A DNA stretch of 64,000 bases from Methylobacterium organophilum (GTDB taxonomy: Bacteria > Pseudomonadota > Alphaproteobacteria > Rhizobiales > Beijerinckiaceae), in contig NZ_BPQV01000008.1 of assembly GCF_022179465.1 (NCBI RefSeq), forward strand, positions 124,001 through 188,000, given 5' to 3'. The translations under genes were made by a program, and so were the position numbers. Numbering within the stretch: position 1 is the stretch's first letter; every line of letters begins with the position of its first letter. The notes under the pieces were generated by a model. That model was not told the DNA's origin, made no database searches, and was given only the letters and a program-made list of their open reading frames with translations. Of this stretch, positions 1 to 64,000 are shown one piece after another.

Positions 1-897
1 GGCGCCCAGGCGCTTCATCTTGGTCATCATGTGCGGCAGCACCGTCTCGGAGGACGAGGTGCCGAGCACGATCAGGAGCTCGTCCTTGATGTAGGCGAGG
101 AACTTGAAGATCGAGAAGCCAGAGAAGGCCGCAATAGCGCCGAGCACCACGAAGATGAACAGCAGCGAGGTGGTGTAGAAGGTGCCCACCAGCCAGGCGA
201 GGTCGATGACCTTGCCGATGCCGTACTGGCCGATGGTGAAGGCCATGGCGCCGAAGGCGCCCAGCGGCGCGAGCTTCACCACGATGCCGATGATGCGGAA
301 GAAGACCTGCCCCGCGGCGTCGATGCCGCGGGTAATGCCGGCGCCCTTCTCGCCCATGCCGGTCAGCACGACGCCCGTCAGGATCGCGATCAGCAGCACC
401 TGCAGCAGGTCGCCGCTGGCGAAGGCGTCGAAGAAGCTCTTCGGGATGATCGCCAGGATGTGGGCGACCGTGGAATCGGCGGCCGCCTTGCTGGCGTAGC
501 CCTCGACCGCCTTGGCATCGAGCTTGGTCGGATCGGCGGCGAAGCCGGCGCCCGGCTGGATCACCTCGCCGACGATGATGCCGATGAGCAGCGCGACGCT
601 CGAGACCACCTCGAAATAGATCAGGGCCTTCAAGCCGACGCGGCCGACCTTCTTGAGGTCGCCGATCGAGGCGATGCCGTGGACGATGGTGCAGAAGATG
701 ATCGGCGCGATCATCATCTTGATGAGCGCGATGAAGGCATCGCCGAGCCACTTCAGGGCCTTGCCCTGATCCGGATACAACCAGCCGACGAGAACGCCCA
801 GCACGATCGCGATCAGAACCTGGATGTAGAGGACCCGATACCAAGGAAGAGGTGCCGCCGGCGCGGGCGCGGCGTCGTGCGTTAGGGATTGGGTCAT
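1..897 (-). CDS. dctA: C4-dicarboxylate transporter DctA (3' end outside window)
   Basis: Inner-membrane symporter of the DAACS family that imports succinate, fumarate and malate with cations. The 299 visible residues begin [11 protein letters not shown] and then show [19 protein letters not shown], followed by helices containing [18 protein letters not shown] and the serine-rich [17 protein letters not shown] stretch that forms the hairpin and substrate region of this family. The stop codon lies left of position 1, so roughly the last third is missing. The ATG is preceded by GGCGAGGAAAC, a good ribosome site. It faces no adjacent gene on its upstream side and is probably monocistronic. Family DctA proteins are often under sigma-54 control, but I do not see a convincing -24/-12 element here. 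Confidence 0.93.
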
Positions 898-1322
898 GTT
901 TCCTCGCCGTGGCACGCTTGAGGCGCCGCCCTTATTCCCAAGGCGACTTGGACGCTAGCGGCTTTGCCACGACCGCTCAACGGTTGCTCGGTGGTTTGAC
1001 TTGAAGGTCACGCCCACTTGTCTGTCGAGAACGGGCAGGCGCCTCCTTTGCGCCACAATCGCTCGCGGCGCGCAGGAGAGGGGCAGGACGGGCGAGACCG
1101 CGGGATACGCACCCGAACGCCTCATTGCGCCGGGGGATGCACGGGCCTGGACCGGCGCCGGGCCAAGCGGGTCGCTTGAGGCGCGTGCGCTGTCCGGTGG
1201 CGGGCGGGCCTCGCTGGCGGGGCCGGCCGACTGTGCCTGAGCCGGCCCGGACGATCGCCCGGGCGCGGCTTCCTCCCGGCCTGAGCCCAGACCGGTCGTG
1301 ATCCGGGACAGAGCCCCGGGGA
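898..1322. other. Gene-free stretch upstream of dctA
   Basis: This 425-base interval separates the dctA start from the stop codon of the CYTH-like gene. Open frames in it have arginine/alanine-rich, family-less translations typical of high-GC noise. I see no tRNA, strong hairpin or repeat. The right end of the dctA promoter must lie in its left part, but no clear promoter consensus stands out. Confidence 0.6.
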
Positions 1323-2360
1323 TCAGCCCTGCGTGCGGCGGGGACGCACGGTCCAGCGCTCGAAGGAGGCGGCGACGTCGTCCTCCGCCGGGGGCGGCTC
1401 GGGCGAGCGGGGCTGCTGCAGAGCTGCGCCGAGGGCCTGGGACAGGCTCTCGATCACGTCGTCGATGCGCGCATCCTGGCTGCCGTTGGGGTTCGCCGGC
1501 CTGGCCTCGCCCTTCGCCTCGGCGGAGGCGCCATTCTGCTCGACCATCCGCTTGAGGGCATCGACCGCGTTGTCGCCCTCCAGCGCCTTCGGGGCCTCGT
1601 CCGGCTTCGGCGCCTCGGGAGCGGCCTCCTCGGCGACGGTCACCGGTTCCGGCGGCGCCGCCTCGGCGGGCTCCGGCGCCGCGGCAGCCGCCTCCGCGGG
1701 CTGGGGCGGCTCGGGTGCCGGCGGGACGGCACTGGCCAGTTCCGCAGCCTTGGCTTCCGCCGGCTTCGGCGCTTCGAACGGCCGCGTGGATTCCGGAGGC
1801 TTGGGCGGGGCGGACGGGGGCGGAGCGGGCGGCGGCCGCAGGCCGAAGCGCGGCTCGATCAGGTCGAGCACCGCCTCGAGGGCGGCGTTGCTCAGGCTCA
1901 CCTCGCCGGGTCTCGGCGGGCCCTGGAGGGCGATGGCGGAACGCTCGTAGGCCGCGTCGCTCGAGACCTCCTGGCCGAACCAGACCGGCGGCAGGAAGCC
2001 CCTGGCCTGATCCTCGTTGTCGAAGCGAACCCCGACCATATCGAGCCCGGCCGGCGTGGTGTAGCGATCGATCTGGGCCTCGCGGCCATTGCCGAGGGGG
2101 ATGGTGGTGCGCTCGTAGATCGCCTTGCCGGGGCAGACGTCGAGAAGCGCGTCGCCATGGGCGCGGGGCACCACGGTGCGCTCCTCGGGCGCGCCCGGCA
2201 CGGCGAGGATCAGGTGGCATTCCTGCCCCTCGATCCGCACCATCGAGGTGCGGCCGCCCTGGGGCGCGAAGAAACCCTCCGTCGTGCGGGTGCCGCCGCG
2301 CTCCTTGCGCAGCAGGCGCACCAGCGACGGGGCGATCAGGAAACGGCGAACCACACTCAT
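1323..2360 (-). CDS. CYTH-like domain protein with long Pro/Ala/Glu-rich C-terminal tail
   Basis: A 345-residue protein of unknown function. Residues 1-175 resemble a diverged CYTH (triphosphate tunnel) fold: VRRFLIAPSL at the N terminus, a strand SMVRIEGQECHLILAV, then YERTTIPLGNGREAQIDRY. The canonical ExExK metal/phosphate motif of CYTH enzymes is not intact, so catalysis is doubtful. From about residue 180 to 300 the chain is low complexity (PPPAPPPSAPPKPPES, then Ala/Pro/Glu repeats). It ends in a short region with IDDVIESLSQALGAALQQ and ASFERWTVRPRR. The start is the ATG at 2360, preceded by GGGAGGTCGACGCGT; an in-frame ATG 12 codons upstream lacks such a site. A second, intact CYTH gene lies at 19.8 kb. 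Family call is moderate. Confidence 0.6.
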   Translation of the reverse strand: MSVVRRFLIAPSLVRLLRKERGGTRTTEGFFAPQGGRTSMVRIEGQECHLILAVPGAPEERTVVPRAHGDALLDVCPGKAIYERTTIPLGNGREAQIDRYTTPAGLDMVGVRFDNEDQARGFLPPVWFGQEVSSDAAYERSAIALQGPPRPGEVSLSNAALEAVLDLIEPRFGLRPPPAPPPSAPPKPPESTRPFEAPKPAEAKAAELASAVPPAPEPPQPAEAAAAAPEPAEAAPPEPVTVAEEAAPEAPKPDEAPKALEGDNAVDALKRMVEQNGASAEAKGEARPANPNGSQDARIDDVIESLSQALGAALQQPRSPEPPPAEDDVAASFERWTVRPRRTQG

Positions 2361-2676
2361 ACGCGTCGACCTCCCGGAAGCCAGGCTCGTCCGCATGAGG
2401 CGGCGACCCCGGACGGCCGGAGCGGCGCCTCACGAAGGCACCGGCCCGGCAATCGTTCTGCGAACCGGCGGCGAAGACGCGCCGGAGGAGCACCTCCTCA
2501 AAGCCGATCGGCTCCCGGCAAGACCGGCGCGACGATACCGACGAAGAGGCGACCCGGGCATCGGGTAAGCGAAAAGGTGCCAAAATCAAGACCATGGCGG
2601 CCAGGTCTCAACCGCCATGGGCAACGTTACCGTCGTTTTACCACCAAAGGTGGTCCTCCGAGGGCGAAGTTCGGGC
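2361..2676. other. Gene-free stretch with a small perfect hairpin
   Basis: This 316-base gap lies between two leftward genes and contains no credible coding frame. At 2640-2654 there is a perfect inverted repeat, ACCACC-AAA-GGTGGT, just downstream of the msrB stop. It is not followed by a T-run on either strand, so it is not a standard intrinsic terminator. The promoter of the CYTH-like gene should lie in the right-hand part next to 2361; none is obvious. Confidence 0.5.
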
Positions 2677-3093
2677 TCAAGGTGTCTCCGGCTCGAAGGT
2701 CAGCGCCACGCCGTTCATGCAGTAGCGCAGGCCGGTCGGAGCCGGCCCGTCGTTGAAGACGTGGCCGAGATGGCCCTGGCAGCGGGCGCAATGGACCTCG
2801 GTGCGCACCATCCCGAAGCTGCGATCGGAGGTGGTCTCGACCGCCCCCTCCAGCGGCGCGAAGAAGCTCGGCCAGCCGCTGCCGGATTCGTACTTGGTCT
2901 GGGTCTCGAAGAGCGGCGCACCGCAGCCCGCGCAGAAGAAGGTGCCGGGACGCTTCTCGGCGTTGAGGCAGCTCGTGCCCGCCCGCTCCGTGCCGTGCTC
3001 GCGCAGCACCCGGTACTGTTCCGGCGTCAGCGCCTCGCGCCATTCGGCGTCGCTGCGCGCCTCCGGGGCGACGCTCGCTTCGGTTGCAGCCAT
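2677..3093 (-). CDS. msrB: Peptide-methionine (R)-S-oxide reductase MsrB
   Basis: Cytosolic enzyme that reduces methionine-R-sulfoxide in proteins back to methionine using thioredoxin. The 138-residue product carries the family signatures in order: paired zinc cysteines CAGCGAPLF and [12 protein letters not shown], the [13 protein letters not shown] segment and the catalytic-cysteine motif [10 protein letters not shown] near the C terminus. GTSCLN carries the cysteine normally placed to resolve the disulfide. Length is normal. The ATG at 3093 has GAGGAAC upstream. A periplasmic counterpart, MsrP, is encoded at 42.5 kb, and thioredoxin reductase at 39.9 kb. Confidence 0.96.
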
Positions 3094-3170
3094 TGGGACG
3101 TTCCTCGTTTTTTGGTTGTCGCGGCTGGTATACCAGCCCCCGCGACCGGACACGAGCCTCGCGGGCCGGA

Positions 3171-4334
3171 TCAGGCTGCCGCGCCCACCGTATCCGCCAT
3201 GCGCGCGCCGCGCCGGCCCAGGGGCTGCTCCGGGCTCGTCGTGGAATCGCGCGCGGTCTGGTGCTCGATCTCGGCGTTGATCTCGCCGCCGAGCAGCACG
3301 ATCGTGGCGGAGATCCAGATCCAGGTCATGAAGCCGATCACGGCGCCGAGGGAGCCGTAGGTCTCGTTGTAATTGCCGAAATTGGCGACGTACCAGGAGA
3401 ACAGGATCGAGGCGGCGAGCCAGAGCAGCGCCGCCACCACGCTGCCCGCCCCGACCCAGCGCCAGCGCGCCCGCTCCCGGCTCGGGCCGTAGCGGTAGAG
3501 CACGGCCAGCCCGCCCAGCACCACCAGGAGCAGGACCGGCCAGCGCGCCATGGCGATGAGCCAGGCGCCGTCCCCCAGCCCGACGAAGTTGAACACCACC
3601 GGCAGCACCACGATGGCCGAGAGCGCGACGATCACGAAGACCAGGGCACCGATGGTGAAGGTGAGCGAGCGGATGTTGAGCCAGAAGAAGTTCCGCTTCT
3701 CCTCCTCCTCGTAGACGACGTTGAGCGCGTCGAACATCGCCTTCATCGCGGCGTTGGCGCTCCACAGCGACAGCGTCAGGCTCGTGAAGAAGGTGAGCCC
3801 CAGGGTGCCGCCGGGCTTGGCCGCGATGCGCTTCACCTGCTCGCCGATGATGTCGATGGCGCTCTGCGGCAGCACGCCCTGCATCGCCGTGAGGTGCTGG
3901 TTGATCGTGCTGACGTCGGCGACGAGGCCGTAGCAGGTCACCAGGGCGGCGACCGCCGGGAACAGCGAGAGCAGGGTGTAGAAGGTGACGCCCGCCGCCA
4001 CCGAGAGCACCCGGTCCTTGTTGAACTCCTGGTAGACGCGGAACAGGATGTCCTTCCAGCCCGGCGCGGGGATCTCGGTCGGGTGGTTGGCGAAGCGGCC
4101 CCGGTCGCCCTGCGTGGCGGCGACCCAGCGCGCGGCCTTGCCCTCGTGCGAATGGGCGCCGCCATTCTTCTCGCGGCCCTGCTCCGGCGGGGGGGCCGGC
4201 TCGGGCGCCTCCCCGGCCGCGCGCCTCGGCGCGAGCGCCAGGCCGATCACGGCGGCGCCGAGGAGCAGGGTCCAGAGGACGGAGCCGGGGGGCTGGCCGG
4301 CGGGATCGGAAGGCGGGGGCGCGGAGGGCGGCAT
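3171..4334 (-). CDS. YihY/BrkB family inner-membrane protein
   Basis: A 387-residue integral membrane protein of the YihY/virulence factor BrkB family, once misannotated as ribonuclease BN; its transport or other activity is not established. After a short N-terminal helix and a charged Pro-rich linker (to about residue 90), the conserved core begins [20 protein letters not shown]. It continues with [19 protein letters not shown], a helix at [20 protein letters not shown] and the final [29 protein letters not shown] signature. Six core transmembrane helices are visible. The C-terminal tail is short and hydrophilic. It lies 77 bases upstream of msrB on the same strand. Confidence 0.9.
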
Positions 4335-4441
4335 CGGGCGGTCGGCGAGAGGTCACCACCCGGATCCGGGCGGCGCAACTCAACGTGGCCCAGGCTTGGC
4401 CGTTCCAGCGCTCCGCGGCCGGGACCCTGGCAACGGCCCAA

Positions 4442-5962
4442 TTATTGGCTGTAGAGGTCTTTGTGTTGCTCGCGCAGGAGGTTCTTCTGCACCTTGCCCA
4501 TGGTGTTGCGCGGCAATTCGCGGGCGAAGAGCACCCGCTTGGGCACCTTGAAGCGGGCGAGTCGTCCCTCCAGAGCCCGCAGCAGAGCCGCCTCGTCGGG
4601 GGCGTTCTCGCCGGCCACGACGACGGCGGTGACGCCCTCGCCGAAATCCGCATGCGGCAGGCCGATCACCGCGGATTCGACCACCCCCGGCAGGGCGTCG
4701 ATCTCGGTCTCGACCTCCTTCGGATAGACGTTGTAGCCCCCGGTGATGATGAGGTCCTTGCCGCGCCCGACGATGTGGACATAGCCGTCCCGGTCGATCA
4801 GCCCGAGATCGCCGGTGATGAAGTAGCCGTCGGTCTTGAACTCGGCGGCGGTCTTCTCGGGCAGGCGCCAGTAGCCCTTGAACACGTTCGGCCCCTTCAC
4901 CTCGATCATGCCGACGGCGCCCTCGCCCTTGGCCTCGCCGGTCTCCGGGTCGACCACCCGCAGGGCGACGCCCGGCAGGGGGAAGCCGACCGTGCCCGGC
5001 ACCCGCGCCCCCTCGTAGGGGTTCGAGGTGTTCATGTTGGTCTCGGTCATGCCGTAGCGCTCGAGGATGGCGTGGCCCGTCCGCTCCGACCACTCCCGAT
5101 GCGTCTCGGCCAGAAGCGGCGCCGAGCCGGAGACGAACAGGCGCATATGGGCCGTGGCCTCCCGGGTCAGGCCGGGCTCCTTGAGGAGGCGGGTGTAGAA
5201 GGTCGGCACGCCCATCATCGCCGTGGCCCGCGGCATCACCGCGAGGATCTGCTTCGGGTCGAGCTTCGGCAGGAACAGCATCGAGCCGCCGGTGGCGAGC
5301 ACCGTGTTCGTCGCCACGAACAGGCCGTGGGTGTGGAAGACCGGAAGCGCGTGGATCAGCACGTCCCCGGCGGTGAAGCGCCAGTACTGGGCGAGCGTCA
5401 GCGCGTTCGAGGCGAGGTTGTCGTGGCTCAGCATGGCGCCCTTGGAGCGCCCGGTCGTGCCCGAGGTGTAGAGGATCGCCGCGAGATCGTCCGGCCCGCG
5501 GGGCACGTCCGCGACATCGCCGTCCGCCGCATCCGCCGCCTCGGCGAGGCTGCCGCGGCCCGCGGCGTCGAGGGTGCGGACCACCGGGACGCCCGCCTGC
5601 CGGGCGACCTCGGACAAGGCCTCCAGCCGGGCGGGATCGCACACGAACAGGGCCGGCTCGGCATCGCCGAGGAAATAGGCGATCTCCGGCCCGGTATAGG
5701 CGGTGTTGAGGGGCAGGAAGACCGCCCCCGCCCGCACGGCGCCGAGATAGAGGAAGATCACCTCCGGGCTCTTCTCGACCTGCACGGCGACGCGGGCGCC
5801 GGGCGTCACGCCGAGGGCCGCCAGGGCGGCGGCATAGGCGCCGGAGCGGGCGATCAGGTCGGCATAGGACCAGCGGCGCCCGTCCGGCGTCTCGATCACC
5901 GTCCGCGCCGCGGGGTCCTCCGGCAGATGGGTGCGGACGAGGTCGAACAGGTGGTTGGCCAT
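4442..5962 (-). CDS. matB: Malonyl-CoA synthetase (MatB-type acyl-AMP ligase)
   Basis: ANL-superfamily ligase predicted to convert malonate, ATP and CoA to malonyl-CoA by way of malonyl-AMP. Its 506 residues include the P-loop-like [18 protein letters not shown], the adenylate motif [28 protein letters not shown], the hinge region [22 protein letters not shown] and the C-terminal catalytic lysine in NTMGKVQKN. The [13 protein letters not shown] context is the one seen in rhizobial MatB rather than in acetyl-CoA or long-chain enzymes. No malonyl-CoA decarboxylase (matA) or malonate transporter is adjacent, so here it may supply malonyl-CoA for biosynthesis or clear free malonate. Substrate assignment is by family resemblance. 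Confidence 0.87.
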
Positions 5963-6004
5963 GGCGTCGTTTCTTCTGTCTGGGGCCGGGCGGCGCGGAT
6001 CGTC

Positions 6005-6463
6005 TCAGCCGCGCGGGATGCGGCCGACCGAGCAGAGCGTGCGCAGAGCCCCGGCGCTGTCGGTGTAGCAGCTCGCCGACCAGCCGTTCTGCTGGATGAA
6101 GGACTTGCGGCGCTCGGCCAGCGCCGTCTCGTAGGCCTTGACCAGGGCCGCCTGCACGGCGGCCGCGGGCTCGCCGACCACGAGCTCCCCGGCGATGGTC
6201 AGCTCGCGGAAGAACTCGGCCGAGGGCGCCGGATCGCCGGAGGAGGCCTGCACGATCGGCTCGGCCCGGCAGGTCAGGTCGAGCCTGACCCCGCTCGCGG
6301 CCCGCACGTCGATGCTCGGGCCGACCCTTTTGCCGACCTTGCGCGCCCCCGTCGCCGCGGCGATCCGCTGGGCGAGCCCGTCGCATTCGTCGGCGCGCGC
6401 GGCCGGGGCGAGGGCCGAAACGGCGCAGAGAAGGCAGAGCAGGGCGAGGACGGGGCGCGACAT
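6005..6463 (-). CDS. Small exported protein of unknown function
   Basis: A 152-residue protein with a clear Sec signal peptide: a short start, then [20 protein letters not shown] with cleavage after the alanine-rich end. The mature part has three cysteines (ADECDGL, LTCRAE, ASCYTD) plus one in TLCSVGRIP, so two disulfides in the periplasm are possible. I recognise no family. It lies 42 bases upstream of matB on the same strand and may be co-transcribed with it. It is divergent from the collagen-like gene, sharing the 6464-6617 interval. Confidence 0.75.
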
Positions 6464-6617
6464 GGCGGCACATTTACTCCCGCTTCGTGCGAAGTCGAGC
6501 GGATGTGCGGGGGCGCGGCTCGGCCGGCCGGCCGGGCTTGACCCTGGCGCAAGCGGGACCACAAGGTCCGGCCCGCCGCGCCGACAGCCCCGACGGCGCC
6601 CCGGAGGAGACGAGCGG

Positions 6618-7424
6618 ATGCGTGCCAGGACGGCCACCAGGATCGTAGCGGTGATGGTCGGCGCCCTCTCCCTCGCGCTTCCCGCAAGCGGCGCTTCCGC
6701 CCAGACGCCGGCCGCGCAGACGTCTGTCGCCGAGGCCCCGCAGCCGAGCCCAGCCGCCTCCGCGAAGCCGGCCCGGCGGCGGCCGCAGACGCCGGCCCAG
6801 CCCATCATGGTCTACGACGCCCGCATCGAGGCGGGGGACCTGCGCATCTCCGGCAGCGTGCGCAAGGGCGGGATCGTGGTGGTGCTCGACGAGGACATCT
6901 CGGTCATGGCCGACAGCCGCGGCCGCTTCCTGTTCAAGCTGCCCTACCGGCCCGCGACCTGCGTCGCCACGCTGAAGGCGGAGGAGGACGAGCGCGAGGC
7001 CGTGATCGCCAATTGCGCCCCGGAAGGCCAGGCCGGGCCGAAGGGCGAGCCGGGGCCGACCGGCCCGCAGGGCCTGCCCGGCGAGAAGGGACCGCAGGGC
7101 GAGGCCGGACCGGCCGGCGCCCCGGGACCGGCCGGTCCGCCCGGCCCCGCGGGTGAGGCGGGGCCGAAGGGCGAACCGGGCACGAAGGGCGAGCCGGGAC
7201 CGGCCGGGGAGAAGGCGGAGGCGCCCCCCGCCGCGACGCTCCTGCGCGTCCTGCGCAAGGAGAGCTGCTCCCAGGGCGGCTGCGAGGTCACCTGCGAGAG
7301 CGGCGAGATCCTCGCCTCAGCCCATTGCCTGCGGAGCGGCAGCCCGGTCTTCGGCGAGGGCGGCGCCGGCGCGCGCTGCCCCGGCGACAGCGCCGGCATG
7401 GTCGGGATCTGCACGAAGCCCTGA
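6618..7424 (+). CDS. Secreted collagen-like repeat protein
   Basis: A 268-residue exported protein. A signal peptide ([20 protein letters not shown]) is followed by a Pro/Ala/Gln linker. Residues about 65-135 form a compact region ([30 protein letters not shown]). Then come 21 uninterrupted Gly-X-Y triplets at residues 137-199 (for example [18 protein letters not shown]). A cysteine-rich C-terminal domain with six cysteines, including [15 protein letters not shown], closes the protein and could act as a trimerisation or adhesion cap. The ATG at 6618 has GGAGG eight to nine bases upstream. Bacterial collagen-like proteins usually form triple helices at the cell surface; the role here is unknown. 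Confidence 0.85.
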
Positions 7425-7460
7425 AGCGGCCGAACTCGAATACTTCGGTCTCCGCGCATC

Positions 7461-7486
7461 CCCTCGCCCCGCTTGCGGGGAGAGGG
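7461..7486. repeat. GC-rich hairpin between convergent genes (REP-like)
   Basis: Arms CCCTCGCCCCGC (7461-7472) and GCGGGGAGAGGG (7475-7486) pair with a single mismatch around a TT loop. It sits between the convergent collagen-like and flavoprotein genes. There is no T-run, so it may act as a transcription block or be one copy of a dispersed palindromic element. Copy number cannot be judged from one window. Confidence 0.55.
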
Positions 7487-7494
7487 GGCGCCGC

Positions 7495-8748
7495 TCAACG
7501 CTCCGTCATCGATGGATTGCGGGACCACCCCCGCTCCCCGAGCCACCCGATCAGGCCCGCCGCCGCCGCGCGGCCGGTGGCGAAGGAAGCCTGGAGCAGG
7601 TAGCCGCCGGTCGGGGCCTCCCAGTCGAGCATCTCGCCGGCCACGAAGGTGCCCGGCCGGCTCCGCAGCATGAAGCGGGCGTCGAGCCCGGCGAAGGCGA
7701 CGCCGCCCGCCGTGGAGATCGCCCGCGCGATCGGGCGCGGGCCGGTGAGGCGCAGGGGCGCCGCCTTGATGCAGCGGGCGAGTGCTTTCGCCTCGGAGGG
7801 CAGCGCCACGCCATGCGCCTCGCGCAGCAGGGCGGCCGCCACGGGATCGAGGCCGGCGCCCTTGCGCAGCCGGTTGCTCGCGGATTGCCCCGCCTTGCCC
7901 GCGGCGAGCCGGGCCGCGAGGGTGTCGCGGTCGAGATCCGGCCGCAGATCGAGGGTGAGGCAAGCCGCCCCCTCGCGGGCGATCGCCTCCCGGATCGGGC
8001 GGGACAGGGCGTAGATCGCCCCGCCCTCGATGCCCTCGGCCGTCACCACCGCCTCGCCGAGCAGGCGGGTGCCTTCGAAGGCGAAGCCGACCCGCTTGAG
8101 CGGCGCCCCGGCGAAGCGCTCGGCCATGTGGGCGGACCAGGGGACCGTGAAGCCGACATTGGCCGGCGTGAGGGGAGAGACGGGCACGCCACCCTCTTCC
8201 AGGAGCGGCACCCAGGCCCCGTCCGAGCCGAGCCGGGGCCAGCTCGCCCCGCCCAGCGCCAGAAGCACGGCCCGGGGGCGGCAGGCGATCGCTCCCTCCG
8301 GGGTCGCGAAAGTGAGCGCTTCCGCGTCCCAGGCCACCAGGCGGTGGCGCGGGCGCAGGGACACACCGAGGCCGGCGAGCCGGGCGAGCCAGGCCCGCAG
8401 CAGCGGCGAGGCCTTGAAGCTCCGCGGGAAGACGCGTCCGCTCGACCCGACGAAGGTCGGCTGCCCGAGACCCTCGCACCAGTCCCGCAGGGCCTCGGGC
8501 GGGAAGGCCTCGATCGCCGCGGCGAGGCGGGGCTCGGCCGGGTGGTAGCGGGCGAGGAAGGCAGGCAGCGCCTCGCTGTGGGTGAGGTTGAGGCCGCCGC
8601 GCCCGGCGATCAGCAACTTGCGGCCGAGCGACGGCATCCGCTCGTAGACCGTGACGGGAAGGCCCGCCCCGGCCAGCAGCTCGGCGGCGGCGAGCCCCGC
8701 CGGGCCGCCCCCCACCACCGCGATCCGATCGTCCCCGTCATCAGCCAT
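7495..8748 (-). CDS. NAD(P)/FAD-dependent oxidoreductase, BaiN/HI0933 (TIGR03862-like) family
   Basis: A 417-residue cytosolic flavoprotein. The N terminus has the dinucleotide fold IAVVGGGPAGLAAAELLAGAG followed by SLGRKLLIAGRGGLNLTHSE, the hallmark of the HI0933/YhiN group. Later come LLALGGASWPRLGSDGAW and the C-terminal FAD motif TFVAGEMLDWEAPTGGYLLQ, seen in the alphaproteobacterial TIGR03862 subset. The physiological substrate of this subset is not known. It is convergent with the collagen-like gene and divergent from terC. Confidence 0.9.
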   Translation of the reverse strand: MADDGDDRIAVVGGGPAGLAAAELLAGAGLPVTVYERMPSLGRKLLIAGRGGLNLTHSEALPAFLARYHPAEPRLAAAIEAFPPEALRDWCEGLGQPTFVGSSGRVFPRSFKASPLLRAWLARLAGLGVSLRPRHRLVAWDAEALTFATPEGAIACRPRAVLLALGGASWPRLGSDGAWVPLLEEGGVPVSPLTPANVGFTVPWSAHMAERFAGAPLKRVGFAFEGTRLLGEAVVTAEGIEGGAIYALSRPIREAIAREGAACLTLDLRPDLDRDTLAARLAAGKAGQSASNRLRKGAGLDPVAAALLREAHGVALPSEAKALARCIKAAPLRLTGPRPIARAISTAGGVAFAGLDARFMLRSRPGTFVAGEMLDWEAPTGGYLLQASFATGRAAAAGLIGWLGERGWSRNPSMTER

Positions 8749-8862
8749 GGCGGCGGGAGGCCGCAGGACGGCGCGCCTGTCAAGGCGAAACCGCCGGCCG
8801 GGCTGTCACGCGGCGCCGGGGACCGGCCTTGATTCAGCACGAATCCGGGAATAACTGCCCGC

Positions 8863-8927
8863 CATCGGCTGCGGGCCCCTCTGGCGGGGCGCAGGTTCTC
8901 CTGCGCCACGTGATGTCGGAGCCGATG
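8863..8927 (+). promoter_or_regulatory. Structured 5' leader of terC (candidate riboswitch or other RNA element)
   Basis: An outer stem pairs CATCGGCT (8863-8870) with AGCCGATG (8920-8927) perfectly. It encloses a perfect 8-bp hairpin, GGCGCAGG-TTCT-CCTGCGCC (8888-8907). The outer stem ends 32 bases before the terC ATG. Several TerC/Alx-family genes in other bacteria are controlled by the manganese-sensing yybP-ykoY riboswitch. The conserved GGGGAGUAG-type core of that class is not evident here, so the class is unassigned. Confidence 0.45.
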
Positions 8928-8959
8928 CTCTCTTCCCCGAGGCATCCCCGCGTCCCGAC

Positions 8960-10024
8960 ATGTCCGACCTTTTGACCGCCGATTTCCTCACCCATGCGTG
9001 GCTGGGCAAGCCCGTCTGGATGTGGCTGGGCTTCCACGCCCTCATCGCCGCCCTGCTCGCCTTCGATCTCGGCCTGCTCCACCGCGACAAGGACCACGAG
9101 ATCGGCGTGAAGGAGAGCCTTCTCCTCACCGCCTTCTATTTCAGCCTCGGCCTCGTCTTCGGCGGCTGGGTCTGGTGGTACCTCGGGCCCCAGGCGGGCC
9201 AGGAATACGTGACCGGCCTCGTGATCGAGAAGTCGCTGTCGATGGACAACGTCTTCGTCATCGCGGTCATCCTCACGGCCCTCGGCGTGCCCCGCGCCGC
9301 CCAGCACCGGGTGCTGGTCTGGGGCATCCTCGCCGCCGTCCTCCTGCGCGGGCTGATGATCGGGCTCGGCGCCGCCCTGGTGCAGCAGGCGCATTGGGTG
9401 CTCTCGCTCTTCGCCGCCTTCCTGATCTATGCCGGCCTCAAGATGCTGTTCTCCAAGGAGGAGGACGCGCAGGACGTGAACGAGAGCGCGAGCCTGCGCT
9501 TCCTGCGCAAGCACCTGCGCATCACCGACAAGCCCCGCGGCCAGCATTTCGTGGTGCGCGAGCCGCGCCGCCGGGACGGCAAGCCGGTGCTCTGGCTGAC
9601 GCCGCTGGCCCTCGCCCTGGTGCTCGTGAACATCGCCGACGTGATCTTCGCGGTCGACAGCGTGCCGGCGATCTTCGCCATCACCACCGACCCGTTCATC
9701 GTCTACACCTCGAACATCTTCGCGATCCTGGGCCTGCGCGCGCTCTATTTCGCGCTTGCCGCCATGGTCGACCGCTTCGCCTATCTGAAGACGGCGCTCG
9801 CCCTGATCCTGCTGTTCATCGGCGCCAAGATCGTCGTGGCCGACACCTTCGACCTGGTGCACGTGCCGCCGTGGGTCTCGCTGCTCGTCACCCTGGTGCT
9901 GCTCGCGGCGGGCGTCACCTACAGCCTGTGGCGCACCCGCGGCGTCGCGGGCGGCCCGGAGACGGAGAAGGACGCCGGCAAGGAACCCGGCAAGCCGCCG
10001 CAAGAGGCCACCCACCGGGCCTGA
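8960..10024 (+). CDS. TerC family integral membrane protein
   Basis: A 354-residue polytopic inner-membrane protein of the TerC/Alx family, whose members are linked to tellurite resistance, metal (notably manganese) export and metalation of secreted proteins. Signature segments are FDLGLLHRDKDHEIGVKES, EKSLSMDNVFVIAVIL and the second acidic motif VNIADVIFAVDSVPAIFAIT, with FIVYTSNIFAILGLRALYFAL following. About nine transmembrane helices are visible. The C-terminal 30 residues are a charged tail (GGPETEKDAGKEPGKPPQ). The gene has its own promoter region shared with the divergent flavoprotein gene, and a folded leader. Confidence 0.92.
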   Translation: MSDLLTADFLTHAWLGKPVWMWLGFHALIAALLAFDLGLLHRDKDHEIGVKESLLLTAFYFSLGLVFGGWVWWYLGPQAGQEYVTGLVIEKSLSMDNVFVIAVILTALGVPRAAQHRVLVWGILAAVLLRGLMIGLGAALVQQAHWVLSLFAAFLIYAGLKMLFSKEEDAQDVNESASLRFLRKHLRITDKPRGQHFVVREPRRRDGKPVLWLTPLALALVLVNIADVIFAVDSVPAIFAITTDPFIVYTSNIFAILGLRALYFALAAMVDRFAYLKTALALILLFIGAKIVVADTFDLVHVPPWVSLLVTLVLLAAGVTYSLWRTRGVAGGPETEKDAGKEPGKPPQEATHRA

Positions 10025-10040
10025 CCCGGGGGCCTCGGCC

Positions 10041-11786
10041 TCAGCGCGCGGGCGCGACCCGGCCGTAGGCGACGGGTGCCGCTCCGCGCGCGCCCTCGCT
10101 CGACGGGAGCGGGGCGGCCGCGAGATCCCGCAGCAGGCCGCTCACCACGCCGTAGAGCGTCTCCTGGGCGGCGCGCGTGCTGAGGTCGTGATCGGCCTCC
10201 GGGATCACGGTGACGGGGCGGCCGAGGCGGGCATCCGCCTGCCGGCCGAGCTGCAGGGCGAGGTCCGCCAGCCCCACGTCGCCCTGGCTGTAGACGAGCT
10301 GGATCAGGCTGCCCCGCCGCCGGATGGCCGCCACGCGCCGCTTCACCGAGCCGCCGGGCGGCGGATTCACGAGCGGGGCGATGCGCCGCTGCACGGCTTC
10401 GAACCCGCGCCGGGCAAGGGAGGCGAGGATCGGCCCCACGCGCACCTCGCCGCGCACCAGCCGCTTCCAGGCCGCGCCCTGCTTCAGCATGGCGGCATAG
10501 GTGCCGGTGCTGCGGTAGACATTCCGCATCGCGACCTCGATGTCCTGGGTCTTGTCCCAGTCGAAGCGCTGCAGGTTGACGAGGATCGCCGCCGCGATCC
10601 GCGGATCCCGGCAGGTCGCATGGAAGCCGAGATTGGCGCCGCTGCAGGCCCCGAAGATCACCGCCGGCCGGCCGAGATGGTCGAGGGCGGCCGTCACGTC
10701 GTCCAGGGTCTCGTCGGCATAGATCGGGAAGATGCCGCTGGCGCGCGGGGCGCTGTCGCCGATGCCGCCGAGATCCATCCGCAGGGAGGCGACGCCGATT
10801 CCGGCGAGGCGCCGGGCGAGGCGCGTCGTCGAGCGGCCCCAGCCGGAATGGACGTTGGTGCCGGCATTCACGAACAGCACCACCGGCGCCCGCGGCAGGG
10901 GCGTCTCGGGCGCGCAGGCGAGGCCGAACAGCCCCGGCCCGAACCGCGCCGGCCGCTCGGACCAGCCGGGGCCGGCCAGGACGGCCTCGCGGGCCGGCGC
11001 AGCCGGGCGCAGGCGCGGCGCGGCGCCCTCCGACAGGAAGGCGGCCACCGCGGCGAAGGCCGCTTCCGGCACCTTGGCGTAGAGGGGGTTCGAGACGAGG
11101 TCGGGCAGCTCGGGGAAGGGGCGTGTCTCGACCTGCGCGCCGAGGGCGGCCAAGCGCTTCGGCAGGGCGCCCCCCTCACCCCCGAGCAGCAGGATGCGCG
11201 GCGCGGGCGCCCGAGTCAGCTTGGCGAGGTCGAGGCCGCCGAGATCCTCCGAGAGCGCCGGGCCGATGCGGAAAGCCGCGACGGTGAGGCCCTCCGGCTC
11301 CTGCGGCAGGGGCGTACCGTCCGGCAGGACGCCGGTGGTGCGCGACAGGATCTTCATCTCCCGCAGGAAGGTGCGGCCGGCGGCAAAGGGCGCGATCAGG
11401 ACGAGGCGATCGACCCCGCCCGTTTCCGCCGCCACCTGCGCCGCGAGCGTGCCGCCCAGGCGCAGGCCGACGAGGGCGATCTCCTCGATGCCCGGATCCG
11501 CCCGCAGGAAGCGGATCGCCGCGCGGATCGCGCCGAGGGCATCCTCCAGCCGCTCCACGGCGACGTCGCCGGAATCGCCCTGGCCGGGATAGTCGAAGCG
11601 CAGGACCGTGCAGCCCGTGCCGGCGATCCGCTCGGCGAGCGCCCGCCAGCCGCGATGGGCCGAGAGCTGCTCGTAGCCGTGCGTCCCGCACAGGATCACG
11701 CCGCGCCCGGTGCGGCCCGGGCTGTGCCAGCCGAACAGCCCCTCGAAGGCGACGGGCTGGGCGGGCACGGTTTCCGTCTCAGGCAT
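10041..11786 (-). CDS. Tandem alpha/beta-hydrolase, last gene of the aminoacyl carrier-protein operon
   Basis: A 581-residue protein made of two alpha/beta-hydrolase domains. Domain 1 (about 1-250) keeps the fold (ILCGTHGYE, RFDYPGQGDSGD), but its nucleophile elbow reads GLRLGG, with Arg109 where serine is expected. No catalytic HD near its end is apparent. Domain 2 (about 285-575) has the elbow FGACSGANLG with Cys381 in the nucleophile position, plus candidate Asp503 (SQGDVG) and His533 (EADHDLS). The start is the ATG at 11786, with GGAGGCGAGG just upstream, overlapping the GH2 gene by 8 bases. It could be a thioesterase, acyltransferase or peptidase acting on the carrier-bound product; that is inference. 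Confidence 0.8.
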   Translation of the reverse strand: MPETETVPAQPVAFEGLFGWHSPGRTGRGVILCGTHGYEQLSAHRGWRALAERIAGTGCTVLRFDYPGQGDSGDVAVERLEDALGAIRAAIRFLRADPGIEEIALVGLRLGGTLAAQVAAETGGVDRLVLIAPFAAGRTFLREMKILSRTTGVLPDGTPLPQEPEGLTVAAFRIGPALSEDLGGLDLAKLTRAPAPRILLLGGEGGALPKRLAALGAQVETRPFPELPDLVSNPLYAKVPEAAFAAVAAFLSEGAAPRLRPAAPAREAVLAGPGWSERPARFGPGLFGLACAPETPLPRAPVVLFVNAGTNVHSGWGRSTTRLARRLAGIGVASLRMDLGGIGDSAPRASGIFPIYADETLDDVTAALDHLGRPAVIFGACSGANLGFHATCRDPRIAAAILVNLQRFDWDKTQDIEVAMRNVYRSTGTYAAMLKQGAAWKRLVRGEVRVGPILASLARRGFEAVQRRIAPLVNPPPGGSVKRRVAAIRRRGSLIQLVYSQGDVGLADLALQLGRQADARLGRPVTVIPEADHDLSTRAAQETLYGVVSGLLRDLAAAPLPSSEGARGAAPVAYGRVAPAR

Positions 11787-14256
11787 CCTCGCCTCCGAAG
11801 CTGCAAGTTTCCAGGGCATTCAGCGCGACGACCCGGCCGCGCGGCGCCGTTTCCGGCCGGCCGAGAAGCGGGATCGTCCGCGTCCGGCCCGGCGCCAGGT
11901 GAAAGTGGTTGTCCTCGGGCCGCGAGGCGGCGGTCGCCCCGTCGAGGTCGATGGCCACGCCGAAAGCGTGCCGCCCGGCGGCGATTTCCAGCGCCCAGCC
12001 CGCACCGTCGCGGATCAGCCGGGCGGAAAGGCCAGTCTCGCCCGGCGCGACATCGCGGCCGAGGGGATGGTGGAAGGCCTCGGCCAGCACCGCACCGGTG
12101 GCCGCGTCGCAGAGTTCGGCATGGCCGAGCGCATGGGCCGGGGCACCGAAGCGATAGGCGTCGGTGACGTCGAAGAAGCGCCCGAGCAGGGCGGCGGAGG
12201 TGAATCGCTGCCCGCTGCGCGGTGCGACGGTCAGCGCCCGTTCCGCGGCGGCGACGGCCTTGCCCTTCGCGTCGGTGAAGGCGAGACGCAGGACGAGATC
12301 CCGGGGCCGCGGCGTCTCGTTGTGGACATGGACATGCAGGCCGTTCAGGCCCTCGTCGGTCAGGCAGATCTGGACCGGGCTGAAGGCGCGGCGCAGCGCG
12401 TACCAAGCGGCTTTCGGGGCACCCTCGTGGTCGATCGCGCCCCAGCCCGCGCCGGGGGCGAGATCCTTCAGCAGCCAGACGAGGCCGCCGGCCGTGGGCG
12501 AGGCCGCCCGCCGCCACTCGGCGAAGGTCGCCTCGATCACCTCCACCGCCGCCGCGCGGCCCAGCGCGAGGTAGCGCTCCGGCGCCTCGCGGCGCAGGCG
12601 GCCCGGATCGGCCCCGAAGAGCAGGCCGACATAATGGTCGCGCACGCCCTCGAAATCCCAGTCGGCGCCGCGGTCGCGGGGCACGCCCGCCGCCCAGCGC
12701 GGATCCTCGGGGTCGGTCAGCCCGGCGCGGGCGAGACTCGCCGGCTCCGGCACATGAGCGAAGGCGAGGCATTCGGTGGCGAAGCGCACACCGGCGCGGC
12801 GCGCATCCTCCAGGGGGCGCAGATAGGCGCCGACGCCGTAGTAATGCGCCACCCCCGCCTCGGCCGCGAACGGCACGTCGCCGCCCGACGGCGAGTTCGG
12901 CACGCTGGCGAGATCCGGCCGCGACGCGGCGACGAGACCGGGCAGGCTCTCCTCGACGAAGCCACCGGACCACGCCTCGCGCGGGAAGCCGAGCATCGCC
13001 GCCTGCTGCCAGACCTCGCTGCCCCCGCCCACCACGCAGAGGGAGGGCGACATCTGCGTGCGGTCGAGAAGCTGCACCACCTCGCGGGTGAGCTGGTCGC
13101 GGAAGGCGGGATCGTCGGTCGGGTAGTCGAAATTCGCGAGCATCAGGTCCTGCCAGACCAGGATGCCGAGGGCGTCGCAGAGATCGTGGAAGGCCGCCGC
13201 CTCGTAGAGCATGGTGCCGCCGACCCGCAGCATGTTCATGCCGGCGGCGCGGACGAGGTCGAGAACCGGGCGATAGGCCGCCTCCGTGCCGGACAGGCCG
13301 ACGAGATCCGGCGGCGTCCAGCAGGCGCCGCGGCAGAACACCGGCACGCCGTTGATGCGCAGGGCGAAGCCGTCGCCGGTGCGGTCGATGACGAGGCGGC
13401 GGAAGCCGGTGCGGCCGAGATCGATCCGCACCCCGCCGATCTCCGCCTCGACGGCGTGGAGGACGGGCTCGCCATGGGTATGCGGCCACCAGGCCGCGAC
13501 GCCCGGCAGCGCCAGGTCGGCCTCGTAGAGCCCGGGGGCGACCGCCCGCAGCGGCGCCGCGTGCCCGGCACAGCGCAGGAGAGCGGGGCCGGACGCGTTC
13601 GCCACGGCGAGGCGCAGGCTCAGGCGCCCCGTCTCCCCGTCGAGATCGCTGCGCAGATCCGCCGAGAGGACGCGCGGGCCTCGGTCGGAAAGCGCTTCGA
13701 GGGTGACGGGCCGGTAGGGGCCGACCGCGTCGACCGAGGGGCACCAGCCCGGCATGAAGCCGAGCAGGCTGGTGCGGACATGGCGCAGGGAGCCGGGGGT
13801 GGCGAGCCGCGGGCGCCAGCGGCCGCGCTTGTGCGGCTTGGCGAGTTCGACGGAAAGCGCGCGGAAGCGGATCGCGAGGGTGTTGTCGCCGGCGAGATCC
13901 ACCTCGACCGCGTGGGCGAGGAACATCGAGCGGCTCGACAGCACGAGCACGCCGTTCAGCCAGACCTCGGCCAGGGTGGCGAGACCCTCGAAGCGCAGGC
14001 AGGCGCGGCCGCTGCCCGCGAAGCGGGTCCGGTACCAGATGTCGGATTCGTGCAGCGGCGTCGGCGCGGCCGCGGACCAGAGCCCGGCGGCCTTCAGCGC
14101 CGCGGCGGCGGTGCCGGGCACGAGGGCCGGGATCCAGCCCTCCCGGCCAGCGAGATCGCCGGGGCCGGGGCAGGCCTCCGGCGCGGTCAGCAGCAATTCC
14201 CACGGGCCGCTGAGCGGCTCGGGCGCCCGGCCGTCCACCGAGAGGACACGGGCCAT
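11779..14256 (-). CDS. Glycoside hydrolase family 2 (beta-mannosidase-like)
   Basis: An 825-residue GH2-type enzyme. Residues 1-190 form the jelly-roll sugar-binding domain (LSGPWELLLT, HESDIWYRTRF, RFEGLATLAEVWLNG). An immunoglobulin-like domain follows (to about 290), then the TIM barrel starting near RINGVPVFCRGACWTPPD. The acid/base glutamate is Glu414 in VVGGGSEVWQQ and the nucleophile is Glu495 in RFATECLAF, so both catalytic residues are present. There is no signal peptide, so it should act in the cytosol, unlike most polymer-degrading GH2 enzymes. It sits 12 bases after the DUF1839 gene and overlaps the hydrolase gene, implying a role with the carrier-protein enzymes. The exact sugar is unknown. 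Confidence 0.85.
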   Translation of the reverse strand: MARVLSVDGRAPEPLSGPWELLLTAPEACPGPGDLAGREGWIPALVPGTAAAALKAAGLWSAAAPTPLHESDIWYRTRFAGSGRACLRFEGLATLAEVWLNGVLVLSSRSMFLAHAVEVDLAGDNTLAIRFRALSVELAKPHKRGRWRPRLATPGSLRHVRTSLLGFMPGWCPSVDAVGPYRPVTLEALSDRGPRVLSADLRSDLDGETGRLSLRLAVANASGPALLRCAGHAAPLRAVAPGLYEADLALPGVAAWWPHTHGEPVLHAVEAEIGGVRIDLGRTGFRRLVIDRTGDGFALRINGVPVFCRGACWTPPDLVGLSGTEAAYRPVLDLVRAAGMNMLRVGGTMLYEAAAFHDLCDALGILVWQDLMLANFDYPTDDPAFRDQLTREVVQLLDRTQMSPSLCVVGGGSEVWQQAAMLGFPREAWSGGFVEESLPGLVAASRPDLASVPNSPSGGDVPFAAEAGVAHYYGVGAYLRPLEDARRAGVRFATECLAFAHVPEPASLARAGLTDPEDPRWAAGVPRDRGADWDFEGVRDHYVGLLFGADPGRLRREAPERYLALGRAAAVEVIEATFAEWRRAASPTAGGLVWLLKDLAPGAGWGAIDHEGAPKAAWYALRRAFSPVQICLTDEGLNGLHVHVHNETPRPRDLVLRLAFTDAKGKAVAAAERALTVAPRSGQRFTSAALLGRFFDVTDAYRFGAPAHALGHAELCDAATGAVLAEAFHHPLGRDVAPGETGLSARLIRDGAGWALEIAAGRHAFGVAIDLDGATAASRPEDNHFHLAPGRTRTIPLLGRPETAPRGRVVALNALETCSFGGEDA

Positions 14257-14268
14257 GGCCTGTCCCGC

Positions 14269-15237
14269 TCAGTCCAGGCTGCGGTCGAGGGCGGCGAAGA
14301 CCGTCGCGTAGGCGGCCTCCGCCCGGTCGAGCCGGGTGGCGAGCCCCACCGCCCCACCGCGGGCGAAAGCGCGGGCAATCTGGAACTGGAAGGTCTTGGC
14401 CTCCTGCGCCAGAATCCGGCAGGCGGCGGAGGCCTCGCCGAAATCGCGGCCCGTCGCGGCCCCGAGCCAGTCGAGATGGCTGGCGAGGAGTTCGAAATTC
14501 GCTCCAAGCTGGCGCGTCGTGTTGAAGCCGTAGGCGTGGAACGCGCAGAGCGGCCGGCGCAGGAAGCCATCCTCCCAGGCGGCGACGCTGTCCCGGAAGG
14601 CGGCGATCGGGTTCGCCCGCGGCGCCTTGGCCCGGTGGGCCCGCAGCAATGCGAGGGCGACCTCGGGCAGCGCGGAAGCCGGGAGGGCGGAGCCGCTCGT
14701 CTTCACGAACTCGGCATAGGGGAACAGGAGCGCGGGGGCGAAGAGGCCCGCGTAATCCGCGCCCTCCAGCCGGTAGCGGCCGCCGTTGTGGAGATAGTCC
14801 AGGCGGCGGCCGGCCCGGTCGAGGCCGAGGATCGCGATCGTGGTCTTGTGGTGCTCGATGCCATAGGTCGTGCCGACGGTGTCGGGCAGGTGGAAGCCGT
14901 CGACCTCGACGAGGACCGGGTTGCCGCGGGCGACCTGCACGGCGGCCTGGCTCTCCAGGCTGTCGTAGATCGCGAGTTCCTGGATCTCCAGGCCGTAGAG
15001 CCGTTCGAGATCGGCGGCGAAGGGCTTGAAGAAGGTGAACTGGTCGCCTTCGAAGTCCTGGCGCAGGGTGAAGCCGAGCATCGCCTCCGGCACGAGGCCG
15101 CGGGCATGCAGGAGTTCGATCCAAAGATCGACGTAGCAGTTCGACTCCGGCCAGATGCGGTCGAAGGCGTGCAGGGGATGCGCGGCGTGGCCGGCCGGAG
15201 CCGCGGGCTCCGGCATCAGGGCGAGGGCGGCGGACAT
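14269..15237 (-). CDS. DUF1839 family protein
   Basis: A 322-residue soluble protein matching the DUF1839 family, as I recognise it from the conserved run FDRIWPESNCYVDLWIELLHA, LGFTLRQDFEGDQFTFFKP, GLEIQELAIYDSLESQ and HHKTTIAILGLD. It has a cysteine in ESNCYVDLW and a histidine pair in GIEHHKTT that could be functional, but no mechanism is established. In other Hyphomicrobiales this family is typically encoded next to amino acid:[carrier protein] ligases, as here. The chosen ATG at 15237 is five bases after the ligase stop; an ORF extension of 14 codons upstream would overlap the ligase. Confidence 0.85.
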   Translation of the reverse strand: MSAALALMPEPAAPAGHAAHPLHAFDRIWPESNCYVDLWIELLHARGLVPEAMLGFTLRQDFEGDQFTFFKPFAADLERLYGLEIQELAIYDSLESQAAVQVARGNPVLVEVDGFHLPDTVGTTYGIEHHKTTIAILGLDRAGRRLDYLHNGGRYRLEGADYAGLFAPALLFPYAEFVKTSGSALPASALPEVALALLRAHRAKAPRANPIAAFRDSVAAWEDGFLRRPLCAFHAYGFNTTRQLGANFELLASHLDWLGAATGRDFGEASAACRILAQEAKTFQFQIARAFARGGAVGLATRLDRAEAAYATVFAALDRSLD

Positions 15238-15242
15238 GCGCG

Positions 15243-16199
15243 TCAGCCCCAGAGCCGGGCGCGCACGGCCTCGGGCCATGCGGCGAGGTCGAGCCCGTGA
15301 TGGCGCAGGAGCGCCAGGGTGATCCGCTCCAGGCCGAAGCCGACGCAGGCCGTGTGGGCGACCGAACCATCGGCCTGCCGGATGCCCCAGACCTCGCCGA
15401 AATGGTCCTGATGGTAGTTGAAGGACAGGCAGGCGGTGGGCTTGTCCACGCTGTTGACCGGGACGTTCAGCTCGAACTTCAGGCCCTGGTCGCGCTGGTT
15501 GTTGGCGAGCATGCGCCCGGCCCGGCCGAAGAACGGATCGTTGGCGGGGTCGACGGCGAGGGGCAGGCCGAGCTCGCGCATCATGGCCGTACCGCGCTCC
15601 AGCCAGGTCTCGCGGAAGGCGATCACCTGCTCCGGCGTACCCATGCGGACGTATTCGCGCATGCGGAACATCTGCATGCGGGTCGGCTCCAGCGAGGGCT
15701 CGTGCCGGAAGCAGTAGGATTGCAGATCGAAGAGCAGGCCGTTCTCGGGCAGGTTCCCGCGGGCGGCGGCGACGGGGTAGAGCGGGTAGCAGGCCGCCGG
15801 GGTCAGCACGACCTCGCTCGCCGCCTGCTTGGCCGTCCAGTCGTCCCCGGCCTCGAGGCAGGCCAGGAGGCGGGCATGGTCCGCCTCGTTGCCGCAGAAG
15901 CAGTGCACGGTGCCGGCGAGGTGCGGGAAGCCCTTGAGGTAGCCGCTGCGCTCGAAGCTCGCCCGGCTCATGCCCGGGGGGAAGCGCATCGCCTCGGCGC
16001 CATCGGCGGCGCCGAGCTCGGTCGCGAGCCGGTCGATCGCCTCGACCACGCTCTCGAAGGCGCCGCTGCGGCCATAGAGGCCGTCGACGCCGGTGCGCAC
16101 GAGCAGGCCGTGATCGAACAGCCGGTCGAGGAAGCTGCGGGGCTCGGTCGCCTCGTCCGTCGCGAGGGCCGGGATCTCGAAGGAAGCAAGCTGGTCCAT
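15243..16199 (-). CDS. Amino acid:[carrier protein] ligase (truncated class II seryl-tRNA-synthetase homolog)
   Basis: A 318-residue enzyme predicted to activate an amino acid with ATP and load it onto the phosphopantetheine of a carrier protein instead of tRNA. It has a class II synthetase core only: motif-2-like [14 protein letters not shown] and motif-3 [16 protein letters not shown], with no tRNA-binding arm. Candidate zinc ligands are Cys137 ([10 protein letters not shown]), Glu182 (MREYVR) and Cys285 (HTACVG). Their spacing of 45 and 103 residues equals that I recall for the Bradyrhizobium glycine:CP ligase (C131/E176/C279). The ATG at 16199 overlaps the upstream TGA by one base (TGATG). 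Which amino acid it uses (Gly and Ala are known in the family) is not decidable here. Confidence 0.9.
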
Positions 16200-17362
16200 C
16201 ACGCGCTCAGGAGCTGGCCGCTGCCCTTCTGCACGAGCAGGAGGTTGGCGGTGTTGGAGAGGATGCGGTCGTTGCCGATCATCAGCGGCGCGGAGAGCAC
16301 GTCGCGGAGGGCCCGGCCCAGGCTGAAGGGGGTGCCGTTCTTGTAGCCGGACAGGCCGACGATCCCGAGCGCCCGCTGCACGACGTCGACCGCCGTGGCG
16401 GAGGCCGTGGTCTTGAGGTTGTTGAGCATCACCGAGAAGCCGATCGAGCCCAGCGCATCGGCATCGCCCTGCGCGTTCTCGAAGTGGCGCAGCGCCACGA
16501 CCACGCTGCCGCGCAGGGCCTGGAGGGCGTTGGAGGCCTCCGCGAGCCGCAGGGCGCCCGGGGGCACGTGGCCGGGCCGGCGCCGGGCCTCGCCCTGGAC
16601 ATAGGCCCGGGCCCGGTCGACCGCGAAGCTGGCGATGCCGTACCAGACGCTGCTCCAGAGGAGATGCGAGGCGGCGAGCATCGACTGCGCCGCGATCTCG
16701 GCGAAGGGCTTGGGCAGGATCTGGGCGACGGGCACGTCCCGGACGACCAGCTTGAAGCCGTCGCTGCAGGTGCCGCGCATGCCGAGCGTGTCCCAGCGGC
16801 TGGTCCGCTCCAGGGAGATCTGATCCCGCATCAGGGCGACGAGAACCTGGTCGGAGGTCGCCGCCTCGGGGTGCCGGCGAGCGGTCGCCAGGATGAGGTC
16901 GGCATGGGCGCCGTAGGAGATGACGGTCGCGTCCTTCTCCAGGGAGAAGACCTCGCCCGAGGTCACGACGGCGCAGAGGCTGTTGCGGAGGTCGCCGCCG
17001 ATGCCCCCCTCGGTGGTCGAGGAGGCGACGAGGAGCTGCCCGGCGGCGATGCGCTCCATCAGGCCGCGATGCCAGGCGCTGTCCAGGCCGTGGCTGACGA
17101 GGCTCGCGACCTTGATCTGGTGCATGGCGAAGACCATCGCCGCCGCCGTGCAGACCTGCCCGAGCAGGGTGCAGACATCGGCGATCTCGATCATCCCGGC
17201 GCCCTCGCCCCCGAGCTGGCGCGGGATCTGGATCCCGAGCAGGCGCTCCTCGCGCAGGGCGGCGACCGCCTCGGCCGGGAAACGTCCTTCCCGGTCGACA
17301 TCCTCGGCATGGAGCGCGGCGACGGCTGCGACGCGCCGGGCGCGGGCGACGAGCGTGCTCAT
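16199..17362 (-). CDS. Acyl-CoA dehydrogenase family flavoenzyme
   Basis: A 387-residue member of the acyl-CoA dehydrogenase fold. Visible elements are the N-terminal helical region ([20 protein letters not shown]), the FAD/substrate segment [15 protein letters not shown], the domain [17 protein letters not shown] and the C-terminal FAD-binding helix region [41 protein letters not shown]. The usual catalytic glutamate position is not clear to me. Encoded between a carrier protein and the ligase that loads it, with 4-base ATGA overlap to the carrier gene, it plausibly oxidises a carrier-bound aminoacyl or acyl group, as flavoenzymes do for prolyl carriers in other pathways. That is inference from context. 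Confidence 0.85.
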
Positions 17363-17613
17363 GCGGCTTCCGCCGATGTCAGCGAGGCGACGGTGTCGCG
17401 GATCGCCTTGAGGGTCGAGAACGACCGGCGGTTGAGGAGCGAATCGGGGAACTCGATCTCGAAGCGCTCCTCCAGGGCCAGCATGAGCTGGACCGAGCCG
17501 AAGGAGGTCAGGCCCTTCTCGAACAGGTCCGCGTCGGGGCCGAGCCCCTCGACCAGTCCGGCCATCGCCTCGAGGCTACCGACCACCTCGCGAATATCTT
17601 CGAGCGAAATCAT
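17359..17613 (-). CDS. Acyl/aminoacyl carrier protein
   Basis: An 84-residue four-helix carrier protein, first gene of the operon. The phosphopantetheine attachment serine is Ser37 in [19 protein letters not shown]. The usual DSL is replaced by TSF, as may be typical of carriers paired with amino acid:[carrier protein] ligases rather than fatty-acid synthase. The following [20 protein letters not shown] matches helix III of ACPs. The chosen ATG at 17613 has AAGAGG eight bases or so upstream; a GTG three codons earlier would overlap that site. An AT-rich upstream region with an operator-like palindrome lies just before it. Confidence 0.88.
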
Positions 17614-17699
17614 CCGGGCCACCTCTTATTTGGATGATTTCTTTTAAAATACCGCCTTTCTCAATTCAAATCAGATTACCGGCCTTGGTAAACAGGAGC

Positions 17700-17718
17700 G
17701 TTCATTTCAAAAATGAAC
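17700..17718. promoter_or_regulatory. Operator-like palindrome upstream of the carrier-protein operon
   Basis: A perfect inverted repeat, GTTCATTT-CAA-AAATGAAC, centred about 96 bases before the carrier-protein ATG, in a short AT-rich tract (about 17625-17750) unlike the surrounding GC-rich DNA. Its size and symmetry fit a dimeric TetR- or GntR-type repressor site. It is also about 100 bases beyond the queC stop, so it most likely serves the operon to its left. No regulator gene is adjacent. Confidence 0.55.
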
Positions 17719-17821
17719 ACTTCGTCTCATTTTGTTTCGGTTTCGGAGCCGTCCTTCGATCCCGGCCGCGGGCCGCGGAGGCCCGGCCCCGGGCGCTGTG
17801 TCGGATCGGGACCGGCCCCGC

Positions 17822-18544
17822 TCACGGCGCCGATGCCGCATCCCCATCTTCCGTCTCACAAAACCGTGAGAATCCCTGGGCGCGCAGGGTGCAGGCCGGG
17901 CAGGTGCCACAGCCATAGCCCCAGTCGTGGCGCGTGCCGCGCTCGCCGAGATAGCAGGTGTGGGTACCCTCGACGATGAGGTCGACCAGCGGCTTGCCGC
18001 CGGTCTCCTGGGCGAGCGCCCAGGTCTGGGCCTTGTCGATCCACATCAGCGGCGTGTGCAGGACGAAGCGGCGCTCCATGCCGAGATTGAGCGCGACCTG
18101 CAGCGCCTTGATGGTGTCGTCCCGGCAATCCGGATAGCCGGAATAATCGGTCTCACACATGCCGCCGACGATGTGGCGCAGGCCCCGGCGATAGGCGAGC
18201 GCGGCGGCGAAGGTGAGGAAGACGAGGTTGCGGCCCGGCACGAAGGTGTTGGGCAGGCCGTTCGCCTCGAAGGCGATGGCGCTGTCGCGGGTCAGGGCCG
18301 TCTCCGAGATCGCGCCGAGGGCGGCGAGGTCCACGGTGTGGTCGGGGCCAAGCCGGCGCGCCCAGGTCGCGTCGAGGGCGGTCAGCGCGGCGCGCAGATG
18401 CGCCCGGCATTCGAGCTCCACGACGTGGCGCTGGCCGTAATCGAAGCCCAGCGTCTCGACGTGGGGGAACCGCTCCAGGGCCCAGGCGAGGCAGGTGGTC
18501 GAATCCTGGCCGCCCGAGAACAGAACCAGCGCGCCGTCCTCCAT
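17822..18544 (-). CDS. queC: 7-cyano-7-deazaguanine synthase QueC
   Basis: ATP-dependent enzyme converting 7-carboxy-7-deazaguanine and ammonia to preQ0 in queuosine synthesis. The 240-residue protein has the PP-loop [19 protein letters not shown], the DYGQRH motif, [31 protein letters not shown], and the zinc-binding cluster [15 protein letters not shown] near the C terminus. All expected residues are present and length is normal. It is the third gene of queE-queD-queC, 13 bases after queD. Confidence 0.96.
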
Positions 18545-18557
18545 GCCTCGCTTCTCC

Positions 18558-18914
18558 TCAGTCGCCGTCGTACTCGGCCCAGGACATCGGCGTCTCGTAC
18601 ACCTTCACCTGGGACAAGGCCGGGAGCGCCGGCTTGGCCCGATGCCAGATCCAGGCCGCGATGTTCTCGGCGGTCGGGTTCTCCAACCCCTCGACCTCGT
18701 TGAGGCAATGGTGGTCGAGCCGGGCGAGCAGCGGCGCGAAGGCGCTCTCCACGTCGAAGAAGTCGACGACCCAGCCCGTCCGCGCATCGACCGCCCCGGA
18801 GAGCTGCAGCTCCACCCGGTAGGAATGGCCGTGCATGCGGTGGCAGCGATGCGTCTCGGGGACGTTGGGCAGGCGGTGGGCCGCCTCGAAGGTGAAGGCT
18901 TGCGTGATCTTCAT
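18558..18914 (-). CDS. queD: 6-carboxy-5,6,7,8-tetrahydropterin synthase QueD
   Basis: Converts dihydroneopterin triphosphate to 6-carboxytetrahydropterin, the second step to queuosine. The 118 residues contain the zinc/catalytic stretch [20 protein letters not shown] followed by [36 protein letters not shown] and [13 protein letters not shown], which match the family throughout. The start is the ATG at 18914; the open frame continues upstream but into a Pro/Arg-rich noise translation overlapping queE. A folE or queF homolog is not in this window. Confidence 0.95.
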
Positions 18915-18979
18915 GGCGTGATCTTCGTGAAACGTCGGCTCTCGGGCGGGCCGCCGGCGCGGCGGACCGGCGAGAGCCC

Positions 18980-19612
18980 TCAGGGGATGCCGATGAGCTT
19001 GTGCGTCTGGAGCGAGAGCCGCCAGCGCGCGTCCTTCCGGCAATAGGCGACCGCGGCCTCGGTATGGGCGAGCCGCTCCGGCCCGTCCATCGGCTGCAGG
19101 TAATGATGGGCGAAGGCGAGGTCGGCGAAGGCTTCGGGCGGCGCATCCGCCTGCGGGTAGACGAGCTTCAGCTCGTGGCCGCTGGTCTGCCGCAGGGGAT
19201 TGCTCCCCTTGGGGCTGACGCAGATCCAGTCGATGCCGGGCGGGGCGGGGATCGTGCCGTTCGTCTCGACCGCGATCTCGAAGCCGCGGGCATGCACCGC
19301 CGCGATCAGGGCCGCGTCGAGCTGGAGCAGCGGCTCGCCGCCGGTGAAGACGACGTAGCGGCTCGCGGGCCCGCCCTCCCAGGTATCGGCGATGGCAGCG
19401 GCGAGATCCTCGGCCTCTGCGAAGCGGCCGCCGCCCTCCCCGTCCATGCCGACGAAGTCCGTGTCGCAGAAGCGGCAGGCCGCGCTCGCCCGGTCCGCCT
19501 CACGGCCGGACCAGAGATTGCAGCCGCTGAAGCGGCAGAACACGGCCGCCCGGCCCGCACGGGCGCCCTCGCCCTGCAGCGTGTGGAAGAGTTCCTTGAC
19601 CGCGTAGCTCAT
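18980..19612 (-). CDS. queE: 7-carboxy-7-deazaguanine synthase QueE (radical SAM)
   Basis: Radical SAM enzyme that contracts carboxytetrahydropterin to 7-carboxy-7-deazaguanine. The 210-residue protein has HTLQGEGARAGRAAVFCRFSG, then a CX14CX2C cluster motif (Cys in GCNLW, CRFCDTDF), longer than the CX3CX2C of most radical SAM enzymes but known for one QueE subgroup. FTGGEPLLQLD, ETNGTIPAP and ICVSPKG follow. The ATG at 19612 was chosen because the protein then begins MSYAVKELFHTLQGEG as in relatives. First gene of the que operon. Confidence 0.94.
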   Translation of the reverse strand: MSYAVKELFHTLQGEGARAGRAAVFCRFSGCNLWSGREADRASAACRFCDTDFVGMDGEGGGRFAEAEDLAAAIADTWEGGPASRYVVFTGGEPLLQLDAALIAAVHARGFEIAVETNGTIPAPPGIDWICVSPKGSNPLRQTSGHELKLVYPQADAPPEAFADLAFAHHYLQPMDGPERLAHTEAAVAYCRKDARWRLSLQTHKLIGIP

Positions 19613-19798
19613 CGCATCGTCGCGCGCCGGAGGGGCGCCGCGCTTTCCCTGGAAGACCCGGCACATAGGCGCTTTTCGCCGAACCTGCCATGCCGGGGGC
19701 GTAACCGGGCTCCCCGGCAGGGCCGCCCCTCCCGCTGCGGCGGCGCGAACGGGGCGGACGCGCCGTCACCCGGCCCGCAGGGCCTCCGCGCGCGACGG

Positions 19799-20311
19799 TC
19801 AGGCCAGTTTGGGCAGGGCGAAGATGTCGTCGAGGGAGATCGAGCGGCGCCCGCGGGCACAGAGCTCGAGGAGCGTGGTCTGCCGGAAGCGCACGTCGCC
19901 GGTCACCTCCTCGCCGATCCAGGGCGGGCAGGAGAAGATCTGGTCCTCCCGCTCCAGCTCGATTTCGGCGATGGTCACGTCCTTCAACGGCCCCTCGAAC
20001 ACGTCCACCACCCAGAGCATCCCGTCATGGGGGACCGTGTAGCGGGTCTTCTCGATGATCGGGCCGACGCAGACCGCGTCGAGCATCGCCGCGGCATCCT
20101 TTTGCGGGATCTCGTACTCGAATTCCGGCCGGGAGAAGCCCATGCGGGCGCCCTTGACCGTGATCCAGGCGCGCTCGGGATCCATGCGGATGCGGACCTT
20201 GCCGGTCCCGAATCGTCCGATCAGGCCGTCCCGGAGCAGACGGCTGTCCGTGGCCGCCGCCTTCCAGCTCTCGCCCACCACCAAGAACTTCCGCTCGATC
20301 TCGAAACGCAT
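19799..20311 (-). CDS. CYTH domain protein (triphosphate tunnel metalloenzyme)
   Basis: A compact 170-residue CYTH protein. The N terminus MRFEIERKFLVV carries the ExExK signature; KVRIRMDPERAWITVKG supplies the RxR and KxK basic tunnel residues, FEYEIP the next acidic pair, and WVVDVFEGPLKDVTIAEIELE the closing EVD-type and ExE metal-binding residues. Members hydrolyse inorganic triphosphate or, rarely, make cAMP; inorganic triphosphatase is the likelier activity for a protein of this size. It is 186 bases upstream of queE on the same strand. Confidence 0.9.
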   Translation of the reverse strand: MRFEIERKFLVVGESWKAAATDSRLLRDGLIGRFGTGKVRIRMDPERAWITVKGARMGFSRPEFEYEIPQKDAAAMLDAVCVGPIIEKTRYTVPHDGMLWVVDVFEGPLKDVTIAEIELEREDQIFSCPPWIGEEVTGDVRFRQTTLLELCARGRRSISLDDIFALPKLA

Positions 20312-20419
20312 ACGTGACCCGGCTCAATCCGGCACGGCTCTAAGCATGGCATTGCAGTGCAGCAAGAGCAATTTCCCGGGATCACCCGTCACGACGGCGC
20401 AGGGGCGCGAGCGACCGCG

Positions 20420-21060
20420 TCACCCGCGCAGGATCCTTCCGGATCCCGCCACAGCGTCCAGGAACGTGCGGGCGGCGGCGGCAGGATCCTGCGCGCGCAT
20501 CAGGCCGCCCATGACGGCCACCCCCGCTGCGCCGGCCGCGCGGCAGGCGGGCGCCGCCTCGGGCGCGATGCCGCCGAGGGCGATCACCGGGATCCCGGCG
20601 GCGCAACCGGCCCGCAGGCCGTCGAGGCCGAGGGCCGGTCCGTAGCCGGGCTTGCTCGCACTCGCGAAGATCGGACTCAAGGTGACGTAATCCGCCTCCG
20701 CGGCCTCGGCGAGGTCGGCGGCGCCATGGGCCGAGACGCCGATCAGGGCCGCGGGGCCGAGGCGGCGCCGCGCCGCCGCCACCTCCGGCGCCGTGGTGGC
20801 GCCGGGCAGGTGGACGCCGTCGGCGCCGATCGCCGCGCAGAGATCCGGATCCGCTCCGACGACGAGCCGCCCCCCGGCTCCCCGCACGATCCCCAGGAGG
20901 TCGCGGGCGAGATCCCGGCGCACCGGCGCGTCGAGATCGCGCTCGCGCAGCCAGATCCAGCGCCCGCCGCCTTCGAGGACGGCCCGGACCGTCTCGGCCA
21001 GGGGACGCCGCGCCCCCAGCCGGTCCGTCACGACGAGGAGCCGCGACGGGAGCGGATTTC

Positions 21061-21064
<4 letters not shown>
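20420..21064 (-). CDS. thiE: Thiamine phosphate synthase ThiE
   Basis: Joins the thiazole and pyrimidine halves to make thiamine phosphate. The 214-residue TIM-barrel protein has [79 protein letters not shown] and [10 protein letters not shown], the typical ThiE/TenI set. Start is GTG at 21064, overlapping the thiG stop as GTGA. The second motif reads LRERD and the active-site region is a little diverged, so a TenI-like function is possible, but as the only ThiE in this operon the biosynthetic role is preferred. Confidence 0.88.
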
Positions 21065-21864
<800 letters not shown>

Positions 21865-21866
21865 CC

Positions 21867-22079
21867 TCAGCCTCCCTGCATGGCGCGCACGATCTCGACG
21901 CGGTCGCCGTCCCGGAGCGGCGTCACGCTCCACTCGCTCCGGCGCACGACCCGGCCGTTGAGGGCCATGGCGATGCCCTCCGGGCTCTCGATGCCGCGCT
22001 CCTCCGCCTCGACCGCGAACAGGGACGCCAAAGTCTCCGCCGCGTGCTCGCGGCGCTCTCCGTTGATGGTCACCGTCAC
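21867..22079 (-). CDS. thiS: Sulfur carrier protein ThiS
   Basis: A 70-residue ubiquitin-like protein whose C-terminal glycine becomes the thiocarboxylate sulfur donor for ThiG. It begins [20 protein letters not shown] (GTG start), has [13 protein letters not shown] and [13 protein letters not shown] with the required terminal GG. The GTG overlaps the thiO stop (GTGA), indicating translational coupling. It is longer than the typical 66 residues by only a few positions. Confidence 0.93.
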
Positions 22080-23290
22080 GCGACCGCCCTCCCCTCCTGG
22101 TTTTCGTCCTGCCCGAACCGGTCGAGCCCGAAGCCGCGGGCGAAATCCGGCAGCGCGCCCGTGGCGAGCAGCGCGGCGACCGCGTCGGCGGTGGCGGGCA
22201 TCAGCAGGTAGCCGTTGCGATGATGGCCCGTGGCCACGACGAGGCCGGGCATGGGCGTGTCGAGGATCGGGGCGTCGTCGTCCGAGGTCGGGCGGAAGCC
22301 CGACCAGACCGCCTCGATCTCCATCTCCTCGATTCCCGGCAGCACGCGGCGGGCGCCTTCGAGCAGGGCGAACAGGCCGCCCGCCGTCACGCCGGCCTTG
22401 AAGCCGCAATCCTCCACCGTCGCCCCGACGATGAGGTGGCCGTCGCCCTTAGGGGCCATGTGCACCTGCTCGGTCCAGACCATGTGGGACAGCGTGCCCG
22501 TGCGCTTCGTCGTGCGCAGGGCGAGGGACTGGCCCTTGAGCGGGCGCACCGGCAGCGCCCAGGGCAGGAGCCCGGCCTCGCCGCTCCAGGCGCCGGCGGC
22601 GAGGATCACGGTCTGCGCCGCGACCCGGTCGGACCCGGCCCGGATGCCGGTGACGCGTCCCCCCTCCCGGTCGAGGGCATCGACGCCGCGGTTCTCGACG
22701 ATGGCGACGCCGGCGCCCTCGCAGGCGCGCACCAGCGCCGCCATGACGAGGCGGGGATCGACCTGATGGTCGAGGGGACAGAGGATGCCGGCGGTGACGT
22801 TGGGGCGCAGCAGCGGCTCGCGGACGCGCACCTCGGCGCCGGAGAGCCATTGCGCGGCGACCCCGGAGCGCCGCTGCAGGTCGTGGCGGAAGCGCAGGCG
22901 GTCGACCTCGTCCCGGCCGATGGCGAGGACCAGGGTCCCCTCCTCCCGGTAATCGATGTCCTGGCCCGAGGCCGCCTGGAGCGCGTCGCGGAAGCCCGGC
23001 CAGCGGCGCAGGCTCTCCAGGGCGAGGGGCAGCAGGATGTCGGAGCCCGGCTCGTGCTCGGCGGCCGGCGCCAGCATGCCGGTGGCGGCGAGGCTCGCCC
23101 CGGCTCCGACGCTCTCGCGCTCGATCACGACGACCGAGCGGCCGCCCTCCGCCAGGCGCCAGGCGATCGACAGGCCGATGATGCCGCCGCCGACCACGAC
23201 GACATCGGCCCGCTCCGGCAGGGCGGCGGGGCGGGGGCGCACGCCGGAGAGGCGGCGCAGACCGAAGGGGGAGGCCAGGACGTCCGACAA
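22076..23290 (-). CDS. thiO: Glycine oxidase ThiO
   Basis: FAD enzyme oxidising glycine to the imine used for the thiazole ring. The 404-residue protein begins after a short leader with [22 protein letters not shown], then [46 protein letters not shown] and the C-terminal [21 protein letters not shown], as in ThiO. The start codon is TTG at 23290, with GGAG eight bases before it. That ribosome site lies inside a potential sequestering helix (see the riboswitch entries). First gene of thiO-thiS-thiG-thiE. Confidence 0.92.
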
Positions 23291-23297
23291 GCGAGAA

Positions 23298-23361
23298 CTC
23301 CGCGGTGGCCCGCAGGAACTGGTGCCTGTCGCTTCCGGTGAAGCGGGCTCTCGCGGAGCCC
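23298..23361 (-). promoter_or_regulatory. Likely expression platform of the thiO riboswitch
   Basis: In the RNA read leftward, GGGCTC-CGCGA-GAGCCC (23361 down to 23345) forms a hairpin. Its CTCCGCG (23358-23352) can instead pair perfectly with CGCGGAG (23304-23298), which contains the GGAG ribosome site of thiO. The two pairings are mutually exclusive, as expected of a translation-control switch. Pairing is read from the sequence; the switching direction is inferred. Confidence 0.55.
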
Positions 23362-23365
23362 AAGG

Positions 23366-23469
23366 TCCAATCCCTACGCCGGTATGAGCCGGATCAGGTT
23401 CGAAGGATTTCCGCGCCGCTCGTCACGAGCCCAGCGGTGTCTCAGCCCCTTGCCGGGGATCTCCCTGGA
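23366..23469 (-). promoter_or_regulatory. TPP riboswitch (THI element) controlling thiO-thiS-thiG-thiE
   Basis: Read leftward, the RNA contains the conserved TPP aptamer parts in order: CCCC-GGCAA-GGGG, CTGAGA, an extended P3a arm, CCTTCGAACCTGATCCGG, and ATACCGGCGTAGGGA. A short closing stem UCCA/UGGA brackets it. The aptamer ends about 76 bases before the thiO start codon. TPP binding is expected to reduce expression of the thiamine genes. Confidence 0.95.
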
Positions 23470-23667
23470 ACATCCCCGATTTGGCCCCACGGGCCGCCGG
23501 GGTCAATCCCCCTGCCCGCGTCGGATTCGCTCGTTGGTGGCGAGGGTTTCTCAACCGCAATCGCGAAAATCCTTCTCCCCGGCCCTTCCCGGCGCGGTCC
23601 GGCGACGCGGCCTTCACCCGCGCCGGGGCAGGCTCGTCGCCTAAGGATCCCGGGCGAAGGCCTTCCC

Positions 23668-24186
23668 ATGCGGCAGATCATCCTGGCACTCGGCGTGTGC
23701 TGCCTCGTCGGCGGCGTCGCCTCGACGCGGATCGGGCGGAAGCCCGCAGCGCCCGTCGAGACCGCGGCCGTCGCCGCGCCGGGAGGGGCCGTGACGCCGG
23801 TGGTGACCACGGCGCCCAACGCGATCACGCTGAACGCGGACGAGCGAGGCCATTTCCTGACCGAGGCCGTGGTGGACGGGCGCAGCCTGCGCATGGTGGT
23901 CGATACCGGCGCGAGCGCCTGCGTGATCATGGAGGAAGATGCGGAGCGCATCGGCCTGCGGCCTAGCCCGTCGGAATTCCGCCAGGAGGTCGCGACGGCC
24001 AACGGCGTGATCCGGGTCGCCCCCGTGCGGCTGAACCAGGTCCGGATCGGGGCGGTGAGCGTGCGCGACGTCGAGGCGGTGGTGGTGCCCCGCGGGCGCC
24101 TCCACATGAACCTGCTCGGGATGTCCTTCCTGCGCCGCCTGCACGATTTCAACATCGCCGGCGGGCGGTTGACCCTGCGCAGCTGA
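23668..24186 (+). CDS. Exported retropepsin-like aspartic protease (TIGR02281 family)
   Basis: A 172-residue protein starting with a hydrophobic segment (IILALGVCCLVGGVAST) that acts as signal or membrane anchor. After a Pro/Thr/Val-rich linker, residues about 54-170 form a single retroviral-type aspartyl protease lobe: GHFLTEAVVDGRSLRMVVDTGAS with catalytic Asp79, AERIGLRP, and MNLLGMSFLRRLHDFNIAGG with the second structural glycine motif. Such proteins act as dimers in the periplasm or membrane; the substrate is unknown. Convergent with the cyclase gene, with only six bases between stops. Confidence 0.87.
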   Translation: MRQIILALGVCCLVGGVASTRIGRKPAAPVETAAVAAPGGAVTPVVTTAPNAITLNADERGHFLTEAVVDGRSLRMVVDTGASACVIMEEDAERIGLRPSPSEFRQEVATANGVIRVAPVRLNQVRIGAVSVRDVEAVVVPRGRLHMNLLGMSFLRRLHDFNIAGGRLTLRS

Positions 24187-24192
24187 GGCCAG

Positions 24193-25488
24193 TCAGGCCT
24201 CCGCCGCCTCCCGCGCCGGGCGGCGGCCGACATCGAGGGCGGGGGCCGGCTTCCGGCCCGGGCGGTAGACCGCCATCTTGTCCCGGAATCCGTCGAGGGG
24301 ATGCTCGCCGAGGGGCTCGGGGTCGCCCCACAGGAAGTCGACGAAAGGCTTCGACATCAGCAGCGGCTCGCCCAGCGGCCGGTTGAGCCGCGCGAGGCGG
24401 CTCGCGAGGTTCACGTCGCGGCCGATCACGGTGAAGTCGAGCCGCGTGCCGGAGCCGACATTGCCGTAGGCCGCCTCGCCGTGGTGGAGGGCGATGCCCG
24501 CGGCCACCGGCTGCGCGCCGAAGCGCTGCACGGCATTGGCCTCGTCGAGGGCGCGCAAGCCGTCCTGCGCCGCGGTCAGCGCGCTCTTGGCGGCCCCGCC
24601 GAGATCGTCGCCCGGCTCGCGGAAGATCGCGAGCAGGCCGTCGCCGAGATATTTCAGCACCTCGCCGCCCTCCCGCTCGATGGCCGGCACGAGGCAGTCG
24701 AAGAACACGTTGAGGAGATCGACCGCCTCCTCAGGCGTGAGGTCGGCGGAAAGCTGGGTGTAGTCGCGCATGTCCGCGAACAGGATCGCGGAGCGGATCC
24801 GCCGCACCTGCCCCCGGCGGATGTCGCCGGCCAGGATCGCCCGGTGCGGCTCGTCCCCGACATAGATGCGCAGCACCTGGTCGAGCTGTTTGTTGACGAT
24901 GCGCATCTCCATCACCGCGGCCAGCGCCGGCATGATGAAGCGCAGGATCGCGATGTGGTCGTCGCGGAAGCCCTCCGCCGACCGCGTGGCGAAGGTGATG
25001 CCGTTATGGGTGCCGTTGGTGAAGAACACCGGCACGACGACATAGGTGGTGTAGCCGCCCGCCTTCAGCTCCGGGATGATCTCGAAGCGCGTCTCCTCGG
25101 TCTCGGCGAGGTCGAGGATCATCCACTCGCCGGACTGGTGCACCGCGTGGAACGGGCTCGCCCGGTAGGCCGCCTCGGAGGCCTCCCCGTGCGGGAACAG
25201 CCGCACGGTGGAGCCGGTCTCCCGGTTCCAGACGCGGCCGACGCCGGAATACTCCGAATGCAGGGTGTCGATCGCCGTCGAGGCCCGGTCCACGGGCACG
25301 CCGATGGCGTTGAGGCGCTCGGCGAGCCCGGCCAGCAGGTCGTCCGCCTTGGGCAGGCGCGCGCCCTCGCTCAGCAGCCAGTCGCGAATCGCGACGCTGG
25401 GCTGGATCGCGCCGAAGGGCACGTCCTCGGCTTCCGAGCCGTCGGCGAGGGCCGTCGGCGGAGGGTGGGGAATGTCCTCGTCGAGCAT
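24193..25488 (-). CDS. Class III adenylate cyclase with N-terminal sensor-like domain
   Basis: A 431-residue soluble protein. The N-terminal half (about 20-220) resembles the GAF-like region common in rhizobial cyclases (PFHAVHQSGEWMILDL, GYTTYVVVPVF). The C-terminal cyclase domain runs from about 235: SAILFADMRDYTQLSADL with metal-binding Asp, EREGGEVLKYLGDGLLAIF with the second Asp and an adenine-selecting lysine, and LDFTVIGRDVNLASRLARL with the transition-state Asn and Arg. All catalytic residues look intact, so cAMP synthesis is expected. The ATG at 25488 gives MLDEDIPHP; a longer GTG start exists but translates to basic, family-less sequence. Confidence 0.87.
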   Translation of the reverse strand: MLDEDIPHPPPTALADGSEAEDVPFGAIQPSVAIRDWLLSEGARLPKADDLLAGLAERLNAIGVPVDRASTAIDTLHSEYSGVGRVWNRETGSTVRLFPHGEASEAAYRASPFHAVHQSGEWMILDLAETEETRFEIIPELKAGGYTTYVVVPVFFTNGTHNGITFATRSAEGFRDDHIAILRFIMPALAAVMEMRIVNKQLDQVLRIYVGDEPHRAILAGDIRRGQVRRIRSAILFADMRDYTQLSADLTPEEAVDLLNVFFDCLVPAIEREGGEVLKYLGDGLLAIFREPGDDLGGAAKSALTAAQDGLRALDEANAVQRFGAQPVAAGIALHHGEAAYGNVGSGTRLDFTVIGRDVNLASRLARLNRPLGEPLLMSKPFVDFLWGDPEPLGEHPLDGFRDKMAVYRPGRKPAPALDVGRRPAREAAEA

Positions 25489-25790
25489 ATGGCCAAGGTG
25501 GGTTCGGCGGCGGAGCACCGCAATGGTCGGGCCGAAGCGCGAAATCCTTCTGCGCGCATTCGATCGGAATCTAGCGCCGTACGCGTATCCGGCACGAAAA
25601 AACTTCGCCAGCCGTCCACCGGAACGGCTTGGCTTCCTCCGTGACACTCATTAATTCTGCGTCGTTCCGTGCCATCAGGCCGGGCCGTAAGCGTCTCACG
25701 TCAGGCAACGCTCCCTCCGGGTTCGTCGAACCGGTTGCGCGGCGTCCTTTCCCGAAACCTGACGATGACCCTTCGACAAAAGACGTTTCC
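25489..25790. other. Divergent intergenic region with a near-palindrome
   Basis: This 302-base stretch separates the divergent cyclase and DUF2798 genes and has no credible gene. At 25717-25734 the sequence CCGG-G-TTCG-T-CGAA-CCGG forms a near-perfect inverted repeat 57 bases before the DUF2798 ATG, a possible regulator site. Stretches around 25600-25670 are less GC-rich than average and may hold the promoters. Confidence 0.45.
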
Positions 25791-26057
25791 ATGCCGAATT
25801 CTCAGAACTCTCTCGCCCTGCGGCGGCTGCCGGCGCGCTATGCCGCCATCCTCATGCCCTTCGTGCTCAGCCTGATGATGACCTTCGTCGTCTCAGGGAT
25901 CGCGACCCTGAAGAGCCTCGGCTTCAGCGCGGCCTTCCTGCAGACCTGGCCCGGCGCCTGGGCCATCTCCTGGGTCGTGGCCTTCCCGACCCTGCTGCTG
26001 GTCATGCCGCTGGTCCGGCGCATCGTCGGCCTGCTCGTCGCGCCCGCCGCCTCCTGA
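25791..26057 (+). CDS. DUF2798 family two-helix membrane protein
   Basis: An 88-residue protein: basic N terminus ([10 protein letters not shown]), helix 1 [20 protein letters not shown], loop, helix 2 [23 protein letters not shown]. This is the pattern of the DUF2798 family, whose role is unknown. It stands alone between the cyclase gene and the terminator shared with rpoD. Confidence 0.75.
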
Positions 26058-26060
26058 CGC

Positions 26061-26100
26061 AAAAGAAACCGGCCGCGCCCCGCCAGGGGGCACGGCCGGC
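26061..26100 (-). terminator. Intrinsic terminator of rpoD
   Basis: Read leftward from rpoD, CCGGCCG ... CGGCCGG forms a long GC stem (26099-26093 with 26075-26069), with internal GCCCC/GGGGC pairing. It is followed directly by TTTCTTTT. This is a textbook terminator 36 bases beyond the rpoD stop. It can also fold at the end of the convergent DUF2798 transcript. Confidence 0.9.
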
Positions 26101-26135
26101 TGGTCTCGTCGGAACGGGAGCGCCGGGCGCTCCGC

Positions 26136-28136
<2,001 letters not shown>

Positions 28137-28321
28137 GCCCAGCCTATTGTTCCAGAACCGATGCCGTGGGGAGCCGCGAAAGCTCCGCATCGACGGCACC
28201 GTGATCACTTCCCGCTGCGGCCCTTCGCGAATGGCCGCCCATCTTGTCAATCGTTGCTATGCGCTTACGGTGCTTGACCGAGCGTTAACCATGCGCTCAC
28301 CTGAAGGGTATCTCCCGCGGG

Positions 28322-30241
28322 TCACGGCCCCGAAAAATCGCTTCCGTCCGACGGCTCTTTCTCGACCTCCGCAGCGGCAACGACGGCCTGTCGCGCCTTG
28401 ACGTCGCAGAGCCACGCGAAATTGGCCTCGGATTCGTCTTCGGCAAGCGCCCGTTCCGCCTGAAGAAGTTCGCTATGTAGCGCTCCCGCCTTGCGGTGCA
28501 AGATCACGGCCTGACGCACGGTATGCTCCAGGCGCTGCGGATCCGCATGCAAATCCAGCGCCCAACGGTCCCCGGGCCGCACCAGGGCGGCGAGTCGGGC
28601 CGCGGCCTCGCCGAGTCCCTGCCGGTCGAGGCGACTCTGCAGGAGTTCCTGCTCCCCGTGCCCCGCTTCCGCTGCATGGTCAAGCAGAGCCGAGCGCAGG
28701 GCATCCGCATCCGGATTGTGCAGGTCGAGCTGCGCGAGATCCTCCTCCTCGATGACGAGAAGCTCGGGATGGACGAGCAGGCAGGAGACGATCATCGCCT
28801 CGCGCTCGCTGAAGGCGCCCCCCGGCGCGGGGGCGGCGGCGGAGGCCAGGAGCGGGCTGAACTTGGCGGTGAGCCGCGGCGAGGCCGGCTCGCCGAAGCG
28901 GGAGCGACCCGGCCCGCCACCCCGCGGGGCGAAGCGCTCGAAGGGCGCACGCTCGCCCCCGCCCCGGGCGCGGGGGCCGGAGAGGTCGCGCAGCCGGCCC
29001 TCGATCTCGTCGCGGTAGAAACGCCGCACGGTCTCGTCGCGGATGCCGGAGACGGTCTCGCGCAGGGTGCGGGCGAGGCCGGCGCGCCGCTCGGGGGTGT
29101 CCAGGGGCGCGGCCTCGGTCTCCCGCGCCCACAGCATCTCCACGAGGGGCCGGGCGCCCTCCAGCACCTTGTCGATGGCCGAGGCGCCGCCGGAGCGCAG
29201 CAGGTCGTCCGGGTCCTGGCCCTGGGGCAGCAGGGCGAAGCGCAGGGACTTGCCCGGCTCCAGCAGGGGCAGGGCCACGTCGAGGGCGCGGTAGGCGGCG
29301 CGGCGGCCCGCCCCGTCGCCGTCGAAGCACAGGATCGGCTCCGCCGCCTGGCGCCAGAGCAGGCCGAGCTGCTCCTCGGTCAGCGCCGTGCCGAGCGGCG
29401 CCACGGCGTTGGGATGGCCGGCCAGCGTCATCGCGATCACGTCGACATAGCCCTCGACGGCGATGATGGTGCTGCGCTCGTGCGCCGCCTTGCGGGCCGC
29501 GTGCAGGTTGTAGAGCACCTGCCCCTTGTGGAAGAGCGGCGTGTCCGGGGAATTGAGGTACTTCGCCCGGGCATCCGCCTGCATGGCCCGGCCGCCGAAG
29601 GCGATGACCCGGCCGCGGATGTCGAGGATCGGGAAGATCACCCGGTCGCGGAAGCGGTCATAGGGCACGGAGATGCCCTCGCCAGCCACCAGCAGGCCGA
29701 GCTCCGACATGGTCTCCTTGTCGATGCCCTTGCCGGCGAGATGGTCGCGCAGGGCGTAGCGGTCGCCCGGCGCGTAGCCGAGGCGGAAGCGGGCCCGGGT
29801 CTCGGGGCCGAGCCCGCGCCGGTCGAGATAGTGGCGCGCCTCCGTGCCGGAGCGCCCGCGCAGCTGCTCCTCGAAGAAGACCGTGGCGAGCTCCATCACC
29901 TCGAGGGCGCCCTTGCGGCGGCTCTCGGCCTGCTCGGTCTCCGGGGAGAGCTTGGGCAGGCTCACCCCCGCCTCGGAGGCGAGGCGCTCGACCGCCTCCG
30001 GGAAGCTGACGCCCTCGGTCTCCATCAGGAAGGTGAAGGCGTCGCCGTGCTTGCCCGATGAGAAGCAGTGGTAGAACTGCTTCTGATCGTTCACGTAGAA
30101 GGAGGGAGTCTTCTCCGCGTTGAACGGCGACAGGCCGCGCCATTCGCGGCCGGCCTTCTTCAGCCGGACCCGGCGCCCGACCACCTCGGAGAGCGGCAGC
30201 CGGACGCGGATCTCGTCGAGGATGTGGGGCGGGTAGCGCAC
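28322..30241 (-). CDS. dnaG: DNA primase DnaG with degenerate zinc motif
   Basis: Synthesises RNA primers at the replication fork. Of 639 residues, 1-100 are the zinc-binding domain region, about 120-370 the TOPRIM core (TIIAVEGYVDVIAMTLAGHPN, ILCFDGDGAGRRAAYRA, PQGQDPDDLL), and the rest the DnaB-interacting C-terminal region. In the first domain the normal CPFH...CFGC reads SPFN...CFSS: Ser38, Asn41 and Ser62 replace three of four zinc ligands, only Cys59 remaining. The rest of the motif (EKTPSFYV, KQFYHCF, GKHGDAFTFLM) is intact. Start is GTG at 30241 by family alignment; no strong ribosome site precedes it. Confidence 0.93.
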   Translation of the reverse strand: MRYPPHILDEIRVRLPLSEVVGRRVRLKKAGREWRGLSPFNAEKTPSFYVNDQKQFYHCFSSGKHGDAFTFLMETEGVSFPEAVERLASEAGVSLPKLSPETEQAESRRKGALEVMELATVFFEEQLRGRSGTEARHYLDRRGLGPETRARFRLGYAPGDRYALRDHLAGKGIDKETMSELGLLVAGEGISVPYDRFRDRVIFPILDIRGRVIAFGGRAMQADARAKYLNSPDTPLFHKGQVLYNLHAARKAAHERSTIIAVEGYVDVIAMTLAGHPNAVAPLGTALTEEQLGLLWRQAAEPILCFDGDGAGRRAAYRALDVALPLLEPGKSLRFALLPQGQDPDDLLRSGGASAIDKVLEGARPLVEMLWARETEAAPLDTPERRAGLARTLRETVSGIRDETVRRFYRDEIEGRLRDLSGPRARGGGERAPFERFAPRGGGPGRSRFGEPASPRLTAKFSPLLASAAAPAPGGAFSEREAMIVSCLLVHPELLVIEEEDLAQLDLHNPDADALRSALLDHAAEAGHGEQELLQSRLDRQGLGEAAARLAALVRPGDRWALDLHADPQRLEHTVRQAVILHRKAGALHSELLQAERALAEDESEANFAWLCDVKARQAVVAAAEVEKEPSDGSDFSGP

Positions 30242-30395
30242 GGGCTGGGGCGGGGTCCGGATCGATCCGTCAAACGCCGACGATACCGCAGATCGCTGCC
30301 CGGAGTCCCGCGGGTCGGCCTGTGGATCGCTGGGTACGGCGGTGGCCCGGCTCACACCGCCCGCGGCAGCCTCCGACACCGGCGGCGCGGATTCG

Positions 30396-30791
30396 TCAGC
30401 CGGACATCTGCGTGAAGTACCAGGGATGCCCGTCGAGGTCGTAGGCCGTGTAGGTGAGGCCGTAGCCGTGATCCGCCGGCTCCGCCGGGATCTCGGCGCC
30501 CGCGGCCTTCGCCGCGGCGAAATGCGCGGTGAGGTCGGGCAGGTAGACGAAGACGCCCTGCGTGGCGCGCCCGCCCGGCGCGGGCGGGCCGATCCGCTCG
30601 GCACCGGTCCCCTGCCCCGCCGCCTGCCCCATCATGATCCGGCAGCCCTCCAGCCGCATCTCCGCATGCAGGCCGCCGCTCGGCGTGGGGTGCCGGCTCT
30701 CCTCGATGAAGCCGAAGGCCCGGGCGAGCCAGTCCAGCGCCGTCGGCACGTCGCGGTAGAACAGGTAGGGGATGATCTCGGCCCGCGGCAT
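30396..30791 (-). CDS. VOC (glyoxalase/bleomycin resistance-like) family protein
   Basis: A 131-residue single VOC-fold protein: IIPYLFYRDVPTALDWLARAFGF at the N terminus, HAEMRLEGCRIMMGQ, and GVFVYLPDLTAHFAAAKAAGAEI then YTAYDLDGHPWYFTQ. Histidine and glutamate positions that bind metal in enzymes of this fold are partly present (His in GLHAEM). Substrate is not predictable. It lies 154 bases upstream of dnaG on the same strand and may share its transcript. Confidence 0.88.
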   Translation of the reverse strand: MPRAEIIPYLFYRDVPTALDWLARAFGFIEESRHPTPSGGLHAEMRLEGCRIMMGQAAGQGTGAERIGPPAPGGRATQGVFVYLPDLTAHFAAAKAAGAEIPAEPADHGYGLTYTAYDLDGHPWYFTQMSG

Positions 30792-30874
30792 CGGCGTCCT
30801 CCCGAATCGCTCGACGGGAGGATCGCCGCGCGCCGCCGCCGGCGCAACCGCCAGCTACAGCCCGATTCGAAATC

Positions 30875-31333
30875 CTACTTGCCGGCGAGTGCGTCCTTCA
30901 CGAGGCCGCTCGCCCGGCCGAAATCCATGCGGCCGGCATATTTGCCCTTCAGGGCGCCGATCACCTTGCCCATGTCCTTGGGGCCGGCCGCGCCGGTCTC
31001 GGCGATGGCATCGGCGATGGCGGCGCGGGTCTCGGCCTCGTCCATCTGCTGGGGCAGGAAGCCGGCGATGATCGCCGCCTCGGCCCGCTCGCTCTCGGCG
31101 AGCTCCGGCCGGCCGCCCTGCTCGTAGACGCCCGCCGCCTCGTTGCGCTGCTTGATCATCTTCTGGAGGAGCGCCAGCACCTCCTCCTCGCTCGACTGGC
31201 CCTTGCCGGCGCCGCGGGCCTCGATGTCCTTGTCCTTGAGGGCCGCCTGGATCATGCGGATGGTCGAGAGCTTCTGCTTCTCGCCGGCCTTCATGGCCTC
31301 CTTCATCTCGGCGGTGAGGCGCTCGCGCAGCAT
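30875..31333 (-). CDS. GatB/YqeY domain protein
   Basis: A 152-residue protein matching the YqeY family: MLRERLTAEMKEAMKAGEKQ, STIRMIQAALKDKDIEARG, EEEVLALLQKMIKQRNEAAGVYEQGGR, AEAAIIAGFLPQQMDEAE and the C-terminal GPKDMGKVIGALKGKYAGRMDFG. It corresponds to the tail domain of GatB and may bind tRNA or tRNA-dependent amidotransferase, but its role is unproven. AGGAG precedes the ATG at 31333. Divergent from carA, an arrangement common in alphaproteobacteria. Confidence 0.92.
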   Translation of the reverse strand: MLRERLTAEMKEAMKAGEKQKLSTIRMIQAALKDKDIEARGAGKGQSSEEEVLALLQKMIKQRNEAAGVYEQGGRPELAESERAEAAIIAGFLPQQMDEAETRAAIADAIAETGAAGPKDMGKVIGALKGKYAGRMDFGRASGLVKDALAGK

Positions 31334-31410
31334 CGGACGGTCTCCTGAGGGCTTTCGGTGGGCCGGGGCTGGCCTGCCCCGGCTTGAACAGCGGCGCGAC
31401 GGTGGCCACG

Positions 31411-31440
31411 TTGACCCCGGCGCGGCCGGGTCGGTATGAG
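31411..31440 (+). promoter_or_regulatory. Possible sigma-70 promoter of carA
   Basis: TTGACC (31411-31416) and TATGAG (31435-31440) are separated by 18 bases, 89 bases before the carA ATG in the interval shared with the divergent YqeY gene. Both hexamers are imperfect. Confidence 0.35.
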
Positions 31441-31528
31441 CGCCGGAAGACGCTGCCGCCCTGCCATGCCCGACGCGCCCCGCCAGCCGGGCGCCGGGAA
31501 GGCGGCGGAGATAATCTGGATCGCATCG

Positions 31529-32770
31529 ATGCTGCAAGACGAGAGCGCCCTGCCGCGCACGCAACCCGCGGGCGGCCAGCCAGAGCCCTGGGCCGAGCCG
31601 GTCGCCACCGCCCTGCTGGTGCTCGCCGACGGCACCGTGCTGGAAGGCTTCGGCATCGGCCAGACCGGGATCGCCGACGGCGAGGTCTGCTTCAACACGG
31701 CGATGACCGGCTATCAGGAGATCCTGACGGATCCCTCCTATGCCGGGCAGATCGTCACCTTCACCTTCCCGCATATCGGCAATGTCGGCACCAACGACGA
31801 GGATCTGGAGAGCCTCGACCAGGCCCCGGCCTCGGGCGTGCGCGGCGCCGTGATCGCCTCGGCGGTGACCAAGCCCTCGAACTGGCGCTCCTCCTCGCAT
31901 CTCGACGGCTGGCTGAAGGCCCGCGGCATCGTCGGCATCACCGGCGTCGACACCCGGGCGCTCACCGCCCTGATCCGCGACCACGGCATGCCGAACGCCG
32001 TGATCGCCAACGATCCGAACGGGACTTTCGACCGCGAGGCCCTGAAGGCCCGCGCCGCCGCCCTCGCGCCGATGGAGGGCCTCGACCTCGTGCCGCCGGT
32101 GACGAGCCGCGAGCGCTCGACCTGGAGCGAGACGACCTGGGCGGTGAAGGGCGGCTACGGCTCCCGCGCCCCCGGCGCCGGCTTCAAGGTGGTCGCGATC
32201 GATTACGGCGTGAAGCGCAACATCCTGCGCCTCCTCGCCGAGGCCGGCTGCGACGTCACCGTCGTGCCCGCCACCACCCCTGCCGAGGACATCCTGGCGC
32301 TCCAGCCCGACGGCGTCTTCCTCTCGAACGGCCCCGGCGACCCGGCGGCCACCGGCGCCTATGCCGTGCCGGTGATCCGCCGGCTGCTGGAGGAGAAGGT
32401 GCCGACCTTCGGCATCTGCCTCGGCCACCAGCTCATGGGCCTCGCCCTCGGCGGCCGCACCGTGAAGATGGGGCAGGGCCATCACGGCGCGAACCATCCG
32501 GTGAAGGACCACACCACCGGCAAGGTCGAGATCGTGTCGATGAACCATGGCTTCGCCGTCGACCCGGACAGCCTGCCGGAGACGGCGGTGGAGACCCATG
32601 TCTCCCTGTTCGACGGCTCGAATTGCGGCCTGTCCCTGACCGACCGGCCCGCCTTCTCGGTGCAGCACCACCCGGAGGCCTCCCCCGGCCCGCGGGACAG
32701 TCATTACCTGTTCGAGCGCTTCGTGGCCCTGATGAAGGACAATCCGCGGACCTCCCGCGGCAACGCATAG
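31529..32770 (+). CDS. carA: Carbamoyl-phosphate synthase small subunit CarA
   Basis: Glutaminase subunit that channels ammonia to CarB for arginine and pyrimidine synthesis. The 413-residue protein has the N-terminal domain (LVLADGTVLEGFGIGQTG, FNTAMTGYQEILTDPSYAGQ) and a class I amidotransferase domain with the catalytic cysteine in FGICLGHQLMGLALGG, preceded by LSNGPGDP, and the His/Glu pair in SVQHHPEASPGP. The ATG at 31529 gives MLQDESALPRTQ. carB is not adjacent: it starts 1.4 kb downstream beyond a membrane-protein gene and a pseudoazurin gene on the other strand. Confidence 0.97.
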   Translation: MLQDESALPRTQPAGGQPEPWAEPVATALLVLADGTVLEGFGIGQTGIADGEVCFNTAMTGYQEILTDPSYAGQIVTFTFPHIGNVGTNDEDLESLDQAPASGVRGAVIASAVTKPSNWRSSSHLDGWLKARGIVGITGVDTRALTALIRDHGMPNAVIANDPNGTFDREALKARAAALAPMEGLDLVPPVTSRERSTWSETTWAVKGGYGSRAPGAGFKVVAIDYGVKRNILRLLAEAGCDVTVVPATTPAEDILALQPDGVFLSNGPGDPAATGAYAVPVIRRLLEEKVPTFGICLGHQLMGLALGGRTVKMGQGHHGANHPVKDHTTGKVEIVSMNHGFAVDPDSLPETAVETHVSLFDGSNCGLSLTDRPAFSVQHHPEASPGPRDSHYLFERFVALMKDNPRTSRGNA

Positions 32771-32934
32771 CGGCTTTGCAACCACACCGGGCCGCCGCGG
32801 GCGGTCCGGACGTGCTCAGCCACAAAAAACCCCAGCTTCCCCGGCAATCCGCCCTGATCAGGCGGCCCGAACCGACGCGAGCGAACCAGCGCCGGCGGGC
32901 CGTCGACACTGGGATCGCTTTGGGGGTTTGCGGG

Positions 32935-33312
32935 ATGACGTTCGACCAGGCGCGGGACGAGTTCTCCCGGCTGCACCGGCTCTTCACCTTCCATCTCGGC
33001 GTGGCCGTGGGCCTGTCCTGGCTCACCGCGCTCTATTCCGCCGCGCACGCGCCGTGGGTGCACAACATCCGCGCCCTGATCGACCCCGCCCGCGCCCTCG
33101 ACCGGATCGAGAGCACCGGCTCCTATCTCTTCGCCATGCCCGCCGTGCTGACGCTCGCCTGGCTCTCGGTCTTCTTCGGCCGCGAGGTCATGCGCCAGTT
33201 CCGCACCCTGCCGAATCAGGCGGCGGAATTCGCCGCGGCGGCTCTCGTCGCCTTCGGCGTGTTCTACCTCTCGATCGACCGCGCCGTCGCCGCCCTCTCG
33301 GTCGGCTTCTGA
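32935..33312 (+). CDS. Small three-helix membrane protein, unknown
   Basis: A 125-residue protein with three hydrophobic segments: LFTFHLGVAVGLSWLTALYS, YLFAMPAVLTLAWLSVFFG and FAAAALVAFGVFYLSIDRAV. I recognise no family. The ATG at 32935 follows TGGGGGTTTGCGGG, a weak ribosome site. It lies between carA and carB with no obvious functional link to either. Confidence 0.7.
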   Translation: MTFDQARDEFSRLHRLFTFHLGVAVGLSWLTALYSAAHAPWVHNIRALIDPARALDRIESTGSYLFAMPAVLTLAWLSVFFGREVMRQFRTLPNQAAEFAAAALVAFGVFYLSIDRAVAALSVGF

Positions 33313-33338
33313 CGCCACGCTCTTTCTTCCTGAAGGCA

Positions 33339-33366
33339 ACGCCCGGGTCCCCGACGGCCCGGGCGT
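33339..33366. terminator. Strong stem-loop between convergent genes
   Basis: ACGCCCGGG (33339-33347) pairs perfectly with CCCGGGCGT (33358-33366) around a 10-base loop, between the convergent membrane-protein and pseudoazurin genes. There is no T-run on either side, so it may be a Rho-assisted or bidirectional terminator. Confidence 0.5.
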
Positions 33367-33402
33367 CGCGCGTTCGTCGCCGCGTCGGCCCTCAGCGTCC
33401 GG

Positions 33403-33843
33403 TCACTGCACCTTCTCGAAGAGCGGGTCGAAGCGCTTCTGGGCGAGCTTGCCGTGCTGCACGGCCTTGGCCTGCTCCAGATTCTCGTGCTTGTCGCCGA
33501 CCTGGACCAGGGCGACCATGCCCATCAGGTAATGCGGCGAGCACTTGAAGCCGTAGATCCCCTCCTTGGGGAAGGTCACGACCGCCTCCTGGCCGACCGT
33601 CGTCTTGACATAGTCGGCGCCCTCCGGGGCCATGCCCTTGATCGACTCGACATTGTGCCCCTTGTCCTGCGGCACGAACTTGATGCTGTCGCCCGGGGCG
33701 ATCTTCACGAAGGACGGGTCGAACACCATCGATCCGCCCGGCCCGCTGTTGAGCGTCTTCACCACGATCTCGGCGGCCGAGGCCGCGCCGACGGAGCCCG
33801 CCACGACGAGCGCGGCGGCCGCAAAAGCCCTGCTGAGTGACAT
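33403..33843 (-). CDS. Pseudoazurin (periplasmic type 1 copper protein)
   Basis: Blue copper electron carrier, 146 residues. A signal peptide (RAFAAAALVVAGSVGAASAA) is followed by the cupredoxin fold IVVKTLNSGPGGSMVFDPSF. Copper ligands are His63 (GHNVES), Cys101, His104 and Met109 in YGFKCSPHYLMGM, with spacing exactly as in known pseudoazurins. Typical partners are nitrite or nitrous oxide reductases, cytochrome peroxidase or amine/methylamine oxidation; none is encoded here. GAGGAAAG precedes the ATG at 33843. The upstream region is AT-rich and contains a palindrome. Confidence 0.94.
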   Translation of the reverse strand: MSLSRAFAAAALVVAGSVGAASAAEIVVKTLNSGPGGSMVFDPSFVKIAPGDSIKFVPQDKGHNVESIKGMAPEGADYVKTTVGQEAVVTFPKEGIYGFKCSPHYLMGMVALVQVGDKHENLEQAKAVQHGKLAQKRFDPLFEKVQ

Positions 33844-33870
33844 GCTTTCCTCAGAATTGTTATGACTTAA

Positions 33871-33888
33871 ATCAGCGGATTCGCTGAT
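33871..33888. promoter_or_regulatory. Palindrome in the pseudoazurin leader/promoter
   Basis: ATCAGCG-GATT-CGCTGAT is a perfect inverted repeat 28 bases before the pseudoazurin ATG, just downstream of a TATACG sequence on the minus strand that could be a -10 box. It could be a repressor site overlapping the start of transcription or a 5' RNA hairpin. It does not match the FNR-type TTGAT-N4-ATCAA consensus. Confidence 0.5.
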
Positions 33889-34159
33889 AAAATGCTCGTA
33901 TAAAAACGGAACATCGCAAGCAAACGAATAAACACTTCTTAGTTTTATCAATTCTATATTCAGCAAATCCTTGGTCTTGGAAGCCCGCAGCCCCGGGGGC
34001 TTCGACCCGGGACAGGCGGATCCGGCGGACTTTCAAACCGGGACGCCTGCGTGTAAACGCGGGGCTCAACGACCATCTATGCCCGCACGCTCGCCGCCGA
34101 TCCGCCGTTTCTCAAAGGCCGGGCGCGGCCGAGCGCGCGCGGCCGTGACAAGGCCCGAG

Positions 34160-37633
<3,474 letters not shown>

Positions 37634-37682
37634 AGCACGAAGCGGGGCCGCGGCGTCAGGGGTCCCGTCACCCATCCTCTCC

Positions 37683-37720
37683 GGCCCGGAAGGAGCGTCC
37701 CCGCTCCGGCCGGGCCTATT
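37683..37720 (+). terminator. Probable terminator between carB and greA
   Basis: GGCCCGG-AA-GGAGCG pairs with CGCTCC-GG-CCGGGCC around a TCCC loop, giving a very stable stem followed by TATTCATT. The T-run is interrupted. The stem lies 50 bases after the carB stop and about 20 before greA, so some transcription may read through. Confidence 0.6.
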
Positions 37721-37738
37721 CATTGTGGCGCATTTGCG

Positions 37739-38221
37739 ATGAGCATAGAGAAGCTTCCGATCACCGCCCGCGGCTTCGCAGCCCTCGAAGAGGAGCTGAA
37801 ACAGCGCCAGCAGGTCGAGCGGCCCCGCATCATCCAGGCGATCGCCGAAGCGCGCGCCCTGGGCGATCTCTCGGAGAACGCGGAGTACCACGCCGCCAAG
37901 GAAGCGCAGTCGCACAACGAGGGCCGGGTGCTGGAGCTGGAGAGCATGATCGCCCGCGCCGAGATCATCGACACCTCCAAGCTCTCGGGCAGCAAGATCA
38001 AGTTCGGCGCCACGGTGCAGCTCGTCGACGAGGACACCGAGGAAGAGAAGACCTACCAGATCGTCGGCGAGCCGGAGGCGGATGTGCGCTCGGGCCGCGT
38101 CTCGATCTCCTCCCCCATCGCCCGCGCCCTGATCGGCAAGGGCGTCGGCGACACCGTGGAGGTGACGACGCCGGGCGGCGGCAAGTCCTACGAGGTCGTC
38201 GCCGTCCGCTGGAGCGCCTGA
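37739..38221 (+). CDS. greA: Transcription elongation factor GreA
   Basis: Stimulates cleavage of backtracked RNA by RNA polymerase. The 160-residue protein has the coiled-coil N-terminal domain with [20 protein letters not shown], tip motif [20 protein letters not shown] carrying the essential acidic residues, and the FKBP-like C-terminal domain ([36 protein letters not shown]). Length and motifs are standard. It lies downstream of carB, a common alphaproteobacterial order. Confidence 0.97.
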
Positions 38222-38225
38222 CACC

Positions 38226-38753
38226 GTGACCGGCTCCGCGCGGCTCGGGGCGGGACGGCGCCTCGCCGTCCGGCTCGGCCTTAGCCTCGTCGTGCTCGCG
38301 GCGGCGGGCGGGGCGCGGGCGCAGGGCTACGACCGCTTCTCCGGCATCCGCGTCGACGTCCGGCCGGTGCTCGCCCGGGGAGGCGGCCCGCAGGCGGAGG
38401 CGCTGCGCCAGGACCTGCTGGCGGCCCTGCGGGCGAGCTTCGCCGACCGCATCGGCGCCGGCGGCCCGACCCTCGTCGTCCTCGTCAACAGCCTCTCCCT
38501 CAACCCGATCGCCGGGGGCGCGGGCGGCGCCGCGCGCAGCGGCCTCGGAGGGGGCAGCCAGACCGACTATCTCGACGGCGAGGCCCTCCTCGTCGGCCGG
38601 CGGGGCGAGATCCTGGCCCGGCATCCGCAGCTCTCGGCCCTGCCGGCGAGCTCGGGCGGCGCCTGGTACGATCCGGCCTCCGAACGGCGGCGCGTCGGCG
38701 CCATCGCCGAGCATTACGCGCAGTGGCTGCGCCGCAGCCTGCCGCTGGACTGA
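38226..38753 (+). CDS. Exported protein of unknown function
   Basis: A 175-residue protein from a GTG start four bases after the greA stop. A signal peptide (LAVRLGLSLVVLAAAGGARA) with cleavage before QGYDRF is followed by VDVRPVLARGG, a predicted helix QAEALRQDLLAALRASFAD, a strand PTLVVLVNSLSL and a Gly-rich loop. YLDGEALLVGRRGEIL and a C-terminal helix WLRRSLP close it. The layout resembles small periplasmic or lipoprotein-like domains that bind envelope components, but I recognise no family. Confidence 0.75.
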   Translation: MTGSARLGAGRRLAVRLGLSLVVLAAAGGARAQGYDRFSGIRVDVRPVLARGGGPQAEALRQDLLAALRASFADRIGAGGPTLVVLVNSLSLNPIAGGAGGAARSGLGGGSQTDYLDGEALLVGRRGEILARHPQLSALPASSGGAWYDPASERRRVGAIAEHYAQWLRRSLPLD

Positions 38754-38781
38754 GGCCGGCCGCGCTCCAGGACCGAACCCC

Positions 38782-39858
38782 GTGGACCGTTCCCACCCCG
38801 CGCCCGAGGGCGCCGGCGGCACCCCGCCCGACCTCTCCCGCTTCTCCGCCTGGATCCTGACCGACGGGAAGGCCGGCGACGAGAACCAGTGCATTGGCAT
38901 CGCCGAGAGCCTGTCGCTCAAGGCGGAGATCCGGCGCATCCCGAGGGGCCGCCCCCTGGTCTGGACCGCGCCCTGGGGGCCCATCGACCCGCGGGACGCG
39001 CCGGGCCGCGCCGGCGGCCTGCTCGCGGGCGCCATGCCGGACCTCCTGATCGCCTCCGGCCGCCGCGCGGTGCCCTATCTGCGCGCGATCCGCCGCGCCT
39101 CGGGGAACCGCACCTTCACGGCCTTCCTCAAGGATCCGCGCACCGGCCACGACACGGCGGACTTCATCTGGGTGCCGGATTACGACGACCTGCGCGGCCC
39201 CAACGTCTTCACCACCCTAACGGCGCCCCACCCGGTCTCGCAGGCGCGCCTGCAGGCCGCCCGCCGGGCGCCGGATCCGCGCCTCGCCGCCCTGCCCTGG
39301 CCGCGCATCGCCGTGCTGGTCGGTGGCAACAGCCGGCACCTGAGCTACGGCCAGGCCGACATGCAGCGGCTCGTGGCGGATCTCACCAAGCTCGCCGAAG
39401 GCGGCTGCTCGCTGATGCTCACCGTGTCGCGGCGCACGCCGCCGGCCCTGCGCACGGCGCTCCAGGCCCTGGCGAAAACCCATGGCGGCTTCTTCTGGGA
39501 CGGGACCGGCGACAATCCCTATATCGGCATGCTGGCGCTCGCCGATCAGATCGTGGTCACCTCCGATTCGGCGAACATGGTCGGGGAAGCGGCGAGCACC
39601 GGCGTGCCCCTCCTGCTGTTCGACCTGCCGAAGACCTATATCCGGCACCGGCGGATGTTCGCGGGCCTCGCCATGGCGGGAGCCCTGAAGCCGTTCATCG
39701 GCCGGCTGGAGGAATTGCATTACGCGCCGCTCGACGCGACGCCGGAGATCGCTTCGGCGCTGGCGGCGAGCTTCGCCCGGCACAGGGGGCGCCTTGCCGG
39801 CGCGCCCGGCACGACGGACAGTCCCGCCGGCGGCCCGAACCGGACCGGGGGATTCTGA
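38782..39858 (+). CDS. ELM1/DUF1022 family protein (mitochondrial-fission ELM1-like)
   Basis: A 358-residue protein of the bacterial ELM1 family, whose fold resembles GT-B glycosyltransferases. Hallmarks are AWILTDGKAGDENQCIGIAE, PDLLIASGRRAVPYLRAIRR, TFTAFLKDPRTGHDTADFIWVPDYDDLRGPNV, IAVLVGGNSRHLSY and QIVVTSDSANMVGEAASTGVPLLLFDL. Function in bacteria is not established. GTG start at 38782, 28 bases after the previous gene, and 71 bases before trxB, so it is probably in the greA-trxB transcript. Confidence 0.88.
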   Translation: MDRSHPAPEGAGGTPPDLSRFSAWILTDGKAGDENQCIGIAESLSLKAEIRRIPRGRPLVWTAPWGPIDPRDAPGRAGGLLAGAMPDLLIASGRRAVPYLRAIRRASGNRTFTAFLKDPRTGHDTADFIWVPDYDDLRGPNVFTTLTAPHPVSQARLQAARRAPDPRLAALPWPRIAVLVGGNSRHLSYGQADMQRLVADLTKLAEGGCSLMLTVSRRTPPALRTALQALAKTHGGFFWDGTGDNPYIGMLALADQIVVTSDSANMVGEAASTGVPLLLFDLPKTYIRHRRMFAGLAMAGALKPFIGRLEELHYAPLDATPEIASALAASFARHRGRLAGAPGTTDSPAGGPNRTGGF

Positions 39859-39929
39859 CAGCGACACGGGCGCCCGCCCGAAGCCGGCAGGGGCCGGGAC
39901 GGACGGGCGAAGCAAGGAGACCGGACACC

Positions 39930-40907
39930 ATGGCGCATACCCACGCGAAGCTCGTGATCATCGGGTCCGGCCCCGCCGGCTACACCGCCGCGATCTACGC
40001 GGCCCGGGCGATGGTCGAGCCGCTCCTGATCTCCGGCTTCCAGCCGGGCGGCCAGCTCATGATCACCACGGATGTCGAGAACTATCCGGGCTTCGCCGAG
40101 GCGATCCAGGGCCCCTGGCTGATGGAGCAGATGCGCCTCCAGGCCGAGCATGTCGGCACCACGATCGTCTCGGAATACATCACCAAGGTCGACCTGAAGA
40201 CGCGGCCCTTCCGGCTGGAGGCGGATTCCGGCGAGACCTATTCCTGCGACGCGCTCATCATCGCCACCGGCGCCCAGGCGAAGTGGCTGGGCCTGCCCTC
40301 CGAGGCGGCCTTCCAGGGCTTCGGCGTCTCGGCCTGCGCCACCTGCGACGGTTTCTTCTTCCGCGGCAAGGACGTGACCGTGGTGGGCGGCGGCAACACC
40401 GCCGTGGAGGAGGCGCTCTATCTCGCCAACCTCGCCAAGTCGGTCACCGTCGTGCATCGCCGCGGGGAGTTCCGGGCCGAGCGCATCCTGCAGGAGCGCC
40501 TGTTCAAGCACCCGAACGTCACCGTGACGTGGCACCACGCCATCGAGGAGATCTGCGGCACCAAGGAGCCCGCCCCCTCGGTGACCCATCTGCGCCTCAA
40601 GGACACCCGCAGCGGCGCGATCGTCGAGCACGCCACCGACGGCGTGTTCGTGGCGATCGGCCACCAGCCGGCCACGGCGATCTTCGAGGGGCAGTTGCCG
40701 ATGCGCCACGGCGGCTACCTGAACGTGACCCCGGGCACCACCCAGACCGAGATCCCGGGCGTCTTCGCCGCCGGCGACGTGACCGACGACGTCTACCGCC
40801 AAGCCATCACCGCGGCGGGGATGGGATGCATGGCCGCACTCGAAGCGGAAAAGTTTCTTGCGAATCTCGAGGTGGGAGAGCTTCCGAAGCAGGCCGCAGC
40901 CGAGTAA
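39930..40907 (+). CDS. trxB: Thioredoxin reductase TrxB
   Basis: NADPH-dependent flavoenzyme that reduces thioredoxin. The 325 residues have the FAD motif LVIIGSGPAGYTAAIYAARA, GGQLMITTDVENYPGF, redox pair Cys136-Ala-Thr-Cys139 in SACATCDGFFF, NADPH motif VTVVGGGNTAVEEALYLA, HRRGEFRAE and the C-terminal FAD motif GVFAAGDVTDDVYRQA. CAAGGAGACC precedes the ATG at 39930. It supplies reducing power for MsrB in the same window and is followed by a LysR gene, a common alphaproteobacterial pairing. Confidence 0.96.
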   Translation: MAHTHAKLVIIGSGPAGYTAAIYAARAMVEPLLISGFQPGGQLMITTDVENYPGFAEAIQGPWLMEQMRLQAEHVGTTIVSEYITKVDLKTRPFRLEADSGETYSCDALIIATGAQAKWLGLPSEAAFQGFGVSACATCDGFFFRGKDVTVVGGGNTAVEEALYLANLAKSVTVVHRRGEFRAERILQERLFKHPNVTVTWHHAIEEICGTKEPAPSVTHLRLKDTRSGAIVEHATDGVFVAIGHQPATAIFEGQLPMRHGGYLNVTPGTTQTEIPGVFAAGDVTDDVYRQAITAAGMGCMAALEAEKFLANLEVGELPKQAAAE

Positions 40908-40978
40908 CCAAGTGACCGCAAGGTGACACGCGGCCGCTCGAAACCAAATCGCAAGCCTGTAATCCTAGGGTGAACTCT

Positions 40979-41072
40979 GCCGGCGTGAGGCAGCTTCGCG
41001 GGACAGGCATCCGAGCCGGCGAAACCATGGGGTGCTTCGGCGATCCATGGGCCGGCCCGGCCGAGGGGCCGG
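40979..41072 (+). other. Cluster of strong hairpins between trxB and the LysR gene
   Basis: Three stems lie in tandem: GCCGGC (40979-40984) with GCCGGC (41015-41020); CATGGGGTGC-TTCG-GCGATCCATG (41026-41049), a ten-pair stem with one mismatch and a C(UUCG)G tetraloop; and CCGGCCC...GGGGCCGG just after. None is followed by a T-run. This could be a small RNA, a leader for the LysR gene or a Rho-type termination region of trxB. Confidence 0.4.
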
Positions 41073-41148
41073 AAAGGTTTGAGGCGAAGGCTCGCGGAAC
41101 CGCTCATCCGGTCCGACTGGCCCGGCTGTGCGTACGGGAGTGACGGCC

Positions 41149-42039
41149 GTGGATTGGGACAAGATCCGGATTTTCCTCAACGTCGCCGAGGCGGGGAGCT
41201 TCACACGCGCCGGCGACGACATCGGCCTCAGCCAATCCGCCGTCAGTCGACAGATCAGTGCCTTAGAGCGGGAGCTGAAAGCGCCGCTCTTCCACCGCCA
41301 CGCCCGCGGCCTCATCCTCACCGAGCAGGGCGACCTGCTGTTCCGCGCCGCGCGGGACATGAAGCTCCGGCTGGAGAACACCAAGGCCCGCCTGGTCGAG
41401 ACGAGCGAGCGCCCCTCCGGCGACCTGCGGGTGACCACCACGGTAGGGCTCGGCACCTCCTGGCTCGCCCAGCGCATCCCGGAATTCCTCGACCTCTACC
41501 CGGAGGTCCGCATCGAGCTGATCCTCACCAACGAGGAGCTCGACCTCGCCATGCGCGAGGCGGACGTGGCCGTGCGCATGCGCCGGCCGGCCCAGCCGGA
41601 CCTGATCCAGCGCCGGCTGTTCACGGTCCACTATCACGCCTTCGCGAGCCAGGATTACGTGAAGCGCTTCGGCGAGCCGCAATCCATCGAGGATCTCGAC
41701 AACCACCGCCTCGTCACCTTCGGCGGCAACGAGCCGTCCTACCTGCTCGCCACCCACTACATCGCGACCATCGGGCGCGAGGGCAAGGAACGTCGGCCGG
41801 TCGGCCTCACCGTGAACAACGTCGCCGCCCTGCACGAGGCGATCGAGTTCGGCGCCGGCGTCGGCATCCTGCCCGACTACGCGGTCGATGGCGGCGAGAA
41901 CCTCGTCCAGGTGCTGCGCGAGAGCGAGATGCCGACCATGGAGAGCTACCTCGTCTATGCCGAGGAGATGCGCTCCGTGGCCCGCGTCCAGGCCTTCCGC
42001 GACTTCCTGGTGGCCAAGGCCCAGCGCTGGACCTTCTGA
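41149..42039 (+). CDS. LysR family transcriptional regulator
   Basis: A 296-residue DNA-binding regulator. The N-terminal winged helix-turn-helix is DWDKIRIFLNVAEAGSFTRA followed by GLSQSAVSRQISALERELKA and FHRHARGLILTEQG. The effector-binding domain follows (LRVTTTVGLGTSWLAQRIPEF, RIELILTNEELDLAMREADV, GVGILPDYAV). I chose the GTG at 41149 because GGGAG lies eight bases before it and the protein then starts as relatives do; two upstream GTG codons are in frame. Its targets are unknown; conserved adjacency to trxB suggests redox control. Confidence 0.9.
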   Translation: MDWDKIRIFLNVAEAGSFTRAGDDIGLSQSAVSRQISALERELKAPLFHRHARGLILTEQGDLLFRAARDMKLRLENTKARLVETSERPSGDLRVTTTVGLGTSWLAQRIPEFLDLYPEVRIELILTNEELDLAMREADVAVRMRRPAQPDLIQRRLFTVHYHAFASQDYVKRFGEPQSIEDLDNHRLVTFGGNEPSYLLATHYIATIGREGKERRPVGLTVNNVAALHEAIEFGAGVGILPDYAVDGGENLVQVLRESEMPTMESYLVYAEEMRSVARVQAFRDFLVAKAQRWTF

Positions 42040-42103
42040 GGCGTCGCGCCTCGACGCCGCCGCCCGGTGGGCGGGGGCGGGTGAACGGGAGAAATATCAG
42101 CCC

Positions 42104-42364
42104 ATGCGAATCGCGACCGGCTTCGCCTGCTTCCTCGCCCTCGGGACCACGGGCGCCGTCGCGCAGAGCTGCGACGAGGCCTGGTACCAGCGCAACCTGA
42201 TCTACAAGGACGCGGGCTACTGCTTCACCACGCCGAAGGCGATCCGCGCCTTCGGCAATGCCGGCTGCCGCTACGACAACCTCCTCGACGTGCCCCTCTC
42301 CCCCCGCCAGCGCAGCGCCGTGGCCGAGCTGAGAGCCTTCGAACGCGCCCGCGGCTGCCCGTAG
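42104..42364 (+). CDS. Small exported YARHG-domain protein
   Basis: An 86-residue protein with a signal peptide (RIATGFACFLALGTTGAVA) and a mature part CDEAWYQRNLIYKDAGYCFT then PKAIRAFGNAGCRYD. This is the YARHG pattern, in which the cysteines likely pair in the periplasm. The C terminus ends RGCP. Its function is unknown. It is convergent with msrP. Confidence 0.82.
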   Translation: MRIATGFACFLALGTTGAVAQSCDEAWYQRNLIYKDAGYCFTTPKAIRAFGNAGCRYDNLLDVPLSPRQRSAVAELRAFERARGCP

Positions 42365-42391
42365 GCGCGCAGCGTTCCGGATGATCGCGTT

Positions 42392-42411
42392 GGGGGTGTG
42401 CGCATCCCCCC
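42392..42411. repeat. Hairpin between convergent YARHG and msrP genes
   Basis: GGGGGTG (42392-42398) pairs with CA(T)CCCCC (42403-42410) around a TGCG loop with one bulged base. There is no T-run; it may be a weak bidirectional terminator or a dispersed palindrome. Confidence 0.4.
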
Positions 42412-42483
42412 GATCCCCTGGAACCCCCGGCGCCGTCCCCGCCGGCCGCTTCGCGCCCGCCCCGGAGGGGCAGGAAACCGCCC

Positions 42484-43434
42484 TCACATGAACAGCGGCT
42501 CGCCCTCCAGCCCCTTGTAGAGGCCGGCGACCTGCTCGCCGTAGCCGTTGTAGATCAGCGTCTTGACGCGCTCGTCGGTGCCGAGGACCCGCTCGGTCGC
42601 CTGGCTCCAGCGGGGATGGGGCACCGCCGGGTTCACGTTCGCCCAGAAGCCGTATTCGGTCGGGCCCAGCCCCTCCCAGAAGGTCTTCGGCCGCTCGGCC
42701 ACGAAGGAGACCTTCACGATCGATTTGATCGACTTGAAGCCGTACTTCCAGGGCAGAGCGAGCCGGATCGGCGCGCCGAACTGGTTGGGCAGCGGCTTGC
42801 CGTAGACGCCCGTGGCCACGAAGGCGAGGTCGTTGGCGGCCTCCGCCATGGTCACCGCCTCGAGATAGGGCCAGGGGTAGAACATGCGCTGCCCCGGCGC
42901 CATCGAACGGTCGAGAAAGGTCTGCATCGCCACGTATTTCGCCCCGGAGAGCGGCTTGGCGAGGGCCACGAGCTTGGCCAGGGGGAAGCCGGTCCAGGGC
43001 ACGGCCATGGACCAGGCCTCGACGCAGCGGTGGCGGTAGAGGCGCTCCTCCAGCCCCATCTTCCCGACGAGCTCGTCGATGCCGATGGTGAAGGGCTTCT
43101 CGACGAGCCCGTCGATCTGGATCGTCCAGGGCCGGGTCTTGAGCCGGTCGGCGGCGGGCAGCACCGATTTCGAGGTGCCGAATTCATAGAAGTTGTTGTA
43201 ATCGCCGCTGTAGCGCTCCGGCGTCACGGCACGGTCGAGGGCATAGACCCCGTTGCGGGGCGCCGGATAGGCGGATGCCGGATCCGTGGCGGCCCGGGCC
43301 GCGCCGTCGCCGAGCCAGGCGGCGAGGGAGAGGCCGGCCGCCCCGCCGAGCAGGCTGCGCCGGTCGAGGAAGACCGATTCCGGGGTCGCGAGCCGCTCGG
43401 GGATCTCCCAGCCGCGCCTGTGCCTGATCTGCAT
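42484..43434 (-). CDS. msrP: Periplasmic methionine sulfoxide reductase catalytic subunit MsrP (YedY)
   Basis: Molybdopterin enzyme that repairs oxidised methionines in periplasmic proteins. The 316 residues open with a twin-arginine signal (FLDRRSLLGGAAGLSLAAWL), then NNFYEFGTSKSVLP, the molybdenum-ligand Cys137 in YRHRCVEAWSMAVPWTG, and GAPIRLALPWKYGFKSIKSIVK, as in YedY. The C terminus is complete. The heme membrane partner MsrQ usually follows in the operon, but no such gene is next to it here; downstream is the convergent YARHG gene. Confidence 0.95.
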   Translation of the reverse strand: MQIRHRRGWEIPERLATPESVFLDRRSLLGGAAGLSLAAWLGDGAARAATDPASAYPAPRNGVYALDRAVTPERYSGDYNNFYEFGTSKSVLPAADRLKTRPWTIQIDGLVEKPFTIGIDELVGKMGLEERLYRHRCVEAWSMAVPWTGFPLAKLVALAKPLSGAKYVAMQTFLDRSMAPGQRMFYPWPYLEAVTMAEAANDLAFVATGVYGKPLPNQFGAPIRLALPWKYGFKSIKSIVKVSFVAERPKTFWEGLGPTEYGFWANVNPAVPHPRWSQATERVLGTDERVKTLIYNGYGEQVAGLYKGLEGEPLFM

Positions 43435-43507
43435 GAATCCGCTCCGCCGCTTCGATGCGTGTCTCTCTCACGCATCATACGGCGGGAAGCGTCGTCCGGT
43501 TACAGCC

Positions 43508-45208
43508 TCAGGCCGGGGGTGTTGTTTCGTCGCGGAGGGCGCGGCGGAGCACCTTGCCGACATTGGTCTTCGGCAAGCTGTCGTGCAGCACGATCCGGCG
43601 GGGCACCTTGTAGCCGGTGAGCTGGGCGCGGGCATGGGCGGTCAGGACCTCGCAGGTGACGCTGGGGTCCTTCAGCACGAGATGGGCGACCACCATCTCG
43701 CCGCTCTCGGCGTTCGGGGCGCCGACCACCGCGCATTCGAGCACCGCCGGATGGGCCGCCAGCACGTCCTCGACCTCGTTCGGATAGACGTTGAAGCCGG
43801 AGACCAGGATCATGTCCTTCATCCGGTCGACGATGCGGAGGCGCCCGCTCGGCTCCATCACGGCCACGTCGCCGGTGCGGAAGAAACCGTCCGGGGTGGT
43901 GGCGCGGGCGGTCTCGTCCGGCCGCCTCCAGTAGCCGGCCATGACCTGGGGACCCTTCACGCAGAGCTCGCCCGCCTCGCCATAGGGCAGCGGACGGCCG
44001 GACGCGTCGCGGATCGAGACGATGGTCGAGGGCATCGGATAGCCGATCGTCCCCGTCCAGGCATCGGGGCCGACGAGGTTGATGCTGACGACCGGCGAGG
44101 TTTCCGAGAGGCCGTAGCCCTCGACGATGCTGGTGCCGGTGATCGCCTGCCATCTCTGGGCGACCGCCGCCTGCACCGCCATGCCGCCGCCGATGACGTA
44201 ATGGACGCCGGAGAAGTCGACGCTGCCGAATTTCGGATGGTTGTTCAGGAGGTTGAACAGCGTGTTCACCCCGGCGAGATGGGTGAAGCGGTTCTTCGCC
44301 AGCGTCTTCACGAAACCGTCCGCGTCGCGCGGGTTGGGCACGAGCAGGCAGCAGCCGCCGATCTTCACGAAGAAGAAGAAACAGGCCGTCAGGGCGAAGA
44401 TGTGATAGAGCGGCAGCGCCGTGATCATCACCCGCCGGTCCGGATCCTCGCCCGCGACCTGGAACCAGAGCCGGGCCTGCTCCACGTTCGCCATGATGTT
44501 GCGGTGGGTCAGCATCGCCGCCTTGGCGATGCCGGTGGTGCCGCCCGTGTATTGCAGGAAGGCGAGGTCGTCCGGCGTCACGGAGACGGCGGGGCGCGGC
44601 CGCCCGCGGCCGGCCCGCAGCACGGCCTCGAAGGGGACGGCGACGTTCGGCGGCAGCCGGAAAGGCGGCACGGCCTTCTTGAGATGGCGGGAGGCGACGT
44701 CGATGAGCCGGCCCTTCATGCCCAGGCAGGCGCCGGGCGTGACGATCACCACCCGCTCCAAGGCGTCGAGCTGGGGCAGGGCCGTGGCGACCGTATGCGC
44801 GAAGTTCTCCAGCACGAACAGCGCCTTCGCGCCGGAATCGGCGAGCTGCAGCGTCAGCTCGCGCGGGGTGTAGAGCGGGTTGACGTTGACGATGGTGCAG
44901 CCGGCGATCAGGGCGCCGAACAGGGCGATCGGGTAGGCCGGCACGTTCGGCATCATCATCGCGACGCGGTCGCCCTTGCCGAGGCCTTCTGCCGCGAGCC
45001 AGGCCGCCACCGCCGCCGACGCGGCTCCGAAGTCGCGATAGCTCAGCCGCGCGCCAAAGCACTGAAGGACGGGACGCTCGGCGAAATCCGTGACGCTGCG
45101 GTCGAACAGGTCGACCAGGGTGCCCAGCCGATCGGCGTCGATCTCGGGCGGGACGCCCACCGGGTAGGCAGACAGCCACGGGCGCGCCGCGAAGCGGTCA
45201 TCGAGCAT
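43508..45208 (-). CDS. Long-chain fatty acid:CoA ligase (FadD-type)
   Basis: A 566-residue acyl-AMP/acyl-CoA ligase. Motifs in order are FLQYTGGTTGIAKAAMLTHRN (P-loop; the GGTTG form is typical of FadD), the lid region ALPLYHIFALTACFFFF, EGYGLSETSPVVSIN, DGFFRTGDVAVMEPSGRLRIVDR followed by KDMILVSGFNVYPNEVED, and the catalytic lysine in TNVGKVLRRALRD. Substrate is probably a medium- or long-chain fatty acid. The ATG at 45208 has GGGAGGATGGG upstream; an earlier in-frame ATG lacks a good site. Confidence 0.9.
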   Translation of the reverse strand: MLDDRFAARPWLSAYPVGVPPEIDADRLGTLVDLFDRSVTDFAERPVLQCFGARLSYRDFGAASAAVAAWLAAEGLGKGDRVAMMMPNVPAYPIALFGALIAGCTIVNVNPLYTPRELTLQLADSGAKALFVLENFAHTVATALPQLDALERVVIVTPGACLGMKGRLIDVASRHLKKAVPPFRLPPNVAVPFEAVLRAGRGRPRPAVSVTPDDLAFLQYTGGTTGIAKAAMLTHRNIMANVEQARLWFQVAGEDPDRRVMITALPLYHIFALTACFFFFVKIGGCCLLVPNPRDADGFVKTLAKNRFTHLAGVNTLFNLLNNHPKFGSVDFSGVHYVIGGGMAVQAAVAQRWQAITGTSIVEGYGLSETSPVVSINLVGPDAWTGTIGYPMPSTIVSIRDASGRPLPYGEAGELCVKGPQVMAGYWRRPDETARATTPDGFFRTGDVAVMEPSGRLRIVDRMKDMILVSGFNVYPNEVEDVLAAHPAVLECAVVGAPNAESGEMVVAHLVLKDPSVTCEVLTAHARAQLTGYKVPRRIVLHDSLPKTNVGKVLRRALRDETTPPA

Positions 45209-45303
45209 CCCATCCTCCCTGGGCGTTTGCTCGAGGAATCCCTCGATCACCCTTAGGCTGACCGGCTTAATCGCTGCGCTCGCCCTGGATCAAGCGGGAC
45301 TCG

Positions 45304-45984
45304 TTACAGATGGCGCCGCGCCACCAGTAGGGTGTGCGGAAGACAGGCGAGCAGGATCAGGCCCGTCGCGAGCGCCGCGTCCCGTCCGTCGAGGGGCCGG
45401 CGCGGCCAGGGACCGAAGCCGAGGTCGCGGGCGAGGCCGATCACGGCCGCAGCGAACCAGAGCGCCAGGAACAGCAGGACGAGGCCGAGGATCCGGGCGC
45501 CGAAGGCCCGGAGTCGGCGGCCCCGCGCCGGCCAGCGCCCGGCGGCGAGGGTCGCGCCGAGTTCGGTCGGAATCAGGAACACCACCGCCGCCATCGCGGC
45601 CCCGAGGAGATAGGCGAGGTTCAGCGGGATGCCGTTCAGGAAGGCGACGCCCCCCGGCATGAAGCCCGCCCGCAGGACGAGGCCGCCGAAGGTCGGATAG
45701 AGGCTGAGGGCGAGCAGCAGCCCCAGGGCGACCAGGCCCCCGGTCCCCCGTCGGAGAATAGAGGCCGGGCCCGGCTCGCAGGCGGCGGCGAGGATGCGCG
45801 CGATCCCGTAGGGAATCGCGAAGGCGAAGAGCGGGTAGCGATCGAGGAAGAAGCCGTAGAAGTGGCGCCCGAGCAGAGGCGGCAAGGCCGCGTGCTGATC
45901 GAATCCCGTCAGGAAGACGAGGGCCAGGACGGCGAGCGCCGCGGCGGGAGGCGCCGCGGCGATCCGGAGCGCGGCCGGGCTCAC
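45304..45984 (-). CDS. Polytopic membrane protein coupled to pepA, unknown
   Basis: A 226-residue protein with about six hydrophobic segments ([92 protein letters not shown]). The GTG start overlaps the pepA stop as GTGA, so translation is likely coupled to the aminopeptidase. I recognise no family. Confidence 0.75.
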
Positions 45985-47477
45985 GCTTCGTAGTTGTCGC
46001 GCACGAGGCGGTCGAGCAGGCGCACGCCCCAGCCCGCGCCCCAGCTGCGGTTGATCTCGCTCGGCGAGGAGCTCATGCCGACGCCGGCAATGTCGAGATG
46101 CGCCCAGGGCACGTCGTTGACGAAGCGCTTGATGAAGGCCGCGGCGGTGGCCGCGCCGCCGTGGCGGCCGCCGGTGTTCTTCATGTCGGCGAACTTCGAG
46201 TCGATCGCCTTGTCGAAGGCCGGGATCAGCGGCATGCGCCAGACCTTCTCGCCCGCGGCCTCGCCGGCGGCGGTGATCTTGGCGGCGAGATCGTCGTCGT
46301 TCGAGAACAGGCCGGCGATGTCCTGGCCCAGGGCCACGATGATCGCCCCTGTGAGCGTGGCGAGGTCGATCATCAGCTTCGGCTTGTAGGCCGATTGCAC
46401 GTGCCAGATCACGTCGGCGAGCACGAGGCGACCCTCCGCGTCCGTGTTGATGACCTCGATGGTCTGGCCCGACATCGAGGTGACGATGTCGCTGGGGCGG
46501 TAGGAATTTCCGTCCGGCATGTTCTCGACGATGCCGATGGCGCCGACCACGTTCACCTTGGCCTTGCGCGCGGCGAGGGCGTGGAGCGTGCCGACGACCG
46601 CGGCCGAGCCGCCCATGTCGCCCTTCATGTCCTCCATGCCGCCGGCCGACTTGATCGAGACGCCGCCGGAATCGAACACGACGCCCTTGCCGATCAGGGC
46701 CACGGGTGGGGCGCTCCTGTCCTCGGCGCCGTTCCAGCGCATGATCACGAGGCGCGGCTCCCGGGCCGAACCCTGGGCCACGGCGAGCAGGGCGCCCATG
46801 CCGAGCGCCTTCATCTTCGCCACGTCGAGGATCTCGACCTCGACGCCGAGCTTCGTCAGCTCGGAGACGCGGCGGGCATATTCCTCGGGATAGAGGACGT
46901 TCGGCGGCTCGTTGATGAGGTTGCGGGCGAGAATCACGCCCTCGGCCACCGCGGCCGCCTCGGTGGCGGCCTTCTCGGCGGCGCCGGGATCGACCACGAG
47001 CAGGGTCAGTGCCGTGCGGCGGTCGTCCTCGGCCTCGGGCTTCTTCTTGGTCTTGTAGCGGTCGAAGCTGTAGGCGCGCAGGCGGGCGCCGAGGGAGAAA
47101 TCGGCGAGGTCGCGGGCGCTGGCGGCGATCCCCGGCCAGTCGAGCACGGCGCGGGCGTCACGGCCCGCCACCTTGCCGGCGGTGAAGCCGCCGAGGAGCG
47201 TCCAGTCGATCTTGGCGCGGTCCTTCTCCGCGCCGAGTCCGACCACCACCAGCCGGTCGGCCTCGACCCCGGCGGGAGCGGCCAGCGTCATCGCGCTCTG
47301 CGACTTCCCCTTGAAGCGCTCGCTCGCCGCCGCCTTGGCCACGAGATCGGCCCCCGGGCGCCCGATCGCCTCGACCGCGGGCTGCGACAGGGCGAGGTCG
47401 TCGCCCACGAAGACCACGAGGTCGCCGTGCCCGCGCGAGGACAGCGTCTGGAAAGCGATGTCGATACCGTCCGCCAT
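45981..47477 (-). CDS. pepA: Leucyl aminopeptidase PepA (M17)
   Basis: Cytosolic two-metal aminopeptidase releasing N-terminal residues. The 498-residue protein has the N-terminal macro-like domain and the M17 catalytic domain: [20 protein letters not shown] (metal-binding Lys and Asp), [16 protein letters not shown], the signature [12 protein letters not shown] and the C-terminal [20 protein letters not shown] then [13 protein letters not shown]. Divergent from lptF across 240 bases, a common alphaproteobacterial arrangement. The ATG at 47475-47477 lacks a clear Shine-Dalgarno. Confidence 0.96.
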
Positions 47478-47717
47478 GGGAAAAGTTGTCCACCCTTCGA
47501 TGCGCCGGCTGCCCGGCTATCCATTTGACATGCCGCGGGCGCCGCTTCTGTGTACCCCCTGAGGCGAAGAACGCAACGCGGGCACTTGCCGCGAAACGGC
47601 CCATTTCGCGGGACAAGCCGGGGGCGTTGAAGCGGGGGGCGACCGCAACAGCCTGGCGGCCGCGCGTCCCCTCGCGCATCCGCCCGAGGCTTCGATGAAG
47701 GCCGGACCCGACGGCGG

Positions 47718-48887
47718 ATGACGCAGATCCAGCGCTACATATTCCGGATCGCGCTCGGGGCCTTCCTCGCCTGCCTCCTGGGGCTGACCGGCACGATCTG
47801 GGTGACGCAGGCCCTGCGCGAGCTCGATCTGATTACCGCCAAGGGTCAGACGATCCTGATCTTCCTGTTCATCACCGGCCTGTCGCTGCCGACCCTGATC
47901 ACGGTGATCGCGCCCATGGCGCTGTTCATCGCCGTGATCCACGCCCTGAACAAGCTCAACGGCGATTCCGAGCTGATCGTGATGTCGGCGGCGGGCATGC
48001 CGCCGCGGCGGCTGTTCAAGCCCTTCTTCACCCTGGCGCTCGCGGTGAGCTTCATGGTCGCCTTCCTGACGATCCAGGTGATGCCGTCCTCGTTCCAGGA
48101 GCTGCGCGACGTGCTCACCCGGGTGCGGGGGGATTTCGTCGCGAACATCGTCAAGGAGGGCCAGTTCACCACCCTCGACAACGGCATCACCTTCCATTTC
48201 CGCGAGCGCGGGCCGAACGGGGGCCTCAACGGCCTCTTCATCCAGGACAAGCGCGAACCGGGAAAGACCGTGGTCTATCTCGCCGAACGCGGCATGGTCA
48301 CGGAGATCGAGGGGCAGACCTATCTCGTGCTGGAGAAGGGCAGCGTGCACCGCCAGCAGAAGGATTCCCGCGATTCCTCGATCGTGACCTTCGCGCGCTA
48401 CGCCGTCGACCTCGCGGCGTTCACGCCGCCCGATTCGGATACGATCTACAAGCCGCGGGAGCGCTCCACGAGCCAGCTCTTCTTCCCCGACCGGGAGGAG
48501 CTGTACTTCAAGCTGCAGAAGGGCCGCTTCCGGGCGGAGCTGCACGACAGGCTCTCCTCCTGGCTCTATCCCCTCGCCTTCGCCTTCATCGCCTTCGCGG
48601 CCCTGGGCGACCCGCGGACCACCCGCTCCGGGCGCGGCCTCTCCGTGGCCGGCGCCGTCGTGGCCGTGGTGGTGCTGCGCATCGCGGGCTTCGCCGCGAG
48701 CAGCGCCGCCGCCCGCAGCCAGGGCGCGGTGTTCTTCGTCTACGCCACGCCGCTCCTCGCCATCGCCCTGTCGAGCCTGCTCATCTTCCACGGGGCGCGG
48801 ATGCGCCACGCCAACGCCACCCTCGGCCGCCGCCTCCGGTCCCTGACCGACGGGTTCGCCCGCCGCCCGCGGCTCGGCACGAGCTGA
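47718..48887 (+). CDS. lptF: LPS export permease LptF
   Basis: One of two permease subunits of the LptB2FG transporter that extracts lipopolysaccharide from the inner membrane. The 389 residues start YIFRIALGAFLACLLGLTGT, with further helices TLITVIAPMALFIAVIHALN, and the conserved NGDSELIVMSAAGMPPRRLF coupling helix. A periplasmic beta-jellyroll region (about 110-290) precedes the last three helices (SSWLYPLAFAFIAFAALGDP). First of a five-gene run lptF-lptG-lptD-pdxA-rsmA. Confidence 0.94.
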   Translation: MTQIQRYIFRIALGAFLACLLGLTGTIWVTQALRELDLITAKGQTILIFLFITGLSLPTLITVIAPMALFIAVIHALNKLNGDSELIVMSAAGMPPRRLFKPFFTLALAVSFMVAFLTIQVMPSSFQELRDVLTRVRGDFVANIVKEGQFTTLDNGITFHFRERGPNGGLNGLFIQDKREPGKTVVYLAERGMVTEIEGQTYLVLEKGSVHRQQKDSRDSSIVTFARYAVDLAAFTPPDSDTIYKPRERSTSQLFFPDREELYFKLQKGRFRAELHDRLSSWLYPLAFAFIAFAALGDPRTTRSGRGLSVAGAVVAVVVLRIAGFAASSAAARSQGAVFFVYATPLLAIALSSLLIFHGARMRHANATLGRRLRSLTDGFARRPRLGTS

Positions 48888-48894
48888 GGCCGCC

Positions 48895-49983
48895 ATGCTG
48901 ATCGGCGCGACCCTCGGGCGCTACTTCGCCTGGCGCTTCCTGCGCACCATCCTCGGCGTGTTCCTCACCGTCTTCGCCCTGGTCTACACCCTCGACTTCG
49001 TCGAGCTGGTGCGCCGGGCGGGCGAGGCTGAGAACGCCACCACCGGGCTGATGGCGCAGCTCTCCCTCTACCGCACCCCCGCCGTGGCCGAGGGCGTGCT
49101 GCCCTTCGCGATCCTGTTCGGCTCGATGGCCGCTCTGCTGCAGCTCTCGCGCAAGCTCGAGCTCGTGGTGGCGCGGGCCGCCGGCATCTCCGCCTGGCAG
49201 TTCCTGCAGCCGGGCGTCTTCGTGGCGCTCGGGATCGGGGCGCTGGCGATCGGCGTCTACAACCCGGTCTCGGCGCTCCTGAAGCAGCGCTCCACCGAGA
49301 TCGAGGCGAAGATCTTCGCCAAATCCACCAAGGCCTCCTCGGGCAAGGACCTGTGGATCAGCCAGCGCAGCCTCGACGGCCAGGCCATCCTCCGGGCGGA
49401 GACGGCGATCGAGGGGACGACCACGCTCGCGGGGGTGAGCGCCTACACCTTCGACGATGCCGGGCACTTTCTCGCGCAGATCGAAGCGGCGCGTGCGATT
49501 TTGCACGACGGGTGGTGGGAATTGCAGGACGCGCGGCTCCTCGTGGAGGATCAGCCGCCGGAGAGCCACGACGCCTATCTGATCGCCTCGAATCTCGATC
49601 CAGGGCAGATCCGCCAGCGCTTCACCCCCCCGGAATCCGTGCCTTTCTGGCAACTGCCGGAGACGATCGCGCGCAACGAGCGGGCGGGATTGGATGCCAC
49701 GCGCTACCGGCTCCAATATGATGTGCTCATGGCTCGGCCGCTCCTCTTCCTGGCGATGGTGCTCGTGGCGGCAACGGTTTCCTTAAGATTCTTCCGCTTT
49801 GGTGGTGTCGGGAAGCTGGTGCTCGGCGGCGTTGCAGCCGGGTTCCTGCTCTACGTCGTCCGCCAGCTCATGGAGGGCCTCGGTGCGTCGGGGATCGTCG
49901 CGCCGACGGTGGCGGCGTGGTTCCCGGCCGTGGTAGGGAGTCTTCTCGGTACGCTCACGCTTCTTTACCAGGAGGACGGCTGA
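48895..49983 (+). CDS. lptG: LPS export permease LptG
   Basis: Second permease of the LPS exporter, 362 residues. It shows FAWRFLRTILGVFLTVFALV, the motif VLPFAILFGSMAALLQLSRK with LELVVARAAGISAWQF as coupling region, a periplasmic domain (about 105-265), and three C-terminal helices (VLMARPLLFLAMVLVAATVS; LVLGGVAAGFLLYVVRQLM; VAAWFPAVVGSLLGTLTLL). It starts seven bases after lptF, and its stop overlaps the lptD start as TGATG. Confidence 0.94.
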   Translation: MLIGATLGRYFAWRFLRTILGVFLTVFALVYTLDFVELVRRAGEAENATTGLMAQLSLYRTPAVAEGVLPFAILFGSMAALLQLSRKLELVVARAAGISAWQFLQPGVFVALGIGALAIGVYNPVSALLKQRSTEIEAKIFAKSTKASSGKDLWISQRSLDGQAILRAETAIEGTTTLAGVSAYTFDDAGHFLAQIEAARAILHDGWWELQDARLLVEDQPPESHDAYLIASNLDPGQIRQRFTPPESVPFWQLPETIARNERAGLDATRYRLQYDVLMARPLLFLAMVLVAATVSLRFFRFGGVGKLVLGGVAAGFLLYVVRQLMEGLGASGIVAPTVAAWFPAVVGSLLGTLTLLYQEDG

Positions 49984-52634
49984 TGCCGTGGCCTCTCGGA
50001 GGAATCGGCGGGAGACCGGGACAGGAGTTGGGACACGCGTTGCGTAGGGTCGCCGACATCGCGGTCGTCGCGGGCATGGTTCTGCTGGTCACGGCGGGGG
50101 TGAACCTCGTCGCAGCGCCCGCGCGCGCGCAGAGCGCCGTGGAGCGCTTGGCCTCCGGCGGCAGCAAGCCGGGTGCCAAGAACGAGCGTCTGCTCGTGGA
50201 GGCGGACGAGCTCGTCTACGACAACGACAGGAACACCGTGTCGGCCCGCGGCAATGCGGAGCTGCATTACGGTCCCCGCACACTCCAGGCCGACCGCGTC
50301 CGCTACGACCGCGGCAGCGGCCGCGTCTTCGCGGAAGGCAATGTGCGCCTCACCGACGAGACGGGCGCCGTCGTCACCGGCGAGCGCATGGAACTGACCG
50401 ACGACTTCAAGACCGGCTTCATCGATTCGCTGCGCATCCAGCAGACCGCCGAGATCAAGGGCGAGCCGGTGCGCACCCGCATCTCGGCCCCCCGCGCCGA
50501 GCGGATCGGCGGCGAGCAGTCGAGCTTCGACTACGCCACCTACACCGCCTGCGAGCCCTGCAAGAACCATCCCGAGAGGCCGCCGCTCTGGCAGATCAAG
50601 GCGGCCAAGATCATCCACAACAACGAGACGCACACGATCTCGTACGAGGATTCGACCCTCGAACTCGCCGGCATCCCCGTCGCCTACCTGCCCTATTTCG
50701 AGTCGGCCGACCCGACGGTGAAGCGGCAGACCGGCTTCCTGACGCCGCGCTTCATCACGTCGACGGCCCTCGGCACCGGCGTCGCGACCCCGTTCTTCAT
50801 CAACCTCGACCCGAGCTACGACCTGACCCTGTCGCCGGCCTTCATCAGCCGCCAGGGCGTGCTCGGCCAGGCGGAGTTCCGCCAGCGGCTCGACAACGGC
50901 TCCTACAACATCCGCCTGTCGGGCATCTCGCAATCGACGCCGAGCGCCTTCCTGCCCGGCCCCCTCGGCGCCGCCGACCGCGACTTCCGCGGCTCGATCG
51001 AGTCGCGCGGGCGCTTCTACATCAACGACCGCTGGCGCACCGGCTGGGACATCGTCGGCGTGACCGACAAGTGGTTCCTCGACAACTACCGGATCCGCAA
51101 CCAGAACATCACCACCGACTATTTCCGCGAGGCGGTCTCGACCGGCTACCTGATCGGACAGGGCGACCGCTCCTGGTTCGAGGCGCGCGGCTACTACTTC
51201 AAGGCCCTGTCGAGCTTCGACTGGCAGAAGGAGCAGCCCGTCGTCGCCCCGGTGATCGACTACGACAAGCGCATCGACGGCCCGGGCGTGCTCGGCGGCG
51301 AGGTGCGCTTCGAGGCCAACGTAACGAGCCTGTCGCGGGAAGCGACCGACTTCCAGGGTCTGCCGCGCACCGGCAGCTACCTGTTCTCGCCGAGCATCAA
51401 CGGGATCAACTACCCGCTCTACGAGACCTGCACGACCTTCACGCGCAGCACCTGCCTCGTGCGCGGCCTCGGCGGCACCGACACGCGCCTCTCGGCGCAA
51501 GTCTCCTGGCGCCGCACCTTCATCGACGATTTCGGGCAGGTCATCACGCCCTTCGCCTATCTGCGGGCGGACACCTTCTTCGTGAATCCGAGCCTGTCGG
51601 GCTACCAGAACCAGCTCGTCAACAACATCACCACGGTCGACGACGGCTATTCCGGCCGCGTGATGCCGGCGATCGGGCTGGAATACCGCTATCCCTTCGT
51701 GAGCGATTTCGGCGCGCTCGGCGTCCACACCATCGAGCCGATCGCCCAGGTGATCGCCCGTCCCTCCGAGACCCGCATCGGCCGCCTGCCCAACGAGGAC
51801 GCGCAGAGTCTCGTCTTCGACGACACCTCCCTGTTCGCGTGGGACAAGTTCTCGGGCTACGACCGGGTCGAAGGCGGCGTGCGCGCCAATCTGGGCGGCC
51901 AGTACTCCGTGGTCACGCCCTCCGGCTGGTACGCGAACCTGCTCTTCGGCGAGTCGATCCAGGTGGCCGGCGTGAACTCGTTCCGCCGCGGCGACATCGC
52001 CAATGTCGGCCTCGATTCCGGCCTCGAGAACCAGCTCTCGGACTTCGTCGGGCGCTTCCAGCTCTCGCCGAACCAGAACATCAGCTTCATCAGCCGCTTC
52101 CGGCTGGCCCAGAACGACCTGAGCACCAACCGCTTCGAAACGGGCCTGACCGCACGGTTCTCGCCGTTCCTGCCCCTCGATACCTCGCTGTTCTACTCCT
52201 ATTACGAGGCGCAGCCGCTGCTCGGCTTCAGCCATCGCCGCGAAGGCATCACCGCCACCGCGACCTACCACATCACGCCGAACTGGTTCGTGACCGGCTC
52301 GGCCCTCGTCGACCTGACCCACTACCTGGACGTGCGCGACAACTTCATCGACGCCTATGCCGCCTTCCTGTCGGGGTCGAGCACGACGGCGCCGGTCTAT
52401 TCGAACCCGGGCAAGTTCTACCTCACGGGCATGAGCCTGGGCGGCGGCTATCAGGACGAGTGCACAACCGTCTCGCTCAACTACATCGTCTCGCCCATCG
52501 CCACGGCGATCGGCACCCGCGAGCGCAACCAGACCGTGCTGCTGCGCGTCGAGCTGAAGACGCTCGGCGAGGCCGATCTGCGCCAGAACGTCAGCTCGAC
52601 CACCGCCGCGGACGGCATCGCGACCGTGCGCTGA
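49983..52634 (+). CDS. lptD: LPS-assembly protein LptD
   Basis: Outer-membrane beta-barrel that inserts lipopolysaccharide into the outer leaflet. The 883-residue precursor has a long N-terminal segment with the signal region VVAGMVLLVTAGVNLVAAPA. An LptA-like jellyroll follows (VEADELVYDNDRNTVSARGN, ERMELTDDFKTGFID), then a cysteine pair (YTACEPCKN) and the barrel (RQTGFLTPRFITSTALGTG, and many alternating strands to NQTVLLRVELKTLGEAD). Start ATG overlaps the lptG stop. In many relatives surA follows; here pdxA does. Confidence 0.95.
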   Translation: MPWPLGGIGGRPGQELGHALRRVADIAVVAGMVLLVTAGVNLVAAPARAQSAVERLASGGSKPGAKNERLLVEADELVYDNDRNTVSARGNAELHYGPRTLQADRVRYDRGSGRVFAEGNVRLTDETGAVVTGERMELTDDFKTGFIDSLRIQQTAEIKGEPVRTRISAPRAERIGGEQSSFDYATYTACEPCKNHPERPPLWQIKAAKIIHNNETHTISYEDSTLELAGIPVAYLPYFESADPTVKRQTGFLTPRFITSTALGTGVATPFFINLDPSYDLTLSPAFISRQGVLGQAEFRQRLDNGSYNIRLSGISQSTPSAFLPGPLGAADRDFRGSIESRGRFYINDRWRTGWDIVGVTDKWFLDNYRIRNQNITTDYFREAVSTGYLIGQGDRSWFEARGYYFKALSSFDWQKEQPVVAPVIDYDKRIDGPGVLGGEVRFEANVTSLSREATDFQGLPRTGSYLFSPSINGINYPLYETCTTFTRSTCLVRGLGGTDTRLSAQVSWRRTFIDDFGQVITPFAYLRADTFFVNPSLSGYQNQLVNNITTVDDGYSGRVMPAIGLEYRYPFVSDFGALGVHTIEPIAQVIARPSETRIGRLPNEDAQSLVFDDTSLFAWDKFSGYDRVEGGVRANLGGQYSVVTPSGWYANLLFGESIQVAGVNSFRRGDIANVGLDSGLENQLSDFVGRFQLSPNQNISFISRFRLAQNDLSTNRFETGLTARFSPFLPLDTSLFYSYYEAQPLLGFSHRREGITATATYHITPNWFVTGSALVDLTHYLDVRDNFIDAYAAFLSGSSTTAPVYSNPGKFYLTGMSLGGGYQDECTTVSLNYIVSPIATAIGTRERNQTVLLRVELKTLGEADLRQNVSSTTAADGIATVR

Positions 52635-52656
52635 GGCGCATGGCGCGCCTCAGCGC
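52628..52656. repeat. Perfect 11-bp stem-loop spanning the lptD stop codon
   Basis: GCGCTGAGGCG (52628-52638) pairs with CGCCTCAGCGC (52646-52656) around a 7-base loop; the lptD TGA lies inside the left arm. No T-run follows. It could act as an RNA-stability element or attenuator between lptD and pdxA. Confidence 0.55.
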
Positions 52657-52689
52657 GGGGCGACCTCACAAAGCGGACGGGATCGCTGT

Positions 52690-53748
52690 ATGATCCCGCC
52701 CATGTCCACCGTCCCCCTCGCCCTCACCCTCGGCGACCCCTCCGGCATCGGCCCCGAGATCGCGCTCGCCGCGTGGCTGTCGCGGAGCGAGCGGGGCGTG
52801 CCGCCCTTCGTGATGGTCGGCGACCCGGATTTCCTGGAGCGGACCGCCTATCGGCTCGGCCTGTCCGTGCCGGTCGCCGAGATCGATCCGGAATATGCCG
52901 AGGAGGTGTTTCCCCGGGCGCTGCCGGTGCTGCCCCTACCGGGCGGAACGACGGTGTCCGCGACCCCGGGCACGCCGGATTCCGGCAATGCCGGCGCGAT
53001 CATCGAATCGATCACCGCCGCGGTCGATCTCGTGCGCAGCGGCCGCGCCGCCGCGATCGTCACCAACCCGATCGCCAAGTTCGTGCTGACCCATGTCGGC
53101 TTCGCCCATCCGGGGCATACCGAGTTCCTGGCCGCCCTGGCCGCGGAGCCCGGGCGGGCGCCCCCGCTGCCCGTGATGATGATCTGGAGCGAGGCGCTGG
53201 CCGTCGTGCCGGTCACCATCCACGTCGCCCTGCGGCGGGTGCCCGACTTGCTGACGCAGGACCTCGTGGAGCGCACGGCCCGGATCGTCGCGGCCGACCT
53301 GAAGAGCCGCTTCGGGATGCCGGCGCCGCGCCTCGTGCTCGCCGGCCTCAACCCGCATGCAGGCGAGAACGGCACCATGGGCTCGGAGGATCGCGAGGTG
53401 CTCGCCCCCGCCGTCGCGGCCCTGCGCGCCGCGGGGATCGACATCCGCGGCCCGCTGCCCGCCGACACCCTGTTCCACGAGCGGGCGCGGGCGGGCTACG
53501 ACGTGGCCCTGGCCCCGACCCACGATCAGGCGCTGATCCCGATCAAGACCCTCGCCTTCGACGAGGGCGTGAACGTGACCCTGGGCCTGCCCTTCGTGCG
53601 CACCTCGCCGGACCATGGCACGGCCTTCGACATCGCCGGCAAAGGCATCGCCCGACCCGACAGCCTGATCGCGGCCCTGCGCCTCGCCCGGCGCCTGGCC
53701 ACCCGGCCGCCGGCGGATAACGTGACCCCCTTCCCGACCCGCCGGTGA
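52690..53748 (+). CDS. pdxA: 4-hydroxythreonine-4-phosphate dehydrogenase PdxA
   Basis: NAD-dependent enzyme of pyridoxal phosphate synthesis. The 352-residue protein has [64 protein letters not shown] with metal-binding His, [16 protein letters not shown], and [49 protein letters not shown]. An in-frame ATG four codons later is an alternative start. It is followed by rsmA ten bases downstream, the classic pdxA-rsmA pair. Confidence 0.96.
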
Positions 53749-53758
53749 CCCGCCTTCC

Positions 53759-54637
53759 ATGAATGCCGAATCCGTCAGTGCCGACGGCCTGCCGCCGTTG
53801 CGCGAAGTCGTGCGCCGGCACGGCCTGGAGCCGAAGAAGTCGCTGGGGCAGAACTTCCTCTACGACCTCAACCTGACCGGCCGGATCGCGCGGGCCGCCG
53901 GACCGCTCGACGGCGTCACCGTGGTCGAGGTCGGCCCCGGCCCCGGCGGACTGACCCGGGCGCTGCTCGCCGAGGGGGCGGGCCGGGTCATCGCCATCGA
54001 GCGCGATCCGAGGGCGCTGCCGGCGCTGGCGGAGATCGCGGCGCATTATCCCGGCCGCCTCGAGGTCGTCGATGCCGACGCCCTCGCCTTCGACCCGCGG
54101 CCGCTGATCGGCGACGGGCCGGTGCGGATCGTCGCCAACCTCCCCTACAATGTCGGCACCGCCCTGCTGACCGGCTGGATCGCCGGCGAGGCCGCGGAGG
54201 AGGCTTGGCCGCCCTGGTGGGAGAGCGCCACGCTGATGTTCCAGCGGGAGGTCGCCGACCGGATCGTGGCCGACGAGGGCGACCGGGCCAATTACGGCCG
54301 GCTCGGCGTGCTCTGCGGCTGGCGCACCCAGGCCGACATCCTGTTCGACGTGGCCCCCTCCGCCTTCGTGCCGCCGCCCAAGGTCACGTCGAGCATCGTG
54401 CAGCTGCGTCCGCGGCCCGATCCCCTGCCCTGCCGCCTCGGCGCTCTGGAAGCGGTGACCCGCGCCGCCTTCGGCCAGCGCCGGAAGATGCTGCGCCAGA
54501 GCCTCAAGGCGGCGACCCCCGATCCCGCCGCCCTGCTCGCCGCCGCCGATCTGCCGGAGACGGCCCGCGCGGAGGAGATTTCCGTTGCCGGCTTCGTCCG
54601 CCTCGCCCGAGTCCTCGATGCCGGCCGGACGGGCTGA
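53759..54637 (+). CDS. rsmA: 16S rRNA adenine dimethyltransferase RsmA (KsgA)
   Basis: Dimethylates A1518 and A1519 of 16S rRNA during small-subunit assembly. The 292 residues contain [16 protein letters not shown], the SAM motif [34 protein letters not shown], catalytic [18 protein letters not shown] and the C-terminal [16 protein letters not shown] then [16 protein letters not shown]. Length is normal. Last protein gene before tRNA-Tyr. Confidence 0.96.
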
Positions 54638-54741
54638 CGGGGCCGGGCGGGGACGAGCGTGCCGGAACGCGATCTGTGCGGTTGACACCCCTCATCCGCC
54701 CCACCATAAGGGCCTCGTTCAGCCGGGCGCCGGCTGGTGCT

Positions 54742-54825
54742 GGGGGAATGTCCCGAGCGGCAAAGGGGGCGGACTGTAAATCCGCTGCGTAAGCTTCGTA
54801 GGTTCGAGTCCTACTTCCCCCACCA
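54742..54825 (+). tRNA. tRNA-Tyr (GTA), CCA encoded
   Basis: A class II tRNA: acceptor GGGGGAA pairs with TTCCCCC, followed by discriminator A and encoded CCA. The anticodon stem GCGGA/TCCGC holds loop CTGTAAA with anticodon GTA. A long variable arm (TGCGTAAGCTTCGTA region) and TpsiC segment GGTTCGAGTCC are present. These features together identify tyrosine. A strong terminator lies 59 bases downstream. Confidence 0.96.
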
Positions 54826-54884
54826 GGATCTTCGCCTCTGACGGCGAGCGTCGCGCGCCCTTCTTCTGATCGTCTCCGTCGAAT

Positions 54885-54908
54885 GCCGCCCCGACCGGGC
54901 GGCTTTTT
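54885..54908 (+). terminator. Intrinsic terminator after tRNA-Tyr
   Basis: GCCGCCC-CGACC-GGGCGGC followed by TTTTT, a perfect 7-bp GC stem with a U-run. It ends the rightward transcript from the rsmA/tRNA region. Confidence 0.92.
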
Positions 54909-54953
54909 CGCGTGCCGTCGGGCGGGAGGGCACCAGGCGCCCTCCCCGCGGGC

Positions 54954-57900
54954 TCAGGTCGCCCCGCCCTCCCCGACGAGGCCGCGATAGATCGCGGCCA
55001 GCTCCGCCGCCTGATCGGAGGCCGGCCGGATGCTCGGCGCGGCGGCCGGCGAGGTGCGGTAGCGCTGCGGATCCGCATCGATCGCGCGCAGGGCGTCGAG
55101 CAGGCCGCGGGGCGAGGACACGTCGACGATGAAGCCGTTCTCGCCCGGCGTGACGCAGCCGCCGATCGCGCCCCTGTCCGAGGCCACGACCCAGCAGCCC
55201 GCCGCGAGCGCTTCCCGCGTCACGAGGCCATAGCTCTCCGGCCAGACCGAGGGCGCGAGCAGCACGTCGATCTGCCCGTACATCTCGTCCACCCGGCGCT
55301 GGGGCGTCTTGCCCTGGATCACCACCGGCGTGTTCCCCCAGATCTCCTCGCGCCGCATGTCGGACGGGAGGGAATGGTCGACGACGAGCAGTTCCAGATT
55401 CGCGAAATCCTGCGTCTGGAAGATGTTCGTGACGTGATGATAGCCCTTGTGGCGCGACAGGCCGCCGATATGGGCGAGCCGCACCCGCCCCTCGCTGCGC
55501 GGGGTCCGCAGGGGCTTGGGGATGCGCGAGACGCCGTTCTCCACCACCCGGACATCCCTGAGCCCCGCGGAACGACAGACCTCCGCGAACCCCTCCGACA
55601 CCGTCGTGATCAGCTTCGCCGAGCGGAGATAGCGCCGCAGCCGGCGGGCCCGGGGCGGCAGAAGAGCGCCGCCGGCCCCGTCCGGAACGACGTGATCGAG
55701 GTCGTAGAGCTGAACGTCGTCATGCTCGTCGATCAGGAACTGCAGCGGCGAGATCCACCAGCCGTCATGCATGGTGATCAGGTAGGGCACGCGCTTCTCG
55801 ATCGTGACGTCGACGATGGAGGTCGTGAGCCGCTGGATGCAGTGGAAATGCACCAGGTCGGGCCGGATGATGTCGAAGCAGGTCGCGAAGGCAGCGGCCA
55901 TCTGCCGGTCTTCGAGGATGTGGTCGATGTCGGGCCGGTCCGCGGCGGTGATCGCGAAGACGCGGATGCCGTCCTCGACATACCAGTCGATCGCGTAGGG
56001 CTTGGGGCCGCCTTCGAGGGTGCAGATCACGTCGATCTGCCAGTCGTCGCCGAGCGCCTCCTTGAGGTCGCGCACGTTGTCGTGCACCACCCGGGTGGCC
56101 CCGCCGATCGCCTGGGGCGGATAGAACACGTTGACCACGAGCAGCCGCTTGCGGATCTTCGGCATCCGCGCCTCGATGCTGCCGACGATCGCCTTGAAGG
56201 TCTCGGCCTGCGCCTCGCAGGAATAGCGCTCGAGGGCCCGCTCCCGCGCCGCCGTCCCGATGGCGGTGCGCAGGGCGGCATCGGCGACGAGGCGTTCGAT
56301 CGCCCGGTAGAAGTCGTCGCTCGTGTCGCAGAGCAGGCCGGTCCGGCCGTCCTCGATCACGTCCTCATGCGTGGCCGTCCGGCTCACCACGGAGGGGATC
56401 CCCATCACCGCGGCTTCGAGCCATTTGATCTCGCTCTTGCAGCCGTCGAACACCGAGTCGGACAGCACCGAGAGATTGATGTCGGCCTCGGCCAGGAACT
56501 CCCAATAGTCTTCAAGCGCCTTGACCGGTTCGAGGACGCGGATGCGCTCCTTGTAGGGCAGGAGGCTGTCGGACAGGACGATGTGCCCCATCAGGAGGAA
56601 GCGGACACGCTTGCCGAACTTCTTGGCGAGCTTGGCGATTGCGGGCTCGATGATCTCCCGGAAGTCCTGCTTGTGGGCCTTCGTGCCCGAGCCGTAGAAG
56701 ACCGTGACCGGCCGGTCCGCCGCGGTGGACCTTTCGGCCCGGTCGAAGCGGATCTTTCCCAGCGCGTTCGGATACACGAAGGCGATGCCGGTCCCCACGC
56801 GCTGCTCGACATGGTGGGCGAGGGCGCGCGTGGAGGCCATGCCGTATTCGCACAGCGTCATCGCATGCTCGAACAGGGGCACGCCGCAGGCGATCGCCGC
56901 ATGCTCGAAGGCGCTGATCTGCTGCGCGTAGGAGGCGAGCGACGGCGGAAAATGCTGCGCCGAGAAGACGAGATCGTCGACGTCGTAGATCGTCGGCAAT
57001 CCGAGCTGACGCGTCCGGGCGATCGCTTCGATCACATTCGGGAAGGCCGGCAGGCGATAGAAGATCACCAGATCCGTCTTCAGGAGATCCCCGAGAAACA
57101 TATCGAGCTCGGTCGCGTAGTTGTAGGCGCTGACCGCGAAACCCGCCTCGCCGAGCTGCTCGAGTTTCTGATCGATCCGGTAGTACCGGCATTGCGGCAG
57201 GTCGTATCCGCCCAGGATCGCCACGCGCCGGATGGTCCGCTGCTCGCGCGGATTGACGAGAACGGGGGTGCTCGATGCCAGCGCGGCGCGCAGCTCGTTC
57301 TGGACTTCGGCATAGTCGAGCGCCAGCGCCCTGTGCGCGGATCGCCCCCACAGGCTCTCGAAGGAGGTGCGCTGCGTTTGCCGCAGCTTGTCCCGCATGT
57401 CGACGTCGTCGGGATAGAGCTGCACGCCGCGCGACAGCACCTGGGCCGCCTCGGCATGATCGCCGAGTCGGCTCAAGCTCTCGCCGAGCATCCGGTAGGC
57501 CCAACGTGTCCCTTTGCCGGCCGCGCAGATCCGCGCGCGGATCTGCGCGGAGGTGTAATAGTCGCCGCGCCGGAAGGCATGATCGGCACGGTGATGATCA
57601 GCGGGGCCATAGCCCGGCATACGCTGTTGTAGGTAGTGGTAGACGATATCCGCCTTCTCGAACTCCTCCTCGAGGGAGAAGGCGTTGGCGATGCTCTCGA
57701 AGAACTCCGCTACGGAGACGTCCGCGATCTCGATCAGCCGAATGTCGGGGGTACCGCAGGCGACGAGATGGCGGGCCGCCTCGGTGAGGCTGGCGCCTCG
57801 AAGATCGGGGACCAGATTGCGGTAGGCGGTCAGCTGGCGAACGACCGCATCCGGAATGGAAAACTCGTAGGTCTTCTGAAACCACGCCCGGAGATTCGGC

Positions 57901-59069
57901 AGCCGATTGCTCTCGGCCGGGGATCCGAGCCAATCCCGGAAGAGTTCGAGCCGCCTCAGGCGCGCCTCTTCCGAGCCGGGAGCAGCCTCATCGGACCAGT
58001 CCGAGAAATATTCCTTGCGGTAGAAATCCGGATCGAACCGCGCCCGGTCCGAGACGTTCAACCCCTGCTGCTGTCCCACCTTGCAGAAGTGGAACAGACA
58101 TTCGGAGCGCCTTGCCGAGAGATCGACCGCGTCTCCGGCGGCGAGGGCGTAGTATTCGTGATTGAAGAGTTCCAGGCACACGGGGTTGACGATGCCGTGG
58201 CCATGGAAAAGCTCCTCCTCCGACAGATAGACGAGGTGCTCCGCGGAGAAGCCGTGCTTGAACCGGATTTCCGACAGCACGAGGGCCGCCGGCATGCTCA
58301 GCCCGGCATCCACGCCGTAGACTTCCATCACGAAAGGCCGGCTCACCCGCATCGGCGCGTAGGAGCGGTTCTCCGGCCTGCCATGGTCGAGGTAATGCGC
58401 CAGCCCTTCGTGGGGATGCTGGATCGACTTGCACACGTCCTGATGCAGGGCGAGATAGCTTGCGAGATTGAAGTCGCTCGGCAGAAGAGCGATGTCCTCG
58501 GCCCTTCTCTTGAAGAACTGCCGGCTTTCCTCCGACTGGAGCGCGGCCGGGTATTTGCGCAGAATGGCCGGATCGTAGGTCGTCACGGGCGGAAGCGGCT
58601 CGCTCAGCCCCTCGCGCTGATAGGCGCGTCCCTCCGTGCGCCCCTTCTCGAGAAAGTGGGCGATCGCTTCCGACGGCCATCGGGTCGCCCGTTTCACGTC
58701 GGGATTGAGCCGAAGATAGCTCTCGACGGAGAAATCGGACGGCAGGCGGGGATCCCGGTGCAGGCGGAGAAGGGCCTGCGTCTCGCTGGCGAAACGTCCC
58801 TCCGCGCGCCCGAAGTTCCGGTAGTGCTGCCGGAGTTCGTCGTCGGATTTGCTAGCGAGGTCGGGATAGTAGCTACGATAGAAATCGAGGTGGAGCGCCT
58901 CGTCCGCCTGCGCCGCTTCACCCCTCGGCGGGGCCTTCGCACCGTTCCGGAGGGCCGCCCGCCCCCGTCTCAGCGTTTTTGTGGCGATCGTCCTGACAGC
59001 GCTTCCGATGTCCTTACCTGCTACCATACTGTTGCGGGCTCCGCCCTCTGCGCTGACGATCCTCGGCAT
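54954..59069 (-). CDS. Giant two-domain glycosyltransferase with N-terminal repeats
   Basis: A 1371-residue cytosolic protein. Residues about 60-340 hold four diverged copies of a repeat of the form Y-x-(n)PDV...A..HY...G..EGR: near 63-93, 116-150, 202-238 and 306-340. Residues about 450-560 look TPR-like (paired helices with GDYYTSAQIRARI and GDHAEAAQVLSRG). A first GT-B domain runs about 612-970 (AILGGYDLPQCRYYRIDQ, YDVDDLVFS, EIKWLEAAVMGIPSVVSR). A second, GT4-type domain runs about 982-1365 (VNVFYPPQAIGGATRVVHDN, APSVWPESYGLVTREALAAG with an EX7E motif). It lies downstream of the rhamnose genes, so it probably builds a rhamnose-containing surface glycan. The start could also be the ATG at 59027. 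Confidence 0.88.
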   Translation of the reverse strand: MPRIVSAEGGARNSMVAGKDIGSAVRTIATKTLRRGRAALRNGAKAPPRGEAAQADEALHLDFYRSYYPDLASKSDDELRQHYRNFGRAEGRFASETQALLRLHRDPRLPSDFSVESYLRLNPDVKRATRWPSEAIAHFLEKGRTEGRAYQREGLSEPLPPVTTYDPAILRKYPAALQSEESRQFFKRRAEDIALLPSDFNLASYLALHQDVCKSIQHPHEGLAHYLDHGRPENRSYAPMRVSRPFVMEVYGVDAGLSMPAALVLSEIRFKHGFSAEHLVYLSEEELFHGHGIVNPVCLELFNHEYYALAAGDAVDLSARRSECLFHFCKVGQQQGLNVSDRARFDPDFYRKEYFSDWSDEAAPGSEEARLRRLELFRDWLGSPAESNRLPNLRAWFQKTYEFSIPDAVVRQLTAYRNLVPDLRGASLTEAARHLVACGTPDIRLIEIADVSVAEFFESIANAFSLEEEFEKADIVYHYLQQRMPGYGPADHHRADHAFRRGDYYTSAQIRARICAAGKGTRWAYRMLGESLSRLGDHAEAAQVLSRGVQLYPDDVDMRDKLRQTQRTSFESLWGRSAHRALALDYAEVQNELRAALASSTPVLVNPREQRTIRRVAILGGYDLPQCRYYRIDQKLEQLGEAGFAVSAYNYATELDMFLGDLLKTDLVIFYRLPAFPNVIEAIARTRQLGLPTIYDVDDLVFSAQHFPPSLASYAQQISAFEHAAIACGVPLFEHAMTLCEYGMASTRALAHHVEQRVGTGIAFVYPNALGKIRFDRAERSTAADRPVTVFYGSGTKAHKQDFREIIEPAIAKLAKKFGKRVRFLLMGHIVLSDSLLPYKERIRVLEPVKALEDYWEFLAEADINLSVLSDSVFDGCKSEIKWLEAAVMGIPSVVSRTATHEDVIEDGRTGLLCDTSDDFYRAIERLVADAALRTAIGTAARERALERYSCEAQAETFKAIVGSIEARMPKIRKRLLVVNVFYPPQAIGGATRVVHDNVRDLKEALGDDWQIDVICTLEGGPKPYAIDWYVEDGIRVFAITAADRPDIDHILEDRQMAAAFATCFDIIRPDLVHFHCIQRLTTSIVDVTIEKRVPYLITMHDGWWISPLQFLIDEHDDVQLYDLDHVVPDGAGGALLPPRARRLRRYLRSAKLITTVSEGFAEVCRSAGLRDVRVVENGVSRIPKPLRTPRSEGRVRLAHIGGLSRHKGYHHVTNIFQTQDFANLELLVVDHSLPSDMRREEIWGNTPVVIQGKTPQRRVDEMYGQIDVLLAPSVWPESYGLVTREALAAGCWVVASDRGAIGGCVTPGENGFIVDVSSPRGLLDALRAIDADPQRYRTSPAAAPSIRPASDQAAELAAIYRGLVGEGGAT

Positions 59070-59185
59070 ACGTCCATAAATTGAATCGATCCGTTAGGCC
59101 ACCGGCAATAAATTCCTTATCTTGCACAATACTCCTGAAAGACTTCACATCGCCGTGCCCGGTGCATCCCATGGCAGGATTATTC

Positions 59186-59213
59186 TGGATGGGTCGCGGA
59201 TCCGCGAAATCCA
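59186..59213. promoter_or_regulatory. Interrupted palindrome upstream of the glycosyltransferase gene
   Basis: TCGCGGATCCGCGA (59194-59207) is a perfect 14-base palindrome, flanked by TGGAT and ATCCA outer arms. It lies 116 bases before the glycosyltransferase start and 37 after the rmlA stop. It may be a protein-binding site or an RNA hairpin separating the two genes; there is no T-run. Confidence 0.45.
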
Positions 59214-59250
59214 TTTGTCGAGCCGGCTGACTTTCGCGGACCAGCTCTTC

Positions 59251-60141
59251 TCAGACCAGGCTGTCCGCCGCCGCACCGTCCCGCGCCAGCCGCAGCAGGT
59301 TCTGGCCGTAATGCGTCTTGGCGAAGAGTTCGCCCCGGGCGATGAGCTGCTGCCGGTCGATGAAGCCGCGCAGATAGGCGATCTCCTCGAGGCAGGCCAC
59401 CTGAAGCCCCTGGCGGTGCTGAAGCGTCCGCACGAACTCCGCCGCCTCCAGCAGATTGTCGTGCGTGCCCGTGTCGAGCCAGGCGAAGCCGCGGGCCATG
59501 CGCTCGACATGCAGCTGGCCGCGCTCGAGATAGGCCTGGTTCACGCTGGTGATCTCCAGCTCGCCACGATCGGAGGGTTTGACCGCCGCGGCGATGTCGA
59601 GCACCTGATTGTCGTAGAAATACAGGCCGGTGACGGCCCAGGGGCTCTCGGGCGTCTTCGGCTTCTCGACGAGGCGCAGCGGCTTGCCGTCCTTGTCCAG
59701 GGTCACGACGCCATAGGCCTCGGGATGGTCCACGTGATAGGCGAAGACCGTGGCGCCGCTCGTGCGGGCGCGGGCGCGCTGCAGCATCGCGGTCATGCCG
59801 TTGCCGAAGAACAGGTTGTCGCCGAGCACCAGGGCGACGTCGTCGGTCCCGACGAAGTCGCGCCCGATCAGGAAGGCCTGGGCCAAGCCCTCGGGCCGCG
59901 GCTGCACCGCGTAGGTGAAGTTCAGGCCGAACTGCTCGCCGCTGCCGAGAAGGCGCTGATAATTGCCGAGATGCTCGGGGGAGGAGATGATCAGGATCTC
60001 GCGGATGCCGGCGAGCATCAGCACCGAGATCGGATAGTAGATCATCGGCTTGTCGTAGACCGGCAGCAGCTGCTTGTTGATGGCGAGCGTGGCCGGGTGC
60101 AGCCGCGTGCCGGAGCCGCCGGCCAGGACGATACCCTTCAT
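59251..60141 (-). CDS. rfbA: Glucose-1-phosphate thymidylyltransferase RmlA
   Basis: First enzyme of dTDP-L-rhamnose synthesis, making dTDP-glucose. The 296 residues start [20 protein letters not shown] (nucleotidyltransferase signature), then [53 protein letters not shown] and [29 protein letters not shown] precedes the ATG at 60141. Fourth of the rmlC-rmlB-rmlD-rmlA run. Confidence 0.97.
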
Positions 60142-60164
60142 ACGTGGTGGCTCCTTGAAGCGGG

Positions 60165-61049
60165 TCAGCGGGCCGGCCCCACGAGCCGGTCGAGAATGTC
60201 GTCGAGGGCGCTCTGCCAGGGCCGCGGCTGGATGCCGTAGGCCTCGGTCAGGCTCGCCGTCGAGAGCTGCGAATTGGCGGGACGCCGGGCGGGTGTCGGA
60301 TAGGCGCTGGTCGGGATCCCCTCGACGGGGATAGACCGGCCGCCCCGCCGGGCGCTGCCCGCGACGATGGCCTGGGCGAAGCCGTGCCAAGTGGTCACGC
60401 CGTCGTTGACGCAGTGGAAGGTGCCGGTCGGCGCCTGCGGGTCCCGGGCGAGGCGCAGGGCGATGGTGGCGAGCGCCGCGGCGAGATCGGCCGCGGAGGT
60501 CGGGCAGCCATGCTGGTCGGCGACCACGGTGAGCGTGTCGCGCTCGCCGGCGAGCCGCAGCATCGTCTTGACGAAGTTGCCGCGATGCGGGCTCACCACC
60601 CAGGCCGTGCGCACGATGGCGTGGCGCGGATGGGCGCTGCGCACCGCCATCTCGCCCGCGGCCTTGCTGGCACCGTAGACGCTGCGCGGGCCGATCGGCG
60701 CGTCCGGGGCATAGGCCCCCTCCCCCGCTCCGTCGAAGACGTAGTCGGTCGAGACATGGACCAGGGGGATGCCGGCCCGGGCCGTCGCCGCCGCCAGATA
60801 GGCCGGAGCCAGGGCGTTGAGGCGCCAGGCCGCCCCGACCTCGCTCTCGGCCTTGTCGACCGCCGTGTAGGCCGCTGTGTTGATCACCGCCGCCCAGGGC
60901 CGCTCGGCCACGGTCGCCGCGACCGCCGCCTCGTCGGTGATGTCGAGGCTGGCCCGGTCCGGGGCCGAGAGGCGCACGCCCTCCGGCCAGGGAAAGGCCT
61001 GGAGTTCGGTGCCGACTTGGCCCGCACCGCCGAGGATCAGGATCTCCAT
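60165..61049 (-). CDS. rfbD: dTDP-4-dehydrorhamnose reductase RmlD
   Basis: NAD(P)H-dependent last step to dTDP-L-rhamnose. The 294-residue short-chain dehydrogenase has [41 protein letters not shown], the catalytic [11 protein letters not shown] and [28 protein letters not shown], with RPANSQLST near the end. Start is the ATG at 61049, ten bases after rmlB. Confidence 0.96.
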
Positions 61050-61059
61050 GGGCGTCGCG

Positions 61060-62124
61060 TCAGGCGCTCTTGCGGGCCGGGGCGAGGCCGAGGCGCTCGC
61101 CGGAATAGCGGCCCTCGCGGATCGGGCGCCACCAATCCTCGTTGTCGAGGTACCATTGCACCGTGTCGACCAGCGCCTCCTCGAACACCTTCGTGGGCGC
61201 CCAGCCGACCTCGGCCTCGGCCTTGGAGGGGTCGATCGCGTAGCGCCGGTCATGGCCCGGGCGGTCGGCGACGAAGGCGATCAGGCGCTCGTGCGGCCCG
61301 TGCTCGGGGCGCAGCCGGTCGAAGGCCGCGCAGAGCGCCTTCACCACGGCGAGGTTGTTGCGCACCGAACGGCCGCCGAGCAGGTAGGTCGCGCCGAGCC
61401 GGCCGCGCTCGAGCACCGCGACGAGGCCGCGGGCGTGATCCTCGACATGGATCCAGTCGCGCTCGTTCAGGCCGTCGCCGTAGACCGGCAGGCTCTTGCC
61501 CTCCAGGGCGTTGAGGATCATCAGCGGGATCAGCTTCTCGGGGAAGTGGCGCGGCCCGTAATTGTTGGAGCAGTTCGTCACCAGCACCGGCAGGCCGTAG
61601 GTCTCGTGCCAGGCCCGCGCGAGATGGTCCGAAGCCGCCTTCGAAGCCGAGTAGGGGGAGCGCGGGTCGTAACGGCTGTCCTCCGTGAAGAAGCCCCCAG
61701 GCGGCAGCGAGCCGTAGACCTCGTCCGTCGACACATGAAGAAACCGGAAGGCCGCCTTCGCCTCGCCGGTCAGGCCCTCCCAGTAGGTGCGGGCGCCGTC
61801 GAGCATCACCTGGGTGCCGATCACGTTGGTGCGCACGAAGGCGCCCGGGTCGGTGATCGAGCGGTCGACATGGCTCTCGGCGGCCAGATGCATCACCGCG
61901 TCCGGCTTGAAGTCGGCATAGAGAGCATGGACGGTCGCCGGATCGCAGATGTCGCCCTCCACCAAACGGTGATGGGAGCTGCCCTCGAGCGGCTTCAGGG
62001 AGATCGGATTGGCCGCATAGGTCAGGGCGTCGAGGGTGGCGACCTCATGCCCGAGATCCTGCACCAGGTGCAGCACCAGAGCCGAGCCGATGAAGCCGCA
62101 ACCGCCTGTCACGATGATACGCAT
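61060..62124 (-). CDS. rfbB: dTDP-glucose 4,6-dehydratase RmlB
   Basis: Second step of dTDP-rhamnose synthesis. The 354 residues include IIVTGGCGFIGSALVLHLVQ (NAD fold), MHLAAESHVDRSI, LHVSTDEVYGSLPPGG, the catalytic SPYSASKAASDHL, NCSNNYGPRHFPEKLIPLMI and ERDWIHVEDHARGLVAVLE. All active-site residues are in place. Confidence 0.97.
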   Translation of the reverse strand: MRIIVTGGCGFIGSALVLHLVQDLGHEVATLDALTYAANPISLKPLEGSSHHRLVEGDICDPATVHALYADFKPDAVMHLAAESHVDRSITDPGAFVRTNVIGTQVMLDGARTYWEGLTGEAKAAFRFLHVSTDEVYGSLPPGGFFTEDSRYDPRSPYSASKAASDHLARAWHETYGLPVLVTNCSNNYGPRHFPEKLIPLMILNALEGKSLPVYGDGLNERDWIHVEDHARGLVAVLERGRLGATYLLGGRSVRNNLAVVKALCAAFDRLRPEHGPHERLIAFVADRPGHDRRYAIDPSKAEAEVGWAPTKVFEEALVDTVQWYLDNEDWWRPIREGRYSGERLGLAPARKSA

Positions 62125-62186
62125 CGCTCTCTTTCCCCCCTGAAATCGCGCTGGCCCCGTCGCCGTACCGGCGGGCGATCACCGGC

Positions 62187-62738
62187 CTAGAACACGGTTC
62201 CGAGCGCGGCGAGCCGCGGCGCGACCTTGTCTTTGCCCGAGAGGATCGCCTCCGCTTCGGAGACCGGCCAGTCGATGCCGATCTCGGGATCGTTCCAGAA
62301 GAGATTCCGGTCGTTCTCGGGGCTGTAGTAAGCATCCACCTTATAGGCGACCATCGTGTTCGGCTCCAGGGTGCAGAAGCCGTGCGCGAAACCGGCTGGC
62401 ACGAAGAGCTGTTCGCCACTCTCCGCGTCGAGGCGCACCGCCACATAGCGGCCGAACGTCTCGGACTTGCTCCGGATGTCGACGACCACGTCGAGAATGC
62501 TGCCGGCCAAGACGCGGACCAGTTTGGCCTGGGCGGCGGGCGGCGTCTGGAAGTGCAGGCCCCTGACCGTGCCGCGCGGCGCGGAGAAGGACTGATTGTC
62601 CTGAACGAAGACGTTGTGAATGCCGGCCTCGGCGAGCTGATCGACCCTGAACGTCTCGGAGAACCAGCCGCGATCGTCACCGAAGCGCTTCGGGATGACC
62701 CGCTTCACCGCGGGAATCTCAGTCTCGATGACGCGCAA
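62187..62738 (-). CDS. rfbC: dTDP-4-dehydrorhamnose 3,5-epimerase RmlC
   Basis: Third step of the pathway. The 183-residue cupin protein has PKRFGDDRGWFSETFR, QDNQSFSAPRGTVRGLHFQ with catalytic His, VLAGSILDVVVDIR, PAGFAHGFCTLEPNT and the tyrosine in VDAYYSPENDRNLFWNDP. The predicted start is TTG at 62738 (then RVIETEIPAV); no ATG fits. First gene of the rml run, with the divergent DUF2147 gene beyond 62739. Confidence 0.95.
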   Translation of the reverse strand: MRVIETEIPAVKRVIPKRFGDDRGWFSETFRVDQLAEAGIHNVFVQDNQSFSAPRGTVRGLHFQTPPAAQAKLVRVLAGSILDVVVDIRSKSETFGRYVAVRLDAESGEQLFVPAGFAHGFCTLEPNTMVAYKVDAYYSPENDRNLFWNDPEIGIDWPVSEAEAILSGKDKVAPRLAALGTVF

Positions 62739-62970
62739 TAGATTGCTCTCTCGCTCAGCGTTGCCGCATCAGGCCGTGCCGGGCCGGCGATCCGCCCCCC
62801 GATGATGCACCGCACCCACTGCCCTTGATCGCCCCAAAGCGGGCGAAGTCAAGGCACAGCGGTTCCGGCACGCGGCCGGCCCAGCCTTGCGGGCCGGAAG
62901 CTCGGCGGTCTATCCGGTGGCGAGCCGGCGACCACGTTTCAACAAGGCCGGCCTCGAGGGAGGATGCACC

Positions 62971-63405
62971 ATGGCCCGCCGCGCCGGAACCGTCGGCCTT
63001 GTCCGTTCCACCGCCGTCGCCCTCTGCCTCGGCCTCTCGGCGGGATCCGCCCTCGCGCAGAAGGCAGCGGATCCCAGCGGCCTCTGGCTCACCGAGACCA
63101 AGGGCTCGCGGGTGAAGATCGCCCCCTGCGGCGCGGGCTATTGCGGCACGCTGGCCAGCATCGGCGGCGGCGAGCTCGACGTGAACAACCCGGATCCGGC
63201 GCTGCGCAGCCGCAAGCTCGTCGGCATCCAGATCCTCGACGCGCGCACCCCCGCCTCGGGCAGCTACGAGGGCAGCCTCTACAACCCGAAGGACGGGAAG
63301 ACCTATTCGGGCAGCCTCACACCCAAGGGACCCGACACCATCGAGGTGGCGGGCTGCGTGCTCGGCGTGCTCTGCAAGCGCCAGACCTGGACCCGGGTGC
63401 GGTAA
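62971..63405 (+). CDS. Exported DUF2147-like protein
   Basis: A 144-residue protein with a signal peptide (VRSTAVALCLGLSAGSALA), mature start QKAADPSGLWLTETKGSRVK, then IAPCGAGYCGTLAS, YEGSLYNPKDGKTYSGSLTP and VAGCVLGVLCKRQTWTRV. This is the pattern of the DUF2147 beta-barrel family, with four cysteines that can pair. GGGAGG precedes the ATG. Its role is unknown. Convergent with alaS. Confidence 0.88.
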   Translation: MARRAGTVGLVRSTAVALCLGLSAGSALAQKAADPSGLWLTETKGSRVKIAPCGAGYCGTLASIGGGELDVNNPDPALRSRKLVGIQILDARTPASGSYEGSLYNPKDGKTYSGSLTPKGPDTIEVAGCVLGVLCKRQTWTRVR

Positions 63406-63421
63406 GCCTCGGCCGGGGCGT

Positions 63422-64000
63422 TCAGGCCGCGGCCAGCGCCTCCGCGATGGCGTCGAGGGCCGCACTGGCCCCGGCGCCGTTGGGGCCGCCGGCCTGGGCC
63501 ATGTCGCGGCGCCCGCCGCCGCCCTTGCCACCGAGATGACCGGCGCCCGCGCGGACCAGTCCGACCGCGTCGTAGCGCTCCGTCAGATCCTCGGTGACGC
63601 CGACCACGAGGCCGGCCTTGCCGTCCGGCGCGACGCCGACGATGGCGACGATGCCGGAGCCGAGGCGGCTCTTGCCCTCGTCGGCGAGGCCCTTCAGGTC
63701 GCGCATCTCTACGCCCTCGACCACCCGGGCCATCAGCTTCACGCCGTTGACCTCGCGCGCGGCATCGCCCTCTCCGGCGCCGCCGCCCATGGCGAGCTTC
63801 TTGCGCGCATCCGCGAGTTCGCGCTCCAGTCGGCGCCGCTCCTCGATCAGGGCGGCGAGACGGTCCGAGACGTCGGCGACCGGGGCCTTGAGCTGGCCGG
63901 CGAGCGCGGCGAGCGCGCGGGATTCCTCCGCCCGGTGGCGGCGGGCGGCGTTGCCGGTCATCGCCTCGATGCGGCGCACACCGGCGCCCACGGCGCTCTC
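63422..64000 (-). CDS. alaS: Alanyl-tRNA synthetase, C-terminal part (5' end outside window)
   Basis: The 192 visible residues are the end of AlaRS: the tail of the editing domain ([16 protein letters not shown]), the coiled linker ([22 protein letters not shown]) and the DHHA1-type C-Ala domain ([40 protein letters not shown]). The catalytic and anticodon-independent recognition domains lie to the right of the window. Confidence 0.96.

Follow-up and report, generated by a model that had tools for sequence, protein, structure and literature searches.

Amino acid:[carrier protein] ligases (aa:CP ligases) form a family which puts glycine or alanine on a carrier protein (CP). A conserved neighbourhood of such a class-II aaRS-like ligase was described by Iyer et al. 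in 2010, in a note added in proofs which also put forward the idea of an aminoacyl-sugar (PMC2922099); as far as that note goes, it shares with our locus the ligase, an ACP, a redox enzyme, a conserved uncharacterised ORF and a glycosidase, and it names no tandem hydrolase, no transferase fold and no division into two locus types. This gene set is complete in the DNA analysed here and present in 66 of 80 other loci; the kind of operon has thus been known since 2010, and it is real and widespread. Atu2574, a gene of that neighbourhood, probably encodes a DUF1839 protein. A search of the literature, largely by title, which also covered unipolar-polysaccharide genes and aminoacylated polysaccharides, returned no experimental role for DUF1839, Atu2571-2576 or aa:CP ligases, and a 2022 review states that the biological role of amino acid attachment to CPs is still unknown (PMC9437257). 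Three other systems invite comparison. The lincosamide synthetase CcbD/LmbD works with a CP and an adenylation enzyme, CcbC/LmbC, whereas our operon has an aaRS-like ligase and no A-domain. In the Dlt system (DltA/DltC), a free CP likewise delivers an amino acid to a polymer of the cell envelope, but its ligase and transferase are unrelated to those of the operon, whose hosts, unlike those of Dlt, are Gram-negative. Lastly, exosortase A-associated hydrolases 1 and 2 (TIGR03100, TIGR03101) resemble the two halves of our tandem hydrolase (HYD), which are fused in one protein.

We analysed a stretch of 64,000 nucleotides from Methylobacterium organophilum (contig NZ_BPQV01000008.1, positions 124,001 to 188,000), hereafter called the window. 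A first-pass annotation had recognised in it six leftward genes, overlapping or at most 12 bases apart. The ORF list of the window has all six on the minus strand where that annotation had put them, and the family models agree with it (Table 1); position 17613, given there as the start of the CP gene, is an internal ATG (residue 4). The overlaps are of 4 bases between CP and flavoprotein and between flavoprotein and ligase, of 37 bases between ligase and DUF1839 and of 41 bases between GH2 and HYD (both with the longest start), while a gap of 12 bases separates DUF1839 from GH2. The gene queC lies about 200 bp upstream of the operon start on the same strand, and terC is convergent with the operon. 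A consensus scan gave no promoter-like and no terminator-like site, shuffled sequences giving 0.2 and 2.3 respectively.

Table 1. Genes of the operon in the window, in order of transcription
Product	Length (aa)	Positions	Strand	Remarks
Carrier protein (CP)	87	17359-17622	-	GTG start; phosphopantetheine Ser40
Acyl-CoA-dehydrogenase-fold flavoprotein	387	16199-17362	-	Without the usual catalytic Glu (I362)
Amino acid:[carrier protein] ligase	319	15243-16202	-	NF005479
DUF1839	336	14269-15279	-	PF08893; predicted CP-dependent aminoacyl transferase / amide synthase; Cys48, His164
GH2, beta-mannosidase-like, cytosolic-looking	825	11779-14256	-	PF22666; Glu414, Glu495
Tandem alpha/beta-hydrolase (HYD)	592	10041-11819	-	N-domain R120, no nucleophile; C-domain Cys392/His544

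A species-level genome scan returned 111 relatives of the ligase, the best 80 of which were taken as loci (24 of these belong to Caballeronia or Burkholderia). In 66 of these 80 other loci, five genes (CP, flavoprotein, ligase, DUF1839, GH2) follow one another in the same order and on one strand. Since the order of five genes is kept so often, the operon is more than a chance assembly, and we rejected the idea of a local accident. The hosts include Methylobacterium, other Hyphomicrobiales, Azospirillum, Acidisoma, Caballeronia, Pararobbsia and Paraburkholderia. Among the 14 non-colinear loci, the ligase of nine is close to the end of a contig; L028, L031, L061, L068 and L083 are truly without DUF1839 and GH2 beside the ligase, and L028, L031 and L068 miss the flavoprotein too. 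In three of the genomes of these five loci DUF1839 is found elsewhere; it was not found in the other two, G297 and G301, which are MAGs. HYD is no more than 300 bases from the operon in 28 loci of the 80, farther away in one, and absent from the stretch in 51.

The first-pass annotation had proposed to check the co-occurrence of the families across genomes of Hyphomicrobiales. Among 297 such genomes, the ligase is above its cut-off in 64 and DUF1839 is found in 49 (that of G210, in two overlapping pieces, being counted as present), each DUF1839 gene lying, as judged by eye, on the contig of the ligase within about 1.5 kb. A strong GH2 (at least 377 bits; the two-piece copies of G235 and G246 included) occurs in 48 genomes and HYD (E of at most 1e-40) in 50, counts for which only the best three or four candidates were scored in most genomes, so that divergent copies could be missed. 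One of the HYD matches, in G253, covers the N-half only, and the 49 genomes with a full-length HYD are exactly those with DUF1839. GH2 is missing from a single DUF1839 genome (G296), where DUF1839 is 327 bases from a contig end, and the GH2 matches in genomes without DUF1839 reach at most 161 bits, with about 25-35% identity. The co-occurrence has a Fisher P of 3e-57, a value which overstates independence, the species sampled in the 297 genomes being related. The absence of GH2 and the hydrolase from relatives would have refuted the first-pass reading; instead, 48 and 49 of the 49 DUF1839 genomes have GH2 and HYD respectively, which rejects both as mere passengers, although HYD is not always at the operon. 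Measured from DUF1839, HYD starts within 7 kb in 31 genomes of the 49, at 7-30 kb in six, and farther away or on another contig in 12; in one of these 12, G246, there is a contig break beside GH2, which leaves 11 unlinked genomes. Of 22 genomes chosen because their ligase stretch was without HYD or DUF1839 (one of them, G308, is the same genome as G255 of the 297), all 22 have HYD and 20 have DUF1839; HYD without a detected DUF1839 is seen in the two MAGs named above. The two genes also co-vary within genera: in the genus of the window six genomes were sampled, half of them (three) with both genes and three with neither, and in another genus (g100) only G203 of the six genomes seen has both. 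Hence, HYD is a steady partner of the DUF1839 operon. Neither this partnership nor the flippase fusion described below appears in the 2010 note (PMC2922099).

The ligase scores 519.9 bits against NF005479 (cut-off 357), which bears out the family named by the first-pass annotation. Its closest solved structure is aa:CP ligase 1 (4h2w, E 2e-103), followed by 3mey (Bll0957), and its residues 16-315 align with both, that is with a class II aaRS core devoid of a tRNA-binding domain. Residues C138, E183 and C286, which we take to be the zinc ligands, are conserved in at least 97% of 100 aligned sequences. The CP scores 86.1 bits against NF005480 (cut-off 72) and 34.3 bits against PF00550, keeps Ser40 in 92 of 92 aligned sequences, and falls below the cut-off of the DltC model (35.2 bits for 68). 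In these alignments and in those used below, short or interrupted rows were left out (ligase 1 of 100, CP 1 of 92, flavoprotein 3 of 96, DUF1839 6 of 82, GH2 3 of 78, HYD 3 of 36), the window sequence was then added, and the residue counts contain three loci twice (L166/L044, L167/L010 and L168/L009).

The flavoprotein (PF02771/PF00441) is above cut-off for the Acyl-CoA_dh_N and Acyl-CoA_dh_1 domains and below it for the middle domain. The Glu of 3pfd (in IYEGT), at the catalytic position of MCAD and SCAD, aligns with I362, a position occupied by I in 91 and by V in 3 of 94 sequences, the type B loci described below included. Position 232, presumably the site of the isovaleryl-CoA-dehydrogenase-type Glu (placed by hand), is S in 73, A in 14, T in 4 and C in 3 of the 94. 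As the usual Glu is replaced throughout, we rejected a canonical alpha,beta-dehydrogenase, and ordinary desaturation is unlikely; alpha,beta-desaturation would even be impossible if the ligase loads glycine, as its family does. In the PDB, the best sequence matches are acyl-CoA dehydrogenases, with the N-oxygenases KijD3, ORF36 and DnmZ close behind: these three are among the best solved matches, the dehydrogenases scoring as high or higher. A monooxygenation would be the favoured reaction, which is what Iyer et al. guessed for the redox enzyme in their note (PMC2922099). The first-pass annotation had a dehydrogenase oxidising the carrier-bound residue, which is unlikely as an ordinary desaturation.

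DUF1839, which had been listed without a role, is confirmed by PF08893 (372.6 bits, cut-off 22.5), and its Cys48 and His164 are invariant in 77 of 77 sequences. In a fold search its structural model matches CP-dependent amide synthases of the CcbD type over most of its length. This makes it the likely transferase of the operon, and the transfer enzyme can now be predicted, from the model, to belong to a known class. Two facts speak against the assignment: searching with a profile built from 58 DUF1839 proteins, we saw no CcbD, CtaG or AziU3 chain at E up to 1, hence no match at the level of sequence, and the Cys-Thr/Ser-His arrangement of DUF1839 is reported to be permuted (PMC10318531), as opposed to the Cys-His-Glu triad of CcbD. 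The link with CcbD was not found in the paper naming DUF1839 that a search of mostly open-access literature returned. Separately, in one complete genome (L053:11397-12119; G309) DUF1839 is in two pieces, a possible frameshift.

The N-domain of GH2 scores 57.4 bits against PF22666 (cut-off 27), and the protein resembles beta-mannosidases (5n6u, E 3e-40). Glu414 and Glu495 are kept in 76 of 76 sequences: E495 aligns with a Glu of 5n6u, while E414 meets the acid/base position, a Cys in that structure, only after a one-residue gap is removed by hand. On inspection, the N-terminus has no obvious signal peptide.

HYD has two stretches each of PF12146 and PF00561, and its model consists of two hydrolase domains (pLDDT 87). 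Its C-half scores 111.5 bits against TIGR03100 (cut-off 168.45) and its N-half 67.2 bits against TIGR03101 (cut-off 202.75); with both halves below the curated cut-offs, we rejected a true exosortase A hydrolase. C392, D543 and H544 are present in 34 of 34 sequences. Position 120 of the N-domain is R in 27 and G in 7 of them, hence never Ser, Cys or Asp, and we rejected HYD as a pair of active serine esterases. The first-pass annotation had the hydrolase release or transfer the carrier-bound residue; only the C-domain has a nucleophile, a Cys.

We then fetched 20 stretches containing HYD, which cover the unlinked genomes as well as some further ones. In all 11 unlinked genomes, a WecG-type glycosyltransferase is found in the same stretch as at least one copy of HYD. 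The WecG probe is positive in 3 of 101 ligase-centred sequences, the sole background and an imperfect one, some of these being short contigs. Further polysaccharide genes (Wzz, Wzx, GH5 and GT4 matches in varying combinations) occur in L173, L178, L186 and L187. The order is GT1/4, Wzx, GH5, HYD in L164, and WecG, Wzx, HYD, GH5, GT4, then the CP operon in L169. In L163 (14872-18198, plus strand), HYD is the C-terminal part of a fusion of 1108 aa whose N-half is a Wzx-type flippase (PF13440); a GT4/GT1 glycosyltransferase gene adjoins it, and L162 has a relative of 1103 aa. On the other side, no polysaccharide probe is positive in the stretches of the copies L174, L177, L183 and L184 and of the nearby HYD of G203 (L188). 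Pfam annotation of 105 HYD neighbours (ORFs called by a simple GC3 rule and hand-picked, of 12 of the 20 stretches, chosen among those with probe matches) gave WecG 9, GT1 9, Wzz 7, Wzx 6, GH5 5, GINT1_N 4, Wzy_C 3 and polysaccharide deacetylase 3. For 117 operon neighbours, hand-picked among 295 ORFs called in the same way and coming from 31 of 34 loci, it gave GT1 8, Polysacc_synt 5, Wzz 5, GT2 4, histidine kinases 5 and solute-binding proteins 4, out of 172 families in total. Polysaccharide probes are positive in 27 of the 101 ligase-centred sequences, some of the matches being weak or at type B loci. In the genome of the window, a locus (L198) on contig C3, which is not that of the operon, combines WecG with genes for a polysaccharide deacetylase and a DUF6492 protein, a Wzz-like gene, a Wzy-like match and, below cut-off, a match to a flippase. 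Two further WecG genes lie elsewhere in this genome, and L198 is only a candidate for the target polysaccharide locus.

The ligase also occurs in another setting, which we call type B. The genome of the window contains a second ligase copy (L150, G000:C7:8001-28000; ligase at 10901-11833), accompanied by a relative of the flavoprotein and, on the opposite strand, by a CP gene, as well as by an Abhydrolase_3, an AMP-binding enzyme and, farther on, a GT2. Fifteen genomes have a ligase above cut-off without DUF1839, and all 11 of those fetched show ligase and flavoprotein relatives without DUF1839, GH2 or HYD. More generally, none of these three is near the ligase in the 12 type B loci fetched. 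In a ligase tree of 79 tips, from which most Caballeronia were omitted, a split with a support of 0.938 sets 12 tips, those of type B, apart from the other 67. Type B loci hence share CP, flavoprotein and ligase with the operon and form a separate ligase branch. L154, L160 and L161 share gene clusters in varying combinations; those of L154 comprise a class IV aminotransferase, a cupin, a TPP enzyme, an SDR, an AMP-binding enzyme and a weak GNAT match. Type B loci look like small-molecule clusters.

What, then, could the operon make? The aminoacyl unit joined to something glycosidic, as first proposed, is kept in our best reading, to which we give a little less than an even chance: a CP-dependent aminoacylation of a sugar feeding a cell-surface polysaccharide. 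The ligase, as is known of its family, would activate a small amino acid, Gly or Ala, and load it on the phosphopantetheine of the CP. The flavoprotein would oxidise or oxygenate the CP-bound aminoacyl group, an oxygenation, for instance at N, being likelier than a desaturation. Judging from fold and context, Cys48 of DUF1839 would take the acyl group and hand it to a sugar amine as CcbD does. On the cytosolic side, before a Wzx-type flippase comes into play, the Cys392 domain of HYD may act on the acyl group or on a sugar linked to a lipid or a nucleotide, and GH2 would trim or recycle a beta-linked, perhaps mannosyl, intermediate. The whole would resemble Dlt D-alanylation, transposed to Gram-negative bacteria and centred on a transferase of the lincosamide-synthetase type. 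The fold match of DUF1839 thus points to the likely transfer enzyme and its chemistry, the partnership with HYD and the place of HYD in polysaccharide loci to the likely destination, and both together turn the activity of aa:CP ligases into a testable pathway in harmless bacteria of plants and soil. If the reading is true, many Alpha- and Betaproteobacteria have surface polysaccharides which bear amino acids by way of a translation-derived enzyme. Against it, the operon of the window lies between queuosine genes and terC, outside any polysaccharide locus, L198 is on another contig, the probes are positive in only 27 of 101 sequences and five HYD copies are free of them, HYD occurs without a detected DUF1839 in two MAGs, and type B loci resemble small-molecule clusters. 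Nor does this reading explain why GH2 and HYD should both be required.

The main competitor, which we consider unlikely, is a diffusible small molecule, an aminoacyl glycoside of the lincosamide or mycothiol kind. It revives the first-pass idea of a small-molecule product with the roles reassigned: ligase and CP would provide the amino acid, DUF1839 would form an amide with an amino sugar, GH2 would remove a protecting sugar, and HYD would release or finish the product. The product of CcbD is itself a small molecule, GH2 seems to be cytosolic and retains its two catalytic Glu, and the type B sisters (L150 and L154 scanned) resemble natural-product clusters in having genes for an AMP-ligase, an SDR, a TPP-enzyme, an aminotransferase and an esterase. 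However, HYD unlinked from the operon shares stretches with WecG, Wzz and Wzx genes in 11 of 11 genomes, with one flippase fusion, which points to polysaccharide export and away from the small molecule. The polysaccharide reading can also be sharpened into a full counterpart of Dlt, in which the aaRS-derived ligase, the CP, the CcbD-like transferase and the flippase-coupled HYD put an N-oxygenated or oxidised aminoacyl group on a lipid-linked Wzx/Wzy repeat unit before export; so detailed a version is distinctly unlikely, and would imply a surface polymer carrying an aminoacyl or hydroxamate-like substituent.

The main transferase might instead be the Cys domain of HYD, on the model of the aminoacyl shuttles SyrC and CmaE, DUF1839 having a secondary function, for instance the hydrolysis or editing of misloaded CP. 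No SyrC- or CmaE-like shuttle is named among the 50 matches listed per HYD fold search, which carries no weight against the idea. Cys392 and His544 are indeed invariant, the C-domain aligns in a fold search with the thioesterase DcsB among many hydrolases, and HYD is the gene nearest to the polysaccharide genes. However, DUF1839 is the protein locked into the ligase operon and matched by CP-dependent amide synthases, and in 11 of 49 genomes HYD and the CP gene lie far apart; we regard this arrangement as improbable. Degradation or salvage, in which GH2 and HYD would break an acylated glycoside and the CP system handle the freed amino acid, fits two hydrolase-type genes whose active sites are kept; but an ATP-spending ligase with a CP is normally the entry to a biosynthesis, and no uptake or catabolic gene was seen as a constant companion (a weak argument, as many neighbour clusters are unannotated), so we regard salvage as very improbable. 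Least probable by our estimate is the use of aminoacyl-CP for a non-ribosomal peptide bond. CP-bound amino acids are indeed the currency of NRPS, and the original ligase paper, Mocibob et al. 2010 (cited in PMC9437257), suggests such a use by its title, but the six genes contain no condensation domain or NRPS module, the conserved partners include a glycosidase, HYD is tied to polysaccharide genes, and Iyer et al. argued against it (PMC2922099).

Two minor observations can be added. Genes of the hydantoinase A/B type recur beside the ligase in L028, L031, L033, L034 and L061 (scanned in L028, the same clusters being found in the others), whether the rest of the operon is present or absent. In the window, an ORF at 6138-7424 on the plus strand has collagen-like repeats (GPAGPPG, GPKGEPG) which follow an apparent internal start with a signal peptide.
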